DNA of 64,000 bases, from NCBI RefSeq assembly GCF_017656155.1, contig NZ_JACDOH010000010.1, forward strand, positions 1 to 64,000. Direction: 5' to 3'. Shown one piece after another: positions 1-64,000 of the stretch (position 1 is its first letter; each line of letters starts with the position of its first letter). A model generated the notes under the pieces. The model did not search any database. It was not told the DNA's origin and saw only the letters and a program-made list of their open reading frames with translations. This stretch comes from Thermosyntropha sp. Lineage in GTDB: Bacteria; Bacillota; Syntrophomonadia; Syntrophomonadales; Syntrophomonadaceae. The position numbers and the translations under genes are program-made.

Positions 1-316
<316 letters not shown>

Positions 317-499
317 TTAATCACCTTCTCCACTTTTATACCATAAAAAAACAGATATTCTCTCCAAAACTCTATTTTAATGTTTATTAGATTTTTTAAT
401 ATTAAACCTCACTTATGGAAATTTTCCGACGCAAAATACAAGTAACCTTAATGTTTAACTCATTTCTGAAATATACAAAGTTACTAATCAAAAATCTTA

Positions 500-1915
500 T
501 CAAAAGCCCCTTTCAACAAAATTTAAAAATTTATAGACCTCATTCCTCTCAAAAAAACCTTCAATCAAATCACCTTTTATAGTTATGCTATCATACATTT
601 TCCAAAACTTCGCATTAATTGTTTTTAATTCTTCTTCTCTTAAAGTATTTAGCCCATTTTGGATTAAATAAGTTATTTCATCATAAGAATTCACTTTATA
701 ACAATTAGGATGAAAATCATAAAAAACTTCCCCCATAACAATAACTGGCTTACCAATTAAAGCAGCTTCCAACCCTAAAGTGCTAGTTAAAGTTATAATT
801 CCAACAGAATTATCAATTAATTCTTTATTATTTAAAAAAGGATCTAAAAAAATTACATTTGGGATTCTCTTTATTTCTTTATAAAAATATGAATCTCTTG
901 TACCAACAGCAGATGGATGTTCCTTTACTGCTAAAATATAAGGAATTGGCAAAGAAAAAGCTATATATTTAATAGTAGATATCAAATCTGAAAAAAACAT
1001 TGCTTGTCCTGAAGTAGAAGCCTCTGGTTGCAAATGTAAGGGAAATAAAAAATATTTTTTGTCTTTTAAAACACTAGGTGAATCCAAATATTTTTTGTAA
1101 TTATTTTTTTTTAGTTTTCTAACTGTATTTTTTTTAACAGAATGCACAAAATTAATATTGACCCTAGTTTCATAATCTAAAACATATTTGTTTTTTGATA
1201 TAATTCTTCCCAAAAATAAATAATCTCTGACTTTTTTTAATTTTGGCAGATAATAAAATAGCAAATTTGTATTGTGTATATTATTAACAGGGGCTTTTAA
1301 GTAACCTGGCTTAAATTCGTGGTTAATAAATTTATCATTAATTTTTAAATAATATTCTTTTTCTTGATCCGTTAACATCAAATTTTTCAAATTATATGAG
1401 CTTAACTTGGAATTTTTATATTTCTTGTCCATAATATCAATTCTATTAGGTATTCTAGACTGTATTAATCCAAAATACTTTATATTATTAGTATTAGCCA
1501 AATAATAAGCAATTTCTGTTAACAAATTTGCTGGCATTTCGTTAATTATTACATCGGGATCTTCATTCTGAATTATGTAGAATAAATCTGTAAAAGTCTT
1601 TTTTATGCTTTCAAGCGAATAATTCAAATCATTGAAAATTTTTAAATCTTTTTTTCGATCCCAACTTTCATAAAGCATTTTCCAAGTCAAATCGTGTAAT
1701 AAACTATTATCATATGCATCACATCTAATTTTATTTCTTTCATAAACTTTAGCACATGATGAATAATATCTTAAATATTTTTTCTTAGCAAACTCAGAAT
1801 TTATATATATTATAATATTATGTCCTAATAATTCTAATTCTTTTGATAAAAATCCCAAATATTCACTTATGTATGGTGCCCCATTTAATAAGAACAAAAA
1901 ATTCAATTTTTTCAC
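500..1915 (-). CDS. capsule-polysaccharide-type biosynthesis protein / putative glycosyltransferase
   Basis: A 471-residue, AT-rich gene. The N-terminus (LFLLNGAPYISEYLGFLSKEL) resembles the first Rossmann half of GT-B fold enzymes. Near residues 377-390 it has TSTLGLEAALIGKP followed by VIVMG, the nucleotide-sugar-binding signature of the capsule polysaccharide biosynthesis (KpsS/KpsC-like) and CDP-glycerol/2-epimerase-like GT-B families. A conserved VKEHPSAVG about 40 residues earlier fits that assignment. It has no signal peptide or membrane helix, so it should be cytoplasmic or peripheral. It lies at the 3' end of a glycan locus, separated from the Wzy-like gene by IS and MITE debris. Sugar specificity cannot be predicted. 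Its base composition is far more AT-rich than genes to the right, as is common for horizontally exchanged serotype genes. Confidence 0.65.
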   Translation of the reverse strand: MKKLNFLFLLNGAPYISEYLGFLSKELELLGHNIIIYINSEFAKKKYLRYYSSCAKVYERNKIRCDAYDNSLLHDLTWKMLYESWDRKKDLKIFNDLNYSLESIKKTFTDLFYIIQNEDPDVIINEMPANLLTEIAYYLANTNNIKYFGLIQSRIPNRIDIMDKKYKNSKLSSYNLKNLMLTDQEKEYYLKINDKFINHEFKPGYLKAPVNNIHNTNLLFYYLPKLKKVRDYLFLGRIISKNKYVLDYETRVNINFVHSVKKNTVRKLKKNNYKKYLDSPSVLKDKKYFLFPLHLQPEASTSGQAMFFSDLISTIKYIAFSLPIPYILAVKEHPSAVGTRDSYFYKEIKRIPNVIFLDPFLNNKELIDNSVGIITLTSTLGLEAALIGKPVIVMGEVFYDFHPNCYKVNSYDEITYLIQNGLNTLREEELKTINAKFWKMYDSITIKGDLIEGFFERNEVYKFLNFVERGF

Positions 1916-2274
1916 CTCTTTGGGAGTCTGTCAAGTTTTTTGCGTAACTCAACAGTAGTAACTTTTTGTAGAACTTTTTAGTCCATTCTTTTTTTGTCTA
2001 CAGATAAAAAATCCCATTTTGAATATTTCTCAGACATCTGAACATGAGTATAACTTTACCGCGGTTTAATATTCCCACATTGTTCATCTATTCATATGTC
2101 TTAATGAATTCATTACCGGAATTTTTATAGCATTCTTTCCCGATCTATAGATTTTCTCTCGTTCGTTCTTTAAATGCTTGAGCATTGTTTTCCTACCGCT
2201 GCTCCAGTATGCTCTAATCTCAGTATAACCGTCAAGTATTTCTAAACAAAAAATACTAAATGATTTTAAGCGCC

Positions 2275-2640
2275 TGATTATTACCAAAAATGGTTTGGCG
2301 ATGTTTAATTCTGAAGCTATCAGCATTTAAATAAATCACCTCCCTTTTATGTATTATGCGGTCATAGCAATTATAATAGCTGGATCCCCTAGCAGTTCCA
2401 CCAGCCTTCTGTCCCTTTGTTAGACATGATGATAAGTGAGTTTTGACCGTAGAAGCGATTGATTAATCGAAAAAACATATTAGCTTCCGCATGTTCCATA
2501 GCCATAAACATTAAGTCATCAAGTATCACCAGGTCAGAAGCAAAAAGCTTTTTCATTCTTGCTCTTCTACTATTTCTGCTTATCTCCCAAATCTTAAAAA
2601 GGTTGATTAAGGTATCCATCTGAATAAAACTTACTTCATC
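2275..2640 (-). pseudogene. istB: IS21-family helper ATPase IstB remnant
   Basis: An open stretch of 76 codons (2619-2389) contains SDLVILDDLMFMAMEHAEANMF and FRLINRFYGQNSLIIMSNKG, matching the Walker B and sensor 1 region of the IstB AAA+ helper. After a frameshift the reading continues as ELLGDPAIIIAMT, and after a second as DRIIHKREVIYLNADSFRIKHR, the usual C-terminal end of IstB. The Walker A portion, which would be upstream, is lost together with the end of istA. It is a non-functional fossil. Confidence 0.8.
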
Positions 2641-2754
2641 TGCTGTTTTAACTCACTGTTTATTATCAACATCCCATACCCCCATTCAGGATTTACTGAT
2701 AGACTTTGATGTCTCTTAATTCAGGCTTGGCTTTGATTTTGCTTAAATTTATCT

Positions 2755-3343
2755 TATCTAAAGGTATAACTAAAATTAGATGAGCCTAGTCATAAACTAT
2801 TTCTTTAAGCATACTTCCAAAGTAAACAAAAGCTTATTCATGTCTTTTTATAATATCGAGAGTGATAAAAGGCATATCCAACCAGGCTACATATTTATAG
2901 CGGGAATATAATAAAAGAAGGTTATGTAGTAAAGCTTCACCTGCCCAAAATCTACCTATATCTGATAACCTGAGGGAAGATCTTCTACAACTCCATACCG
3001 TCTTTTGTTTGTTTTTTTTTGGTATATTATGCTCCTTTTTTATTTTGGATACATAATTCTTCACTGTACTTTCGCAAACATTTAAGTCAGGATATCTTTC
3101 TATTAACCAGTCTATTATCTGAGATGAGGAGAGATCCAGATATTCTTTGAGCTAGGATAAGATTTCTTTACAGAAATAGTCAAGTTTTTTCTCTCTCTTC
3201 CCCCATTGAGTTATAATTTTCTCTAATTTGTCTGGCTCAGAATTTCTGTATTTATAAACTGTATTTCTTGAAATATCCAGATGTCTATCTATCTGCGATA
3301 GGTTTAAGCCTAATTCAGTAAGTCTTTTTATTTTTAGATACAT
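2755..3343 (-). pseudogene. istA: IS21-family transposase IstA remnant
   Basis: The first 63 codons give an HTH of the IstA type (KRLTELGLNLSQIDRHLDI...NTVYKYR). A TAG at about 3150 interrupts what would continue as LKEYLDLSSSQIIDWLIERYP and then STVKNYVSKIKKEHNIPKK. A frameshift follows; the restored frame reads GVVEDLPSGYQI, an in-frame stop, then VDFGQ, the segment carrying the first catalytic Asp of the DDE core. After another frameshift come YSRYKYVAWLDMPFITLD and AFVYFGSMLKEIVYD. It then breaks off after HLIL, so the second half of the roughly 500-residue transposase is missing. It cannot be functional. Confidence 0.82.
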
Positions 3344-3369
3344 ATGCCACCTTTCTGCTATTTCATTTC

Positions 3370-3417
3370 TTCTTCTCCCTTATGATTTGTTTTTCAGTTT
3401 AATCATAAGGGGAAGAA
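3370..3417. repeat. 18-bp imperfect palindrome upstream of the IS21 remnant
   Basis: TTCTTCTCCCTTATGATT at 3370-3387 pairs with AATCATAAGGGGAAGAA at 3401-3417 around a 13-base loop, with one bulge. It lies 27 bp upstream of the istA start codon. Just outside it, TTTAGCAGTT occurs twice (about 3449 and 3471). IS21-family ends often carry repeated transposase-binding sites, so these may be the left end of the element; this is inference. Confidence 0.5.
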
Positions 3418-3537
3418 ATATTGTGGTAAATATTGTTCATTTTTATTTAGCAGTTTTTGTTATTTTTATTTTAGCAGTTATATCTCACACAGGTTTTTCT
3501 AATTTATCAAAAAATATAAACAAATTTAATAAAAAGA

Positions 3538-3665
3538 GAGTTTTGCATAATTGATTTTTTTGAGCAAATCAATTCAATATATAGTGGCTTATTGATGATT
3601 AAATCACTATATATAATATTGTAACGGCGCTAATTATTGTAGAAATTGAATTATGCAAAATCCTC
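3538..3665. repeat. 128-bp MITE-like inverted-repeat element
   Basis: The left end GAGTTTTGCATAATT (3538-3552) is mirrored by AATTATGCAAAATCCTC (3649-3665), differing by a two-base insertion. Inside, AATATATAGTG pairs with CACTATATATA around a short loop, so the whole unit can fold into one long cruciform or hairpin. It has no coding capacity. It sits 8 bp past the stop of the Wzy-like gene and beside the IS21 debris. The structure fits a non-autonomous miniature element moved by some other transposase; the parent is not in the window. Confidence 0.6.
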
Positions 3666-3672
3666 AAAATAT

Positions 3673-4897
3673 TCATATATCTTTTTTTTCTATTTTATCA
3701 ATCACATTGGAAACTCCTATACCCATAATCAGCCAAAACCACATTGCTACAGCCATATTATCACTAAATAAACTTATTTCGAAGTTCTGATATACAATAA
3801 AAGCGATGAAAAAGCATGCAGTTAATTTTACATAATGGTTAAATCGACCCATCCAAAAAAAATTCCAAAAAACAAAAAATAGAAGCAAAAGAATAAACAA
3901 TCCTATTAATCCAATCCTTAATGCCGTAGCAAAAAATAAATTATGTTCTGAAATATTAATTCCTATTAACTCTGTCATGCTAATCCCTAACCCATAACCA
4001 AAAAAGGGACTTTCTATTATTTTATCCATTATCTGTTTCCACAATAATTCTCGACCTGTAAACAAAGGTTTACCAGTAAATTGAAATATATAATCATTGT
4101 ATATACTAATCAAAAAATTTTGATTCCAAGAATATAAATATATGAAAAGGAAATTAAAGACAATTACCAAAAAAAAAACATAAATAATATAATTTTTTAT
4201 TACAAATTAAAATATTCCATAATTTATATAATACTAAAAAAACTATTATTGCTAGTAAACTGGCACGCGATTGCGAAGATAAACAAAGCAAAATATCAAA
4301 AACCAACAAAAAAAAGAAAAGTGATTTTAACCATAAACCATTATTTCTTTTATAAACAGCAAATATAAAGAAAATTAAAATTAAACTTATTGATCCTAAA
4401 CTATTATAGTTTAATGTAAATGACTTAAAAGGATAAGGGGTTCCACATATATACCAATAAACAAAATTAATAATAATAAATATCCCACTATAATATGCCA
4501 AAACTTTTATTTTCTGATCATCCCATCTTACTATCAATGCAAAGTTGAAGAAAGTAAAAACAAGTAAAAATTGTAAAAATCTTGATATTGCATATAAATT
4601 AATATCACCATTAACTAACCCTACAAAAAAAACAAATGTTATTCCTAAAAAAGCAGCTTCGATTAAAATTAATTTTTTCAAAATAGTCCTAGTAGTAATT
4701 AAAAACCAAAAAAATATAAAAGCACTCATAACTCCAAGTAATACTATACAACTTATGCCCAAATATTTTATATTCCTAATGTTAGATAATGTAAAAAAAC
4801 ACATAATCAAGAAAAATCCTAGAAACATAATATTAATATTTTTTACATTTATCCTCCAACTTTTATTACTACAAATAAAATCCTTTTTAATATTCAC
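3673..4897 (-). pseudogene. Wzy/O-antigen-ligase-like polysaccharide polymerase, split by a frameshift at an A10 tract
   Basis: Two overlapping frames make up one membrane protein. The 5' frame (4897-4154, 247 codons) carries about seven hydrophobic helices and ends right after FFFGNCL. The 3' frame (4170-3673) carries FTGRELLWKQIMDKIIESPFFGYGLG-type sequence, with the E-H-N motif (SEHNLFFATALRIGLIGL) of the Wzy_C/O-antigen ligase domain, then two more helices. The break lies exactly at ten consecutive A residues (4169-4178; T10 in the coding strand). Removing one T joins the frames into a protein of about 400 residues, the normal family size. So it is either a recent inactivating slip, a phase-variable gene in its OFF state, or a sequencing error. 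Its role would be to polymerise or ligate the glycan repeat on the outer face of the membrane. Confidence 0.72.
4169..4178. repeat. A10 homopolymer at the frame break of the Wzy-like gene
   Basis: Ten A residues on the + strand (ten T in the coding strand) coincide with the only frame break in the polymerase gene. Loss of one base restores a single reading frame. Confidence 0.9.
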
Positions 4898-4971
4898 AAT
4901 AACATCACCTAGGCAAATATTTTCTTGTCTATCCTTTAATTAATGGTGACCTTCATTTCACTCTTATATGT

Positions 4972-6090
4972 CTAATTTATTAAGTTATATAACTCAAAAT
5001 ATTGTTCAACATATTTATCCACCATATTCTTTATATCATAATTTTCACTTCTTCTTTGCATTTGTTTAGCTTTTTGAAAATACATTTCTTCATTATTTAG
5101 TAAATTAATTATCTTATTTGCCAGATCAAATTCATTACCTACTTCAAAAAGCAAATCTTGATCTCCAATAACATCTCTTAATCCTGGTACATTTGACCCA
5201 ATTACCGGTTTTCCTGCTGCCATCCCTTCCAATGCTGCTAAACCGAACCCTTCCCAATTTGATGATAAAATAACAATATCTACAGTTTTAAGTATTCTTT
5301 CAACATCATTCCGAAAACCTAAAAAATGTATTCTTTTTTCAAGCCCCATTTTAGAGACCAACATTTTTTTTTCTTCTTGCAATGGTCCTTCACCCAATAA
5401 TAATAAATGTACACTGTTTGGAAGTTTTTCCATGGCTTTTATTAGAGTTTGCTGATCCTTCTGTTCTGTAAAACTCCCCACCATACAAAGCAGCTTTGTC
5501 TTTTCAGAAAACTCCTGCTTTATTTCTCTCTTTTGATAGGGAATAGCATTAATAAATCTATCAAGGTTAATTCCATTTTCTATTACTTTATATTTTGTTC
5601 TTTCTTCTTGTGGGGGATTTATCCAATTTATAAGATTATCTTGAGTGCTATTTGAAATTGATATAATGCAATCGTATTGTGAATAAACATATCTATCAAT
5701 TAACAAAAAATAAACCTTTCTGCGCCTCCTATTGCTTGTACTATGTTCTGTAGTTATAAATTTAATTTTCTTTGATTTTATAAGCATTTTAGATATCGCA
5801 ACCCAATACTGCGTAGGAAATAAATGAGCATGAACTATATCATATTTATTTTTTTCTATTTTCTCTTTTATTTTAAATATATTCAAAGGATTATATATAC
5901 TTCCCAAATTCAAAGCTTCAACTCTTACTCCTTTTGATTTCAAATTTTCTAAAAAAACACTATTATAAGATGTCAATAATAGAACTTCTGCTTCTATTTT
6001 GGGATAAGTATTAATTAAAGGCACGCTTTCTTCTATAAGTTTTTCAGCTCCACCCGAACCTAGATTATTGATAACATGAAGAATTTTCAT
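4972..6090 (-). CDS. GT4-family glycosyltransferase
   Basis: A complete 372-residue GT-B enzyme. The N-terminus has INNLGSGGAEKLIEE (about residues 7-21), the glycine-rich acceptor-side loop typical of the family. The C-terminal domain has VGSFTEQKDQQTLIKAME, then LGFRNDVERIL, and the EX7E signature in EGFGLAALEGMAAGKPVIG near residue 282. It would transfer a sugar from a nucleotide donor to a lipid-linked glycan on the cytoplasmic side. It lies in the same orientation as the polymerase and the second glycosyltransferase, fitting a polysaccharide repeat-unit assembly locus. It is AT-rich. Donor and linkage cannot be inferred. Confidence 0.87.
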   Translation of the reverse strand: MKILHVINNLGSGGAEKLIEESVPLINTYPKIEAEVLLLTSYNSVFLENLKSKGVRVEALNLGSIYNPLNIFKIKEKIEKNKYDIVHAHLFPTQYWVAISKMLIKSKKIKFITTEHSTSNRRRRKVYFLLIDRYVYSQYDCIISISNSTQDNLINWINPPQEERTKYKVIENGINLDRFINAIPYQKREIKQEFSEKTKLLCMVGSFTEQKDQQTLIKAMEKLPNSVHLLLLGEGPLQEEKKMLVSKMGLEKRIHFLGFRNDVERILKTVDIVILSSNWEGFGLAALEGMAAGKPVIGSNVPGLRDVIGDQDLLFEVGNEFDLANKIINLLNNEEMYFQKAKQMQRRSENYDIKNMVDKYVEQYFELYNLIN

Positions 6091-6273
6091 TTTTAGAACT
6101 CACTTCCTGATTTTTTACTTAAAACAAACTCATCTAAATCTTGTTTTTGTCTAAGTTACTGTAAAAAGAATAAAAAATTAATCCCATAATAACATACATC
6201 AGCCGAGTTAAACTCAAAACAAAAAACTCTTTTCTTGATTATTCCTCAACAATCTGTTCCTTTTTTAAGTGCA

Positions 6274-7392
6274 TCATAAGCATGTCATATAAACTCCCAC
6301 CATCTCTTTTTTAATTATGTTTAAAGAATAGCTCTTAATTTTCTCAAGATTATTCGCTCTAAATTTCTCTTTTATTTCCTCTGACCAATAAATCTTTTCC
6401 ACTGCTTCCGCTATACCTCTTACATCATCAACACCTACCACAAACCCATTTTCTCCATCCTCAACCAAATCTCTGCTCCCCCGGCAATCAGTAACTACAA
6501 GGGGAAGTCCGGTTGCCATGGCTTCCATGATATTAACCGGCAAGCCTTCGCGCTTAGAGGCGGATAACGCTGCATCAGCAATCGCCATAAGGTCGGGAAC
6601 ATCGTTTCTATAACCTAAAAAATGAACATGCTCTTCTACGCCCAGTTTTTTAGCCATTCTCTTGTATTTATTTTCTAATTTCCCCGTTCCTACCAGTAGA
6701 AGTTTTACTTCCGGTATTCTATATTTTAAAACTTTAACTGCTTTTATTAATAAGTCCTGATGTTTATTAGCATTTAATTCTCCAACACATATAAGAATAA
6801 AATCATTTTCTTTATAGCCATATTTCTGCCGTAAATTATTCTTCTCTCCTTCCTCTACCGGTTTAAAACGGGTAAGGTCTATTCCTACCCCATCGACTTT
6901 TTTTATTGTTCCTGCCTTAAAATTTCCTTTAATTGCCCTTTGATAATCCTCTTCATTTATGGTAATGAGACATTCGGTATACCTGGCAAGCCATTTTTCA
7001 AGCGGATAATACAGCAGCCAATTCCTCAAGGGCGCCCCTTTGAAAAAGTGAAAGCCATGTGCGGTATACAAAACTTTGGTTCCTTTTTTTCTGGCATTTC
7101 TTGCTGCAAGCCTGGTTAAAACCCCACCTACCGGAGTATGACAGTGAATCAATGTATAATCGTTCTCTTCAATAATTTTTTTAAGCTGTCTGTAGGCTTT
7201 TATATTGGGAAGTTTGAAAGGAGATCTTTCAAAAAGTATTTCATGTTTGACATCAGCAAAAGGGATTTCCCCCCCCCCTCTGCTGGCTACATGGACTTCA
7301 AACCCCTGCTCTTTAAACCACTTTATATAGGGAAGATGAAAATGCAGTATGTGACTGTCAACCGTAGCTGTAAACAATACTCTTTTATTCAT
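6274..7392 (-). CDS. GT4-family glycosyltransferase with in-frame G10 tract
   Basis: A complete 372-residue GT-B enzyme. The N-terminal half has FTATVDSHILHFHLPYIKWF and VASRGGGE, then HCHTPVGGVLTRLAAR and YTAHGFHFFKGAP, typical of EpsD/PglA-like transferases. The C-terminal half has VGELNANKHQDLLIKA and the EX7E motif in EGLPVNIMEAMATG near residue 282. It probably adds the second or later sugar to the lipid-linked repeat, after the initiating transferase encoded next upstream. The codons for the triple Gly at about residues 40-42 form an uninterrupted run of ten G (7269-7278 on the + strand, as C). The tract is in frame here, so the gene reads as ON. A single-base slip would truncate it after about 40 residues. 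Confidence 0.87.
   Translation of the reverse strand: MNKRVLFTATVDSHILHFHLPYIKWFKEQGFEVHVASRGGGEIPFADVKHEILFERSPFKLPNIKAYRQLKKIIEENDYTLIHCHTPVGGVLTRLAARNARKKGTKVLYTAHGFHFFKGAPLRNWLLYYPLEKWLARYTECLITINEEDYQRAIKGNFKAGTIKKVDGVGIDLTRFKPVEEGEKNNLRQKYGYKENDFILICVGELNANKHQDLLIKAVKVLKYRIPEVKLLLVGTGKLENKYKRMAKKLGVEEHVHFLGYRNDVPDLMAIADAALSASKREGLPVNIMEAMATGLPLVVTDCRGSRDLVEDGENGFVVGVDDVRGIAEAVEKIYWSEEIKEKFRANNLEKIKSYSLNIIKKEMVGVYMTCL
7269..7278. repeat. C10/G10 homopolymer inside a glycosyltransferase gene
   Basis: Ten C on the + strand, ten G in the coding strand, within the codons for Arg-Gly-Gly-Gly-Glu. It is in frame in this sequence. Confidence 0.92.
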
Positions 7393-7425
7393 ATATTGAC
7401 CCCATTTCTAATACTTCGAAACATC

Positions 7426-8853
7426 CTATTTCTCTTTCATAGCAGCAATTTCAGCATAACTACATATATCAAGGTCTTTTAGGATATCTTTCTTTAAGTT
7501 CTCCCCATTTTCATCTCCCTTAACACCTGCTGCGCTTTCTTTCATAAAGATGATTTTAAGGGTATTGAATATAATTTTTATATCAAGAAGCAAAGAATAA
7601 TTTTTTATGTATAATAAATCAAACTTAGCTTTGTTTGCAGGATCGGTAGAATACCTTCCCAAAACCTGAGCTAAACCAGTTATCCCTGCCTTAACAAAAG
7701 TTCTATATTTAAATTCTTCAATCTCATCATTAAATTTTTCAACAAAACATGGTCGTTCCGGTCTCGGACCTACAACACTCATATCTCCTTTTAAAACATT
7801 TATAAATTGTGGTAATTCATCTAGCCGTGTAGCCCTGAGGAATCTACCTACTGGAGTTATGCGCGGATCGTTTTCTGTTGCTAATACGGGCCCAGTATAT
7901 TTTTCTGCATCTACTATCATAGTTCTAAATTTATACAATTCAAACACCTTATTATTTTCAGTTACTCTTTCCTGTTTATAAAATACAGAACCACCATCAT
8001 ATAATTTAATAATCAGTGAAATAAGCAACATCAAAGGCAAAGTAACTACCAATGCAATTAGAGAAATAAGTATATCCATCAACCTTTTTACAATTTTCTG
8101 CTCAAAAGACAATCCCAGTTGTTCAAACTTTAAAAGCAGTATATCATTAACTTGAGTGATCTCTGCATTTGCCAGGGAAATTTCAAAAATACCCGGTATA
8201 ACATATGTAACCTTATTATTCAATAAGCAATATTCGAGCAATTCCATTTTTTCTTCCTTTGGTATTTTACTATCAATATAAACTTCCTCTACATCATCAA
8301 TTAATTTGTTTATATCGTTATTTGGCGAACTATAAATACATTTAATATAGTTATTTTTAATCTTTTTTCTTAAAAAATTTTCATTTATTAAGTTGGTTTT
8401 TTGGTCATCTGAAACAATTAATAATATATGTTTTTCTTTTTTGTTTTTTTCTACTATGTAAATTATCAACATTTTAAGAAATAATATCAAAGCAAATTGA
8501 ATAATAAAACCTAATATAAAAACACTTCGCGGGAAAGCAAATCCTCTGGCGAAAAATACTATAGCTACTGTAAAAATATCTATTAAAAACAAAGCAATAA
8601 TAACTGTCAAAGCATTTTCATATAGAGACTCCTTACTTATTGAAACAATGTCGTATATGTAAAATACAACCAGAGAAGATAATATGATATAAGATATACA
8701 ATCATAAAATGGCTGTATGTTTTCTAATGCCGGATTCATATCAAACCGTACCAAAAAAGCTAAATAAAATCCTAAAATTACAAAAAAAACATAAGCCGTG
8801 AACTGAAATAAGTTTAAAAAACCTCCGTCGCGTTTGGGTTTTGAAGAAACCAT
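7426..8853 (-). CDS. initiating sugar transferase (polyprenyl glycosylphosphotransferase, WbaP/WcaJ type)
   Basis: A 475-residue membrane enzyme. Residues about 15-150 hold four or five hydrophobic helices, then comes a soluble Rossmann-like stretch, another helix (ISLIALVVTLPLMLLISLII) near 265-285, and the bacterial sugar transferase domain. That domain shows GGSVFYKQERV, FRTM, and RLDELPQFINVLKGDMSVVG followed by PRPE, the core signature of the family. It moves a sugar-1-phosphate from UDP-sugar to undecaprenyl phosphate at the cytoplasmic face, the first committed step of exopolysaccharide or O-antigen-like repeats. It sits between the second glycosyltransferase and the Wzy/ligase-like gene, as expected in such an operon. 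The sugar could be Gal, Glc, GlcNAc or a 6-deoxy sugar made by the dehydratase at the left edge. Confidence 0.9.
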   Translation of the reverse strand: MVSSKPKRDGGFLNLFQFTAYVFFVILGFYLAFLVRFDMNPALENIQPFYDCISYIILSSLVVFYIYDIVSISKESLYENALTVIIALFLIDIFTVAIVFFARGFAFPRSVFILGFIIQFALILFLKMLIIYIVEKNKKEKHILLIVSDDQKTNLINENFLRKKIKNNYIKCIYSSPNNDINKLIDDVEEVYIDSKIPKEEKMELLEYCLLNNKVTYVIPGIFEISLANAEITQVNDILLLKFEQLGLSFEQKIVKRLMDILISLIALVVTLPLMLLISLIIKLYDGGSVFYKQERVTENNKVFELYKFRTMIVDAEKYTGPVLATENDPRITPVGRFLRATRLDELPQFINVLKGDMSVVGPRPERPCFVEKFNDEIEEFKYRTFVKAGITGLAQVLGRYSTDPANKAKFDLLYIKNYSLLLDIKIIFNTLKIIFMKESAAGVKGDENGENLKKDILKDLDICSYAEIAAMKEK

Positions 8854-8942
8854 CTTTTCCCCTTCCTCCTACCAACTGTAAATGAACAACAGACATTAAA
8901 AACTGTTTATTCTTCTCCAACTTTTTCTTCCTGCTTTAAGAT

Positions 8943-11843
8943 TTAGTTTAATGGGGTAAAGTTAACGAGGTTGACATACTCTTGATAATAACTATCCCCT
9001 GAATCTTTAAGCCTTTTCGCTATCTTCTCCGCTTCTTTCACCTTCCCGGTTTTATACAAAGCCGCCGCATAATATGCCGCATTTTCTAAAATTGCGGGGT
9101 CGGTATTCTGGTTTAAAACCGGATAAAGCCGGACATAATCGATAAGGAATTCTGATCCTTTTCCGATGCTTCCCGTTCCGATATAGAGCCTGCGGGTTTC
9201 AAAGCCGTCCGGGATTTTGAGGCTCTGCCGGGCTGTTTTCCATTCCGCATCAGTTTCTGCCTCATGATTATAAAAAGCAAAGCTTACATTCTGAGAAGAA
9301 CCGTCAGAACCGGTTATCCATCCCCATATGCCTATAGTCGCTCTGCTGTCAGCGTTCGGATTCAATTTATATTTTAACACTTTGTAGCGGACATCCAATA
9401 TATATTCGGTTCCCGGATAAACCGGAACTTTGCCGGCCAGATTCAGGACAAGGGGCCAGCCGGTCAAATCTTTCTCAGCCCGAATTTTTAAGGCATATCC
9501 GTCTTCTGCTCCGGAATCTTTTATTGAAGTTAGCTTCCAGTTTTCATCTTCCTTAAAGGTATTTTTAAAATCAGGATCGGAAAACTCCGCAAGGAGCAGG
9601 TTTTCAAACGACGCTGCCAGAAGATTTTTGGCATCTTCATATTTTCCCGACATAAAATAAGCTTTGGCCACATAATTTAAGCTCCGGCTGTTCAAATTGA
9701 AAACAGGCCCGTCCCATCTGCGTCCGGGGTTAATACCTGCTTTTTTACTCAGATAGAGATTATAAACCTCTTCCATTTTCCGCGCTGTTTTCTTCACATC
9801 TGCTTGCGATTTGTTCTTTTCATAATAATTCATGGCTGCTGCCAGCACCTTAAGGTTAGATTCATAAACATTTATATCTAAAGGGTTGGAATGTAAAATT
9901 CCCTCGGCCTGTGCAAGCATAAGCTCCAGATTTCCGGTCATGGAAGCTGTATTAAGCAGTGATGATCTTACCTTTGGGTCATATTTTTTAAGTTTAGCTG
10001 CTTCGTCTATAGTTCGCTTAGTTTGTTCAAGGGCAAAGGAAGCCACATTTTCCTGCCCTTTCATTTCTCGCAATGTGTTGTAGCGCAAAGCATAAATATA
10101 GGCCAGGTCTGCCTTATATTCCCCGCTCAAATCGTTTAAGGCGGCAGCTTTTTCGTAATATTGCAAGGCCTTCCGGTAGTAATCGTTCCGTTCGGTCGGT
10201 TCTTTGGCTTCGCTCATCAGCTTGAGGTTTTCCGCTCCTCTTACCGCATAAACATGGGCTGCACGGTAACTAAGCCCGCAGGTTAAGAAAAGAAGCACAA
10301 TAACCGCTGCAGCAGCAAGGTTTATAAAAAACCTAGGTTCTGTTTTAAGCTGCCATATGTCCTGCTTTTGGGCTTCTGCATTTATAAGGGCAAAAAGAGT
10401 CCAGAGCATAATGGCAACAGCCCCCAGGGAAAGGGTGAAATCTATAAAAGCATGCATGCCGATTGCCGTGGCAGTCGAAAATACTCCCCACATCATGACT
10501 GAATGCCTGTTTTTTTTGTATCCGGGCAATTTTAAAAGCCGGTAAACTGCAGTGATGAGCAAAAACCACATGGATAAAAAGCTTATCAGCCCCAAAGTGC
10601 CGGCTTCCACCCACACCTGCACAAAATGGTTGTGCGCTTCGGTAGTCCAGATAAGGTAATCCTGATACTGGTGGTAAAGCGCATTCCAGCCTCCGGCTCC
10701 CACCCCATTTACAGGATAATCTTTGACTATCTCAAGCCCCCAGCGCCAGAAGTCCGCGCGGCTGATGTAGCTGTTGTTTTCAAAATCGGTCAATTGTTTT
10801 ATTTCCTGCACTATACGCTGATTTAAATAAGCTGTGCCAGATTCGGTTTGACCTAAAGCAAAAAATCCTCCCCCCATGCCGAAAAGCAATATTATAAGCA
10901 GGATGGCAGAAGCTGTTTTAGCCCCTTTCTTCTCTTTAAGGAAAGCTGTTCCTTCCAGGACAAAGTAGCCGGCAGCAGTTATGATTATCCCAGGGAAAAG
11001 ATAACTCAGATTTGCACCTTCTGCGGTAATAGAACCGGCAAAGCCGTTATAGGCAAAGGCTGCTGCCGCAAAAACAAGGAGGAATATGTATATAAGCTTG
11101 AGTTTCTCGTATACCCCTGAAATCCCTATAAGGAGCATAAGGGCCCCTATAATGAATATAAGCCAGGCTCCTTTGGAGAGGGTGCCTAAAACGGCAAATA
11201 TAAGGATAAATGCTGATAAAAGGTATATAACCTTTTGCAAACGGCCTTCAGCGGTTAAAAAAAGGGTAAGGCTTATTATGCTTACCGCTGCCAGGTAAGC
11301 AGCCGTGCTGTTGCTGTACTGTAAAGTGGAGTAGAGAATCCCATTTATAGCCGCACCCGGATAGTGAGAGTAACCGGCTACTGCCAGTATTCCTATCACC
11401 GCAACCCCTACACCGGCTGCCAGCATCACCTGAAGCACTGTCTCATATCTTTTGCAGTCTTTCACCAGTTGGCTCACAAGCCAGAAGATTACAAAATAAT
11501 TAAGTGCTCTCAGAAAACCATAAAAAGCCTCTCCCGGATGAACTGCCCCGATAACGGCAATGAGATAAGCTCCGGCATAAGCCAGGACTGCCCAGTCCAG
11601 GGGAGTTTTCATAAAGGAATAATCCCTGCGCATTATTTTATCTATCCATACCAGAATAAAAACTGCCGCAGTGAAGACATGATAAAGGAACACGTCCTCT
11701 TTAAAGAAAAGCCCGCGGACAAAGGGAGGGTAAAATATCAAAATGCACAGGGCAACGAAGCATATCAAAGGAAGATATCGCTGATAGATGCTGGTTTTTT
11801 CTTCAGTTTTTTTTGTTTTTTTGGCAGAGGTTTTCTTTGCCAT
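8943..11843 (-). CDS. large O-antigen ligase/polymerase-like membrane protein with TPR and C-terminal beta-sandwich-like region
   Basis: A 966-residue protein opening with a Lys-rich cytoplasmic tail (residues 1-15) and then about twelve membrane helices to residue 520. The Wzy_C signature lies at about 360-430: DFWRWGLEIVKDYPVNGVGAGG followed by AHNHFVQVWVEAGTLGLISFL. After the last helix, residues 540-710 are helical and repeat-like (ALQYYEKAAALNDLSGEYKA), consistent with TPRs. Residues 760-900 read as a beta-rich region (WPLVLNLAGKVPVYPGTEY) resembling a carbohydrate-binding or jelly-roll fold. The C-terminus returns to a TPR-like helix pair. Such fusions are common in Clostridia and are thought to transfer or polymerise glycan at the outer membrane face. 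Its GC content is visibly higher than that of genes to the left. Confidence 0.82.
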   Translation of the reverse strand: MAKKTSAKKTKKTEEKTSIYQRYLPLICFVALCILIFYPPFVRGLFFKEDVFLYHVFTAAVFILVWIDKIMRRDYSFMKTPLDWAVLAYAGAYLIAVIGAVHPGEAFYGFLRALNYFVIFWLVSQLVKDCKRYETVLQVMLAAGVGVAVIGILAVAGYSHYPGAAINGILYSTLQYSNSTAAYLAAVSIISLTLFLTAEGRLQKVIYLLSAFILIFAVLGTLSKGAWLIFIIGALMLLIGISGVYEKLKLIYIFLLVFAAAAFAYNGFAGSITAEGANLSYLFPGIIITAAGYFVLEGTAFLKEKKGAKTASAILLIILLFGMGGGFFALGQTESGTAYLNQRIVQEIKQLTDFENNSYISRADFWRWGLEIVKDYPVNGVGAGGWNALYHQYQDYLIWTTEAHNHFVQVWVEAGTLGLISFLSMWFLLITAVYRLLKLPGYKKNRHSVMMWGVFSTATAIGMHAFIDFTLSLGAVAIMLWTLFALINAEAQKQDIWQLKTEPRFFINLAAAAVIVLLFLTCGLSYRAAHVYAVRGAENLKLMSEAKEPTERNDYYRKALQYYEKAAALNDLSGEYKADLAYIYALRYNTLREMKGQENVASFALEQTKRTIDEAAKLKKYDPKVRSSLLNTASMTGNLELMLAQAEGILHSNPLDINVYESNLKVLAAAMNYYEKNKSQADVKKTARKMEEVYNLYLSKKAGINPGRRWDGPVFNLNSRSLNYVAKAYFMSGKYEDAKNLLAASFENLLLAEFSDPDFKNTFKEDENWKLTSIKDSGAEDGYALKIRAEKDLTGWPLVLNLAGKVPVYPGTEYILDVRYKVLKYKLNPNADSRATIGIWGWITGSDGSSQNVSFAFYNHEAETDAEWKTARQSLKIPDGFETRRLYIGTGSIGKGSEFLIDYVRLYPVLNQNTDPAILENAAYYAAALYKTGKVKEAEKIAKRLKDSGDSYYQEYVNLVNFTPLN

Positions 11844-11905
11844 AAGGTTTCTCCTTCTCCCTGTTCTTTTTGGCTGCCGGAGGGATTTTATTTCCCGCAG
11901 AACGA

Positions 11906-12868
11906 TTACGCGTTCTCACCATCTTCCCGCAGGTATTCAGCTAAAAATACGCCGAAAATTGACACCATAAGCCCCAATACTCCGGCAATTGCAAGATTGA
12001 GCATTTTTTTCGGCTTAACCGGCTCTTCCGGCACTACGGCCGGGGATAAGACAAGCACCCGTTCCTGGTCTTTTACAAATGCTTCCTTTATTTTTAATTC
12101 CATTTTCTTAGCTTCCAGAAGATCCACAGCATCTTTTTTGCGCTCCATTTCAGCCAGGAGCTTTTGCTCATCAAGTTCATAAGTTATTTCTTCTGCCCGG
12201 GTTCCTGAAGAGCTGTTGTTAATCTTATAATCTTTTAATTGCTTAACTGCCTGATCCAGTTCCTGCCTGGCAGCCTCAAGTTGTTTATCAAGCACATTAA
12301 AACTCTGCTTCATCCCCTCAGCCTCTTTTCCTTTCACATAAAGGCTTAATTCTTCCGCTATTGTATTGGCAATAAGGGCTGCCTGCTTCGGATCATTATC
12401 CTGCACCTTTATGACGACAAAACCGCTGTCTTTATCCTTTTCTGCAGTAATCTTTTCGGACAGCTGATGATATGTCCAATCAAGGTTAAGCCTGTCAATA
12501 ACTTTATTTAAAATATAGCTGCTGCAGGCTATTTCAGGGTATTGTGAAACACTTATCTGGGGAATATATAGTTCAACTGCCCTGTCTTGAATTTTTCTTA
12601 TGTCATCTTCAACATTCTCTTCTTCCCGCAGTATGTATTTTTCATTTTCATATACCGCCATCTGGCGATATCCAGGTGAAGTTAGAACCACTTTCGCCTC
12701 ATAAACCGGCTTCATTATAAACCAGCTGATTATTCCACTTAAAAGCATGGCTCCTATGGTTACACCCACGATGGTTTTGCGCCATTTTTTTAGCACATTA
12801 AATATCTCTTTTAAATCTATCTCCTCGTAGTCATATTCATTATTCTGATAATTTTCGTTTCTATCCAC
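11906..12868 (-). CDS. Wzz/polysaccharide co-polymerase-like chain-length regulator
   Basis: 320 residues with the standard Wzz layout. A short acidic N-terminus (EYDYEEIDLKEIFNVLKKW) precedes TM1 near 33-53. A long extracytoplasmic coiled-coil-rich region holds KQLEAARQELDQAVKQLKDY and the later DEQKLLAEMERKKDAVDLLEAKK. A Pro-rich segment (VVPEEPVKPKK) leads into TM2 near 285-308. There is no fused BY-kinase domain. It should set chain length of the polymer made by the neighbouring Wzy-like proteins. It reads from a GTG start preceded by a purine-rich GGAAAAGG region and is the first gene of the minus-strand polysaccharide operon. Confidence 0.85.
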   Translation of the reverse strand: MDRNENYQNNEYDYEEIDLKEIFNVLKKWRKTIVGVTIGAMLLSGIISWFIMKPVYEAKVVLTSPGYRQMAVYENEKYILREEENVEDDIRKIQDRAVELYIPQISVSQYPEIACSSYILNKVIDRLNLDWTYHQLSEKITAEKDKDSGFVVIKVQDNDPKQAALIANTIAEELSLYVKGKEAEGMKQSFNVLDKQLEAARQELDQAVKQLKDYKINNSSSGTRAEEITYELDEQKLLAEMERKKDAVDLLEAKKMELKIKEAFVKDQERVLVLSPAVVPEEPVKPKKMLNLAIAGVLGLMVSIFGVFLAEYLREDGENA

Positions 12869-12905
12869 CCTACACCATCCTTTTCCTCACTTTTACATCT
12901 GTTTT

Positions 12906-12935
12906 AGAGTAACACTATGTTTTTTAACTTGTCAA
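12906..12935 (-). promoter_or_regulatory. probable sigma-A promoter of the polysaccharide operon
   Basis: On the minus strand TTGACA (12935-12930) and TACTCT (12911-12906) are separated by 18 bp, about 40 bp upstream of the Wzz-like start. The -35 is perfect and the -10 is weak (TAnnnT kept). No other gene lies between. Confidence 0.45.
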
Positions 12936-13018
12936 TTAGATAAACTCGGAAATCCTACCTTTTTCGTCTAAGTTTAACAGCCTAAATTTTTTTCTACATT
13001 TTTACCGTAAATTCCTGC

Positions 13019-13183
13019 TTATCTGAAATAAATCAGGTTATCGGTTAAGTTTTTGGCAAGTTCGATTTTAAATACCTCTTTATCAGGGTGAAAGATTATC
13101 CGCATGAATTCAAGAAATATTTTTACTGCTCCTTCTATGTTTTCTTTGAAGTATCTGTCATGCGGGTTTTTTATGTAATCCAC
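13019..13183 (-). CDS. 54-residue fragment resembling the N-terminus of Rpn/PD-(D/E)XK family proteins
   Basis: A GTG start at 13183 follows GGAGGAG with good spacing. The protein opens with DYIKNPHDRYFKENIEGAV and KIFLEFM, very like the start of the YhgA/Rpn 'transposase-like' nuclease family (usual pattern N-P-H-D-x-x-F-K). Members run to about 300 residues, but here a stop comes after LIYFR. No PD-(D/E)XK catalytic residues are present. It is either a truncated remnant or a free-standing N-terminal domain. It lies between the polysaccharide operon and the tungstate operon. Confidence 0.45.
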   Translation of the reverse strand: MDYIKNPHDRYFKENIEGAVKIFLEFMRIIFHPDKEVFKIELAKNLTDNLIYFR

Positions 13184-13304
13184 GGGACTCCTCCGTTAAT
13201 TTAATATTTTGTAATATTATACCAGGTTTTTGCCAATTAAACTTTGCTCTCGAAAAGATAGAAAAAACCCAATTTCTTTGCTAAAATTTAAATATAAAAA
13301 TTAC

Positions 13305-13410
13305 ATAAAACATCTTCGAGCTGTGGAATCTAAAGGCTTATGCCCATGATTTGCAGCCGATGGGTTAGATGAGAAATTGTCTAGCCTCCCGTGTTTGGAA
13401 AGAAGATGGT
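13305..13410 (+). ncRNA. structured leader RNA, candidate molybdenum/tungsten-cofactor (Moco/Tuco) riboswitch
   Basis: The tungstate transporter operon has a long leader. An outer stem pairs CATCTTC (13311-13317) with GAAGATG (13402-13408). Inside, ATCTAA pairs with TTAGAT and CCCAT with ATGGG around a 12-base loop, followed by an unpaired stretch with GCCTCCCG and GGAAAG. A further hairpin (AAGCT...AGCTT) and a strong intrinsic terminator follow before the first gene. Aptamer, expression platform and terminator in front of a Mo/W transporter is what the Moco/Tuco riboswitch class does. The class call rests on context and fold; I did not match the full published consensus. Confidence 0.5.
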
Positions 13411-13449
13411 TAACAAGCTCAAGCGATAAGCTGGAGCTTAGATCTTTTT

Positions 13450-13474
13450 AGACACGGCAGACCGTGTCTTTTTT
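13450..13474 (+). terminator. intrinsic terminator in the tungstate operon leader
   Basis: AGACACGG and CCGTGTCT form an 8-bp stem with a CAGA loop, followed directly by a run of T. It lies 134 bp before the wtpA start and can act as the OFF state of the leader. CCGTGT also occurs in the upstream folded region (13389-13394) and could compete for the 5' arm. Confidence 0.85.
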
Positions 13475-13607
13475 AATTTACAGGATAAAGGAGAGCCAGG
13501 CATTGCCCGTTTTGGTATTCCGGTAAATCAATATCAGGTTGGGGGTGGGAAAAAATTAAAAAGTAACTAAACTACACCAATAAATTCGTAAGGAGGTTTC
13601 TTTGACA

Positions 13608-14627
13608 ATGTTTAAAAAAAATTGGTTTGTAGCTGTTCTTATGCTGGTCTTTTTAATATTCACCCTGGGCGGCTGTGGAGCAGACCAGAGTGATAAAAAA
13701 CCTGCAGAAAATGAAAACTCCAAAGATCTTAAAGGTGAACTCATCATTTATCATGCCGGCAGTCTTACTATTCCCTTTGCAGAACTGGAAAGAAAATTTG
13801 AAGCCCTGCATCCCAATGTAGATATTAAAAGAACCGCGGGGGGAAGCCGCAAGATTGCCCGCCAGGTTGCCGAACTTGGAGACAAGGTGGATATTTTAGT
13901 ATCGGCTGATTATACCGTCATCGACAATCTTTTGATACCGGATTATGCCAAATGGAATGCCTGGTTTGGTAAAAATTCCATGGTCATTATGTATACTGAC
14001 AACAGCAAATATGCGGACGAAATTAACTCTGACAACTGGTATGAGGTGCTGCTCAGAAAAGGCGTAAATTACGGGCACAGCGAACCTAATATTGATCCAT
14101 GCGGGTATAGAACCGTTCTGGTATGGCAGTTAGCGGAAAAATACTATAAACAGGATGGTTTGTTTGAACGCCTGAGCAACTCCTGTCCGGCAAACAATAT
14201 CCGTCCCAAATCGGTTGAGCTTATCTCCCTGCTGGAAAGCGGAGCTTTAGACTATGCTTTTGAATATGAATCGGTTACCCGGCAACATGCTTTAAAAAAT
14301 CCCAAATTTAAATGGATAGAGTTGCCGGAAGAAATAAATTTAAGTTCGGTAAATCACAGCGAATTTTATAAAAACGCTTCTATCGACCTTAATGGTGCGG
14401 AACCGGGACAAATCATAACTAAGGTTGGCGAACCTATTGTTTACAGTCTTACCATGCCGACTACAGGCGAAAACAAAGAACTGGCCGTTGAGTTCTTAAA
14501 GTTCTTCTTTAACAAAGAACAGGGACTTAAAATACTTCAAGACAACGGGCAGCCCGTTCTCGACAAAGTCACGGTTACCGGTGAAGAAAACCTGTCGGAA
14601 GAACTTAAACCTGTCCTTTTAAAATAG
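13608..14627 (+). CDS. wtpA: tungstate/molybdate-binding lipoprotein (WtpA/ModA-like)
   Basis: The ATG at 13608 (339 residues) follows AAGGAGG; an in-frame TTG 6 bp earlier is the only alternative. A signal peptide ends in a lipobox (FTLGGCG), so it is membrane-anchored outside. YHAGSLTIPFAELERKFE and TAGGSRKIARQVAEL correspond to the two Ser-containing oxyanion-contact loops of WtpA. VSADYTVID, NIDPCGYRT and ALDYAFEYES follow the archaeal WtpA pattern, where an Asp and a Glu complete octahedral oxyanion binding. That ligand arrangement is known from archaeal WtpA/ModA and is applied here by similarity. The next two genes encode the matching permease and ATPase. Tungstate uptake suits anaerobes using W-dependent formate dehydrogenases or aldehyde oxidoreductases. 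Confidence 0.88.
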   Translation: MFKKNWFVAVLMLVFLIFTLGGCGADQSDKKPAENENSKDLKGELIIYHAGSLTIPFAELERKFEALHPNVDIKRTAGGSRKIARQVAELGDKVDILVSADYTVIDNLLIPDYAKWNAWFGKNSMVIMYTDNSKYADEINSDNWYEVLLRKGVNYGHSEPNIDPCGYRTVLVWQLAEKYYKQDGLFERLSNSCPANNIRPKSVELISLLESGALDYAFEYESVTRQHALKNPKFKWIELPEEINLSSVNHSEFYKNASIDLNGAEPGQIITKVGEPIVYSLTMPTTGENKELAVEFLKFFFNKEQGLKILQDNGQPVLDKVTVTGEENLSEELKPVLLK

Positions 14628-14723
14628 CTGCTCCTATTTTCAGGTAATATACGGCAGCAAGCCGGCCGCTTGTTGCCTCTTTTCCTTTTATATAAGAAAT
14701 TTAACATGCCGGGGAGGATAAAA

Positions 14724-15518
14724 ATGCTGAATAAAAAAACCGAGCTCCTGTTTGTAATATCACTATTTACCGGTGCAATTATCCTTCTATTCATCACGTA
14801 CCCGATAATCAATACCTTTTCCCTGACTAAGCCGGCTCTTATCCTGGAAGCACTGCAGGACAGGGAAGTTTTACAGTCTATATATATAAGCATGGGAGCA
14901 GCCGCTATAACCACTTTTATTTCATTTTTGCTGGGAGTCCCCTTTGCCTATTTTCTGGCTCGAAAAGATTTTAAAGGAAAAAGCCTGATAGAAAGCATTA
15001 TCGATGTCCCGATAGTAATCCCTCATACCGTGGCCGGCATATGCCTTTTAACCGTCTTAAGTCCGCGCTGCTGGTTTGGGCGTATGCTGACCAATTTGGG
15101 CATAGAAGTCTTGGGAACAATCGCAGCTATAGTCATTGCCATGACCTTTGTCAGCATGCCCTTTTTGATTAACACGGCCAAAGAATCGTTCAAATGGGTT
15201 TCACCGCGTTTGGAAAACGTATCCCGAACCCTGGGAGCAACCCATGCCCAGACCTTTTTCCTGATTACTTTTTCTCTATCCTGGAGAGATATTTTAGGAG
15301 GAATGATTCTTACCTGGGCCCGGGCTATAAGCGAGTTTGGGGCAGTAATTATTCTGGCTTACCACCCTATGATAGCCCCTACCCTGATCTATGAAAGGTT
15401 TACCTGTTATGGCATGATATATGCCGTTCCGGTAACAGCAATATTGATTATAATTTCATTGATTATCTTTATAATCTTAAGAATAATTGCTTCCGGCAGG
15501 AAGGAGGAAATTTTTTGA
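14724..15518 (+). CDS. wtpB: tungstate/molybdate ABC transporter permease
   Basis: 264 residues from the ATG at 14724, chosen because GGGGAGG lies 8-14 bp upstream; an upstream in-frame TTG at 14670 lacks such a site. Six hydrophobic helices are visible. The cytoplasmic coupling loop is well conserved: ENVSRTLGATHAQTFFLITF continuing to WARAISEFGAVIILAYHP, the EAA-loop region of ModB/WtpB/CysT-type permeases. It forms the membrane channel with WtpA outside and the ATPase inside. The 96-bp gap after wtpA holds no obvious terminator, and the gene overlaps the ATPase gene by 4 bp, so all three should be co-transcribed. Confidence 0.9.
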   Translation: MLNKKTELLFVISLFTGAIILLFITYPIINTFSLTKPALILEALQDREVLQSIYISMGAAAITTFISFLLGVPFAYFLARKDFKGKSLIESIIDVPIVIPHTVAGICLLTVLSPRCWFGRMLTNLGIEVLGTIAAIVIAMTFVSMPFLINTAKESFKWVSPRLENVSRTLGATHAQTFFLITFSLSWRDILGGMILTWARAISEFGAVIILAYHPMIAPTLIYERFTCYGMIYAVPVTAILIIISLIIFIILRIIASGRKEEIF

Positions 15519-16522
15519 TCGAAGTAAAGGACCTTTCCCTAAAAGCGGGCAATTTTAGGCTTAACAGCATTAATCTTACCATCAATACAGGTGAATTTTT
15601 CGTTCTATTAGGCCCTACCGGAAGTGGTAAAACCGTCCTTTTAGAGGCTATTGCCGGTCTAAAACCTTTAAACAAGGGAAAAATAATTATAAGCGGCAAG
15701 GATGTAACCGACAAGAAACCGGAAAAACGCAAAATAGCAATATGTTACCAGGACTATGCGCTTTTTCCCCATATGAAGGTAAAAGATAATATCACCTATG
15801 GACTAAGGTTTCAGCAAGATGGGAATAAGCTGAAATATCAGGAAAACTTTGAACTCTTAGTAAACCTGTTAAAAATTGAACATATCCTTGACAGATATCC
15901 GCTGTTTTTAAGCGGGGGAGAAAAACAGCGGGTGGCTTTGGCCAGGGCTTTAATTACCGACCCGGATGTTCTCCTGCTGGATGAGCCCCTTTCGGCGCTT
16001 GATGCAGGTATAAAGGAAACTATAGAATATAAGATGAAAAAACTGCATCAGACTTTAAAAACCACCACCATTATGGTTACCCATAATTTTCGGGAAGCCT
16101 ATTATTTAGCTGACAGGGTGGGAATAATAAAAGGAGGAAACATCCTGCAAACCGGCTCGGTTGAAGAGATTTTCTGCCATCCCAAGTCGCTTTTTGTAGC
16201 TGATTTCGTAGGCATGAAAAACTTGTTTAAAATCGAAGACATAAAAAATACCTTTCCTCTGGAGCTTGAAAGCAAGGCTGGCTATCTTGGAATCAGACCG
16301 GAGAACATCTTTATCAGCGATAAACCTGTAAAAGATGCCTACTGTTTTAAAGGCAGGATAATAAACTTCATAAATAACGGGGTCTATATGCAGATTGATA
16401 TAGAAAGCCAAGGGTATATTTTTACTTCTTATCTTACTCACAATCATTATTCTCAGCTGAACCTGACAGAAGGAAAAGAAGTATTTTTTGGGTTTTATCC
16501 CAAATACATGTGCCTCATTTAA
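15515..16522 (+). CDS. wtpC: tungstate/molybdate ABC transporter ATP-binding protein
   Basis: 335 residues from a TTG start overlapping the permease stop (TTGA), preceded by GGAGG. Walker A is GPTGSGKT near residue 33, the Q-loop is YQDYALFPHM, the ABC signature is LSGGEKQRVALARAL, Walker B is DVLLLDEP and the H-loop is MVTHNF. After residue 235 a beta-rich C-terminal extension (LGIRPENIFI, FKGRIINFINNGVYMQIDIE) resembles the TOBE/MOP-type regulatory domain of molybdate and sulphate importers, which can bind the oxyanion and inhibit transport. It is the last gene of the operon; a hairpin without a T-run follows. Confidence 0.9.
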   Translation: MIEVKDLSLKAGNFRLNSINLTINTGEFFVLLGPTGSGKTVLLEAIAGLKPLNKGKIIISGKDVTDKKPEKRKIAICYQDYALFPHMKVKDNITYGLRFQQDGNKLKYQENFELLVNLLKIEHILDRYPLFLSGGEKQRVALARALITDPDVLLLDEPLSALDAGIKETIEYKMKKLHQTLKTTTIMVTHNFREAYYLADRVGIIKGGNILQTGSVEEIFCHPKSLFVADFVGMKNLFKIEDIKNTFPLELESKAGYLGIRPENIFISDKPVKDAYCFKGRIINFINNGVYMQIDIESQGYIFTSYLTHNHYSQLNLTEGKEVFFGFYPKYMCLI

Positions 16523-16536
16523 CGAAACCTGCAGAC

Positions 16537-16594
16537 GGTTGGACACTCCCTTATTCCTGTTCGCAGCTTCTTTTAAAATAAGGGAGGTTCAACC
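16537..16594. repeat. palindrome after the tungstate operon
   Basis: GGTTG...CTCCCTTATT pairs with AATAAGGGAG...CAACC around a 20-base loop with a small bulge. It begins 15 bp after the wtpC stop. There is no T-run on either side, so it may act as a 3' mRNA-stabilising or Rho-dependent structure, or be a small repeat. Confidence 0.45.
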
Positions 16595-16674
16595 AAATAA
16601 TCTCCTTCTTCGGCACACCGAACAGAGATGTTCTTAGTTTTTTAAGCGCAAAGCTCTTTTAACAAAATAATTTT

Positions 16675-16868
16675 TTAGTATCCTAAAAGTATAAATCCCA
16701 CAACTATACCTAATGCAAATGGACATATTTCCTCACAGCACCATTTTTTAGTTTTTCTATGACTTTAAGTTGATAAATCTTACCTCTTAACCAACAAAAA
16801 TAAACAACCGCTAAAATAAGAAGCAACCCCCCTGCCGTTATTAAACTTTTTCCCCATATCTCTAACAA
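16675..16868 (-). pseudogene. small two-helix membrane protein, apparently frameshifted
   Basis: From a TTG start (16868) preceded by AAGGAG, one frame gives 52 residues: MLEIWGKSLITAGGLLLILA, a second half of the helix ending CWLRGK, then IYQLKVIEKLKN and a short tail to a TAG at 16710. The neighbouring frame, entered near the A-rich codons for KLKN, reads CCEEICPFALGIVVGFILLG and ends at 16675, a convincing second helix. The most likely history is one small protein of about 63 residues with two helices broken by a one-base slip. It is possible that only the 52-residue form is made. No family is recognised. Confidence 0.4.
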
Positions 16869-16942
16869 CTAAGATCTCTCCTTTTAACAACAGATTTAAA
16901 TTCTAATTTCAATTTGCCAAAACCTTCTACATTTCCCCTGAT

Positions 16943-18508
16943 TCACTTCTCCCCTTTTCCCGCCAGCATTTTAAACACAATATCAAAAAGATTAACCTTC
17001 ACCCCGTCAAAAAGCTGACCGGCAAAGTATACCTGCTCCGGCTTTACGGCTGACAACTTTTCCTCAGGAACGGCAAACGGATTTTGGTTGAGCACCACAA
17101 AATCAGCCTTATATCCTGTTTTAAGGGCTCCTAATCTATTCTCATCAAAGCTTAAACAGGCAGCCCAAGATGTGTACATCTTTAAAGCCTCCCGCAAGGT
17201 AAGCCGCTGACCTGCATTAGGATGGTTTACGGCTGCACTTATCCCTTCCCATGGATGAGGCATGGTGCAGGGAGCATCTGACCCTCCGGCTATCACAACT
17301 CCGCTCTGCAGCATATCCCGCAGAGGAATAAGCCTTTGTGCTCTATCCCCTAATATTTCCTCCAGATAAGATGCCGGCTCCTGTTCCCAGTATAGAAATG
17401 AAGGCTGAACCGCAAAGCATAATCCGAGTTTTCCTGCTTTTTCTAAAAGGTGGGACGGCACCAGGTCAGCATGGATTATTATATGCCGGTGATCATCGCG
17501 CGGAAAATCTTTAAAGGCAGTTTCAAAACCGGTAACTGCCTGCTCAAAAGCCGCATCTCCTATGGCATGAACTGCAATCTGCAAGTTCTCCCTGTTAGCC
17601 TGGCACATAAAATCGTTTACCTCTTTTTGGGAATAGAAAAGCTTGCCTTTATTTTCCGGATTATTAGAATAAGGTTCAAGAAGGGCGGCATCTTCTGAAC
17701 CAAAACAGCCGTCTAAAGCAGTGACAAAACAACCTCCCAGGCGATTAAGCTTTCTCTTTTTAACTTTGGCAACATCCATGGTTTGAAAGAAAAGTCGAAA
17801 ATGTTGGGGAAAAGCCCGGGTTATGCGTCTTACCGCATCAAAATCGGCATCATTTTTAAAGCCGTTGCCTTCGGCAGCATGAATGAGGTTTATCCCCTGG
17901 CGTGCCATATAATTGGATGCTTTGATGAGGCTGTTTAGAAGGCTCAAAGGTTTCACAAAAGAAGAGACAAAATTAACTCCCTGATAATAGGAATCGAGAT
18001 AAAGCCAGCCGCTCTTTTCGTCAAATCCGGGACTTTCTCGGACTTCAGGCTGGAAGAGTTTAATGAGAGCAGTATTGGCAAGAGCTGCATGTCCGTCATA
18101 TTTTACAATAAGCATAGGAGTATCTGTCATCATATCCAAATCGTGCCGGGTAAGATCCCTTTTTTCCTCTATGGTATGCTTAGAAATGCCAAATCCGAAA
18201 AGAAATTGTTCTTTGGGATGGTCTTTAATATAGGCAGCTGTTATTTTTTCTATATCGGCAAGGTTTCGAGCCCGGGTAAAGTTTAAGCCGAAATGGAAAA
18301 GGGCAAAACTTCCAAAGTGGATATGGGTATCGGCATAGGCAGGGGTAACCGCTTTCCCCTGTAGATCAATCTTATCCGGCACCCTACGGTAAATCTCCGG
18401 CAGTTCATTGCCTAGAAACACGATTTTTCCCTTATCTTCCACCATATAACTGTAAACCGAATCCTTCTCATCACATGAAATAAAAACCCCGTTGTAAAAT
18501 ACCTGCAT
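16943..18508 (-). CDS. YtcJ-like metal-dependent amidohydrolase
   Basis: 521 residues from the ATG at 18508, which is preceded by GGGAGGGGG; longer readings would place that ribosome site inside the gene. The YtcJ-family metal sites are all present: ADTHIHFGSF (first HxH) near residue 65, HAIGDAAF, IIHADLVP, and GGSDAPCTMPHPWEG near the C-terminus with the last metal Asp. The protein ends in an urease-alpha-like beta-sandwich strand set (GYKADFVVLNQNPF). These enzymes hydrolyse C-N bonds of varied small molecules in the cytoplasm; the substrate cannot be inferred. Only 52 bp separate it from the upstream yjbQ-like gene, so the two may be co-transcribed. Confidence 0.85.
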   Translation of the reverse strand: MQVFYNGVFISCDEKDSVYSYMVEDKGKIVFLGNELPEIYRRVPDKIDLQGKAVTPAYADTHIHFGSFALFHFGLNFTRARNLADIEKITAAYIKDHPKEQFLFGFGISKHTIEEKRDLTRHDLDMMTDTPMLIVKYDGHAALANTALIKLFQPEVRESPGFDEKSGWLYLDSYYQGVNFVSSFVKPLSLLNSLIKASNYMARQGINLIHAAEGNGFKNDADFDAVRRITRAFPQHFRLFFQTMDVAKVKKRKLNRLGGCFVTALDGCFGSEDAALLEPYSNNPENKGKLFYSQKEVNDFMCQANRENLQIAVHAIGDAAFEQAVTGFETAFKDFPRDDHRHIIIHADLVPSHLLEKAGKLGLCFAVQPSFLYWEQEPASYLEEILGDRAQRLIPLRDMLQSGVVIAGGSDAPCTMPHPWEGISAAVNHPNAGQRLTLREALKMYTSWAACLSFDENRLGALKTGYKADFVVLNQNPFAVPEEKLSAVKPEQVYFAGQLFDGVKVNLFDIVFKMLAGKGEK

Positions 18509-18560
18509 AATCCCCCTCCCAGTCAAAACATTAAAAATTCAGGTACACTCCCTCTTAATT

Positions 18561-18971
18561 CTATTTCATCTCAATAATTTTAATGAATAAATTTCTTCTT
18601 CTGGGCCCGTCAAATTCGCAAAAGTAAAGGCTCTGCCATGTTCCTAATACAGGCTTTCCTTCACTTATAATTATGTTTTTTTCTACCCCTACCAGGGAAG
18701 ATTTAATGTGGGCATGGGAATTTCCTTCAAAATGACGGTAGCTGGCGTTTACCGGGAACACTCGGTTTAAAGCTTCAATTATATCTCTTACCACATCAGG
18801 ATCGCCGTTTTCATTTATCGTAAGTCCGGCGGTGGTATGAGGACAGTAAACTACCGCAATTCCTTCCCTTATTTCCGACTGTTCTATCGCCTGTCTTAAA
18901 AGATGGGTAATATCTATCATCTGCTGGGCTTTCTCAGTTTTAATGTCGAATTTGAATAAATTTTTGCTCAT
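18561..18971 (-). CDS. YjbQ/UPF0047 family protein
   Basis: 136 residues, the usual length. It carries the family signature YCPHTTAGLTINENGDPDV and the C-terminal block GNSHAHIKSSLVG with GTWQSLYFCEFDGPRRR. The conserved His/Asn/Asp cluster forms a metal-binding pocket in the trimeric family structures. Family members can rescue thiamin-phosphate synthase mutants weakly, hence the database name 'secondary thiamine-phosphate synthase', but the true role is not settled. No thiamin genes are nearby. It is preceded by AAGGAGG 6-12 bp from the ATG. Confidence 0.9.
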   Translation of the reverse strand: MSKNLFKFDIKTEKAQQMIDITHLLRQAIEQSEIREGIAVVYCPHTTAGLTINENGDPDVVRDIIEALNRVFPVNASYRHFEGNSHAHIKSSLVGVEKNIIISEGKPVLGTWQSLYFCEFDGPRRRNLFIKIIEMK

Positions 18972-19074
18972 TCAAAATTCCTCCTTAAACGTTTCCCTGT
19001 CCCAGACATTTTGAAGTAATCTATAAAAAATTTTTTCTCTAAAGATATTTATCAGTTTTAATATACCATATTTT

Positions 19075-19458
19075 TCACCGCAAATATGGCAGCAAAGTTT
19101 TCAAAAGCTTTAAAATAAGCTCCTTTTCTCTAATAGAACAGCTGCCCAGCAGTTCAACAATTTCCCGGTCTATTCCACAGGTAAAATAATCCCCTGCTTT
19201 TTCCTCCGCCTTTGTAAAAAAATAAAAGTCGGTTTCATTTTCAGTTTTTTTCCCCCATAAAACATAATCAGCCGATAAATGCAGACATTCAACCAGCTTT
19301 GCTAAAAGGGGAAGGCTCATCTGCCTTTCGCCTCTTTCAATCTGTCCCATATAATAATCTGATATTTCCACTATTTCCGCCAACTCATGTCTCGTCAGAT
19401 TAAGTCTTTCTCTGGCCTCTCTTATCCGCTGTCCTATCTCTTTGTTGTTCAATTTCAT
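19075..19458 (-). CDS. XRE-family transcriptional regulator
   Basis: 127 residues. An N-terminal HTH_3 domain covers residues 6-62: IGQRIREARERLNLTRHELA, then ISDYYMGQIERGERQMSLP, a classic Cro/C1 fold with the recognition helix around SDYYMGQIERG. The C-terminal 60 residues (ETDFYFFTKAEEKAG, SIREKELILKLLKTLLPYL) are helical and resemble the dimer/ligand part of clostridial SinR/ImmR-like regulators. It is divergent from the Spo0E-like gene, sharing a 164-bp intergenic region, so it may regulate itself and that gene; this is inference. Confidence 0.82.
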   Translation of the reverse strand: MKLNNKEIGQRIREARERLNLTRHELAEIVEISDYYMGQIERGERQMSLPLLAKLVECLHLSADYVLWGKKTENETDFYFFTKAEEKAGDYFTCGIDREIVELLGSCSIREKELILKLLKTLLPYLR

Positions 19459-19536
19459 GCTGCTCCACTCCTTACTGTATCTAGGGTATTAAAACACCGG
19501 CCAGACGAAAACTTGCCTTTTGCTAATATTTTTTGT

Positions 19537-19565
19537 TTGCCATAAGCATATGTTTAGTATAAAAT
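19537..19565 (+). promoter_or_regulatory. probable sigma-A promoter of the Spo0E-like gene
   Basis: TTGCCA (19537-19542) and TAAAAT (19560-19565) are separated by exactly 17 bp and lie 57 bp upstream of the GTG start of the Spo0E-like gene. Confidence 0.55.
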
Positions 19566-19622
19566 AATGGTTGCAAATGAAGAATTTAGCCAAATAAGTT
19601 GCTTTTAAGGGGGAAAATAATC

Positions 19623-19769
19623 GTGAAGGTAGAAGAAAAAATCGAAGTGCTGCGTCGGATGCTCAACGAAGCGGATAAAGCAAAGGCACACCCGGATATC
19701 CTGCTCGAGTTGAGTCAGCTTTTAGACAAATATATTGTGGAATACTACAAAAAAGAGGAAGAAAAATAA
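19623..19769 (+). CDS. Spo0E-like aspartyl-phosphate phosphatase (48 residues)
   Basis: A short gene from GTG at 19623, preceded by AAGGGGG. The protein has two predicted helices: EEKIEVLRRMLNEADKA and LLELSQLLDKYIVEYY. The second holds S-Q-x-L-D-x-x-I, the hallmark of the Spo0E family, whose SQELD motif dephosphorylates Spo0A~P. The length is right (most are 45-85 residues). By family knowledge it would remove phosphate from the response regulator Spo0A in the cytoplasm and delay entry into sporulation. It has its own promoter and terminator and lies divergent from an XRE regulator. Confidence 0.8.
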   Translation: MKVEEKIEVLRRMLNEADKAKAHPDILLELSQLLDKYIVEYYKKEEEK

Positions 19770-19820
19770 AGTCTAACTGTTTTTCAAATATATCCTTCAA
19801 TCTCATAAAAATGCATAAAT

Positions 19821-19855
19821 AAAAAAGGAGTAGGGAAACTCTACTCCTTTTTTAT
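19821..19855 (+). terminator. intrinsic terminator after the Spo0E-like gene
   Basis: AAAAAAGGAGTAG and CTACTCCTTTTTT form a stem with a GGAAACT loop, ending in a T-run followed by ATTATT. Because it is A/T-flanked on both sides it could act in both directions. Confidence 0.85.
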
Positions 19856-19958
19856 TATTTGATTAAATTCAATTTCACACAGAAGCCTTCTGCACCAGAT
19901 AAAGAAATCAGGGCTTAAATTTATCTTTCTCCTGATTCGTCTGCTTCTGTTTTAAAAT

Positions 19959-20027
19959 TATTACGAATCGAAATAGATTTTAATTCGAGAACCGTCCCCA
20001 AATTAAAAGGTGTTTCGGTTCGTAATA
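19959..20027. repeat. palindromic dispersed repeat, copy 1 (short form)
   Basis: ATTACGAATCGAAATA at the left end mirrors TGTTTCGGTTCGTAAT at the right end, enclosing the family core GAGAACCGTCCCCAAATTAAAA. It begins 5 bp beyond the stop of the amidase gene. Longer relatives lie at about 28.5, 45.1 and 57.7 kb, each directly after the 3' end of a minus-strand gene. Confidence 0.75.
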
Positions 20028-20031
20028 AATT

Positions 20032-22497
20032 TTAGCGGCGGGAGTGCATGTAACGCTCGATTCCGTCAGCTATAGCTTTTGCAGCCCGCATTTTGAAGCT
20101 GTCTGATTTAAGGAGCATTTCTTCTTCCGCATTGCTCAAAAAGGCTACCTCACAGAGTATTGAAGGCATTTTGGTATTGCGCAGAACCGAAAAATTAGCT
20201 TGTTTTACTCCCCGGTTGGTGCGCATAAGTTTTCTAACCAGCTCTTCCTGCACATATGTTGCCAGGTCTTCTCTGTCATCTTTCTGGATGAACAAATCCG
20301 GTCTGTCGGCCGGGGCGTAGAAATAAGTTTCGGTTCCGGCTGCTTCCGGGTTGGTGCTCGAGTTGTTGTGAATACTTACAAACACGGCAGCATTAAGTTT
20401 ATTGGCTATCGCTGCCCGTTCCTCCAAACCTACGAAGCTGTCATCAATCCGGGTATATTCGACATCAAACCCCTTCTGCCTCAAAAGGCGCCCAACCTCT
20501 AAAGCGATTTCCAGATTAGGTATTTTTTCCTTATAACCGCTATTGCTTATAGCCCCGGTTTCTCTTCCGCCATGTCCCGGATCAATTACGATTAGGTTTT
20601 CATTACGTACCGGCACACTTTCTTTGCTCTGGATCATAATATTTAATATATTACCATCCCCGCTTCTACCGGTGCTGGAAGCTCCTATCCCTGTCGTATA
20701 TATTACGGCTAATACCCCTGTTTCGTCTTCCTCCAGGGTTACCCTTTCTATAACGCGTCCGCTAAACCTGTAATTCTCCGACGCTTTTCCTAATTTCACA
20801 TTCTTAAGCTGGAGTTCTATTTTATCTCCATTTATCCGGCGTCCATATTCAGCTACAGTAAGGGTAGTTATCACCACCCTTTCCCCTAAGCTGCCAAAAG
20901 ATTTTTTACTTACATCCATTATAAAGTTTGGTATATATATCACATGAGTTTTACCTTCATCTTCAACCAAAGTCTGATATTCTATTCCATAGGGAACTTC
21001 TGCTCTTATTACTACCCCGTTTTCTTCATTTATCCCCTTAACCTTGAACAAATCGGTTCCAACCGGCTCTTTTATGTAGTTCAAACCTTTAAGCTTAAAG
21101 CCCTCAAATTCATAGGTTATGCTGCTGCCAGTTTTGTTTATTTCAGGATCAGCCTTGCTTCCGCACTCTATTTTTACTGTTATGCCCTTCTCATCTCGCA
21201 GGCGAGAAAGCCTTATTTCATCAGCTTTGATAGGTTCCGGTTCTGGTTCAGGCATCGGTTTTTCTTCAGGCTGGTTTATTTCATCAGTATTTTCAGGGCT
21301 ATCCTCATCCGGCAGGGGAGCCGGGCTTATGCTGCTGTTATCACCACTGTTGCTGTCGTTCCAAATGGGTTCTACTACCCAGCCTGCTACCCACGCAATT
21401 CTTCCTCCCCGGCTTACCTGATACCAGCCGTTAGTTTCAGCTAAAACCGCTATTTTTTCACCTGCCGGCACCTGTTCAGCTATATCGAAACTGATGCCTG
21501 CTCCGGTGCGCAGGTTGGTAAGTGAAGTAGTCTGAACAAAGGAAGGAATCTGCCCGCTGTTATTGTCTCCTGCCGGCACAGAAGTTATTTTTACCGTCCT
21601 GGTTTGACCATCCCATTCCACCTTGCCTCCGAAAGCTTCGCCGACAAAGCGAAGCGGCGCAAGGGTTCTGTTATTCACAATTTTGGCAGGGACATCCAAA
21701 TTCCATGTCTGTCCATTGACGGTAGGCTTTGTCGAACCTATCTTAAGAACCACCGTAATATTCCCCCGCACGGCTGTAACCGTTCTGTCGACTGCGTTCC
21801 AGTCAACTGTGGCTCCCATAGCCTCAAATATAGCCCTTAAAGGCACCAGGGTGCGGCCGTTTTCGATTACCGGCGGAACTTCAAAACTCAACAGACTGCC
21901 ATCCAGATAAACCTTAACCGCGCCTTCATTGCCACGGGAGGGAAAGTTGGAGGGGGTTTCAGGATTTACCTGGTTAGAAGGAGGAGGGAAAAATCCCCCG
22001 CTTCCCTCAATTTTCTCGCCCAGAAAAGCTGCCACATAAGCAGTTGTCCCTGATGAGGTTTTTATTTTGACCCAGCCGTCTTTTTCTTCTATTACGGCAA
22101 AAACATCTCCTTTTTTAGCCTGCCCAGCCAGAGCAAAATTAGTTCCCGGCCCGGTGCGCAGATTGGCAACTTCAGTCTTGATTTTGAACATCGCTGTTTG
22201 TGCGGTTAAATCCTCAAGAAGGTCGTTTCTTATCCACCCGCTCAGGTTTTTAAACTGGATTTCCGTCCAGCCGTTCAAGGTCTGACCGGTTTCTACTTCT
22301 GTTCCCCGGTAAAGGTTGCCGATAATATCATAGTTAGTACCTGGTCCGGAACGGATATTTACAACCCCTTCTGCTACCTTAGCCTTGCCGGCCAGGGCAG
22401 GAAGGGGAAAGGCTATGGTTAAGGAAGTTATGATGAATAAAAACAAGGTTAATGCCAGATATATTTTTTTCGGGCTGCGAATAAGGCTAAAATTCAA
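20032..22497 (-). CDS. secreted multidomain N-acetylmuramoyl-L-alanine amidase
   Basis: 821 residues from a TTG at 22497 behind GGGGAGA; longer readings lack a good ribosome site. A signal peptide (LALTLFLFIITSLTIAFPLPALA) comes first. Domains in order: two SH3b repeats (NIRSGPGTNYDIIGNLY; NLRTGPGTNFALAGQ), a paired copper-amine-oxidase-N-like stalk (GRTLVPLRAIFEAMGATVDW; NRTLAPLRFVGEAFGGKVEW), a third SH3b (NLRTGAGISFDIAE), an acidic Pro/Glu linker, an AMIN-like beta domain, and Amidase_3. The catalytic domain shows VIDPGHGGRETGAI, LEIALEVGRLL, SIHNNS and CEVAFLSN, giving the zinc His/Glu/His set and the catalytic Glu. It should cleave the amide between MurNAc and the stem peptide in the wall, in growth, division or sporulation. 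Confidence 0.92.
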   Translation of the reverse strand: MNFSLIRSPKKIYLALTLFLFIITSLTIAFPLPALAGKAKVAEGVVNIRSGPGTNYDIIGNLYRGTEVETGQTLNGWTEIQFKNLSGWIRNDLLEDLTAQTAMFKIKTEVANLRTGPGTNFALAGQAKKGDVFAVIEEKDGWVKIKTSSGTTAYVAAFLGEKIEGSGGFFPPPSNQVNPETPSNFPSRGNEGAVKVYLDGSLLSFEVPPVIENGRTLVPLRAIFEAMGATVDWNAVDRTVTAVRGNITVVLKIGSTKPTVNGQTWNLDVPAKIVNNRTLAPLRFVGEAFGGKVEWDGQTRTVKITSVPAGDNNSGQIPSFVQTTSLTNLRTGAGISFDIAEQVPAGEKIAVLAETNGWYQVSRGGRIAWVAGWVVEPIWNDSNSGDNSSISPAPLPDEDSPENTDEINQPEEKPMPEPEPEPIKADEIRLSRLRDEKGITVKIECGSKADPEINKTGSSITYEFEGFKLKGLNYIKEPVGTDLFKVKGINEENGVVIRAEVPYGIEYQTLVEDEGKTHVIYIPNFIMDVSKKSFGSLGERVVITTLTVAEYGRRINGDKIELQLKNVKLGKASENYRFSGRVIERVTLEEDETGVLAVIYTTGIGASSTGRSGDGNILNIMIQSKESVPVRNENLIVIDPGHGGRETGAISNSGYKEKIPNLEIALEVGRLLRQKGFDVEYTRIDDSFVGLEERAAIANKLNAAVFVSIHNNSSTNPEAAGTETYFYAPADRPDLFIQKDDREDLATYVQEELVRKLMRTNRGVKQANFSVLRNTKMPSILCEVAFLSNAEEEMLLKSDSFKMRAAKAIADGIERYMHSRR

Positions 22498-22730
22498 ATT
22501 ATATCTCCCCTTTATTATAATCACAATTTTTCTCGTCATTGCTTCAGTTTGACTTTTTCGACATTTAATGGGATATATCCTGCTCATTTTTCGGCAAAAT
22601 GTTTCTTCATTTTATATATAATATATAAGCGAAAATGAAGAATTTGCTTTCACCTGAATTTAAAAAAAATAAAGCAGTCTATTCTTTAAAATATAGCTGC
22701 CCAATCTATAGAATATATACTTTTATTAAA

Positions 22731-23258
22731 CTAATTTATATGTTTTTCCAAAACATATATCGCCCTTTCTATTTCATCTGCAGAAAATTTATCACTCTTG
22801 ATTTTTTGTACTGCTTCTATAACATCTCTGTTTGCCAGACATTTATTCTTACCTAGTTTTCTTTTTACAAAATCAACCGTAGTTATTAATTCTAATTCAC
22901 GTCCACTCTTGTTGCCAAAATACTCTAGCACTTCTTCAATCAATGTTTCTTCAACTGCTGAAATTTTTAATTCTTCCTCTTCATATTCCCCGTATTCATC
23001 TCCTATAAAATCAATACGATGCTTGTTTCCATCCGGTACTATATCCAGTATGCCTTTTATTTTTAAACTGTACAAAAAATCATCTAATTCAGAACTATAA
23101 GGGCCATAATAGTGAATAGCATAATCAAAGCCTAAATTAACACCTTTTCTCTGTATCAGATATACAAGTTTTTGAACTACTTTTTTCCCAGGGCTTTCAA
23201 CCTTCCTGGTGATTTTCTCCATTATCTTGACTAACTTGCCTTCTATGTAATTACCCAC
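22731..23258 (-). CDS. YwgA-like protein
   Basis: 175 residues from GTG, preceded by AAAGGGGG. The N-terminal 85 residues contain KKVVQKLVYLIQRKG and YAIHYYGPYSSELDDFLYSL, the winged-helix-like pattern of the YwgA family and the related Panacea/SocA antitoxin fold. The rest is helical and charged. In Bacillus, ywgA lies beside an HD-domain gene (ywfO); here too the upstream neighbour, 20 bp away, is an HD-domain gene, though a broken one. Function is unknown; the pairing suggests a partner or regulator of the HD nucleotidase. Confidence 0.62.
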   Translation of the reverse strand: MGNYIEGKLVKIMEKITRKVESPGKKVVQKLVYLIQRKGVNLGFDYAIHYYGPYSSELDDFLYSLKIKGILDIVPDGNKHRIDFIGDEYGEYEEEELKISAVEETLIEEVLEYFGNKSGRELELITTVDFVKRKLGKNKCLANRDVIEAVQKIKSDKFSADEIERAIYVLEKHIN

Positions 23259-23277
23259 TTTATTTACCCCCTTTTGA

Positions 23278-24209
23278 TCAATCTTCCATATCCCTAATTC
23301 TCTCTTTTATAAATTCTTTAGCTTTACCTGCAATATCTTCCTTAACATAAATTCGTCTCAGATCAATATTTTCCGCCATATTTCGTATTAGCAAAGACTC
23401 TTCTATAATAGTTGACAAATTCCGTCCGTATGGCACCCAAACCGGAATTGCCTTTTCATCATCCAACTTATAATGCTGAGGTATTTTGTGAATTACCTTA
23501 TCTGGAGAATCAAACAAAAGTTTATCTTCTCCAAACTCTCTTGCAAGATCTTTTCTTAAAATATTGTAAATGCTTTTTAAATTCTTGTCAGCAAAATAAG
23601 TAGGTGTTTCATATATAACCGGCATAATTTTCCGGTTAAAAATACAGTCAGCATACTCATTACTCACTGCGTCTCTTTTTATATATTCCCACACCCTATT
23701 ATCATCCCACTCCAGATATTCCCCAACTTCTTGCGGATATGCGCCTTAGTAATATTAAATTGACTGCCAAATTTTTGGCAAAATTTTACGCCAATATTAT
23801 TTATATATTCGGCTATTTCCGTTTCACAAACAATTTTTTCCGTAAAATCTTCATGTTTTAGACCTGCTGGCAGTACATCTTCTGAACCATGAGAAAAAGG
23901 GGCATGTCCCAAATCATGAATTAAACCAATCAACCTTAGTATCTGTTTGTACCAGGCTTTTTGAGGTTCAGAAAAAATATTGTTCTTACTAGTTATAATA
24001 TCAAAAACACGCGAAACCAGATGCATAACCCCTAAAGAATGAGCAAACCTGGTATGCTCAGCTCCATGATATACAAGATTAGTTAGTGCCAATTGTCGTA
24101 TTCGCCGCAGCCGCTGAAAAGGCCGAGAATCTATTATCCGCAATTCTTCCGGACTTACATAAATAAAACCATGAATAGGATCCCGAAACAGCTTGTAATC
24201 ATAATCCAT
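23278..24209 (-). pseudogene. YwfO/dGTPase-like HD-domain phosphohydrolase, internally deleted and frameshifted
   Basis: The 5' frame (24209-23679) has the complete HD start: FRDPIHGFIYVS, FQRLRRIRQLALTNLVYHGA, EHTRFAHSLGVMHL and HDLGHAPFSHGSE. The 3' frame (23694-23278) gives a C-terminal helical part. Reading back in the 3' frame across the overlap yields EVGEYLEWDDNRVWEYIKRD, which should follow on, so a one-base slip near 23730 separates the frames. The segment with the family's usual D-R-x-D-Y-x-x-R-D block is absent, pointing to an internal loss of about 100 codons. The intact family, about 430 residues, acts on dNTPs or related nucleotides. This copy is very likely inactive. Confidence 0.72.
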
Positions 24210-24233
24210 TTTCTCCCTCCCCCCGCTAAAACA

Positions 24234-24641
24234 CTAATCCTCTCCCAAACTCTCCTTTACCCTCTCAATAACTGTCTCATAGCTCATCTCATAATACCTC
24301 TTCATATCTTCATACTCAAAAACTGATTGAACAACAAAATCTACTCTCTTTTCTTTATCTCGCTCTAAAATTAGTACTCCGTTTTTTATCACTTCCCGCT
24401 TTAAAAGAGGGGATGCTTCATTAAGTATAACCACATCAACATCCGTCCCAGCTATGTCAGCAAGTTCCCTTTTCAATTCCAAATAAGACATAGGCTCAAT
24501 CTCTTTGTTCTGCAAAAAAACAGCTACATCTATATCATTGTAGCGTTTTCCTTGCACAAAAGAGCCAAAAATATAGGCAAATATTATGTTTTTCTGTTTC
24601 TTAAGGTATTCGTTAATTTTTTCCAAAATAATATTATCCAC
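24234..24641 (-). CDS. mntA: MntA-type nucleotidyltransferase antitoxin
   Basis: 135 residues from GTG. The minimal nucleotidyltransferase core is present: FAYIFGSFVQGKRYNDIDVAVFL (written here in parts: GSF...G and DID) with a third acidic residue in DVDVVIL. The C-terminal half is helical (KRYYEMSYETVIERVKE). MntA-type antitoxins inactivate the HepT RNase by adding AMP groups to its conserved Tyr. The HepT gene lies 106 bp upstream on the same strand, the usual order of this module. The antitoxin looks intact although its partner carries a C-terminal frameshift. Confidence 0.82.
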   Translation of the reverse strand: MDNIILEKINEYLKKQKNIIFAYIFGSFVQGKRYNDIDVAVFLQNKEIEPMSYLELKRELADIAGTDVDVVILNEASPLLKREVIKNGVLILERDKEKRVDFVVQSVFEYEDMKRYYEMSYETVIERVKESLGED

Positions 24642-24747
24642 TCTAACACCTGGCTTTCATTTTAGAGTAAGCAGAGGAATATAGCTCCTGACAGATTACA
24701 AAAAGTTTTTATGTACTAAAAAAATAAATTTTTCAAAATCTTTCAAC

Positions 24748-25113
24748 TTATTTTTTCATAACATCATATATAATTTTTTTGTCCAGGTTAACATACTCAT
24801 GAGCCAGAATGTTTCTAAGCCCAATCATATTTTTATAAGTTTTTAAATCATTCTTCGATATATATTTATGATTATACAAGATCTCGAAAGCTTCCGTCAT
24901 GCTGTCAGCATTGCCTAACCTGTTATCTGCTACAATATGCAAAGCAATGTCGGTCATCATATTTATCACATTAAATAAATTGTACTCTACCACATCCTGT
25001 GCCACGTCATTTTGTAAAAATTCATCCCAAGAAAGATGTTGATATTTCTGAATTTTAACCAAACAAACATAAATCTTCTCTAGCCTCTTTTTTATAACTT
25101 CTGCCTTTACCAT
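24748..25113 (-). CDS. hepT: HepT-type RNase toxin, C-terminus shortened by a frameshift
   Basis: 121 residues, helical throughout. The HEPN active-site motif RX4HXY is present as RNILAHEY near residue 104; the Arg and His are catalytic for RNA cleavage, and the Tyr is the site AMPylated by MntA in characterised pairs. The protein stops in DVMKK at an A6 run. Skipping one A gives MKNKLKDFEKFIFLVHKNFL and a stop at 24696, which matches the usual HepT C-terminal helix (…LxDFexF…). So the gene is probably frameshifted by one base, losing about 18 residues after the active site. Activity may be reduced or lost. Confidence 0.8.
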   Translation of the reverse strand: MVKAEVIKKRLEKIYVCLVKIQKYQHLSWDEFLQNDVAQDVVEYNLFNVINMMTDIALHIVADNRLGNADSMTEAFEILYNHKYISKNDLKTYKNMIGLRNILAHEYVNLDKKIIYDVMKK

Positions 25114-25201
25114 ATAAAAACCAGCCTTTCTTTTTTTATAAATCTAATTGTAATTATTTTACTTTTAAACCTTTTTTCCTTCTTCGCTGATAAAAATAGC
25201 T

Positions 25202-26230
25202 TTACCTGAATCCTACTTCCTTCAGCTTCTCATCCAGATTATTTTTATCCAGCTTCACCCCAAAATCAGCCGGTATAGTTTCATCTTCTATCCCCAGCAT
25301 TTTATGAGCCATCATAGTTCCGATATGAGGATAAAAATGGCTGGCATCATAGTAGTTTTCAAGATTACAGGTAACAGAGTTGGGATACATAAAGTGATAG
25401 ACTTCCCCAAAAACCTCGACACAATCATAAAGCCACCTCTCATAATAAGGCGTAAGCCCTTCTTCCTCTATAAGCTGCATGAGCGGAAGGGATTCCGGGG
25501 TAGTGAATACTATAAATTTAGTATCAGGGTTAGCCTTTTTTAGGCGAAGGAGTATCTCTTTTACCGGCATATATTCATAGTCGCGATAAATTTTTTCCCG
25601 GTAGGTGTTTACCGTCCTCGCTATTTTAATCTCTCTCTCCTCAGGAGTAACTGGGAGCAGGGTCTTTACATTATTTCGGTCATAGGCAAAATTAACGGGC
25701 GTGCCGTTTTGGGCAGCTTTAAAATTTTTAAGGGCAAACTGGTAAGTGTCATGTGAAAAAAGCATTTTATAGCGATAACCAAAACTGTTGGCTTTTTTTA
25801 TATAAAAAGAAGGTTTTTCAATTGGAGAAGGCAAGCTCTTGTTTTTATTGGTAGTCCAAAAATCAAGCCCTATTATTATATAATCAAAACGGCGTCCCCG
25901 CTTTTTTTTGGCATACTCGACATAGTCATAGTATTCTTCAAGAAGCATGTTGCTCACACCATAATTGTAAGCCTTCATCCCGGTAAAATCATGCTGGTCT
26001 ATATAAGTAACCCGGCTACTGCCGAGGATTAAGGCATTATAATCAAAGGAATGAAATGTTACATAATTAGTCTTCTGCTGCCTTTCATCAAAAGGCATCT
26101 GCACTTGATTATAAGAATGGCTGTGATTAAAACACCACAAAGGATCGATATACCAGTTAAAAAACCCCAGCAGGCAAAGGAAAAGCAAAATAAAAAACAG
26201 GGTGCTGAAAAACCAGGATTTATAGTTCAT
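25202..26230 (-). CDS. SGNH-like membrane-anchored protein, putative partner of the MBOAT acyltransferase
   Basis: 342 residues. An N-terminal helix (FFSTLFFILLFLCLLGFFNWY) anchors an extracytoplasmic domain. That domain starts with LILGSSRVTYIDQ, where GSSR resembles block I of AlgX/AlgJ/DltD-like SGNH proteins. YNYGVSNMLLEEYYDYVEY and YDASHFYPHIG follow, the last providing the Asp-x-x-His pair expected of the catalytic triad. A clear GGAGG precedes the ATG. An MBOAT gene lies just upstream, interrupted only by mazEF on the other strand. By analogy with alginate and teichoic-acid systems, the pair would move acyl groups onto an exported glycan. Confidence 0.65.
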   Translation of the reverse strand: MNYKSWFFSTLFFILLFLCLLGFFNWYIDPLWCFNHSHSYNQVQMPFDERQQKTNYVTFHSFDYNALILGSSRVTYIDQHDFTGMKAYNYGVSNMLLEEYYDYVEYAKKKRGRRFDYIIIGLDFWTTNKNKSLPSPIEKPSFYIKKANSFGYRYKMLFSHDTYQFALKNFKAAQNGTPVNFAYDRNNVKTLLPVTPEEREIKIARTVNTYREKIYRDYEYMPVKEILLRLKKANPDTKFIVFTTPESLPLMQLIEEEGLTPYYERWLYDCVEVFGEVYHFMYPNSVTCNLENYYDASHFYPHIGTMMAHKMLGIEDETIPADFGVKLDKNNLDEKLKEVGFR

Positions 26231-26310
26231 CTAAAAACAAATCCTCCTTTTTTAACATATAGTGAAATAGAAAATTGTACCCCTGGTTCCTGTCTCCCCT
26301 ATTTTACTCT

Positions 26311-26350
26311 TTGACAACTGTATAAACCAAGTATATACTAAGTATATACT
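26311..26350 (+). promoter_or_regulatory. mazEF promoter with two tandem palindromic operators
   Basis: TTGACA (26311-26316), a 17-bp spacer and TATACT (26334-26339) form a near-consensus promoter 31 bp before mazE. The 10-bp palindrome AGTATATACT occurs at 26330-26339, covering the -10, and again at 26341-26350, 11 bp on. Spacing of about one helical turn suits cooperative binding by a MazE dimer, the usual autoregulator. Confidence 0.78.
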
Positions 26351-26369
26351 TAAAGACAAAGGTGATTAT

Positions 26370-26609
26370 ATGTTTACTCATATTCAAAAATGGGGCAACA
26401 GCCAGGGAATAAGACTTCCGAAATCCATCCTGCAAGCTGTTGGCCTGAAGGAAAATGATAAAGTAGAAATAAAAATTAAAGACGGCGGTCTATTTATCCT
26501 TCCTGCCAAAAAACATAAAACCCTGGAGGAAAGGATAGCTGAATCCCAGGGGAACTATAAGTGCAGTGAATGGGATACCGGCAGACCTGAAGGGAATGAG
26601 ATATGGTAA
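26370..26609 (+). CDS. mazE: MazE-like antitoxin (AbrB/SpoVT fold)
   Basis: 79 residues. The N-terminal 50 form a swapped-hairpin AbrB domain: IQKWGNSQGIRLPKSILQAV and LKENDKVEIKIKDGGLFI, nearly identical in pattern to MazE/ChpAI antitoxins. The C-terminal tail (LEERIAESQGNYKCSEWD) is the flexible toxin-binding part. It overlaps the toxin start by 7 bp, so translation is coupled. It should neutralise MazF and repress its own promoter through the twin AGTATATACT sites. Confidence 0.92.
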   Translation: MFTHIQKWGNSQGIRLPKSILQAVGLKENDKVEIKIKDGGLFILPAKKHKTLEERIAESQGNYKCSEWDTGRPEGNEIW

Positions 26610-26941
26610 TGGTTTACACACCAGAACCAGGAGACATTATAATACTGGATTTCAACCCGCAAACAGGTCATGAACAAAAAGGCAGGAGGCCCGCCCTGGT
26701 TATCAGCAATAAAACATTTAATCGCTTTACCAAATTAGCTCTGGTTTGTCCAATAACTAATACTAAAAAAGGGGTTCCACTTCATGTGCCGCTTGATAGC
26801 CGCAATAAAACTACCGGGGTTATTATGTGCGAGCAAATAAAATCATTAGACATATATGCCCGCCATGCTGCCTTTGTCGAAAAAGTGCCCCCCGACATCC
26901 TGGAAGAAGTGCTTGATATTATAACAGGATTTATAGAATAA
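26603..26941 (+). CDS. mazF: MazF-like mRNA endoribonuclease toxin
   Basis: 112 residues. The PemK/MazF fold is clear: PEPGDIIILDFNPQTGHEQKGRRPALVIS near residues 7-35 (the R-P-A-L-V block), LALVCPITNTKKG, and a late CEQIKSLD block. The family's active-site Arg and Thr are kept (GRRPALV, CPITN). The length is normal and no defect is visible. It cleaves mRNA at short sequence motifs when MazE is lost. The module is on the opposite strand to all its neighbours and separates two functionally linked envelope genes. Confidence 0.92.
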   Translation: MVMVYTPEPGDIIILDFNPQTGHEQKGRRPALVISNKTFNRFTKLALVCPITNTKKGVPLHVPLDSRNKTTGVIMCEQIKSLDIYARHAAFVEKVPPDILEEVLDIITGFIE

Positions 26942-26944
26942 TCT

Positions 26945-26973
26945 GTGAAACAAAGACCCGTCCCCTGTTTCAC
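26945..26973. repeat. palindrome between convergent mazF and MBOAT genes
   Basis: GTGAAACA and TGTTTCAC form an 8-bp stem around a loop with GACCCGTCCCC. It fills the whole gap between the convergent 3' ends and touches the stop codon of the MBOAT gene. The loop core resembles the GGGGACGG repeat family elsewhere in the window, so it may be a related short repeat; it may also act as a bidirectional transcription barrier. Confidence 0.6.
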
Positions 26974-28424
26974 TAGAAGTTGAAATAAAGAAACTGGGTA
27001 ACATTGGTAAGATGAATTATGCTCACAAAAGCCAGGAAGCCTATTATCAGTGCATAAGCCAGGTTAGGTTTAAACCGGTCTTTCAGTTCTACCGAATTGC
27101 GGCAGGTTAAAACTACTATCAGGGCTAACAGGATATACAAGGAAGCTTCCATGGTGTTCTGCAGGGTAAAACTCCCATAGGGGTAAGGAAGTTTATCCAA
27201 AAAAACTATTTTCCCTTCCAGATTGACAGGAAGGACTACCCCGTTTAATCCTATCATTCCCCGCAAGACTTTTATAGCATCATGCCAGGTTTTAGCCCTG
27301 AAAAATACCCAAGCTGCATTTACAAAGTTGAAAGTTATAAACCAGGCTAAAATGTTTGGCATTCTTATTCCGGTTTTTTTCCATAACCGGTGGATTATAA
27401 GGGCTAATCCGTGCAAAAATCCCCAGAATACAAAGTTCCAGCCGGCTCCATGCCAAAGACCTCCGATAAGAAAAGTTATCATAAGATTACGGTAAGTTAA
27501 AAGCTCGCCTTTGCGGTTTCCACCTAACGGAATATAAATATAATCTCTCAAAAACCGGCTTAAGGTCATATGCCATCTGCGCCAGAAATCCTGAATATTT
27601 AAAGCTTTATAAGGGGAATTAAAATTTACCGGCAGTTTTATATTGAATAATAAAGCCGCCCCGATAGCCATATCGGTATAGCCACTAAAATCAAAATAAA
27701 GCTGAAAAGTATAGGATAAGGAAGTAATCCAGGCCTCAAAGAAAGTAAGCTGGTAAGTGCCGTCAAATCCCCAGTTGGCCCAGTAAGCAAAGGTATCAGC
27801 TATCATGACTTTTTTAAAAAGGCCGATACTGAAGATAAAAAGGCCCCTGGCCATATTTTCAAAGTTTATATATTTATTCCTCTCATCCATAAACTGGGGC
27901 ATCATTTCCTTATGATGAACAATCGGCCCGGCGATAAGCTGGGGAAAAAAGGTTATAAAAAGGGCATAGTTTAAAAGGTCATATTCTTTAGCTTCCCCCC
28001 GGTAAGCATCTACTATGTAGGCAATCTGTTGAAAAGTAAAAAAGCTTATGGCCAGGGGAAGCACTATATGAAGCATAGGCAGCTTTGCCCCAAACAGATA
28101 ATTAATGTTTGAAATAAAAAAATCTGCATATTTAAAATATCCTAAAAGGCCAATATTGAACACAAGACCTAAAATAAGCAGGGTTTTAGCTTCAGCTTCA
28201 TCCTCCTGGGCTTTATCCCCTATTCTCCTGCCCAGAAAATAGTTTACCCCCAGAGAAACAAGTATTAACGGCAGATATTTAATATTCCAATAGCTGTAAA
28301 AGAAAAGAGAAGCTAAAATCAGCCAGGCTCTGGCCAATCTTGTCTGTTTCTGGGCGAGCAAAAAATATCCGGCAAATGCTGCCGGCAAAAAAGCAAAAAT
28401 ATATACATAAGAATTAAAAAGCAC
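26973..28424 (-). CDS. MBOAT-family O-acyltransferase (AlgI/DltB-like)
   Basis: 483 residues with about eleven hydrophobic helices. The family core is present: FPQLIAGPIVHHKEMMPQF near residue 160, LYFDFSGYTDMAIGAALLF near 245, NIQDFWRRWHMTLSRFLRDY near 285, and IGGLWHGAGWNFVFWG near 325, which carries the invariant catalytic His. It would take an acyl group across the membrane and present it for O-acylation of a surface or wall polymer. The start is GTG with a distant AAAGGGGG. Its likely partner is the SGNH-like protein at 25.2-26.2 kb. Confidence 0.9.
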   Translation of the reverse strand: MLFNSYVYIFAFLPAAFAGYFLLAQKQTRLARAWLILASLFFYSYWNIKYLPLILVSLGVNYFLGRRIGDKAQEDEAEAKTLLILGLVFNIGLLGYFKYADFFISNINYLFGAKLPMLHIVLPLAISFFTFQQIAYIVDAYRGEAKEYDLLNYALFITFFPQLIAGPIVHHKEMMPQFMDERNKYINFENMARGLFIFSIGLFKKVMIADTFAYWANWGFDGTYQLTFFEAWITSLSYTFQLYFDFSGYTDMAIGAALLFNIKLPVNFNSPYKALNIQDFWRRWHMTLSRFLRDYIYIPLGGNRKGELLTYRNLMITFLIGGLWHGAGWNFVFWGFLHGLALIIHRLWKKTGIRMPNILAWFITFNFVNAAWVFFRAKTWHDAIKVLRGMIGLNGVVLPVNLEGKIVFLDKLPYPYGSFTLQNTMEASLYILLALIVVLTCRNSVELKDRFKPNLAYALIIGFLAFVSIIHLTNVTQFLYFNF

Positions 28425-28467
28425 TTTTTTCTAATAGCCCCCTTTTTAAACTTCGGACGGTTCTCCT

Positions 28468-28595
28468 AAAATTATTTCGAATACAAAATACCTTTAAACT
28501 TGGGGACGGTTCCGAAATTAAAAAGTATTTCATATTCGAAATAGTTTTTAACTTGAGAACCGTCCCCAAATTAAAAACTGTTTCGATTAGAAATG
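28468..28595. repeat. palindromic dispersed repeat, copy 2 (long form)
   Basis: AATTATTTCGAATACAAAAT, then CTTGGGGACGGTTCC, a central inverted segment, and TTGAGAACCGTCCCCAAATT with TGTTTCGATTAGAAAT at the other end. The GGGGACGGTT and AACCGTCCCC cores are inverted copies about 50 bp apart. It ends at the LCP stop codon. A partial core TTCGGACGGTTCTCC lies just left, at about 28452. Confidence 0.78.
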
Positions 28596-29717
28596 TTAAA
28601 GGTAGCCTTCGCTTCCGGTAAATTGCGGCGTATATGAAGGCTGGATGTCAATCCCATGTCCCGGGCTGGGAAGGTTTTGCCGCTGCTCTTCCGGACTTTG
28701 TTTTACCTCTGGAACTGTTTCATTCTGGCTTTCAGAAGAGTTTCGATCAGCCAGCTTGCCTGCAGGAGAAGAAGCATAAAACCCGGCCGGAGGTGCACTT
28801 ACCACCTCTAAAGTTTCCCCCGCAAAAAGTTTATCCAGTATACCGGCGGTCTGCTTTTTATCTGCTATCCAATAACTGGCAACCATAATTCCATCTGCGT
28901 TGTATTCATCATAAAAATAGCCGGGCAAGGTCTGGGTTATAATGGAATCAGCGCTAAATCCCGGCGCCCAGCTCGCCATTTTGATCATATCCGTTAAACC
29001 CATGTCGGTTTCTACATATTTGTTGAGCTGCTTTACTAAACTGGGAAGTTTAGCAATGGTTTTCGGTTTTAAAACCTCATCAGCTAATGCCCTGATAAAC
29101 TGCTGCTGCATCTGGGTGCGGGCAATATCACCCTGGATATAACCCCTAAAGCGGACAAAGGCTAAAGCCTGCCGCCCGTTCAGCCTCTGTAGCCCCGGCT
29201 GTAAATCTATATCTTCACTCGGTTTATACATGCGCTGGGGAACATCAATGGTAACTCCTCCCAAAGTATCTATTATTTCCTTAAAGCCGTTAAAATCTAC
29301 ACTTACGTAGTAGTCTATATTAACATCTAAAAGCTTTTCAACAGTTCTTACTGCATAGCGGGGTCCTCCGACAATGTTGGCGGCACATATTTTATCTATT
29401 GGGCTTCCTTTTATTTCTACCCTGGTATCCCGCGGAATTGACAAAACTACTGCTTTATCCAGCTTGGGATCGATGGAAACCAGCATCATGGTATCAGAAC
29501 GGGCATTGGTTTCACCCGGCCTTTTGTCTATGCCTAAAACTAATATATTAGTCCGGTGCCCGTCTTTTATATTTACTTCTTCTCTTTCTTCTCCAGATTT
29601 AACCTCTTTCGCTGCCGGAGCAATATGTTTAGTCAGAAAAACACCGGCACCGAAAAAAGCACCAAAAACTAAACCGGTTATAAGTGCAAAGATGAAATAT
29701 CCCTTAATTTTCCCCAT
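28596..29717 (-). CDS. LytR-CpsA-Psr (LCP) family wall-polymer transferase
   Basis: 373 residues. A membrane anchor lies at 7-29. The LCP domain follows: GIDKRPGETNARSDTMMLVS near 62-81, SIPRDTRVEIKG, KICAANIVGGP, NGFKEIIDTLGGVTIDVP, and LNGRQALAFVRFRG with the conserved Arg pair that binds pyrophosphate. The C-terminal 70 residues are Pro/Ser/Glu-rich and low-complexity. LCP enzymes transfer undecaprenyl-linked teichoic-acid-like polymers or capsule onto peptidoglycan outside the membrane. It follows the TagO-like gene by 14 bp, so the first and last steps of polymer synthesis are encoded side by side. Confidence 0.93.
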   Translation of the reverse strand: MGKIKGYFIFALITGLVFGAFFGAGVFLTKHIAPAAKEVKSGEEREEVNIKDGHRTNILVLGIDKRPGETNARSDTMMLVSIDPKLDKAVVLSIPRDTRVEIKGSPIDKICAANIVGGPRYAVRTVEKLLDVNIDYYVSVDFNGFKEIIDTLGGVTIDVPQRMYKPSEDIDLQPGLQRLNGRQALAFVRFRGYIQGDIARTQMQQQFIRALADEVLKPKTIAKLPSLVKQLNKYVETDMGLTDMIKMASWAPGFSADSIITQTLPGYFYDEYNADGIMVASYWIADKKQTAGILDKLFAGETLEVVSAPPAGFYASSPAGKLADRNSSESQNETVPEVKQSPEEQRQNLPSPGHGIDIQPSYTPQFTGSEGYL

Positions 29718-29731
29718 AATTCTCCTACTCC

Positions 29732-30799
29732 TTATCCATTAAAACGATGCGCCTCTCCCGACTTAAGAGCCGGAGCGGCAGCTGTATCTCCTCTTAAAAG
29801 ACCGATTTTATCAGCCGCAAATATGACTAAAATCAACAGGGCTCCCAATGCCCATAAAGCCCTGGGACTGCTGGTAAAGCTCAGGAGAACAGCAACAGAT
29901 GCAAAAACACCGCTTATTCCGTATATAACCAGAACGCATTTTCTATGGCTTAGCCCCAACGCCATCAAACGATGATGCAGGTGTTCTTTGTCCGGCTTAA
30001 ATATAGGAGTTCCTTTGTTAACTCTCCTTATAATGGCAAAACAAGTGTCAAAAATAGGTATCCCCAGTATTACTATGGGCAGGAAAAGAGATATAGCCGT
30101 AGCCCCTTTAGCCGTACCCATAACTGCCAAACAGGCTAAAACAAAGCCTAAAAAGTTGGATCCTCCATCTCCCATAAAAGTTCGGGCAGGATGGAAATTG
30201 TACGGCAGAAATCCTGATATTGCCGCAACTAAAAGCAATGATACATAAAATACCGGCATATTGCCTTTCAAAAGGGCAATAATTCCCAGTGAAAGCGCAG
30301 CAATAAGGGAAACCCCTCCTGCCAAGCCATCTAAACCGTCAATCAGATTTATAGCATTGGTAATCCCGATTATCCAGAGAAGGGTAACCGGAACACTTAA
30401 TACTCCGAGGTTTAAAAGACCGTCAAAGGGATTGGTAACAAAGTCCACAGTTATCCCGCAGTAAACTGCCATCGCAGCAGCTGCTATCTGGCCTATCAGC
30501 TTTATCCAGGCAGAAAGCTGATACATATCATCCAGTATGCCTACTAAAAATATTATAATTCCTCCATAAATTATCCCCCGGAAGGCAAAGGGTAAATCTT
30601 GCATGAACAAAATCCCCAGCATAAAAGCTGTAAATATTCCTACCCCACCCAAACGTGGCATAGTGTGGGCATGAACCTTGCGAGGATCAGGCCTGTCAAC
30701 GGCACCTACCGCAAAAGCCAGCTTTATACTTAAAGGCACCACCGTAAATGCGATTACAAATGTCGCAATGATGAACATTATATATATATCATTAAACAT
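29732..30799 (-). CDS. tagO: undecaprenyl-phosphate N-acetylglucosaminyl-1-phosphate transferase (TagO/WecA type)
   Basis: 355 residues from the ATG at 30799, behind GGGGAG; the upstream in-frame ATG has no ribosome site. About eleven helices are seen. Motifs of the WecA/TagO branch: GILDDMYQLSAWIKL (Asp-Asp Mg site), NAINLIDGLDGLAGG, FMGDGGSNFLGF, and HLHHRLMALGLS, the His-rich loop typical of GlcNAc-P rather than MurNAc-pentapeptide transferases. The enzyme makes undecaprenyl-PP-GlcNAc at the cytoplasmic face, starting teichoic-acid or secondary-wall-polymer synthesis. The C-terminal tail is short and Ala-rich. Neighbours upstream and downstream fit that pathway. Confidence 0.92.
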   Translation of the reverse strand: MFNDIYIMFIIATFVIAFTVVPLSIKLAFAVGAVDRPDPRKVHAHTMPRLGGVGIFTAFMLGILFMQDLPFAFRGIIYGGIIIFLVGILDDMYQLSAWIKLIGQIAAAAMAVYCGITVDFVTNPFDGLLNLGVLSVPVTLLWIIGITNAINLIDGLDGLAGGVSLIAALSLGIIALLKGNMPVFYVSLLLVAAISGFLPYNFHPARTFMGDGGSNFLGFVLACLAVMGTAKGATAISLFLPIVILGIPIFDTCFAIIRRVNKGTPIFKPDKEHLHHRLMALGLSHRKCVLVIYGISGVFASVAVLLSFTSSPRALWALGALLILVIFAADKIGLLRGDTAAAPALKSGEAHRFNG

Positions 30800-30970
30800 A
30801 AAGTTAACATCTCCCCAACTCATAAAATACTAGCATAATTCTAGCACCAAGGCTAAAGCTTGTCTATATGGGGAACTCATCCATTTGTTGAAGAAAAAAA
30901 CATATCTTTTAAGTGCCTTTACCGATTTATACGCCCGTCTCTTTCAAATCTTTCTTATCTTTTCGGTTTT

Positions 30971-33013
30971 TTATTCTGGAATATATGGAATACTTTTCCT
31001 GACAGTAACCCGATAAATCTTTTCTATTATTATAACTCCTGCCAGGGCTATAAAGCCAATTATTACGCCGACTAATAGTCCGTTTAAAGTGCGATTTGCA
31101 GAAATCGTCACCGCAGTAAATACATGACAGAAGCTGTTTACCATAGATATGCTGCCTATAACCGTGCCCAGGCCAAAAATGAATAAAAGCCAATCTTTCT
31201 TATACTTCTGATAAAGATAAATCATCAACATAAGTGAGGGATAGCCGATTATTATCTCTTTAAACCGCGGCCGAGCCAGGAAAATAGTCTCCAATATTTC
31301 CCGGATCCTTATCTCCAGTGAAGATACCTTGACTTCACCGGTATGTCCGCTGCGTGCCACATAATAATAGATGCCTATAAAGGCTAATCCCAGGAAGAAG
31401 AGTATAAGGTAGTTAGGTTCTTCGCGTAAAAACTGCAGGACATATTCCACTGCACTTTTTTCGCCTTTGAAAACTGCTACATAATTGACGATAAACATAA
31501 TAAGCGGGAAAACAAACGCCAGTTTTACCCCTCGGAAATACTCGATGTTCATGATATACCTTATATCCGACAAACTGGTCCCCACCGTGTACATACCTAA
31601 AGCATTTACTCCCAGGATAATCGCCAAAGAAACTGTAAACTGCAAGGGTAAGTTTTGGTTCCGGCTTTTCTTAAGATAAAGGAGCAAAAGCAAACTGGAA
31701 AAAGAGGGATAGATTATAGCCGCTGCCAAGGCATAAAGCTTGGAGAAATCGGCTTTAAGCACAATATTTATTCCGAAGAGAACCAGTATTCCAATTCCCG
31801 CCATAAGCCACCAGAAAATCTTTTTAGGGCGGCATAAGTAGGCTAAATAAAGCATTGCTACCCATAAAATGCTTAATGATACCATAAAATAATGAAACTC
31901 TCCCGGCATTTTCGGAGATAAGCGGTTTAAAGGCTCTCCTAAAATAAATCCTTTTTCAGCCATTGTCTGGTGAAACTCTCCGATTACCCTTATGGTGTTA
32001 TCTATATTTTCTGAATAAGTCAGCTTGTCATCTTCAAACGGAACCACAAAAAGGAAACGTATTCCCCGGTCAACAACTGCCCTTACCCAGCGGTAATAGC
32101 GTTCATTTATATCTTTTAAATATTCGTCATTGCGGCTGGAGTAAAGGCGGTTAACAGGATAGCCGGTATCTCTTATTACTTTGTCCAGCCCGTTCTGGGG
32201 CAGAAATCCGAGCTGGCTGGAGGTTTCAATTATAGCTACAGTGATTCCCTTTTTCTCTATAATCTCTTCAATGATTTTTAATTTATCAGGACTTCCTGAT
32301 ACTTCTCCATTGAAGAGTATATATTTAACCCCATACTCATCTATCAATTTCTCATATTCTTTTATATAGGAAATCCGCGACCCGGTGCTGTTTCCGGGAA
32401 CCAGCACAATCTTAAAACCTGCTTCTTTAAGCTGATCTAAAACATCCTTCTCAAAGCCGACCAGGACATCGCGGGGATAAGCTTTTGTAGCCGTCTTAGG
32501 CGGTTTTTGTATCTCAGTGTTTATAATAAAACCGTGTTTGTCTCCCGATTTAAATTTAACAAGCTCACCAGGGGCAAACCGCTGGCTTAATCCTTTATCC
32601 AAAAAACGGGCAACAGCCGGATCGCCGGTTACTGCAGTCAAAGCAGCCGGACTTATTTTTTCTTTTTCCTCCAGGCGGGCTATTTCTGCATATAAAACTG
32701 GATCATCTACGCCTGCTTCTCCTTTTAATTCCCCAAAGGAGCATAGCTTTATATCTCCCCTGTATTCCAAATCGGTAAGAGATGTCTCTTTCACTGCCAC
32801 ATATTCTACTTTAGCCAGCTTAAGCCGTGATAAAACCTGGTTAATGTCATAATCTGCCATATCGGCAGCTTTTTTAAACTCCCGGTAGTCAACCATAGTG
32901 ATTATATTCTTATTCCGGCTTTCATTAGTCATCCGCAGAATTATGCCTGAAGAAGAAAGAATCAGAGTAATCAAGAGTAAAATCCACAAGACTTTTTTCG
33001 GTGAAAGCTTCAT
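30971..33013 (-). CDS. DUF5693 family membrane protein
   Basis: 680 residues. An N-terminal helix (VLWILLLITLILSSSGIIL) is followed by an exported domain of about 350 residues with a TIM-barrel/glycosidase-like look (FKIVLVPGNSTGSRISYIKE; YGVKYILFNGEVSG; VAIIETSSQLGFLP; RYYRWVRAVVDRGIRFLF). About eight helices then cover residues 365-670, with a short charged C-terminus. This matches the DUF5693 layout of Clostridia and related lineages. It starts 2 bp after murJ and lies in a cluster with csaB and tagO, so a role in exporting or modifying the secondary wall polymer is likely. The biochemical activity is not known. Confidence 0.78.
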   Translation of the reverse strand: MKLSPKKVLWILLLITLILSSSGIILRMTNESRNKNIITMVDYREFKKAADMADYDINQVLSRLKLAKVEYVAVKETSLTDLEYRGDIKLCSFGELKGEAGVDDPVLYAEIARLEEKEKISPAALTAVTGDPAVARFLDKGLSQRFAPGELVKFKSGDKHGFIINTEIQKPPKTATKAYPRDVLVGFEKDVLDQLKEAGFKIVLVPGNSTGSRISYIKEYEKLIDEYGVKYILFNGEVSGSPDKLKIIEEIIEKKGITVAIIETSSQLGFLPQNGLDKVIRDTGYPVNRLYSSRNDEYLKDINERYYRWVRAVVDRGIRFLFVVPFEDDKLTYSENIDNTIRVIGEFHQTMAEKGFILGEPLNRLSPKMPGEFHYFMVSLSILWVAMLYLAYLCRPKKIFWWLMAGIGILVLFGINIVLKADFSKLYALAAAIIYPSFSSLLLLLYLKKSRNQNLPLQFTVSLAIILGVNALGMYTVGTSLSDIRYIMNIEYFRGVKLAFVFPLIMFIVNYVAVFKGEKSAVEYVLQFLREEPNYLILFFLGLAFIGIYYYVARSGHTGEVKVSSLEIRIREILETIFLARPRFKEIIIGYPSLMLMIYLYQKYKKDWLLFIFGLGTVIGSISMVNSFCHVFTAVTISANRTLNGLLVGVIIGFIALAGVIIIEKIYRVTVRKSIPYIPE

Positions 33014-33014
33014 T

Positions 33015-34520
33015 TTAGGCTGCCTCCCTCAAGTTTAGTTCTCTTATAATGCCCATAAAATAAGCTGTCCCTACATAAGCAAAACCGCTTATGATCAAGG
33101 GCAGAATAAATCCGAATATAATGTCGGAAAAACCGAGATATTTGAAAAAGACTATAACTGCCAACATAAGCCCCATCGGCAAAAGCAATTTCACGCTAAA
33201 ACGGGCAAAATCAGACCTTAGATAAGTGCCTACTTCTTTCCTTACCATTATCCCCATAATCAAGGCATAGCCGGTGAGACTGAATGCCGTAGAAAGGCTT
33301 ATGGCAATTATTCCCTTCTCAAGCAAAACAAGATCCAGAAGGACATTCAAGGCCAGGCATATAACGCTTATTTTCATAGGAACCGTAAACTTCTTCAGAG
33401 CATAATACACCCGGTTGAATATCTCCTGGCTGACATAACCTACCACTGCAAAGCTGTAAAAAAGGAACGCAGAAGAGGTCATACCCGTAGATTCCCGGGT
33501 AAATGCCCCCCGCTCATATATTAAAGTTATTATTTCATGATGATATATTACTACATATATTAGATAAGGAACCAGTATAAATGTTAAAACTTTAAATATA
33601 TTTTCTAGAAAAAAAGTTATATTCCGGTAATCCTTGTCTATGCAGTAGCGGGAAAGGCGGGGAAAGGCTACACTTGCCATAGCTACTATAAATATGCTGG
33701 TTACGGTAATAAAAAGGTTCCCCCCAAAACTTAAAGCAGATGTAGTCCCTTCTTTTAAATGGGTAGCAAAGGAGCGATCCACAATAAGGCATAAAGCTAA
33801 AAGGGAGTTGCCCAAAAGCACCGGCAAAAGCTTTCCTAAAAGGCCTTCTGCATTGAAAGCCGGATATTGGCTCCTTTTAAAAGAAAACCTGTATTTCTCC
33901 TTGATTATAGCCGGCAGCTGAATCAGGAACTGTAAAAGCCAACCGGCGGTAGTTACATAGCTTAGAAAGACTACATCGGCTCCTTTCAGGAGCAAAGCCG
34001 CGATAATAAGCAGATTAAAAGGTATGCTTATGGCTGCTGCCCATAGAAAACGGCCGTGTACCTGCAGGACGCCTGCGGTAACAAAGGTAAGTGTGACAAA
34101 AAGAAAAGTTGGCATCATAATGCGGGTGGTTATAACTGCAATCTGGGCAGCCTTCCCTTCTATTCCCGGAGCAATAATACGGGCTAAAAAAGGCGCCAAA
34201 ATAATCCCGGCTATTGACACCAATGTTCCCCAAAAAGTTATGCGGGCATACAGATAAGAGATATAGCGATTGCGTTCCTCTATGCCGGCATGGTTTATAT
34301 AGTAAGTAAGGTTGGGTATGTTTATTGATGATAAAGCTGTGCCTACCCCGGAAAAGAAAAGGGCAGGCAGGCTGAATATAGTCTGAAAAACATCAGTTAA
34401 AATACTCGTTCCAAATACAGATGCAAAAACTATATCCCGCACAAAACCCAACATTTTTGAAAAAAATATAATCAAGGAAACCCCTATGAAATTTTTACCG
34501 GTCTGTTCACTTTTGTTCAT
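33015..34520 (-). CDS. murJ: MurJ/MviN-family lipid flippase
   Basis: 501 residues from the ATG at 34520, preceded by GGAAGGG. Fourteen hydrophobic helices are predicted. Early sequence GVSLIIFFSKMLGFVRDIVFASVFG is the standard MurJ opening; RIIAPG near residue 108, VVDRSFATHL-type sequence (here LIVDRSFATHLKEGTTSALS) near 245, and FNRVYYALKKFTVPM near 370 match the MviN family. It moves lipid-linked saccharide precursors across the membrane. Here, between csaB and DUF5693, it may serve either lipid II or the secondary polymer. A separate housekeeping copy may lie elsewhere. Confidence 0.9.
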   Translation of the reverse strand: MNKSEQTGKNFIGVSLIIFFSKMLGFVRDIVFASVFGTSILTDVFQTIFSLPALFFSGVGTALSSINIPNLTYYINHAGIEERNRYISYLYARITFWGTLVSIAGIILAPFLARIIAPGIEGKAAQIAVITTRIMMPTFLFVTLTFVTAGVLQVHGRFLWAAAISIPFNLLIIAALLLKGADVVFLSYVTTAGWLLQFLIQLPAIIKEKYRFSFKRSQYPAFNAEGLLGKLLPVLLGNSLLALCLIVDRSFATHLKEGTTSALSFGGNLFITVTSIFIVAMASVAFPRLSRYCIDKDYRNITFFLENIFKVLTFILVPYLIYVVIYHHEIITLIYERGAFTRESTGMTSSAFLFYSFAVVGYVSQEIFNRVYYALKKFTVPMKISVICLALNVLLDLVLLEKGIIAISLSTAFSLTGYALIMGIMVRKEVGTYLRSDFARFSVKLLLPMGLMLAVIVFFKYLGFSDIIFGFILPLIISGFAYVGTAYFMGIIRELNLREAA

Positions 34521-34559
34521 AACAAATCCCTTCCTGCAAAATAGCAAAGATACCCGTTT

Positions 34560-35618
34560 TTAAAGCAGAGTAAGTGCCAAAGCGACATTCTCTTCCGCTT
34601 TTTTTGTTAACTCTTCGGTTTTTTCGTCAATTTTTCTCCTTAAAGTCGGGTCTTCCAATAGGCTTTTCAGCTCTTCTCTTATTTTTGGATTTTTCATGTT
34701 CAGAGGAGTTAAATCAAATTGTTTCAGAAATGCTTCTACTTTAGGATCATAGGAAATTCCGGCAAACGGAACCCTGCTTATCGCAGCAAAAATCAGGGAA
34801 TGCAGCCGCATACCTATAACAAAATGAAGCCTGGAAATCAAAGCCAGATGTTCCCTGCTGCTCAAAGGACGGTCAATAATGTAAGGTCTATGGTTCATCA
34901 AATCGGCAATCTTTCTCGCTTCCCTGGCATCTTCAGGATAAGATAACGGCATAAAAACTATTTTATAGCCTTTTTCCATTAAATAATCCAGGGCTTCTGC
35001 CAAAGGTTTTTCGTAGCCAGCCAGGTCACTCCAGGGCCTTACTGATACTCCTACAACCGGCATATCAACATTATCTTTTATTTCAAAGAGCAAATCCTCT
35101 CCTATCTTTACATCAGGTTTTAAGCTGAAAACTGGATCAGCGGTAACCTTATAATCCCTCTTTACCCCCAAACTTCGCAGAAATCTGCCTGATTCTTCAT
35201 CCCTTAAGGTTATAATATCTACTTTTTCAGCGATAAACCGCATCATAAAGCGGCTTATCTTCCGGTTTAGCGGTCCTATACCCTGGGCATAGAACATAAC
35301 CGGACAGCCCAAGATTTTGGCTAAAGCTACTATACTCAGGTAATACAAGAAAGAGCGCAGGCTGGTTACATCCTGAAATATGCTGCCGCCTCCGCTTATC
35401 AATAAATCAGCTCTTTTGAGCTCTTTTATCACTTTAAAAGGATTCATATAGTAAACAGCAGAAATCCCATGCAGAAGAGAAGTCCGCTGCGGGTTACCTG
35501 AAAAAACCACAAAATCTATCTCCGGATGTCTGGTCTTTAAAGATGAAGTTATTGCTGAAAGCAATGCTTCATCTCCCGCATTGTCAAATCCGTAATATCC
35601 TGAAAGCACAACTCGCAT
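34560..35618 (-). CDS. csaB: polysaccharide pyruvyl transferase CsaB
   Basis: 352 residues. The N-terminus (VVLSGYYGFDNAGDEALLSAI) is the CsaB signature. The GT-B-like second half has VSVRPWSDLAGYEKPLAEAL, FMPLSYPEDAREARKIADLM, and MRLHSLIFAAISRVPFAGISYDPK near 270, where the conserved Arg-His pair sits. CsaB adds a pyruvate ketal from PEP to a wall-polymer sugar, creating the anchor recognised by SLH domains of S-layer proteins. That implies an S-layer with SLH proteins in this organism; none is encoded in the window. Confidence 0.93.
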   Translation of the reverse strand: MRVVLSGYYGFDNAGDEALLSAITSSLKTRHPEIDFVVFSGNPQRTSLLHGISAVYYMNPFKVIKELKRADLLISGGGSIFQDVTSLRSFLYYLSIVALAKILGCPVMFYAQGIGPLNRKISRFMMRFIAEKVDIITLRDEESGRFLRSLGVKRDYKVTADPVFSLKPDVKIGEDLLFEIKDNVDMPVVGVSVRPWSDLAGYEKPLAEALDYLMEKGYKIVFMPLSYPEDAREARKIADLMNHRPYIIDRPLSSREHLALISRLHFVIGMRLHSLIFAAISRVPFAGISYDPKVEAFLKQFDLTPLNMKNPKIREELKSLLEDPTLRRKIDEKTEELTKKAEENVALALTLL

Positions 35619-35644
35619 ATCCTTAAAAAACTCCCCTGTCCACT

Positions 35645-35824
35645 TTATTTATCTCTTTTCATTTTTATTATCCCAGGTAAAAACAGGCCTGAAAGGGCAA
35701 TAACCCCTTTCAATAAGGTTTCCTGCCAAGGATAACGGTTTATAATAAGGTCAAAGCCGAAATAGAAAAAAACTATTATCCCTAAATAAAAGGCCAAACC
35801 TGCTTTAGGCTTATTATTTCTCAT
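35645..35824 (-). CDS. small two-helix membrane protein of the csaB operon
   Basis: 59 residues from the ATG at 35824, preceded by GAGG 9 bp away. Two hydrophobic helices are visible: AFYLGIIVFFYFGFDLII and LLKGVIALSGLFLPGII, separated by NRYPWQE and ended by a basic tail (KMKRDK). It lies 26 bp before csaB on the same strand and opens the envelope operon. No family is recognised. Confidence 0.6.
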   Translation of the reverse strand: MRNNKPKAGLAFYLGIIVFFYFGFDLIINRYPWQETLLKGVIALSGLFLPGIIKMKRDK

Positions 35825-35900
35825 CTTTCTCAACCTCAAGGTTTATTCTTTTGTATGATATAGCAAAATCATCAAAGGAGCAACTTAAGTTTTTCCACAT

Positions 35901-35940
35901 AAAAAAAACAGGACAGGAGTAAAACTTCTCCTTATCCTGC
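35901..35940 (-). terminator. intrinsic terminator of greA-lysS
   Basis: On the minus strand CAGGATAAGGAG and CTCCTGTCCTG form the stem with an 8-base loop, followed by eight T. It begins 25 bp after the lysS stop and ahead of the csaB operon. Confidence 0.88.
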
Positions 35941-35964
35941 CTTAATATCGCATAAGCTTCATTT

Positions 35965-37515
<1,551 letters not shown>

Positions 37516-37520
37516 TCATT

Positions 37521-38000
37521 TTATCTTTCTACATTTAATATTTCATATTTTATGATTCCTGCCGGAGCTTCAACTTCTACTATATCTCCTTTTTTCTTGC
37601 CTATAACTGCTCTTCCTACGGGAGATTCATCTGATATTTTGCCATCTTTAATTTTAGATTCTACGGAAGCTACTATGGTAACCGTAAACTCCCTTCCACG
37701 TTCCAAATCTCTCAAAGTCACCCTAGAGCCCAAACTTACTGTCCCTACTGCAATATCGCTGTCTTCAATCAGTCTGGCATTTTTCAAGGTTTTTTCCAAA
37801 CTTGCTATTCTGCCTTCAATAAATGCCTGTTCATTTTTGGCATCTTCATACTCTGAATTTTCGGAAATATCACCGAAGGCAATAGCTTGTTTTATTCTTT
37901 CTGCAACCTCTTCCCTCTTTACTGATTTTAAATACTCAAGCTCATCCTCCAACTTTTTAAGCCCTTCTTTGGTTAAGATAACTTCTTTTCCCTCTGCCAT
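37521..38000 (-). CDS. greA: transcription elongation factor GreA
   Basis: 159 residues, the standard length. The N-terminal coiled coil contains [21 protein letters not shown] and the acidic tip [18 protein letters not shown], whose Asp and Glu stimulate RNA cleavage by paused RNA polymerase. The C-terminal FKBP-like domain has [15 protein letters not shown] and [20 protein letters not shown]. It rescues backtracked transcription complexes. It is the first gene of the greA-lysS unit, as in many Firmicutes. Confidence 0.97.
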
Positions 38001-38023
38001 CTAATCGCTCCCATCGTTAATAA

Positions 38024-38052
38024 TTTATAAAAGCGAGTCCCCCGCTCGCTTC
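38024..38052 (-). terminator. hairpin terminator before greA
   Basis: On the minus strand GAAGCGAG and CTCGCTTTTATAAATT form an AAGCGAG/CTCGCTT stem with a CGGGGGA loop and a short T-run. It lies between the 38.1-kb gene and greA and would separate the two units. Confidence 0.65.
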
Positions 38053-38134
38053 ACGTCCACCTATATATAAATATAAGCTGCAGCTGCCTGCAGTCATATT
38101 TTTACTTCAATATCTTTATGGTATTATATAGACC

Positions 38135-39040
38135 TCATATAGCCTTGTCAAGAAATATATCCCATAAACCTACTCTCTCCCCTAATTCTTTAAGTTTTAC
38201 AAATAGCTTCCCCATCCCAGATTCCAGGTTTTCTTCTCCATTAGAAGGCAAAATTCCTGCCAATTTTAAAAGACATGCCTCAAAAACCGGGGCCAGGCAG
38301 GACAGGCAGGTATTGATGCCGTTTCGCCTTAACTCCTCTTCTATATCGGGAACCAGTTCGGTTGTATTATTGCCGTATTCCAAAGCATAAATTCCGGGCG
38401 ATTTTATTCTAAAATCCCGTGCCACACTGTCAAAAAACAGAATTAAATCCCCTTTTTCCCAATTATCGGGGTTTATATAGCTGGAGCTTAAAGTATACCC
38501 TTTCTCATAAAAAAATTTATAGGCTAAAACCTCATTTTCTTCTGGACATGTATTCTGGAGTGAAACAGGCACCCCATATTTCAAAAATTCTTCAATAAAT
38601 TCAGCCTGGTAATTATTCTTCCCTACAATAATCAAACGATTTACTTCTTTATGGGAAAGATAATCCTCGGTCATTTTCAAAGCTAAGGCTTTTATAAAAT
38701 TATCCCCAAAGGTGAGCGGAAAATTATCGGATAATTCAAGAAGTTCTGGCTTAAATCTCCGGTCAACTGCAAGTATATTTAACTCATATTCACTTATAAT
38801 ATTTATAGCTTTATCTATTATTTCATGTCTCTTTATCGGAGCCAAAATTTTAAAATTTTGCCTTCCTAATACTAATTTTACAGTGCAGCCCTTCTTGTCA
38901 ATATACGGCAGGTATAACAGCCTTTCTAACCGGGGTGAAAAAAAAAGAGGAGTCAGTCTATCCAAGAAAAACTTTTGATAGACAATTCCTCTTTTATCTT
39001 TTTCATTTAAACTGAAAAAAGCAAAATCCAATTTAAGCAT
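38135..39040 (-). CDS. conserved protein of unknown function (third gene of the HTH/Rossmann trio)
   Basis: 301 residues from the ATG at 39040, preceded by GGAGAG and overlapping the stop of the upstream gene by 8 bp, so translation is coupled. There is no signal peptide or membrane helix. Two Rossmann-like patches are visible: LNILAVDRRFKPELLELSDN and NRLIIVGKNNYQAEFIEEFL, the second looking like a beta-alpha-beta unit. The C-terminus holds CLSCLAPVFEACLLKLAG with three Cys. I do not recognise the family. Its tight link to the quinate-dehydrogenase-like gene and the HTH gene suggests a shared small-molecule pathway or a regulatory circuit. Confidence 0.6.
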   Translation of the reverse strand: MLKLDFAFFSLNEKDKRGIVYQKFFLDRLTPLFFSPRLERLLYLPYIDKKGCTVKLVLGRQNFKILAPIKRHEIIDKAINIISEYELNILAVDRRFKPELLELSDNFPLTFGDNFIKALALKMTEDYLSHKEVNRLIIVGKNNYQAEFIEEFLKYGVPVSLQNTCPEENEVLAYKFFYEKGYTLSSSYINPDNWEKGDLILFFDSVARDFRIKSPGIYALEYGNNTTELVPDIEEELRRNGINTCLSCLAPVFEACLLKLAGILPSNGEENLESGMGKLFVKLKELGERVGLWDIFLDKAI

Positions 39041-39947
39041 CAAATCTCTCCAAATCAACTACTCCCGGTTTCAAATCGAGCTCCCTTAACATGGCATAAT
39101 AATCCTCCGGGGCAATCTGATCTAAAGGCTTCTTCATCAAGGTAACCATTAAGGCTTCAATTACATTAGTCCCGAAAGACCTTCCGCCCATATCAGGAGT
39201 AGTTGTAATAACCTTGCTTATTCCCCTCTCCTTTAAGAGCTTCATGTCATCCCGGGTAGTAGTATTAGTTATTACTATCTGTCCGCTCAGCCTTTCCGGA
39301 AGATAGCGACGGATATAGTTAAAATCTCCGGCTAAAACATCTGCTTTATAATAATATTTAGAGTGTTTAGGAATTATGTCATTCTGTTTATCCCCTGTAG
39401 GATAAATTTTATCAAAAGGAAGTCTAACTACAAAAGGTGCAGCTATGCTTCCTACAATGCGCAGGGTTTTAAGCGAATGAAGAGGTAGCGGAATCCCCAC
39501 CGTGTAGATAAAATCTCCCAAAGTAAGCCTGGCTCCTACCTGTTCAAAGGCTTCTGCCATGCCGAAACGGTCAACCGCACATACCATCAGGACATTTTTC
39601 CCTCTAAGGTCAACAATTCCTTTTTCCTGGATCTCAAGAATACACTTGCGTTCCAGGGTATTCTTAAGTCCGCTGCCGTCTACTATGGGGGTTTTCTTAG
39701 CTGCTGCCACCAAACGCTTAGCATCCTTTATAGTATATCTCTTGCCAGCAATATAGACATAAAGGTCAATTCCTCCCATGCCAAAGGCATCAACCTTGCC
39801 GTCGTTCTCTTCAATAAGGCTTATAGCCTTGGCAAAATCCCCATCAGTTCCTATCCTTTCAATTCGGAAACTTTCACCCATAAACTCTGTTTCAAAGGCA
39901 TGGTCTCTCTTTGAAGAACCCAAACTTACGCTCAATATATGCTTCAT
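39033..39947 (-). CDS. quinate/shikimate 5-dehydrogenase-like protein (annotation by family name only)
   Basis: 304 residues with a central Rossmann unit: GIVDLRGKNVLMVCAVDRFG and MAEAFEQVGARLTLGDFIYT. The N-terminus (ILSVSLGSSKRDHAFETEFMG) and C-terminus (LKERGISKVITTTPDMGGRSFG) are well structured. Proteins like this in Clostridia are often called quinate 5-dehydrogenase, but the usual shikimate-binding S-x-S/T and K...D motifs are not obvious here. NVLMVCAVDRFGMA lacks the typical GxGxxG loop. It is placed between the HTH regulator and the 38.1-kb gene. A catalytic role is plausible but unproven. Confidence 0.55.
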   Translation of the reverse strand: MKHILSVSLGSSKRDHAFETEFMGESFRIERIGTDGDFAKAISLIEENDGKVDAFGMGGIDLYVYIAGKRYTIKDAKRLVAAAKKTPIVDGSGLKNTLERKCILEIQEKGIVDLRGKNVLMVCAVDRFGMAEAFEQVGARLTLGDFIYTVGIPLPLHSLKTLRIVGSIAAPFVVRLPFDKIYPTGDKQNDIIPKHSKYYYKADVLAGDFNYIRRYLPERLSGQIVITNTTTRDDMKLLKERGISKVITTTPDMGGRSFGTNVIEALMVTLMKKPLDQIAPEDYYAMLRELDLKPGVVDLERFDA

Positions 39948-39992
39948 TATTCATTTGCCTCCTTTTTAACTTAAAAACTGTTTTCTATATCG

Positions 39993-40523
39993 TCAGCGGG
40001 CATTTTTCAACATCCGTAAAATCTTTTCAATTTCCTGCGGGTCTACCCACTTGTCTTCAGTAATAGGTGAGGTTCCTATTTCAACTGAAATAACCTGCCC
40101 GGTCAAAACTCCTTCCATCAATTTTATCCGCTCATCTGAACCAATGCATATAACCACATCAAAGCTGCGAAATCTGGCAATTAAATCCATAAGCTCATTC
40201 AAAAGCTCCCGCCCGCTGCGCTCTTTAATAAAATTCTGCCTTTCCTCCTCGGTCATAAGCAGAATATGATCTACACCTTCCCGCCTTAAAATATTCTCAA
40301 TCTCTTCCTTGTTTTTAACAGGAAAACCTACACAGGCAATCGACTGCCCCTTGCGCAGTTCGCCGATACTTTCCAAGCGGGAAATAAAAGTACGGTCAAT
40401 ATTAAGTTTTTCAGCCACTTCCTGTTGGGATAAACCTTTAGAACGCATGAGCAAAGCCTTCTGCAAAACCTTTTCGATCTTCTGCCAACTTATAATCTTA
40501 TCCTGAATCCGGTAAAAATCCAC
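39993..40523 (-). CDS. HTH regulator with Rossmann-like ligand domain
   Basis: 176 residues. Residues 18-55 are an HTH: LQKALLMRSKGLSQQEVAEK and LNIDRTFISRLESIG. The rest is a single alpha/beta domain: SIACVGFPVKNKEEIENILR, DHILLMTEEERQNF, SFDVVICIGSDERIKLMEGV and GQVISVEIGTSPI. That looks like a small-molecule sensor rather than a simple dimer domain. It is the first gene of the trio and could control it in response to a product. Upstream, a palindrome-rich A/T intergenic region and the dusB terminator separate it from the bioY-dusB unit. Confidence 0.68.
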   Translation of the reverse strand: MDFYRIQDKIISWQKIEKVLQKALLMRSKGLSQQEVAEKLNIDRTFISRLESIGELRKGQSIACVGFPVKNKEEIENILRREGVDHILLMTEEERQNFIKERSGRELLNELMDLIARFRSFDVVICIGSDERIKLMEGVLTGQVISVEIGTSPITEDKWVDPQEIEKILRMLKNAR

Positions 40524-40656
40524 CCCTTCACCTCCACCTTTCGCTGTACACCAAGCAAATCAGCTTTGCAACCTGTTGCGCACAAAATTGTTCACAAATT
40601 GTTTTCCAATTATTTTAGCATCTTCAAAAAAACTTGGCAAGCAGGTCTAAAGGCAA

Positions 40657-40690
40657 TAAAAAAGACAGCCTAAACTTTTTGCTGTCTTAA
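40657..40690 (-). terminator. intrinsic terminator of the bioY-dusB unit
   Basis: On the minus strand AAGACAGC and GCTGTCTT form the stem with a 10-base loop, followed by TTTTTT. It overlaps the dusB stop codon region. Confidence 0.85.
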
Positions 40691-41643
40691 GTCAGAGATT
40701 TAAGTAAATTTATTATCTCCTCTTTAGAGGTGAGCCGGTTTATTTCTTCTCTTATTTTAGCTGCCCCCCGCATGCCTTTTATATACCAGGCCAGGTGCTT
40801 GCGCATCTCCCGCACTGCCACGGCCTCTCCTTTAAAATAGCAGGCCAGTTCCAAATGTTTTATGGCAACCTCTACTTTTTCTTCCCATGAAGGAGGAGGA
40901 ATTACCCTTCCATTTTCAATGAGTTCTACGGCTTCACGAAAAATAAAGGGGTTTCCCATCGCTCCCCTTCCTATCATAACCGCGTCACAGCCGGTAGATT
41001 CAAGCATCCTTAAGGCATCTTCCGCCTTCCATATGTCTCCATTTCCTATGACCGGGACTGATAAATGTTTTTTAAGCATCTTTATGCTTTCCCAGTCAGC
41101 CTTTCCTGAGTAAAACTGGTTTCGGGTTCTTCCGTGCAGGGTTACGGCTGAAGCCCCTTCTTCTTCAGCTATAGCTCCTAACTCCAGATAGTTAATGTTA
41201 TTTTCGTCCCATCCTCGCCTCATCTTTACGGTAACCGGAACTTGGACCACCGAAATCACTTCTCTTATTATCCTGCGTGCCCGGGGAAGATCAAGCATTA
41301 AAGCGGCTCCTTCCCCATTTTTTACAATTTTAGGAGCTGGACAGCCCATATTTATATCAATAATGTCTGCTCCCATATTCTCAACTTTTAAAGCGGCTTT
41401 AGCCATATACTCCGGATCAGAGCCAAATATCTGCACGGCAATCGGCTTTTCTTCCCCGGATATATCTGCGATCTCCTTGGTTTTTGCCTGTTCGTAAAAA
41501 AGCCCCATATCACTTATCATTTCAGTAAAAACCAGACCGCAGCCGAAGGATTTGATGACTATACGGAATGCTTTATCGGTGACTCCTGCTAAAGGTGCCG
41601 ATACTACCCGGTTTTTTATTTCCACTTTACCAATTTTAAACAT
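40687..41643 (-). CDS. dusB: tRNA-dihydrouridine synthase B
   Basis: 318 residues. The FMN-binding TIM barrel starts with VVSAPLAGVTDKAFRIVIKSFG. DINMGCPAPKIVKNGEGAALM near residue 97 carries the catalytic Cys of Dus enzymes. VKMRRGWDENNINY, TLHGRTRNQFYSGKADW and VIGNGDIWKAEDAL supply flavin and tRNA contacts, and GCDAVMIGRGAMGNPFIF the phosphate site. A helical tRNA-binding domain (YFKGEAVAVREMRKHLAWYI) ends it. It reduces a uridine in tRNA. The gene begins 1 bp after coaX; this dus-coaX pairing is common in Firmicutes. Confidence 0.95.
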   Translation of the reverse strand: MFKIGKVEIKNRVVSAPLAGVTDKAFRIVIKSFGCGLVFTEMISDMGLFYEQAKTKEIADISGEEKPIAVQIFGSDPEYMAKAALKVENMGADIIDINMGCPAPKIVKNGEGAALMLDLPRARRIIREVISVVQVPVTVKMRRGWDENNINYLELGAIAEEEGASAVTLHGRTRNQFYSGKADWESIKMLKKHLSVPVIGNGDIWKAEDALRMLESTGCDAVMIGRGAMGNPFIFREAVELIENGRVIPPPSWEEKVEVAIKHLELACYFKGEAVAVREMRKHLAWYIKGMRGAAKIREEINRLTSKEEIINLLKSLT

Positions 41644-41644
41644 T

Positions 41645-42412
41645 TTACCCCCTGTTTAATTCATAGATTAATCTGAGTCCATCCAAAGTCAGAAACTCAT
41701 CAATTACATCAATCATTTTCGTCTCTTTGGCAATGACAGTAGCCAGCCCGCCGGTAGCTATTACTTTAGGATTTCCTTTCAGCTCTTCCTTCATTCGCTT
41801 AACAATGCCTTCAACCTGTCCTACAAAACCATAAATTATTCCTGCCTGCATACTTGCCACAGTATTGCGGGCTATTACCTGTTTAGGCTTAACCAATTCA
41901 ACACGTGGCAGCTTGGCTGCCCTGGCCACCAATGCTTCCATCGATATCCTTATCCCGGGAGCAATTGCTCCTCCAAGATATTCTGCCTTCTCGCTAACCG
42001 CACAAAAAGTAGTTGCAGTACCAAAATCTATTATAATAAGGGGGCCGCCATATTTATGATAAGCAGCCACCGCATTTACAACCCGGTCGGCTCCGACTTC
42101 CCGCGGATTTTCATATTTAATGGCCAGCCCGGTCTTTATCCCCGGTTCTACTATCAAAGGCTTACAGGAAAAATATTTGCGGCACATAATATCCATTTCC
42201 ATCATCAAGGTGGGAACCACAGAAGATATTACCACTGCGCTTATCTGGCTCATCTTAAGATGGCTGTGTTCAAAAAGCGCCATTATAAGCATTCCATATT
42301 CATCAGCCGTCCGCAAGGTATCAGTCCTAAGGCGCCAGTGGGTAAGCAGTTTTTCGCCTTCATAAACTCCTATAACCATGTTGGTATTGCCTATATCAAA
42401 AACCAAAATCAT
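41645..42412 (-). CDS. coaX: type III pantothenate kinase
   Basis: 255 residues. ASKHA-fold motifs of Coa[21 protein letters not shown] (phosphate 1), [16 protein letters not shown] near 103, and [20 protein letters not shown] near 125, with GGAIAPGI following. It phosphorylates pantothenate in CoA synthesis, is not feedback-inhibited by CoA in characterised cases and needs a monovalent cation. The pantothenate genes panBCD lie about 6 kb upstream on the same strand. It follows the P1 peptidase by 16 bp. Confidence 0.95.
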
Positions 42413-42428
42413 ACCTTCCCCTCCATCT

Positions 42429-43385
42429 TCAATCCCGCCAGGATTTTATTCCTTTCACCGTCTCAGCGGCATAAACTGCCCGCAAAACCGCCCTGGCTAA
42501 GGCTTCTGCCGCTAAATATCCGGCTATATTTACATCTGCTTCCACTTCACCGGTCGCTAAAGCAAATACCGTATCCCCATCATAGTTAGTATGCACTGGC
42601 CTTATAACCTTGGCAAGTCCGTTATGTGCCATCTGGGCCATTTTATTGGCCTGGATTTTATTAAATTTGGCATTGCAGGCAACCACCGCAATGGTAGTAT
42701 TAGTTAAAACTTCCCCCTCTACCTTTATCCCGCTTAAAGCTTGAAAAGTCCGACAGCTGCCGACTATAACCCCGTTATCATCCCTGACTCCGGCCACAAT
42801 TCTTCCTTTTTCCGGGTCAAAGACATCGCCAAAGGCATTTACCGCAACTATGGCTCCTACCGTAAGCCCATTGTTTAAAGTAATCGACCAGGTGCCCATT
42901 CCTCCTTTGGTGCTGTTGACATAGCCCCTGAGCTTGCCAATCGTCGCCCCCGTCCCTGCCCCAACATTCCCTTCGCGGACTTCTTTTCCCGCCTTTTTGC
43001 AGGCTAAATAGCCCATTTTTCGGTCAGGACGGACTTTAGGATTTCCCACCCCCAAATCATACAAAACAGCTGCCGGCACTATGGGGACTATCGCCGTACT
43101 GGTCTTATGCCCAATTTCCTCTTCTTCCAAATATTCCATAACACCACAGGCTGCATCCAGACCAAATGCGCTGCCACCGGCTAAAAGCACAGCATGTACT
43201 CTTTCCACCGCATTAAGCGGAGACAGCAAATCAGTTTCCCGGGTGCCAGGTGCAGAACCTCTAACATCAACTCCGCATACGGCTCCTTCCCTCCCGGTCA
43301 ATATAACAGTGCAACCTGTCAAAGCATCCAGATCCTCCACCGATCCCACAGTAATCCCTTTTACGTCGGTAATTGAATTAGCCAT
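42429..43385 (-). CDS. P1/S58-family peptidase (DmpA-like aminopeptidase)
   Basis: 318 residues. The N-terminus ([21 protein letters not shown]) and [20 protein letters not shown] start the DmpA fold. [20 protein letters not shown] and [13 protein letters not shown] are family landmarks. The self-processing nucleophile region reads [16 protein letters not shown] near residue 230; S58 enzymes cleave themselves just before a Ser or Thr there to expose it. They act on N-terminal residues or beta-peptides. It stands between bioY and coaX, spaced 46 and 16 bp, so is co-expressed with them, though a direct link to CoA or biotin is unproven. It has no signal peptide. Confidence 0.88.
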
Positions 43386-43431
43386 ACCCTCACTTCCCCT
43401 CTCAAATAAGCTCCTACTCGCGTCCTTTCAT

Positions 43432-44001
43432 TTATTCATTATCAAATTCTCTCTTTAAATCCATTCTCCTGCTTAATTCGACAGCCAAAAATGCTGCTAC
43501 AACTACTTTTAAGAGATCAAAGGTTATAAAAGGAAAAAAGCCAATCTTCAATACCTGCATTACATTTAGAGCTTTGCCCATATACAGATTAAGGATAACA
43601 TACATATAGGGAAGTCCTATTATATACAAGATTGCTACCCCGATTATGCCTGCAGCTAAAAAGTTTGTCAAATTCGTGCGGCGAATAAGTTTAGACTGCA
43701 CCCAAGCCGCTGCGGGAAAAGCTAAGATAAATCCAAAACTCGGCTTAAGAACATAGGCAATTCCGCCATATGGAGGAGAAGAAAAAACCGGCATACCTAT
43801 GAGACCTAAAAGCATATAAGCCAACATGCTTAAAAAAGCGGCATTAGGACTTAAAATACAGGCCGCAAGCAGCATAATAAATGGCTGCAGACTAAAAGGA
43901 ATAATCACTACCGGCTGAAAAACCCGCACCAGAATAGTAACTACACACATGAGGGCAGTAAACAAAGCTGCCATTACCAGTTCTCTAGTTGAAATCTTCA
44001 C
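43432..44001 (-). CDS. bioY: biotin transporter S component BioY
   Basis: 189 residues from GTG, preceded by GGGAGAGG. Six hydrophobic helices are seen. LAYMLLGLIGMPVFSSPPYGG and YVLKPSFGFILAFPAAAWV match the BioY signature region. It binds biotin and imports it alone or with the shared ECF module (EcfA/A'/T), which is not in this window. A BirA-type operator lies 22 bp upstream, so expression should fall when biotin is plentiful. It is the promoter-proximal gene of bioY-P1 peptidase-coaX-dusB. Confidence 0.93.
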   Translation of the reverse strand: MKISTRELVMAALFTALMCVVTILVRVFQPVVIIPFSLQPFIMLLAACILSPNAAFLSMLAYMLLGLIGMPVFSSPPYGGIAYVLKPSFGFILAFPAAAWVQSKLIRRTNLTNFLAAGIIGVAILYIIGLPYMYVILNLYMGKALNVMQVLKIGFFPFITFDLLKVVVAAFLAVELSRRMDLKREFDNE

Positions 44002-44022
44002 TGTTAACCTCTCCCTTCACAT

Positions 44023-44054
44023 TTGTTAACTAAACAGCAATATTAGGTTAACAA
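44023..44054 (-). promoter_or_regulatory. BirA biotin operator and promoter of bioY
   Basis: TTGTTAAC (44023-44030) and GTTAACAA (44047-44054) form a perfect inverted repeat with a 16-bp spacer, the BirA box pattern of Firmicutes. A TTGACA -35 on the minus strand (44073-44068) lies just upstream, so bound BirA would block the promoter. Confidence 0.88.
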
Positions 44055-44137
44055 TGTCCCTTTGCTATGTCAACATTTTATCCGCAATTATACCGGAATG
44101 CTGTATACATAGATTCATAAATTTAAACATTTCCTCC

Positions 44138-44166
44138 TAAAAAAAGTGCGGGTTTTCAACCCGCCA
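44138..44166 (-). terminator. intrinsic terminator after nadC
   Basis: On the minus strand GCGGGTT and AACCCGC form a 7-bp stem with a GAAA-like loop, followed by AC and seven T. It closes the pan-nad unit 48 bp after nadC. Confidence 0.88.
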
Positions 44167-44213
44167 ATAATAAAATTTATATAAAGGTTTTAAGCTTGGA
44201 GCTAAAACAAAGC

Positions 44214-45047
44214 CTAAAGCATAAGATTAAAGCTTATATCCAAGCTTGCGGCCGAATGGGTTATAGCCCCGCACGATATAAAATCTACCCCGGTTTTGGC
44301 TACTTCCAGAATATTATCCTCAGTGATCCCTCCGGAAGCTTCTAGGAGAGCCTTTCCTTTTGCCATCTCAACCGCCTGTCTCATCATATCCAGGCTCATA
44401 TTATCCAGCATTATAATATCCGCCTGAGCAGCCAAAGCTTCTTCAAGCTGTTCCAAATTTTCTACTTCCACCTCAATTTTCACGGTATGAGGCACCTTGC
44501 GGCGAACTTCAGTAACCGCCTTTTGAATTCCTCCCGCTGCCTTGATGTGATTATCTTTTATCATAACCCCGTCATAAAGGCCAAACCGGTGATTACAGCC
44601 TCCCCCTACGGTTACCGCATACTTTTCCAAAAACCTGAGTCCCGGAGTAGTCTTTCGGGTATCTACCAAAACAGCTTTGTAATACCTTATTATTTCCGCC
44701 ATCCTATAAGTCTTAGTAGCTATACCTGATAAACGCTGCAGAAAATTTAATGCCAACCTTTCCCCGGTCAAAAGTGTTCTAGTCTTTCCCCTGACCCGCG
44801 CAATTACATCTCCTTTAGCAATAAAATCTCCATCCTGCTTCAAGCCTTCAAAAACTATATTTTTATCTAAATAGCTGAAAACCGCTCGACAAACTTCGAT
44901 TCCAGCTAAAATCCCGTCTGTTTTCGCAATAAATTCTCCACAAGACTGGTGTTCATCTGAAATCAAACTTTCCGTAGTTATGTCGCCATGTCCTATATCT
45001 TCCTCTAACGCCCGTTTTATGAGGTCCTCCAGCCACAAATGATTCAC
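44214..45047 (-). CDS. nadC: nicotinate-nucleotide pyrophosphorylase
   Basis: 277 residues from GTG behind GGGAGG. The N-terminal domain has IKRALEEDIGHGDITTESLI. The barrel shows TGERLALNFLQRLSGIATKT, VDTRKTTPGLRFLEKYAVTVGG (split as VDTRKTTPG and RFLEKYAV), and GGCNHRFGLYDGVMIKDNHI with the quinolinate-binding Arg and His and the Lys of KDNH. VEVEVENLEQLEEAL and LEASGGITEDNI complete the PRPP site. It turns quinolinate and PRPP into NaMN. A 106-bp dispersed repeat separates it from nadB. Confidence 0.96.
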   Translation of the reverse strand: MNHLWLEDLIKRALEEDIGHGDITTESLISDEHQSCGEFIAKTDGILAGIEVCRAVFSYLDKNIVFEGLKQDGDFIAKGDVIARVRGKTRTLLTGERLALNFLQRLSGIATKTYRMAEIIRYYKAVLVDTRKTTPGLRFLEKYAVTVGGGCNHRFGLYDGVMIKDNHIKAAGGIQKAVTEVRRKVPHTVKIEVEVENLEQLEEALAAQADIIMLDNMSLDMMRQAVEMAKGKALLEASGGITEDNILEVAKTGVDFISCGAITHSAASLDISFNLML

Positions 45048-45074
45048 CTCAAATCCTCCCTTATTTTAAAAAAC

Positions 45075-45180
45075 ATTTTATTTCGAAACGAAATTCTTTT
45101 TAATTTGGGGACGGTTTTCAAGTTAAAAACTATTTCGAATATGAAATACTTTTTAATTTCGGAACCGTCCCCAAGTTAAA
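45075..45180. repeat. palindromic dispersed repeat, copy 3
   Basis: Inverted GGGGACGGTT and GAACCGTCCCC cores about 50 bp apart with flanks ATTTCGAAACGAAAT and ACTATTTCGAATATGAAAT. It starts 1 bp after the nadB stop and fills the nadB-nadC gap. Confidence 0.78.
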
Positions 45181-45181
45181 A

Positions 45182-46783
45182 TTAGCAGTTGGTGAAAGTG
45201 GTATGTTTGAGCCATTTTATGTCGTCACGGTTCGGATAATCGCTGCGGTAGTGTCCGCCGCGACTTTCTTTGCGCCACAGGGCGGCTAATATCACTATAT
45301 GGGCAATGGTCAAAAGGTTTACAGTTTCGTAATATTCTACTATATTATCTCCCATGGTAAGTTTTTGCCACAGCTCCTCTACCTTACGATGGGCATCTTT
45401 AAGTCCTCTTTCGTTCCTTATTATCCCTACATTTTCCCACATTATGTTCTGCAAGGCTTTTTTAGCTTCAGAAGGTTCAATTCCTCTTTTAGCCGGCTTC
45501 AAAACTAAATCATCGTTTATAGCTGCAACTATCTCTTCCGGCTTGACGTGTCTGCGATACATAATTTCCTCGGCATTATCTATAATACGGTGGCCAAATA
45601 CAATTCCTTCCAAAAGTGAATTGCTGGCCAATCGGTTGGCTCCGTGCACTCCCGTGCAAGCAGTTTCCCCACAGGCATATAAGCCAGATATGCCGGTTTG
45701 TCCCATGGTATCAGTGACTATTCCTCCCATAACATAATGGGCAGCCGGAGAAACCGGCACCCTTTCTTTTTCCAAATCTATACCTTTTTCTTTTAAAGTC
45801 CGATATATGTTGGGAAAACGGTTTTTTACATCCGGAATAGAGCGCATATCTAAATAGACATATTCGCTGCTCTCCGCCATCATTTCGCTTAAAATAGCCC
45901 GGGCTACTATATCGCGGGGAGCCAAATCTTTTAAGGGATGATATTTTTTCATAAAAGCTTCACCTTTACAGTTGTAAAGAACGCCTCCTTCTCCCCGAAC
46001 TGCCTCGGATATAAGAAATCGCTGGGTATCGCGGCTGAACATGACGGTAGGATGAAACTGAATAAATTCCAGGTCGCCAAGTCGACAGCCGGCCCGAAAA
46101 GCGGCTGCCATTCCGTCACCTGTTGCCACCCCGGGATTAGTTGTATATTTGTAAAGCTGCCCGACTCCTCCCGTAGCTATTACCACAGCTCTGGCTAAGT
46201 ATATTATGTTCTGTTTTAAATTAAGGTCATATACTAATGCTCCGTAAACCTCTTTAAAACCAGCATCAGTAAGTATATCTATGAGAAAAACATTCTCTTT
46301 TATTTTTATATCCGGATTTTCCTGACATTTCTCGGCCAAAGCGCTGCGAATAGCCTCCCCAGTTGCATCAGCCGCATGCAGGATGCGCGGTTTGCTGTGT
46401 GCACCTTCCCTGGTCAGCGATATGCTGCCATCTTTCATATCAAAAGTAGCGCCCATATCAATAAGCTCTTTTACCCGCTCCGGCCCTTCCCGGACTAAAA
46501 CATCAACTGCTTCTATATTGCATAAACCGGCTCCGGCCTCTAAAGTATCTTCTAGATGTAAAAAAGGGGAATCTTCTTCATGGACTGCCGCCGCAATTCC
46601 CCCCTGAGCCAAGCCGGTATTTGATTCATATATGCTCTTTTTTATAAGCACAGTAACTTCTCCATGAGAAGCCGCTTTAAGCGCAGTAAAAAGCCCGGCA
46701 ATTCCTCCGCCGATAATAAGAAAATCAGTTTTCACAACTGGAGTCTCTTTTGTCCATCCGCTTATATACCTTAATATATCCAT
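45182..46783 (-). CDS. nadB: L-aspartate oxidase
   Basis: 533 residues. The FAD site is FLIIGGGIAGLFTALKAASHG near residue 21. SNTGLAQGGIAAAVHEEDSP near 53 and GAGLCNIEAVDVLVREG follow; SLTREGAHSKPRILHAADATG is the substrate-loop block with the catalytic Arg/His. DLEFIQFHPTVMF, AHYVMGGIVTD and GLYACGETACTGVHGANRLA are standard. It oxidises aspartate to iminoaspartate, which NadA condenses with dihydroxyacetone phosphate; with fumarate as acceptor it works without oxygen. It follows nadA by 9 bp. Confidence 0.96.
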   Translation of the reverse strand: MDILRYISGWTKETPVVKTDFLIIGGGIAGLFTALKAASHGEVTVLIKKSIYESNTGLAQGGIAAAVHEEDSPFLHLEDTLEAGAGLCNIEAVDVLVREGPERVKELIDMGATFDMKDGSISLTREGAHSKPRILHAADATGEAIRSALAEKCQENPDIKIKENVFLIDILTDAGFKEVYGALVYDLNLKQNIIYLARAVVIATGGVGQLYKYTTNPGVATGDGMAAAFRAGCRLGDLEFIQFHPTVMFSRDTQRFLISEAVRGEGGVLYNCKGEAFMKKYHPLKDLAPRDIVARAILSEMMAESSEYVYLDMRSIPDVKNRFPNIYRTLKEKGIDLEKERVPVSPAAHYVMGGIVTDTMGQTGISGLYACGETACTGVHGANRLASNSLLEGIVFGHRIIDNAEEIMYRRHVKPEEIVAAINDDLVLKPAKRGIEPSEAKKALQNIMWENVGIIRNERGLKDAHRKVEELWQKLTMGDNIVEYYETVNLLTIAHIVILAALWRKESRGGHYRSDYPNRDDIKWLKHTTFTNC

Positions 46784-46792
46784 AATCCATCC

Positions 46793-47701
46793 TTACCCTA
46801 ATGCAATCATTCTCTCTAAAGCATGACTCGCCTTTTTCCTTATGTCTTCCGAAATTTCAACTTCATACTGTCTTTTTTCTAGAGCCAAGGCTAAATTTTC
46901 TAAGGTTATTGTTTTCATATCATGGCAGATAAAATTATTCCTGGCCAGATAAAATGTCTTATCAGGACAGTTTTTAGTTAAGGTATATAAAAATCCTTCT
47001 TCAGTCCCAATAATAAATTCTCTATCCTTGCTCTCCTTAACATATTTTAAAATGCCGGCAGTAGATCTTACCGCATCAGCCATAGCCGTAACCTCGGGCG
47101 GACATTCGGGGTGTACCACTATTTTAGCCTCAGGATGTTTTTTCTTCTGTTCTTCAATCTCTTCTGAGGTTACTACATCATGAACAGGACAAAATCCTTC
47201 CCACAATATGATTTTTCTTCCTGTCTGCCCTGCAACATATGCTCCTAAATTCCGGTCAGGCACAAATATTATCTCAGTCCCTTCTGGAATAGAGTTTACT
47301 ACCTGAACCGCATTGGAAGATGTGCAGCATATGTCGCTTTCAGCCTTTACTTCGGCTGAAGAGTTTACATAACATACAACTCTAGCATCTTTATGCTTTT
47401 CCTTCATCTTTCGAAGCTTATCAGCCGTTACCATATCAGCCATAGGGCAACCGGCTTTCACCTCTGGAATAAGCACCGTTTTGGAAGGATTCAAAATCTT
47501 GGCACTTTCTGCCATAAAATGAACCCCGCAGCAAACTATAACCTCTGCATCAGTTTCGGCCGCTTTACGGGCAAGCTGCAGGGAATCTCCTACAAAATCC
47601 GCATTATCCTGTATTTCCGGCAATTGATAATAGTGAGCCAGAATTACTGCATTCAGTTCTTTTTTTCTTGCCGCTATATATTTAACCAGGTCACTTGTCA
47701 T
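46793..47701 (-). CDS. nadA: quinolinate synthase A
   Basis: 302 residues, the typical length. NAVILAHYYQLPEIQDNADF near residue 18 is the family opening. Three Cys expected to hold the [4Fe-4S] cluster are in VVCYVNSSAEVKAESDICCTS, EGFCPVHD and HPECPPEV. EFIIGTEEGFLYTL and CHDMKTITLENL end the third repeat. It makes quinolinate from iminoaspartate and DHAP. The oxygen-sensitive cluster suits an anaerobe. It lies between panD and nadB. Confidence 0.96.
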   Translation of the reverse strand: MTSDLVKYIAARKKELNAVILAHYYQLPEIQDNADFVGDSLQLARKAAETDAEVIVCCGVHFMAESAKILNPSKTVLIPEVKAGCPMADMVTADKLRKMKEKHKDARVVCYVNSSAEVKAESDICCTSSNAVQVVNSIPEGTEIIFVPDRNLGAYVAGQTGRKIILWEGFCPVHDVVTSEEIEEQKKKHPEAKIVVHPECPPEVTAMADAVRSTAGILKYVKESKDREFIIGTEEGFLYTLTKNCPDKTFYLARNNFICHDMKTITLENLALALEKRQYEVEISEDIRKKASHALERMIALG

Positions 47702-47716
47702 TAAAATTTCTGCCTC

Positions 47717-48088
47717 CTATTCATAATTTCCTAGACAAACTTTCTCAATCTGGTTCTTTTCATTTACATAAACCAGTTTAGGCTTATATTCTTTGCATTC
47801 TTTATCATCTACTACTGCATAAGTAAGAATTATAACTATATCTCCTTTCTGCACTAAACGGGCAGCCGCTCCGTTAAGACAGATAGTCCCTGAACCCCGT
47901 TCTCCCTCTATAACATATGTTTCAAACCGGGCTCCGTTGTTGTTATTTACCACTGCAACCTTCTCATTGGGTAGAATATCTGCTGCTTCCATCAATATCG
48001 GGTCAATAGTTATACTGCCAACATAGTTAAGGTCAGCATCAGTAACTACCGCCCGGTGAATTTTTGATTTCAGCATATATCGAAACAT
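47717..48088 (-). CDS. panD: aspartate 1-decarboxylase
   Basis: 123 residues, made as a proenzyme. Cleavage occurs between the Gly and Ser of YVGSITID near residues 24-25 to form the pyruvoyl cofactor. [39 protein letters not shown] and [16 protein letters not shown] are all standard. It supplies beta-alanine for pantothenate. It starts 3 bp after panC. Confidence 0.97.
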
Positions 48089-48091
48089 TTT

Positions 48092-48940
48092 TTACACCTC
48101 CACCAACAGGTTGTCTATAAGCCTGGTCTTCCCTATCCTGACCGCCAGGGCAACAAGAACTCTCCCTTCAATTTTATCAATGTAAGCCAAATCTTCAGCC
48201 CTTACTATCTCAATATAGTCAATCTCTGCCCGCGGCCTTGATTTTATCATTTCTTCCATCTCCCGTTTTATACGGGGGACATCCCTCTCACCTGATTTTA
48301 TAAGCTTTAAAGCATGCTGTAAAGACTGATATAAAACTAAGGCTTCCCTTCTTTCTTCCGGGGCAAGATAAACATTGCGCGAACTCATAGCCAGTCCATC
48401 TTCTTCCCGGACAATAGGAACCCTCACTATCTCTATCGGGAAATTGAGCTCCCTTGCCATCTTCTCAATTATTGTAACCTGCTGGGCATCTTTCTGCCCA
48501 AAAAAAGCATAATCAGGCAGGCAGATATTAAAAAGCTTGCTCACTACCGTGGTTACTCCCCTGAAATGTCCGGGACGCGAAGCACCACACATTTTAGAAG
48601 TTATTTCTCCCTCAACTTCAACAAAAGTGCTGTATCCTTCAGGATACATTTCCCTAACCGATGGGGCAAATAGTATATCTGCCTTTTCCTCGGTTAACAG
48701 CTCAATATCCCGCCCCAAATCGCGGGGATATATGTCATAATCTTCCCCTTTCCCGAACTGGATAGGGTTTACAAAAATACTCACTATAACTGTGTCGCAT
48801 CTTTTTTTGGCTTCCCTGACTAAAGACAGGTGCCCTTCGTGCAAATACCCCATGGTAGGAACAAGTCCTATAATTTTGCCCGCCCTTTTATAGTCAAGAC
48901 ATATCCTTTGTATTTCACTTATGTTTTTTACTACCTTCAT
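48092..48940 (-). CDS. panC: pantothenate synthetase
   Basis: 282 residues from the ATG at 48940, preceded by GGGGAAA; upstream in-frame ATGs lie within panB. LVPTMGYLHEGHLSLVREAKK near residue 27 holds the HxGH ATP motif. SIFVNPIQFGKGEDYDIYPR, FFGQKDAQQVTIIEKMA, REEDGLAMSSRNVYL (KMSKS-like) and EIDYIEIV are typical. It joins pantoate and beta-alanine using ATP. Its neighbours supply both substrates. Confidence 0.97.
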   Translation of the reverse strand: MKVVKNISEIQRICLDYKRAGKIIGLVPTMGYLHEGHLSLVREAKKRCDTVIVSIFVNPIQFGKGEDYDIYPRDLGRDIELLTEEKADILFAPSVREMYPEGYSTFVEVEGEITSKMCGASRPGHFRGVTTVVSKLFNICLPDYAFFGQKDAQQVTIIEKMARELNFPIEIVRVPIVREEDGLAMSSRNVYLAPEERREALVLYQSLQHALKLIKSGERDVPRIKREMEEMIKSRPRAEIDYIEIVRAEDLAYIDKIEGRVLVALAVRIGKTRLIDNLLVEV

Positions 48941-48956
48941 GCGTTTTTCCCCGATT

Positions 48957-49796
48957 TTAATATAGTTTTTCCAAAACATCATCACTCATATTAAAACTGT
49001 GTTCTTTCCCCGGAAAAACCCCGGCTTCTACTTCTGCCTTATAATTAAGCAGTGCCTCCCTGATAACAGGTTCAAGGTTGGCATATTTTTTTACAAATTT
49101 AGGTATATGTCCTTTAAACATTCCCAGCATGTCATTTATCACTAAAACCTGTCCATCACAGTAAGGTCCTGCTCCTATACCGATAGTTGGTACAGAAACT
49201 TCTTCGGTAATCTTTTTAGCCAAAGGAGTCGGTACGCATTCCAAAACTATAGAAAAAACTCCGGCCTTTTCCAAAGCTTTTGCATCCTCAATAAGCATTC
49301 TGGCTGTTTCTAAATCTTTTCCCTGAACCTTGAAACCTCCCAGCTGGTTTACCGACTGGGGAGTAAGACCGATATGTCCCATTACCGGAATTTGAGCATC
49401 TAAAATAGCCTTTATTGTCCCAACCCTTTCTTTTCCCCCTTCCAGTTTAACCGCATGCGCTCCTGCCTCCTGTATAAACCGTCCTGCATTGCGCACTGCT
49501 TCCTCCCTGGAAATATGATAGGAAAGAAAAGGCATATCACCTACTACCATAACATTTTTTACCGCCCTGCTCACCGCCCGGGTATGATGGAGCATATCTT
49601 CCATAGTAACCGATAAGGTGTTTTCATATCCCAGGACTACCATTCCGAGCGAATCCCCTACCAGAATCATATCTATTCCAGCTTCATCCACCATAGCCGC
49701 AGTAGCATAATCATAAGAAGTCAGCATGGTAATTTTCTCGCCTTTTTCCTTCTTAGCTTTCAATGTTGCCGTAGTTACCTTTCCCATATTATCCAC
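48957..49796 (-). CDS. panB: 3-methyl-2-oxobutanoate hydroxymethyltransferase
   Basis: 279 residues. [72 protein letters not shown] and [20 protein letters not shown] are the PanB motifs, including the Mg-binding Asp in VGDS and the Glu in KLEGG. It makes ketopantoate from 2-oxoisovalerate and methylene-THF. No panE is found; the gene upstream may supply the next step. Confidence 0.97.
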
Positions 49797-49839
49797 TCCT
49801 TTACACTATGCTGGTAAAAATCATCATCCAGCATAGATT

Positions 49840-50739
49840 CTAACTAGTGGATACTGCCCGCATAAGCTCTTTTTTGAAAAGATGTCTGAACTCTTCCAAT
49901 ATTTCTTCATCAATACTTCCTTTTTCTAAGGCAATATGAGCAGTAAACATTCCTAAAAGGCTATACAGTTTCATCAGCTCTGAAGGCAAGGCTTCTTCCA
50001 TACAGCTGAGATGTCTTAAAACCGTGGAAACATCTCCTCTTGCAATAGGTCCGGTAAGTGCTTTAGGTATTCCAATCTTTTCTATGTTGTTTACAGTTCC
50101 ATTTATTAAGGGCATTAAAGCTTTGACAGCCATATTTTTTGGTATTCCTGTAGTTTCTAAAAGCTTTACCCCGAAATCAACCAGAGTAACCAGATAATTG
50201 GAAACTACACAGGCTCCTGCATGGTATAAAGGTTTTGCTTCGCGGCTTATGAAAAAATACTCTCCATGCATTGCTTCCACGATATCTACCGCCACATCAT
50301 AAGCATCCTTGTCCCCCTCTATGCTGAATACCGAACCAGGTAATATTTCGATAGCCCGGTCGGGACTGGCAAATGACTGAATAGGATGAACAGATAGGAC
50401 TCGCGATCCAAAAACCTTAGCCCGATCTAAAATTTCTGAAGACTGGGCTCCGCTCATATGCAGGACAATCTGTTCTTCATAAAAAGCCCGCGAATCAGCT
50501 AAACGATCTACTACCCCTTTTATTGCCGAATCCGAAGTAGTTATAAAAAGAACATCTGATAAACGGGAAACTTCTTCCGGAGAAGTCAGGGTTATACATC
50601 CGGTTCTTTCAGCAAGCTGCCATGTAGCTTCGGGTTTTATATCATAAACACCCGTAACCTCATAGCCTTTCTCGCTTAAAACAACCCCAACCGCTGTCCC
50701 TACCACTCCCGCTCCAATAATTCCGATAGTCTTACGCAT
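49840..50739 (-). CDS. Rossmann-like/DUF2520 oxidoreductase, candidate ketopantoate reductase
   Basis: 299 residues. IGIIGAGVVGTAVGVVLSEKG is a textbook NAD(P)-binding loop. Next come DVLFITTSDSAIKGVVDRLA and LHMSGAQSSEIL, then LSVHPIQSFASPDRAIEILPG, and the helical DUF2520 domain (KPLYHAGACVVSNYLVTLVDF). It is the first gene of DUF2520-panB-panC-panD, placed where a ketopantoate reductase is needed and no PanE is present. A non-PanE reductase class (PanG) has been described from Francisella; whether this gene belongs to it needs alignment. I treat the role as a strong inference, not a fact. Confidence 0.72.
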   Translation of the reverse strand: MRKTIGIIGAGVVGTAVGVVLSEKGYEVTGVYDIKPEATWQLAERTGCITLTSPEEVSRLSDVLFITTSDSAIKGVVDRLADSRAFYEEQIVLHMSGAQSSEILDRAKVFGSRVLSVHPIQSFASPDRAIEILPGSVFSIEGDKDAYDVAVDIVEAMHGEYFFISREAKPLYHAGACVVSNYLVTLVDFGVKLLETTGIPKNMAVKALMPLINGTVNNIEKIGIPKALTGPIARGDVSTVLRHLSCMEEALPSELMKLYSLLGMFTAHIALEKGSIDEEILEEFRHLFKKELMRAVSTS

Positions 50740-50754
50740 AATCTACCCCCCCTG

Positions 50755-50784
50755 ACATAAAACAGGCTGGACCCTGTTTTAAAA
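50755..50784 (-). terminator. hairpin terminator between folK and the pan operon
   Basis: On the minus strand AAAACAGG and CCTGTTTT form an 8-bp stem with a GTCCAG loop, followed by ATGTC; the T-run is short. It lies in the 116-bp gap between folK and the DUF2520 gene. Confidence 0.6.
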
Positions 50785-50855
50785 CGCATTTTACCGTCTC
50801 GTTTCTCTTAAAATACAAGCGGAATGCTTAAAATAGGTCGTCCCGCGGGAGAATA

Positions 50856-51350
50856 TTAAATTTTCCTTATATCCTCCATCTTTTCAATCGTCAACGCCTT
50901 AGCCAACACCTCCCCAATTTTTGCCCCATCATCAGGAAACACCAACTCCGGTCTGATTTCAATAAGGGGCACCAAGACAAACAACCTCTCACGCATGTAG
51001 GGATGAGGAACCTTAAGTTCCTCAAAATCCATCACTTCTTCCCCATACAAAAGAATATCGATATCTATATTTCTAGGGCCCCACTTTTCCTTGCGCTCCC
51101 GGCCCATTTTAATTTCTATTTCCTGCAGCTTTTTTAACAAATCAAGCGGAGGAATATCAGTCTCAATCTCAATTACCTGATTTAAAAACTCCTCCTGATC
51201 AGTTTTTCCCCACGGTGCAGTAGCATAAAGCGAAGAAATTCCGGTTAATTCTATGCCTTCTATTTCCTGTATGTTTTTTATGGCATTTTCTAAATTTCCC
51301 TTTTTATTGCCCAAGTTGGTTCCTAACCCTAAGTAAACTCTTTTTTTCAT
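50856..51350 (-). CDS. folK: 2-amino-4-hydroxy-6-hydroxymethyldihydropteridine pyrophosphokinase
   Basis: 164 residues. YLGLGTNLGNKKGNLENAI opens it; LYATAPWGKTDQEEFLNQVI and GRERKEKWGPRNIDIDILLY carry the pterin- and ATP-Mg-binding residues (the D-I-D pair). VPHPYMRERLFVLVPLIEI is the closing signature. It transfers pyrophosphate from ATP to 6-hydroxymethyl-dihydropterin, the substrate for FolP. The folB gene is 88 bp upstream. Confidence 0.97.
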   Translation of the reverse strand: MKKRVYLGLGTNLGNKKGNLENAIKNIQEIEGIELTGISSLYATAPWGKTDQEEFLNQVIEIETDIPPLDLLKKLQEIEIKMGRERKEKWGPRNIDIDILLYGEEVMDFEELKVPHPYMRERLFVLVPLIEIRPELVFPDDGAKIGEVLAKALTIEKMEDIRKI

Positions 51351-51438
51351 ATTATAAACGCTTCCTTTAATTTAGCATATAGATTTATTTTAAGAAAAAA
51401 TATTTTTTTCTTGCATATTATAATAAAAAATTATTTTC

Positions 51439-51813
51439 TTAATTTTTTGCTAATTCAGATTTTTGGCGATAAATCTGCACTGCAAAGTAGTCAAAATCGC
51501 CTTTAACTGGTGCATCAGGTTTATAAACCGTTACTTCTACCGCCTCCAAGGGAAAACGGTTTAAAACCTCTTCAGCCACCTTCTCGGCTAATGCCTCAAT
51601 CAAGTCAAAAGATTTGCCTTCCACTATTTCTTTTACTGTGCAATAAACTTCATCATAGCTTACAGTCAGTTTCAAATCATCATTTTTTCCAGCCAAACCT
51701 AAATCTCTATACATAATAACATCCAGCTTAAATCTCTGTGGGTTTATCTTTTCCTCGGGAAAAACCCCATGGCAAGCAGTAAAGGTTAAACCTTTAGCTA
51801 TGATCTTATCCAT
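51439..51813 (-). CDS. folB: dihydroneopterin aldolase
   Basis: 124 residues from the ATG at 51813, whose codon overlaps the folP stop (ATGGATAA). DKIIAKGLTFTACHGVFPEE near residue 14 and LIEALAEKVAEEVL with VEVTVYKPDAPVKGDFDY are the FolB signature; the Glu in GVFPEE and Lys in VYKPDAP are the catalytic pair. It cleaves dihydroneopterin to 6-hydroxymethyl-dihydropterin and glycolaldehyde. Translation is coupled to folP. Confidence 0.95.
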   Translation of the reverse strand: MDKIIAKGLTFTACHGVFPEEKINPQRFKLDVIMYRDLGLAGKNDDLKLTVSYDEVYCTVKEIVEGKSFDLIEALAEKVAEEVLNRFPLEAVEVTVYKPDAPVKGDFDYFAVQIYRQKSELAKN

Positions 51814-52999
51814 TTTCCCGCACCACCGCATCGGTCATCAAAGCTGCCCGCTTCGTTTCTTTTACATCATGTACCCTCAATATATCAGCTCCGTTCATAA
51901 TCCCCATAACTGCTACCGCCAAACTTCCTTCCAGTCGCTCGTGGACTTCAAGGTTTAAGGTTTTTCCTATAAACGATTTGCGGGAAGCCCCCAGAAGAAT
52001 AGGCCGCCCTAAACTCTTGAACTCCCACAGCCTTTTTACAATAATCCTGTTTTCTTCAACTGTTTTGCCAAACCCAATGCCGGGATCTATTATTATTTTA
52101 TTCCGACTCAAACCAGCTTCTTCTGCCTGTTGTATAGATTCCTTAAACTCCAAAACAATATCTGAAATCAAATCCTCGTAAGGCTCGCCCTGCCTCATCT
52201 GCATACGGTTATGCATGATTATCACCGGTGCATTATACTCTACCAGAACCGGCAAAAGGCCAGGATCTAACTGAAATCTTCCGATATCGTTTATAATATG
52301 GGCACCCAATTCCAAACATTCTCTAGCTACCCTCGCCCGAAAAGTATCTATTGAAATTATAAGGTCTTCTTTAACCAGTTCCTTTAGAACAGGAATAACC
52401 CTTTGAAGCTCTTCTTCCTCTGATGCCATAACAGAGTTGGGACGGGAAGAGGCTCCTCCAATGTCAATTATATCTGCTCCTTCTTCTTTCATCTGCAAGG
52501 CTCTTTCTACCGCTGCCTTAGGGTCTATATACTTTCCTCCATCAGAAAAAGAATCCGGAGTAACATTTAATATTCCCATAATGATAGTTCTTTTTCCGAA
52601 ATCCAGCGTTTTGCCCCCGTTAAGCTCCATGGTAAACTCACGGGGTTCTAAACCCTCTAAAATCTCTTCAATCTCTTCGGCTAATTGTTTTAAACCAAAA
52701 GGCTGAGCTTTTAATTTTTTTATAAGAAGCCGGTAATGTTTTAAAGTTCCCATAAGAAGGACGTCTGTGTGTCCCACGCTGGATAAAGCATCGCGTTTTA
52801 CCGCAGCTTCTCCGCCTTTAGAAAGCATTTCCTGCTTTATTATATTAGCCGAGCGGCAAGGAATATTTTTAAGCTTTATACAGTGGAAAACCGCTTTAGG
52901 TTCCATATATGCATACCCTGCCCGGTCTACCCCTATGTCTTCTAAAAATCTTCTTGCTTCATCCCTGTTTTTTATTAATATAGCATGGTGTCCCTGCAA
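51806..52999 (-). CDS. folP: dihydropteroate synthase with an N-terminal extension
   Basis: 397 residues, about 130 longer than the minimal enzyme. The DHPS barrel starts near residue 140: IIMGILNVTPDSFSDGGKYI, then ADIIDIGGASSRPNS, ISIDTFRARVARECL, HIINDIG, PVIIMHNRM, IIDPGIGFGKTVEEN and PILLGASRKSFIG. It condenses hydroxymethyl-dihydropterin-PP with p-aminobenzoate. The first 135 residues (CIKLKNIPCRSANIIKQEML; GHTDVLLMGTLKHYRLLIKKL) are typical of clostridial FolP and are of unknown role. It lies 43 bp after the HD gene. Confidence 0.95.
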   Translation of the reverse strand: MQGHHAILIKNRDEARRFLEDIGVDRAGYAYMEPKAVFHCIKLKNIPCRSANIIKQEMLSKGGEAAVKRDALSSVGHTDVLLMGTLKHYRLLIKKLKAQPFGLKQLAEEIEEILEGLEPREFTMELNGGKTLDFGKRTIIMGILNVTPDSFSDGGKYIDPKAAVERALQMKEEGADIIDIGGASSRPNSVMASEEEELQRVIPVLKELVKEDLIISIDTFRARVARECLELGAHIINDIGRFQLDPGLLPVLVEYNAPVIIMHNRMQMRQGEPYEDLISDIVLEFKESIQQAEEAGLSRNKIIIDPGIGFGKTVEENRIIVKRLWEFKSLGRPILLGASRKSFIGKTLNLEVHERLEGSLAVAVMGIMNGADILRVHDVKETKRAALMTDAVVRENG

Positions 53000-53042
53000 T
53001 TCAACTACCCCTTTGCTTCTTTTTATTGCTTCAGTTAGTTAA

Positions 53043-53567
53043 TCAATATTCAAAATTGGTTACTGTAATTTCCTTACTATTAACTTTTGGACATATTCCG
53101 CGCTGAGGACATTTAGTGCATACCCGGGAAAGATTATCCGCACGATGTATTCTTTCCCCCAAAAAACTCATATCTCGGCTTATATTGCGGTGTTCGTATA
53201 CTGCCTGACATATTATATCAACTTCATGGGGGTTAAAAAATACCCGTGGTAGTATGTCCCTGGCTATGCGGGCCCCAAGTGCAGCATGATCAGCACCGTA
53301 TTCATATTCCTTCCATTTTGCTATATCATGCAAAAGCCCTGCCGCATATATAACCTCCTTGGCCGCCAGTTTTCCGCCAAGCTCCGCTTCCTTTACAAAA
53401 TAATTAAGGTCGTTATGTTCTAAAACCAGAATATATGCGATGCGTGCTACATCTATATGATGATAAATGTCATGCTTGCAAAACTGTGGTTCTATTTCCA
53501 TTTCCGCATTACGCTGCATATGGCTGTTGAATACCGAATCATTAAGCAATAATTCTATTCTCTTCAA
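53043..53567 (-). CDS. HD-domain phosphohydrolase with C-terminal four-Cys motif, linked to folate genes
   Basis: 174 residues from a TTG at 53567 behind GAGGTG; longer readings have no ribosome site. The HD motif is present: HDIYHHIDVARIAYILVLEH with GLLHDIAKWKEYEYG, then AVYEHRNI. After the fold comes RVCTKCPQRGICPKVNSKEI, giving four Cys in two pairs (CxxC and CxxxxxC-like), probably binding zinc. It is first in HD-folP-folB-folK. Dihydroneopterin triphosphate must be dephosphorylated before FolB acts, and the enzyme is often unknown, so this is a candidate. That role is inferred from position only. Confidence 0.72.
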   Translation of the reverse strand: MKRIELLLNDSVFNSHMQRNAEMEIEPQFCKHDIYHHIDVARIAYILVLEHNDLNYFVKEAELGGKLAAKEVIYAAGLLHDIAKWKEYEYGADHAALGARIARDILPRVFFNPHEVDIICQAVYEHRNISRDMSFLGERIHRADNLSRVCTKCPQRGICPKVNSKEITVTNFEY

Positions 53568-53696
53568 CGCATTCACCTCATAAATATTTTTTTCCAAAGG
53601 GTAATATATTATATTAAACCATATCTGCAAAAATCCTTCACCCTAATTTTATTTTTATCCTCTGGGAAAAAAATAAACCACCTCGCAGAACTAATC

Positions 53697-53725
53697 TGAC
53701 AAACAGCCGGGCATCTGCCCGGCTG
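53697..53725 (-). terminator. hairpin after ndk
   Basis: CAGCCGGG and CCCGGCTG form a strong 8-bp GC stem with a GCAGAT-type loop 7 bp after the ndk stop. On the minus strand it is followed by TTTGTC, a weak T-run. Confidence 0.7.
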
Positions 53726-53731
53726 CGTAAA

Positions 53732-54178
53732 TTAAAAAATCCACCTGTCTAAAGCCCTTTCATAATCTAAAATTTCTGCATCTTTAAAGAATAAACCTAT
53801 CTCCCTAGCTGCTGCTTCAGGGGAATCAGAACCGTGAATTACATTCTGGGACATACATATTCCAAAGTCCCCCCGAATAGTCCCCGGCAAAGCTTCTTTA
53901 GGATTAGTCTTGCCCATCATCGCTCGCATAGCTGATATAGCACCATCACCTTCAACTACCATAGCAACTACCGGACCAGAAGTTATAAATTCCAAAAGTT
54001 CAGGGAAAAATGGCTTTTCTACATGTTCAGCATAATGTTTCCTCGCTAAATCTTCATCAATTTTAAGCATTTTAAGGCCGGCAATCTTAAAGCCCTTTTT
54101 TTCAATGCGGGTTATTATTTCTCCTACCAACCCTCTTTGAACTCCGTCAGGCTTTACCATGATGAATGTTCTTTCCAT
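53732..54178 (-). CDS. ndk: nucleoside-diphosphate kinase
   Basis: 148 residues. [20 protein letters not shown] opens it. [40 protein letters not shown] carry the active-site region, the His of [10 protein letters not shown] being the phosphorylated residue. It balances nucleoside triphosphate pools. It stands alone between ftsH and the folate unit, with hairpins on both sides. Confidence 0.97.
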
Positions 54179-54221
54179 TTCTACTCCTCCTGTTTCTCTA
54201 TTTTGCTTTAACCTTCTTTAT

Positions 54222-54257
54222 TATAAATAACGCTGACCTTATAATAAATGGTCAGCG
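54222..54257 (-). terminator. intrinsic terminator after ftsH
   Basis: On the minus strand CGCTGACC and GGTCAGCG form an 8-bp stem with an 11-base loop, followed by TTATTTATAATAAAG. It lies in the ftsH-ndk gap. Confidence 0.75.
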
Positions 54258-54295
54258 CCAAACTGCTTGATTCTTTTTATTCCACATCTTAAAAA

Positions 54296-56158
54296 TTATT
54301 CATTATCTTTTACGGCTTCCTGCGTTTCATCTCCAGGACCTTCATCTTCTCCAAGATTTTCTTCACCTTTGATGATTTTTTCAAATTCATCAGCTTCCAT
54401 AGTTTCAACTTCCATAAGTTTTGCCGCAATTCTATGAAGTTTATCCATATGTTCAACGAGGATATTTTCTGCCTTCTTGTAGCAGCTTTCCATAATAGCA
54501 CTCGCTTCTTTATCTATGGCATAAGCAATCGCATCGGAATAATTGCGTTGCTGCGAAATATCACGACCTAAAAAGACTTCCTCGCTCTTCTGTCCAAAGG
54601 TTAAAGGCCCTAATTCCTCTGACATTCCGTATTCTGTTATCATTTTGCGCACAATGCTGCTGGCTCTTTCTAAATCATTCTGAGCCCCTGTGCTTATATC
54701 TTTCAAAACCAGCTGTTCAGCCACCCTGCCTCCTAAAAGGGTAGCTACTTCATCTAAAAGATATGATTTAGTAATATAATTGCGGTCTTCTTCCGGTAAG
54801 AGTAACGTATAGCCACCGGCTCTTCCCCTTGGTATAATGGAGATTTTATGCAATTTGTCCGTATTGGGTAGGAAATAGCTTACCAGTGCATGACCTGCCT
54901 CGTGATAAGCCACCAATTTCTTTTCCTTCTCCGAAATTACCCGGGATTTCTTTTCCGGTCCGGCGATTACCCTTTCTATCGCCTCTTCCAATTCCTCCAT
55001 CCCGATTTTGTTCTTATTCCTGCGGGCAGCTAAAAGGGCAGCTTCGTTTACCATATTAGCCAGATCTGCCCCGGTAAAGCCCGGAGTCCTTTTGGCCAAA
55101 ACTTCCAGATTAACATCATCAGCTAAAGGTTTATTTCGAACATGTACCGTTAATATAGCTTCTCTTCCTTTTACATCCGGACGATCAATAAGTATATGCC
55201 TGTCAAACCGTCCCGGCCTTAAGAGGGCCGGGTCCAAAATATCAGGACGGTTGGTAGAAGCCATTACGATAATCCCTTCACTGGTACTGAAACCATCCAT
55301 TTCGACCAGAAGCTGATTTAAAGTCTGTTCCCTTTCATCATGTCCTCCGCCCAAGCCTGCTCCGCGCTGGCGGCCTACCGCATCTATTTCATCAATAAAA
55401 ACTATACAGGGTGCATTTTTCTTGGCCTGTTCAAAAAGATCCCTAACCCGGGCTGCTCCTACCCCAACAAACATTTCCACAAAGTCAGAACCGCTTATGG
55501 AAAAGAAAGGAACGCCCGCCTCACCGGCTACCGCTTTAGCCATCAAGGTCTTACCGGTTCCCGGAGCCCCAAACAGCAAAACCCCTTTAGGTATCTTAGC
55601 TCCCATGCGGGTAAACTTGTGGGGATTCTTAAGAAATTCCACAACCTCCTGCAGTTCTTCCTTGGCTTCATCTGCGCCGGCCACATCTTTAAAAGTAACC
55701 TTGACATCTTCACTGCCAAGCATACGCGCCCGGCTGCGTCCGAACTGCATAACCCGGTTGCCCCCGCCCTGGGTTTGATTCATGATAAAAATGAGAAAAG
55801 CTATCAACAATATTATGGGCAACAAAGTGCTCAAAAGAGACATCCACCAGGGAGGCGGCGGGACAGGATCACTGTCATAGTCTACCTTTTTTTCGAGAAG
55901 AAGAGGAATAATGCCGCTTTCCTTGGAGGTAGTGACCGTATATCTGGTCTTATCCTTCAAGGTTCCGGAAATCTTGTAGATATTGTCATCTATTTGTACT
56001 TCAGCAGTCGCTACCTTATTCTGCTGAACAAGCTTTATAAATTCTACCTCGGTTAGCTCCTTAGCCTGCTGTTCCTGGGTCGGATACATTTTCATAGCAA
56101 AAAGAGCCAGTAAAACTATTAGGACATATATTGCTATATTCTTGAGTGCCTTATCCAA
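54296..56158 (-). CDS. ftsH: ATP-dependent zinc metalloprotease FtsH
   Basis: 620 residues from a TTG behind GGAGAGG. TM1 is at 8-24 and TM2 near 106-126, with a small external domain between. The AAA+ core has [20 protein letters not shown] (Walker A), [20 protein letters not shown] (Walker B), and [20 protein letters not shown] (SRH). The protease part has [14 protein letters not shown], the HEXXH zinc site, with the third ligand in [10 protein letters not shown]. The C-terminal tail is acidic. It degrades membrane and regulatory proteins, including some controlling sporulation. The tilS-ftsH order is conserved in Firmicutes, though no hpt gene is between them here. Confidence 0.98.
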
Positions 56159-56256
56159 AACATTTCCTCTCCTTTAACCATCATAATGAAAATTTCCGTC
56201 ATATTGTAGCATACCTGCCTCTTCTTTGCAATTACTGCCAATCTTTTTTCTATTTC

Positions 56257-57642
56257 TTAACTATTTTCTTCATTATCGTTCTTTTTTATAACCAGAACCT
56301 TTTCTGTTCCTGAAGTTATTGCACAGATTTCCGATACCCTTATACCTAGTATAGCATAAATTTCATCATAAGAAGCTATCAGAGGAATTTTATCTCTCTC
56401 ATTGACCGGGATTTTTTCATCAATAAAAAAATCCTTAATTTTTTTGCTGCCCTTAAGCCCTGCCGGCCGAAAAACATCGCCTTTTTGCCGGCTGCGGATA
56501 AAAATGGGAAATCTGATTTTACCATAATCCAGCTTGGCCTCTGCCGAAATTTTTGACGCTTCCTCAAGGCTTACAACCTCCAGTTTATAAGCCTGCTTTA
56601 GCTCAGGAATATAAACTTCTCCCGGAATAAAAGCCTCATAACAATAGCTTATCACCGGTTGATTTCCGACCATAAAGATTAATTCTTCATAAGATTTGTT
56701 TACCTTCACATCTCCGCTCAAATGTATTACTTTGGAAGACCCAGCTTTAGAAAGCAAACCTATCACACTTTGGACATCCTTTATATTAATATTTTCTTCA
56801 CTCCCGCTCCTTATTTCCCGCAAAGCCTTCATTATTATCCGCCTTTTCAAGGCTAAATGCAGGTTATTCAAAAAAGAAATATCCAAAACTATTCTGTTGT
56901 CTTCCCAACATTTTAAAACTTTATCCCAGTTGTTTTCCGTCTCCCTTTCCAAAAAATCATTCTCTATCCGGGCTATATCGGCCAGCTGACCTAAGCTTTC
57001 CCTGATGCGAGGGTTAAAATTATTCTCAAGATAAGGAATAAGTTCATTCCTTATTCTGTTGCGGGTATAAGTTTTCTCATAATTGCTGACATCAATACAG
57101 TAGGGGATCTTGTTTTCTTCAAGATAATCCAAGATTTCCGATTTGCTCACACATAAAAAAGGCCGTATAACATCTCCGTTAACCGGCATAATCCCCCGTA
57201 AGCCTCTGATTCCCGTTCCTCTTATCATATGATGGAGCACCGTTTCTGCCAAATCATCTTGATGATGAGCAGTAGCAATGCGTCCGGTGCCGATTTGCTC
57301 TTTAATCTCCCGGAAAAAGCGGTATCTTTCCTCCCTCCCGGCTTCTTCCAGGGTTTTGCGGCTAGTTTGCGCAATCTTTTTTATATCTACCCGCCGGATA
57401 TAAACAGGAACCCCCATCTCACGGCAATAATCCTCTACAAATCTCGCTTCATCATCCGCCTCTTTCCTTATTCCGTGGTTCAAATGGGCAGCAAACAAAG
57501 AAAAATTAAGCCTTTCCTCAAGCCCTTTCAAAACATGCAACAAGGCCATAGAATCCGGCCCGCCGGAAAGCCCTAAAACCACTTTTTCTTCGGGTAAAAT
57601 AAGTTTTTCTTCAATTATAAATTTGGATACTTTTTCCAGCAT
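56257..57642 (-). CDS. tilS: tRNA(Ile)-lysidine synthetase
   Basis: 461 residues. The P-loop LGLSGGPDSMALLHVLKG is near residue 24. AHLNHGIRKEADDEARFVED, ATAHHQDDLAETVLHHMIRG and RPFLCVSKSEILDYLEENKI are N-type ATPase motifs; NYEKTYTRNRIRNELIPYLE follows. The C-terminal part has FRPAGLKGSKKIKDFFIDEK, the TilS_C domain. It converts C34 of the tRNA-Ile reading AUA into lysidine and is essential. A dispersed repeat lies between its start and the spoIIE stop. Confidence 0.96.
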   Translation of the reverse strand: MLEKVSKFIIEEKLILPEEKVVLGLSGGPDSMALLHVLKGLEERLNFSLFAAHLNHGIRKEADDEARFVEDYCREMGVPVYIRRVDIKKIAQTSRKTLEEAGREERYRFFREIKEQIGTGRIATAHHQDDLAETVLHHMIRGTGIRGLRGIMPVNGDVIRPFLCVSKSEILDYLEENKIPYCIDVSNYEKTYTRNRIRNELIPYLENNFNPRIRESLGQLADIARIENDFLERETENNWDKVLKCWEDNRIVLDISFLNNLHLALKRRIIMKALREIRSGSEENINIKDVQSVIGLLSKAGSSKVIHLSGDVKVNKSYEELIFMVGNQPVISYCYEAFIPGEVYIPELKQAYKLEVVSLEEASKISAEAKLDYGKIRFPIFIRSRQKGDVFRPAGLKGSKKIKDFFIDEKIPVNERDKIPLIASYDEIYAILGIRVSEICAITSGTEKVLVIKKNDNEENS

Positions 57643-57679
57643 AAAATTCCCCTTTCGGGACGATCTTCAAACACAAAAA

Positions 57680-57785
57680 CATTCCGAAACGAAATACCTT
57701 TTAAATTGGGGACGGTTCTCGAGTTTAAAACTATTTCGAGTCGAAATACTTTTTAATTTCAGAACCGTCCCCAGATTAAAAAACT
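57680..57785. repeat. palindromic dispersed repeat, copy 4
   Basis: CATTCCGAAACGAAAT, then TTGGGGACGGTTCTCGAG, a centre of ACTATTTCGAGTCGAAAT, and AGAACCGTCCCCAGATT. It ends 9 bp from the spoIIE stop, as the other three copies abut gene ends. Confidence 0.78.
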
Positions 57786-57794
57786 GAATTAAAA

Positions 57795-60290
57795 TCAGTG
57801 CGGGAAGTTTAGATCAATATAAGCACATATCACTGTCATATCATCTAATGGCTTACCCTCGCAAATTGTTAAGGCACGATTTAATATAATCTCCGCCAAT
57901 TTTTGAGGATCACTGCAGTCTGTTTTGGCTAAAAGTTCTTTAAGCCATTTCTCCCCCTCTATAATATCACCTGAAGCCTCTAAAATACCATCACTCACCA
58001 TTACCAAAATATCATACGGGCATAAAGCTGCTGTCTGGCTGCTTACTTCTATTTCATCCATTATACCCACCGGCAGATTGTCTGCTTCTATTATCTCCAC
58101 CTTCCTTCCCCGCTTTATAAAAGAGGGAGCACTGCCGGTTTTTATAAAATCAACTTCTGCTGTATATAAATCAATCATAGCTATATCTAAAGTAGCAAAA
58201 GATTCAGATTTGGAACGCAAAAGCATTATAGAATTAACTGTTTTTAAAGCTGTTTCTTTGCTAAACCCGCTGTTTATAAGGCTTTCTAAGAGGCGTACTG
58301 CTATCTGGCTTTCTGCATAAGCCTTTTCTCCTACTCCCATGCCATCACTTAAAATTACTACTTCTTTACCCTCTTCCAAAGTGGCCAAAGTAAAAGTATC
58401 TCCACAGATACTTTCTTTTCCAAGCTGGGCAGCACCGCTTACCACTTTATATGTATGGCTAGGAGTAAGCGTAAATTCACATCTTCCCTTTCCAGTAATG
58501 CGCGGACATTTTTTAGAACAGACCTCCATTTTTTCCCCTACTATTGAAGAAATAGCAGATGACAGGTTTACTTCACATTCTTCTCCGCTCTTGCATGCAT
58601 CAGCAACTACATTGATTTTCAGCTTTTTATCGCCAATCTTTACCGGAGTCACATTTATAACACTAAGTCCCAATTTTTTGCTCTCTTTTTGCAAATGCTT
58701 TTTCAATTCCCAATCTACCACCGTTTTTATTTCAAATTCATCAGCTAAATTGCGGATTATATTGCCAGCCTCTTTAAGCTGTTTGGAAACAACTTCACGC
58801 GATTCTCCCAGTTTTGCAATCCAGTATTCATTAAGACGCAAGGTTTCAAATAAGTAATGGACAGTCGTAAGCATCTCACGGCCGTAAATACACCTGCGTC
58901 TGAATTCTACGGGCAGTTCTTCGTATAAAATCTCTCCTTTAGCTTCGATAAGCGCAAATATATCTAAAAGCTCTTCCGAAGTCGATTTAGAATCTATTCC
59001 CCAGCATGAGTCACAGCGTGAGCAGCTGCGACAAAAACCATTGGCTATTTGATCATACAGGTAATTCAGATAAGCCTGCTGGTTGTTGTAACGTCGCAAA
59101 TCATTTCCGTATGCAAAACTGCTTCCGATTTCCTCAAAAACTGCTGCGAGTTCTTCTATTTTTTCTTTAGCAGCTTCTTTTATCTTGATATCTGCTATTT
59201 CTGTTTCTTTTGAACTAAAAACTGCATTTATGCCTCCCAAACTTTTAACCGGCATCTTTTCCCTAATGGAAGAAGGAAGCATGAAAAAGATAATACAGGC
59301 AATCCCCGTTTCCCATAAACCTAAGATCGTAGCCTGGGTCTGGGGGACAAACATAGAAAGAGCCAATGTTCCCAGCATAAAACCGATTATTATCCCTAAA
59401 CGACCAAAATTCCTGAAAAGCCCGGCTAATAATCCTGAAACTGCATACATTCCCAAAGTAGGAGCAAAAACACTTGAAGATATTGAAGGTATTATTCCGG
59501 TCATAACCCCTACCATAGTTGCTACACCGCTTCCCCATATAAAGGCGGCAATTAAAATTCCTAAACGGCAGATAACTGCTCCTACGCTCATGCCAGCAAT
59601 ACTTATTTCCTCAAGCCCCATAACTATTCCTATGCACAAAACTAAAAAGGCACATATATCCTCAAAAGTAAAATTGGCAAGCTCTTTTTTCTGCCTTACA
59701 GTTTCATCAGCCACCATAAATATAAAAGTAAGTATACCGGTAATCATGGCTTCAAAGACTATTACCATTTCCTGATAAAAGGAAAATCCCAAGGCCATAT
59801 TCAAAAGGCTTTTTATCGTAAAAAGCACAGCGGCGGTCAAAGCCGGCAAAGACCACCACAGCTTATCCTGTGGAATAACCAAATAATTTATTATACCTAA
59901 AAGGAGAAGCAAAGCTAAAATATTGGTGCCGAGAAAAACTCCATCTAAAACAGTAGCAAAACCTATACATCCCAAAAACCCCAAGACTATTGCTTGTTCT
60001 TTACGGTAGCGGCTGAAAACAGCAGCAAAAGCAAAAACAAATGGCATTATTTCCTCTAGTATAAAGGCACGCGCCATAAGAAAAACCCCTGCTGCCAGCA
60101 ATAAATTACCGGTGGTAAAAAATCTAGTAAAAATCTCGGCCCAGTTCCCCCCCCTTAATGCTTCTCCAGTAAAAAACGACTCTCTAACCTGCCTCCTTAA
60201 TGCCTTCTTCTCCCGGTTTTTTGTGCGACGTCCCCAGGGGGAAGGTTCCGCTATTCGCTGGTAAGGATAAACTTCTAATCTGTCCAACAT
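57795..60290 (-). CDS. spoIIE: stage II sporulation protein E, PP2C phosphatase
   Basis: 831 residues. About ten helices fill residues 60-345. A central coiled-coil domain includes KIKEAAKEKIEELAAVFEEI and a Cys cluster (CRSCSRCDSCWG), normal in clostridial SpoIIE. The PP2C phosphatase follows: GKESICGDTFTLATLEEGKE, VVILSDGMGVGEKAYAESQI (Mg-binding Asp-Gly), DIAMIDLYTAEVDFIKTGSA and ILVMVSDGILEASGD. In the forespore it dephosphorylates SpoIIAA, freeing sigma F, and it sits at the asymmetric septum. It is the best proof of an endospore-forming host. The gene has a promoter with a 21-bp spacer. Confidence 0.97.
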   Translation of the reverse strand: MLDRLEVYPYQRIAEPSPWGRRTKNREKKALRRQVRESFFTGEALRGGNWAEIFTRFFTTGNLLLAAGVFLMARAFILEEIMPFVFAFAAVFSRYRKEQAIVLGFLGCIGFATVLDGVFLGTNILALLLLLGIINYLVIPQDKLWWSLPALTAAVLFTIKSLLNMALGFSFYQEMVIVFEAMITGILTFIFMVADETVRQKKELANFTFEDICAFLVLCIGIVMGLEEISIAGMSVGAVICRLGILIAAFIWGSGVATMVGVMTGIIPSISSSVFAPTLGMYAVSGLLAGLFRNFGRLGIIIGFMLGTLALSMFVPQTQATILGLWETGIACIIFFMLPSSIREKMPVKSLGGINAVFSSKETEIADIKIKEAAKEKIEELAAVFEEIGSSFAYGNDLRRYNNQQAYLNYLYDQIANGFCRSCSRCDSCWGIDSKSTSEELLDIFALIEAKGEILYEELPVEFRRRCIYGREMLTTVHYLFETLRLNEYWIAKLGESREVVSKQLKEAGNIIRNLADEFEIKTVVDWELKKHLQKESKKLGLSVINVTPVKIGDKKLKINVVADACKSGEECEVNLSSAISSIVGEKMEVCSKKCPRITGKGRCEFTLTPSHTYKVVSGAAQLGKESICGDTFTLATLEEGKEVVILSDGMGVGEKAYAESQIAVRLLESLINSGFSKETALKTVNSIMLLRSKSESFATLDIAMIDLYTAEVDFIKTGSAPSFIKRGRKVEIIEADNLPVGIMDEIEVSSQTAALCPYDILVMVSDGILEASGDIIEGEKWLKELLAKTDCSDPQKLAEIILNRALTICEGKPLDDMTVICAYIDLNFPH

Positions 60291-60324
60291 ACTGTTATCC
60301 CTCCTATTTCAGGTCTTGAGCCTT

Positions 60325-60357
60325 ATTATAACAATAATATGTGGTAAAAATTGTAAA
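60325..60357 (-). promoter_or_regulatory. probable spoIIE promoter with 21-bp spacer
   Basis: On the minus strand TTTACA (60357-60352) and TATAAT (60330-60325) are separated by 21 bp, 35 bp upstream of the start. Bacillus spoIIE and spoIIG use sigma-A promoters of such long spacing, activated by Spo0A~P. No perfect Spo0A box (TGTCGAA) is present; TTGTCCGAA about 40 bp upstream differs by one inserted base. Confidence 0.55.
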
Positions 60358-60451
60358 TATTAAGGAGGGATTTATTTTTATTCCAAAAAAATTCGGACAA
60401 ATCTTGAATAATATAAACACATTTTGCCTCTCTTAACTAAAAAAAGACAGG

Positions 60452-61315
60452 CTAATTCGCCATTTCCCATATTATTCCTTCCATCAAGTCTGATTCGCTT
60501 ACTACTATTTTATCCTTATTCAAAATTTCCATAATAACTAAAACTGCTAAAACCCCTTTAGGGATAATATCTGCTCTGGCCGGCTGTAAACCAGGCAGCT
60601 TTTTACGCTCTTCAAGGGGCAGAGAGGCTAAAAGCTCGTATATTTCAGCAATATCTTCATAAGTTAAAAGCTGTCCATGCACTAAAGAATAGGAATATTC
60701 TTTAAGTTTAAGTTTTATTGCAACCAGGGTAGTGGCAGTTCCCCCGACACATACCAAAGGATGCGGTTTAAAATTTATTCCTGAATCTATAAGCGGCTTT
60801 AAAATATCCCTCATCTCTTTCCGGTTCATATCGGCTTCCGTAGCCCGCACCGCACCGAGGGGAAGAGAAATCATAAAATCTTTTCCCAATATAAACTCGG
60901 TGCTCCCCCCCCCTAAATCTACAACCATTGGCTTATTCTGCAGTTTTAAACCTTTCTCAACCCCTAAATAACTTAAGAATGCTTCTTTTTCTCCGGTTAT
61001 AACTTCAACCTTAATACCACACTTATTTAATACAGTATCTATAAATTCTTTTTGATTTTCAGCTTCTCTTACTGCACTTGTTGCTATCGCCCGATAACTT
61101 GCTACATTATTGTCTTCAATGGCTTTTTTAAAGCTGTTTAAAGCAACACAGGTTCGGTCTATTGCTGCTTTGCTTATCTTTCCCGTTTGAATTAAATTTT
61201 CTCCCAAACGGGTAGTCTGTAAATCTCTTAAAACAGAAAATAATTTCCCATCTTTTATTTCCGCTATAAGCAGGCGGCATGAATTAGTTCCTAAATCTAT
61301 GGCAGCACAGCGCAT
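60452..61315 (-). CDS. Ppx/GppA-family exopolyphosphatase (single domain)
   Basis: 287 residues, the short form without the C-terminal HD part. AAIDLGTNSCRLLIAEIKDG starts the ASKHA fold. TTRLGENLIQTGKISKAAID, ATSAVREAENQKEFID, GEKEAFLSYLGVEKGL, MVVDLGGGSTEFILGKDFMI and CVGGTATTLVAIKLKLKEYS are all family motifs. It removes phosphate from polyphosphate or pppGpp. The nine-C run at 60905-60913 encodes the conserved GGGS and is in frame. It lies between spoIIE and the S1 gene. Confidence 0.93.
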   Translation of the reverse strand: MRCAAIDLGTNSCRLLIAEIKDGKLFSVLRDLQTTRLGENLIQTGKISKAAIDRTCVALNSFKKAIEDNNVASYRAIATSAVREAENQKEFIDTVLNKCGIKVEVITGEKEAFLSYLGVEKGLKLQNKPMVVDLGGGSTEFILGKDFMISLPLGAVRATEADMNRKEMRDILKPLIDSGINFKPHPLVCVGGTATTLVAIKLKLKEYSYSLVHGQLLTYEDIAEIYELLASLPLEERKKLPGLQPARADIIPKGVLAVLVIMEILNKDKIVVSESDLMEGIIWEMAN

Positions 61316-61337
61316 AAAGTTCCCCCTTATTTCTCCA

Positions 61338-61369
61338 ATTAAAAAACACCCTATAAAAAGGGTGTTTTC
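61338..61369 (-). terminator. intrinsic terminator after the S1-domain gene
   Basis: AAAACACCC and GGGTGTTTT form a 9-bp stem with a short A/T loop, followed on the minus strand by TTTTTTAATT. It lies 4 bp after the S1 gene stop and upstream of ppx. Confidence 0.87.
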
Positions 61370-61373
61370 TCAT

Positions 61374-61799
61374 CTATTTATTATAATGCCTGTTTCGCCT
61401 CCTAGAGTCATTCTTAAGCCTCAAAGGCTGCATCCTTTCATCACTTTCCTTAAGAAATTTGGCAATCTTCTCATCCAAGGTTTCCACATTGCTTCTGTTC
61501 TGAGATGATTTAACCATCATTTTAGGCTTCTCCGAAACACTTCTCTGCTCTTTTTCTGCTGCCTGTTTAATAGAAAGCCCTATCTTTTTTCCGGCAACAT
61601 TCAAAACTTTAACCTTTACAATATCACCTTCCCGGACAAAATCCTTGACATCATTTACATAGGTGTCAGCAATTTCTGAAATGTGAACCAGTCCAACAGC
61701 GCCTCCTGGCAGTTCTATAAAAGCTCCAAAACTTGTAATCCCCTGGACTTTACCTTCCAAAATGCTGCCAGGAACAATATTAGTTTGTTCAGTCGGCAT
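61374..61799 (-). CDS. S1 RNA-binding domain protein (YabR-like)
   Basis: 141 residues. A single S1 domain covers residues 8-80: GSILEGKVQGITSFGAFIEL, GLVHISEIADTYVNDVKDF and GDIVKVKVLNVAGKKIGLSI. The rest is basic and low-complexity (EKPKMMVKSSQNRSN; MQPLRLKNDSRRRNRHYNK). Its position between divIC and spoIIE matches yabR in Bacillus. It likely binds RNA or the ribosome; the precise role is unknown. Confidence 0.92.
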   Translation of the reverse strand: MPTEQTNIVPGSILEGKVQGITSFGAFIELPGGAVGLVHISEIADTYVNDVKDFVREGDIVKVKVLNVAGKKIGLSIKQAAEKEQRSVSEKPKMMVKSSQNRSNVETLDEKIAKFLKESDERMQPLRLKNDSRRRNRHYNK

Positions 61800-61879
61800 A
61801 TAAAATAAGTTCCCCCTAAATGTAGTATAAGTTAATAATATAAAATGCTCAGATAGTAGTCAACTACCAAGTATTAAAA

Positions 61880-62167
61880 TTATTCATCTATAACTACTTC
61901 TACCAGAGGTTTTTCTCCTTCTTTAACCATCCCTAGCTTTTCCCGGGCAATCCGTTCAATATTTTCCAGGGATCTAGCCTTTTCATATTCTTCCTTAAGC
62001 CTCTTGTTTTCTGTAACAAGCTCTGCTTTTATAGCTTCTAATTCTTTCTTCCTTTCATTAAGTTTCCATACTGTCTTTACCCTGCTGCCAACAGGGAAAA
62101 GCAAAAAAAAGCATAAGGCAATTATCAATATTTTTTTTAAAGCCAAACTTTTGCTTTTATTCTTCAT
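61880..62167 (-). CDS. divIC: septum formation initiator, DivIC/FtsB-like
   Basis: 95 residues from the ATG at 62167, preceded by GGAGG. A basic cytoplasmic tail (KNKSKSLALKK) precedes one helix (ILIIALCFFLLFPVG). Then a coiled coil follows: KLNERKKELEAIKAELVTEN and RLKEEYEKARSLENIERIAR, ending in EKLGMVKEGEKPLV. This is the FtsB/DivIC form of divisome linker and fits the conserved gene order. Its start lies inside the end of the HTH gene (11-bp overlap). Confidence 0.92.
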   Translation of the reverse strand: MKNKSKSLALKKILIIALCFFLLFPVGSRVKTVWKLNERKKELEAIKAELVTENKRLKEEYEKARSLENIERIAREKLGMVKEGEKPLVEVVIDE

Positions 62168-62387
62168 CTGCTTGTCCTCCATCAAAAACACCCAAAGTAT
62201 CTCCGGGAAGAATTATTACGACTTCATATCCTTTAGTACGGGCACGATTGTACAAAGTGGCTACTGTACTTGCATTTATGCCTAATATTTTTGCTATCTC
62301 GGCATTGCTCCGCCCCATCTCTTTTAATGCAACCACCTGTCTTTCCCGGAAGCTTAACTTTTCTACTCCGCGTATTTCTATCTTCAT
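62157..62387 (-). CDS. short HTH protein resembling sigma region 4/LuxR
   Basis: 76 residues. LSFRERQVVALKEMGRSNAE and IAKILGINASTVATLYNRAR give a helix-turn-helix of the sigma-70 region 4/GerE kind near residues 11-52. The tail GYEVVIILPGDTLGVFDGGQ is short and strand-like. There is no receiver or sigma region 2, so it is not a complete sigma factor. It sits between yabQ and divIC, overlapping divIC. This extra gene is not part of the Bacillus operon. Target unknown. Confidence 0.72.
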   Translation of the reverse strand: MKIEIRGVEKLSFRERQVVALKEMGRSNAEIAKILGINASTVATLYNRARTKGYEVVIILPGDTLGVFDGGQADEE

Positions 62388-62493
62388 ACATTCAACACTC
62401 TATCCACATTTTTTCCACATATTGTGGACAATTTTATTATTATCTAATCGTTTCTGGCTTAAGCTAAAAATTCCTGCTTTTAAAAATAATTTT

Positions 62494-62904
62494 TTATTCC
62501 TCATTCTTAGGCGGTTTTTTTAATCCCTTAAAAAGATTTTTTATTTTAATCCCGGGTTTTTTTACTATGCTCCAGCATCTTGCTAAAATATTCACAGTAA
62601 TATCTGCACTCCGTCCTACAAATCCCTTAAACTTTTCTGAAAAATAGTTTAAATATACTACAATACCGATGAGTAAAGCTAAAAGAACATAAACCCTTAT
62701 TTCTCCACCATTTATAAAAAACATCAGCCAAAACATAAGGCCAAGCATAATTATCCACAGGAAAAAATCCAGGATATAAAGCAGAAACTTTCCTACTCTT
62801 CCCCTAGTAATAACCATTTGATAAAAGTGAAAAATAAACCCGACAAATATGCCTGCAACTAAAGTAAAAAAAAAGGTCCTAATCTGCATAAACAGGCCAG
62901 ACAA
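62494..62904 (-). CDS. yabQ: spore cortex biosynthesis protein YabQ
   Basis: 136 residues. Four hydrophobic helices: FFFTLVAGIFVGFIFHFYQM, FLLYILDFFLWIIMLGLMFW, LMFFIN, and VYVLLALLIGIVVYLNYF. GLFMQIRTFFFTLVAGI is typical of YabQ starts. The tail is basic. In Bacillus it is a mother-cell membrane protein needed for cortex. It follows yabP by 74 bp. Confidence 0.9.
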   Translation of the reverse strand: MSGLFMQIRTFFFTLVAGIFVGFIFHFYQMVITRGRVGKFLLYILDFFLWIIMLGLMFWLMFFINGGEIRVYVLLALLIGIVVYLNYFSEKFKGFVGRSADITVNILARCWSIVKKPGIKIKNLFKGLKKPPKNEE

Positions 62905-62978
62905 AAAAATCCCTCCTCATAAAAGGTTGGGGATATGATTTACAACTTATCCACAGATTATCTACATATCAACAGTTT

Positions 62979-63248
62979 TTATTTAAGAAGGCGTTCTATA
63001 ATATTTTTACTTTTAGTCTTAAAATCCGCCCCTGATGGCTTATACTGGAAACTTTCAAATTCTCCTTCAATTTCAACCTTTCCTTCATCCAAATTAAGCA
63101 TGGTTATATGCATACCCTTGCCTGTAATAAAAATAAGCCCCATACTGCTATCTAAAATTATCTCTTCTTCATCAAAAGTATTCACATTTTTTATCCCTGT
63201 TAATTCCATACATTTGCGGTCAGTCAAAATCATACTATGCTCAGCCAT
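62979..63248 (-). CDS. yabP: sporulation protein YabP
   Basis: 89 residues behind AAGGAGGAG. HSMILTDRKCMELTGIKNVN, FDEEEIILDSSMGLIFITGK, GMHITMLNLDEGKVEIEGEF and ESFQY form the all-beta YabP/YqfC fold. It is made in the mother cell under sigma E in Bacillus. About 70 bp upstream, a TCATAA...CATATTCT pair with a 16-bp gap is a weak sigma-E-like candidate; I do not list it as a promoter. It is the first gene of the yabP-divIC run. Confidence 0.93.
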   Translation of the reverse strand: MAEHSMILTDRKCMELTGIKNVNTFDEEEIILDSSMGLIFITGKGMHITMLNLDEGKVEIEGEFESFQYKPSGADFKTKSKNIIERLLK

Positions 63249-63441
63249 TTTTTCTCCTCCTTATCCCCTTTACCTTTTACCACCCAAAAACTATTCTTAA
63301 AAAGAATATGCTCATAAAACCTGAACTTATGACAAAAAATAAAGTTTATCTGACCTATAGTTTTTATAGAAAGATGAAGCTGGAGATAATACTCACAATA
63401 TGGTAATATTTTATGGGGAATCTGAAAAAGGAGCTGTTTTT

Positions 63442-64000
63442 ATGAATCTAAACCGGGTAATGCACGAAATTAAATATGCTTATGCCAAAATGGAAGCATT
63501 TAATGAATACTATGATGTAAATGTTCTCTTATTAGAAACAATACTCAACAATAAACTGAACAATGGAGAAATACTAAATGACATATACGAAAACGGTAAA
63601 AATGGAGTTCACCGTGCAATAGCCATGCTCTATGACTACATAAAGGGCGAAAGGAAAATAATAAGCGGGCTTAAGTCAGGGGAACTCATTCTCCCTGAAA
63701 AAGCAAAACAGATCTTACAAGGGATAAAAACCGAAAAACAGGCAGGAATACTTTATGCTTCCTTTCCCTTGGAAGGGCAATTTAATGTAGTCATAAAAAA
63801 ACAAAGAGGGGCTGTATTTAAAGCAGATAACATCACTATAAAGCCTCATGACAATAAATTTTTATTGATAAATCCTATGGCTGTATACGGAAATGAGAAT
63901 TATTCCATCGCTTTCAGATCCTTTGATGAATCCTTTGGCTTTGCCATTATGTATGGTCCTTCAATAACAGGTGCAAAAGGAAAAAATATGCTCAAGGTAT
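63442..64000 (+). CDS. uncharacterised protein, cut by the right edge
   Basis: 186 residues are visible from the ATG at 63442, behind AAAGGAG. No stop occurs before the edge. The N-terminal 95 residues are helical (MHEIKYAYAKMEAFNEYYDV; DIYENGKNGVHRAIAMLYDY); then a beta-rich region starts (AGILYASFPLEGQFNVVIKK; ITIKPHDNKFLLINPMAVYG). There is no signal peptide or helix in the membrane. It is divergent from yabP with a 193-bp gap. I do not recognise the family. Confidence 0.72.
   Translation, partial: MNLNRVMHEIKYAYAKMEAFNEYYDVNVLLLETILNNKLNNGEILNDIYENGKNGVHRAIAMLYDYIKGERKIISGLKSGELILPEKAKQILQGIKTEKQAGILYASFPLEGQFNVVIKKQRGAVFKADNITIKPHDNKFLLINPMAVYGNENYSIAFRSFDESFGFAIMYGPSITGAKGKNMLKV

Follow-up and report, generated by a model that had tools for sequence, protein, structure and literature searches.

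The DNA analysed here, called the window throughout, is a stretch of 64,000 nucleotides from a Thermosyntropha sp. contig. On its forward strand, directly 3′ of a structured leader, lie three genes in the order wtpA, wtpB and wtpC. The product of wtpA (13602–14627), a tungstate-binding lipoprotein, exceeds the cut-offs of two NCBIfam models (NF003196, 376.7 bits against 355; TIGR03730, 328.8 against 242.75). For the permease gene wtpB (14670–15518) and the ATP-binding protein gene wtpC (15515–16522), the best matches are NF040839 (tungstate_WtpB, 291.9 bits, cut-off 340) and NF040840 (tungstate_WtpC, 338.4 bits, cut-off 440); both scores lie below the cut-offs, and these two genes were assigned from operon context. 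The WtpABC-type operon that had been proposed from the letters of the sequence is recognised by WtpA family membership and by its gene order, the features it shares with known wtpABC tungstate transporters, whereas WtpB and WtpC of the window fall under the curated cut-offs, as would be expected of diverged members. A Shine-Dalgarno sequence, AAGGAGG, was read at 13590–13596 (+). The listed start codon of wtpA is TTG at 13602, and an ATG at 13608 is compatible with the same Shine-Dalgarno sequence. A consensus scan also found a promoter-like sequence at 13259–13287 (+), with TAGAAA and TAAAAT separated by 17 nt and a TG ahead of the second hexamer; only its position recommends it, because the number of consensus matches is at chance level.

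When the window was searched with cmscan, the leader matched RF01055, the Rfam Moco model, at 13302–13421 (+) with 73.6 bits, twice the gathering cut-off of 36 (E 6.8e-16). The alignment covers the full model, positions 1–135 of 135, and RF01055 was the sole Rfam family to reach its gathering cut-off anywhere in the 64 kb. The elements that the earlier note had picked out fit this assignment. The outer 7-bp stem is P1, in which CAUCUUC at 13311–13317 pairs with GAAGAUG at 13402–13408; its inner pairs are CUCC/GGAG in most relatives, a compensatory change. The inner two-part hairpin (about 13320–13358) consists of P2 and the inner stem of P2, and the joining segments GCCTCCCG and GGAAAG span 13384–13401. 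P4, in the same domain as P2, occupies 13362–13387 (+) and carries a GAAA tetraloop at 13373–13376. The CUAA..AUG receptor core is kept in P2, and a tertiary contact between this core and the GNRA tetraloop is predicted. The leader continues beyond the aptamer through a terminator to about 13475, so that the range first proposed for it, 13305–13474, fits. In the window RNA the model columns for P3 are gaps, with 3–4 nt in place of 15–25.

Compensatory changes in homologous leaders, which the earlier note had suggested looking for, were found. Ninety-five P3-less members, drawn from the genome of the window and from related genomes, were aligned: 24 of the 32 pairs showed two-sided changes and all five helices were 81–98% paired; 90% of the cells were paired in register, against 35–49% when the partners were slid by 1–3 columns. 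Of 200 dinucleotide shuffles, 197 folded less stably than the aptamer (z −2.8). The leader RNA almost certainly belongs to the RF01055 Moco/Tuco class, and the window RNA is an additional member of an already known riboswitch family, of the P3-less sub-type.

The 3′ segment of the aptamer, CCGUGUUUGGAAAGA at 13389–13403 (+), which shares bases with P5, with the joining segment and with part of P1, is complementary to UCUUUUUAGACACGG at 13443–13457 (+) over 15 contiguous base pairs. The downstream strand of this putative antiterminator covers the entire 5′ arm (13450–13457) of the strong intrinsic terminator already noticed in the letters, a hairpin at 13450–13469 with an 8-bp stem and a 4-nt loop, followed by six U residues up to 13475. 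Enclosed by the antiterminator is a linker hairpin, AAGCUC...GAGCUU, at 13415–13439 (+). When the downstream strand was shuffled 5000 times, a stem of 15 bp arose once. For an RNA ending before the terminator 3′ arm, the antiterminator fold has a calculated energy of −57.7 kcal/mol, against −45.7 kcal/mol with the aptamer enforced, ligand binding being outside these energies; in the full-length RNA the predicted fold contains the terminator. The competition between the two folds holds at 55–65 °C, the temperatures to be expected for Thermosyntropha, and the 15-bp stem is slightly re-registered at 60–65 °C.

This arrangement points to a simple mechanism. At low levels of the pterin cofactor, most likely its tungsten form, the RNA would fold into the antiterminator as it is made, and transcription would enter wtpABC. 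When the cofactor is abundant, its binding would hold P1, P5 and the junction closed, so that the 5′ arm of the terminator would be left free; the terminator would then form, transcription would stop, and tungstate uptake would be off. The pairing is read directly from the leader, and the effect of ligand that it implies makes OFF control of wtpABC very likely; hardly less likely is the fuller reading, that a P3-less Moco/Tuco riboswitch turns off wtpABC through transcription termination.

The absence of P3 bears on which metal form of the cofactor is sensed. Regulski et al. 2008 split the family according to the presence of P3 and associated the P3-less RNAs with tungsten-cofactor genes; as set out in the main text of that founding paper, the distinction between Moco and Tuco is a correlation rather than a matter of binding (PMC2408646). 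We examined 143 RF01055 RNAs, for which gene types were labelled from representative members of protein clusters. P3 was absent before all 22 TupA/WtpA-type genes sampled (18 TupA-like and four WtpA), whereas it was present before 7 of 11 ModA genes and absent before the other four (Fisher p 8e-5, kinship ignored). P3 was present before 4/4 MoeA genes. In the counted clusters, none of the RNAs before the 25 formate dehydrogenase or related genes or before the 15 hydrogenase genes had P3. The genome itself encodes one tungsten-type aldehyde ferredoxin oxidoreductase homologue (530 bits), known here from its sequence, and several molybdopterin oxidoreductases, two of them with an in-frame TGA. 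We consider it probable, though well short of certain, that the window RNA prefers the tungsten cofactor.

The strongest alternative is that the same RNA family, working by the same OFF mechanism, senses Moco or both metal forms, and that loss of P3 is a trait of the lineage. This is a minority reading with some force. P3-less RNAs predominate irrespective of the gene (114 of the 143), and in this order they also precede MoaA genes as well as the four ModA genes mentioned above; in the E. coli RNA, as the founding paper reports, deletion of P3 left specificity unswitched (PMC2408646). Against it stands the partition of the TupA/WtpA-type and ModA genes by P3 state. Lineage alone is moreover insufficient to account for that pattern, because genomes such as G005, G022 and G035 hold RNAs of both P3 types. 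The tungsten preference thus stays the favoured reading, and the earlier suggestion of a tungsten-sensing variant draws indirect support from the absence of P3, the gene-type association and the aldehyde oxidoreductase homologue; the ligand preference itself is what we infer from them.

The reverse polarity, in which bound ligand would promote read-through, is improbable for this leader. The arrangement such an ON switch would use is seen in some formate dehydrogenase-cytochrome b leaders of related genomes (motifs 27, 132 and 135), in which a complement of the aptamer is followed directly by a run of U. In the window, however, the terminator stem uses no aptamer bases, and the alternative pairing occupies the 5′ arm of the terminator. 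That the leader is a new motif merely resembling Moco RNA, or a chance fold beside a terminator, is a reading for which no supporting point was found and which can be set aside, given that the whole model is matched at twice its curated cut-off and that covariation runs across the family.

OFF control is thus retained for the wtp leader of the window. RF01055 RNAs were also found just 5′ of wtpA in five genomes of the window's order (G018, G019, G022, G035 and G040), and ahead of a wtp-like operon in G011. At the partial wtpA matches of G029, where one of two pieces was scanned, and at a distant wtpA match in G048, no RF01055 RNA was found. Four close orthologous wtp leaders (G018, G019, G022 and G035) retain the complementarity, the aptamer's CCGTG being matched by a stretch with CACGG at the hairpin further 3′; the platforms have otherwise diverged from that of the window, and in G018 the best complement and the terminator are less clear than in the window.

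Across the leaders surveyed, the hexamer CTTTCC, which is complementary to the conserved GGAAAG, is over-represented in the platforms: it occurs in 11 of 105, where shuffles gave 1.9 ± 1.4. When duplexes were compared with shuffles in a rough test, 12 of 110 leaders reached p ≤0.05 (p 0.009). That signal is weak, and we therefore dropped the claim that all RF01055 leaders surveyed are OFF switches. The generalisation that formate dehydrogenase leaders are ON and hydrogenase leaders OFF was also rejected: most formate dehydrogenase leaders are ambiguous or OFF-like, and only three, from two genomes, are ON-like. Two formate dehydrogenase leaders, L044 (G005:C197) and L132 (G034:C8), have a complement of the aptamer 3′ side followed directly by 7–9 U residues, which would be an ON arrangement.

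As Regulski et al. describe it in their main text, the P3-less group of RF01055 shares with the window aptamer its sequence, its P1-P2-P4-P5 architecture, the GAAA tetraloop on P4, the lack of P3, the tungstate-transport gene context and the downstream terminator, and the window aptamer has no feature that sets it apart from that group; the fully readable 15-bp antiterminator is a detail beyond the description given there (PMC2408646). With the E. coli moaA Moco riboswitch, again as presented in that text, it has in common the aptamer family and predicted OFF control by the cofactor (PMC2408646). The E. coli RNA contains P3 and is proposed to mask the ribosome binding site (PMC2408646), whereas the window RNA is without P3 and uses a transcription terminator.

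The genome of the window carries three further RF01055 RNAs, one before a moaA-moaC-MOSC-mog gene group and the other two as a tandem pair. The pair (L005, G000:C12, 9248–9554, minus strand) precedes an operon encoding a short [FeFe] hydrogenase, which scores above the TIGR02512 cut-off, together with a cytochrome b and a small subunit that has a TAT signal. Among the 61 genomes searched, an RF01055 RNA lay 5′ of the short hydA at 14 of 19 assessable loci, in tandem at more than half of those. At 20 loci from named records, a set that overlaps with these 19, the count was 15, against 0/20 in controls; the records with the RNA include Syntrophomonas wolfei subsp. methylbutyratica, S. zehnderi and Desulfosporosinus sp. 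Tol-M. An RF01055 RNA before the short hydA is recurrent in most Syntrophomonadaceae holding the gene. RF01055 RNAs were absent 5′ of more distant hydA genes in two sets, of 10 loci and of the 20 control loci just mentioned, and were absent from the short hydA locus of T. lipolytica. At this locus G001, a relative of the same genus, has DNA identical to that of T. lipolytica DSM 11003, offset by 3 bases, so that the window most likely represents a different Thermosyntropha, in the family Syntrophomonadaceae.

Tandem pairs before the short [FeFe] hydrogenase operon were seen across several genera (L036, L066, L048, L103, L120, L129 and L200). At L197, in Desulfosporosinus sp. Tol-M, the two tandem copies are identical and both have P3; because its hydrogenase operon has P3-containing RNAs, the hydrogenase link extends beyond the P3-less type. 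A divergent intergenic region (L129, G018:C37, 2870–4147) holds six RF01055 RNAs, two directed toward a hydrogenase and four toward a formate dehydrogenase. A P3-containing RNA lies ahead of nuoE/nuoF-like genes at L028 (G009:C105) and L084 (G027:C126), and in G009 a longer hydA follows just 3′ of these genes, suggesting a trimeric hydrogenase operon. The hydrogenase leaders also hold a second conserved element, CAATCCCAATCTTTTTCTTCCCGCTT followed by a terminator-like hairpin CCCGCTT...AAGCGGG, at L005 (downstream of 9248, minus strand), L036, L066, L103, L120 and L201 (near 2880); it had no Rfam match in the loci scanned, and it occurs in T. lipolytica too, there without RF01055 RNAs.

In four genomes (G002, G016, G031 and G034) a hypA-hypB-[NiFe] hydrogenase operon is preceded by a P3-less RNA. 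At three of four such loci (L126, L133, L118 and L105), terminator-loop stretches of the AGCATTTCC type are complementary to the aptamer segment GGAGATGCT. Two hydrogenase leaders have a 17-nt terminator stretch complementary to the conserved 3′ side of the aptamer, which fits OFF control.

In the literature we searched, no Moco RNA was described ahead of a hydrogenase, and the word 'hydrogenase' is absent from the main text of the founding paper, as distinct from its supplementary alignments (PMC2408646). As co-occurrence the link between RNA and hydrogenase is strong; the role of the RNA there is what we infer from it. The arrangement suggests that cofactor supply may also control a hydrogenase that works without Mo or W. 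A caution comes from Pelobacter carbinolicus, in which tungsten altered the activity of formate dehydrogenase and left that of hydrogenase unchanged (PMC4275255).

RF01055 RNAs number up to 19 per genome in our survey of the Syntrophomonadaceae, and other genes were seen behind them. A protein of about 250 aa (cluster c15) comes first behind P3-less RNAs at five loci (L097, L110, L104, L078 and L134); for the one member scanned, no NCBIfam match was found. At L037, L049, L059, L042 and L082, the RNAs precede genes for large proteins that are secreted or lie at the surface and that look, by eye, fibronectin-like or S-layer-like; a cofactor switch would not be expected to act on such targets.

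These observations can be joined in a wider proposal, which we put forward tentatively and regard as doubtful. In the Syntrophomonadaceae, Moco/Tuco RNAs, mostly P3-less and often in tandem, might control [FeFe] and [NiFe] hydrogenase operons that are independent of Mo and W, the readable platforms being OFF-like and a few formate dehydrogenase leaders ON-like. If Tuco ran short, electrons might then be disposed of as hydrogen instead of formate, and the wtp leader would be the uptake arm of the regulon. Control of B12-independent isoenzymes by B12 riboswitches offers an analogy for such a cofactor-gated hydrogenase.

The leader in the window is a clear-cut case of the P3-less sub-type that lends itself to testing, with a tungstate-specific transporter, a defined terminator and a 15-bp antiterminator. 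Such an example has value because the founding paper, in its main text, offers no direct ligand evidence for this sub-type (PMC2408646). The less expected result is that close relatives of this RNA stand before hydrogenases, often paired, in the same family; this association is the part that specialists would want to pursue, and the OFF platform of the window is unusually legible. The survey shows that these syntrophs rely heavily on RF01055 RNAs, and raises the question, in a matter long debated in syntrophy, of whether it is tungsten supply that determines which carrier, formate or hydrogen, takes electrons to methanogens.
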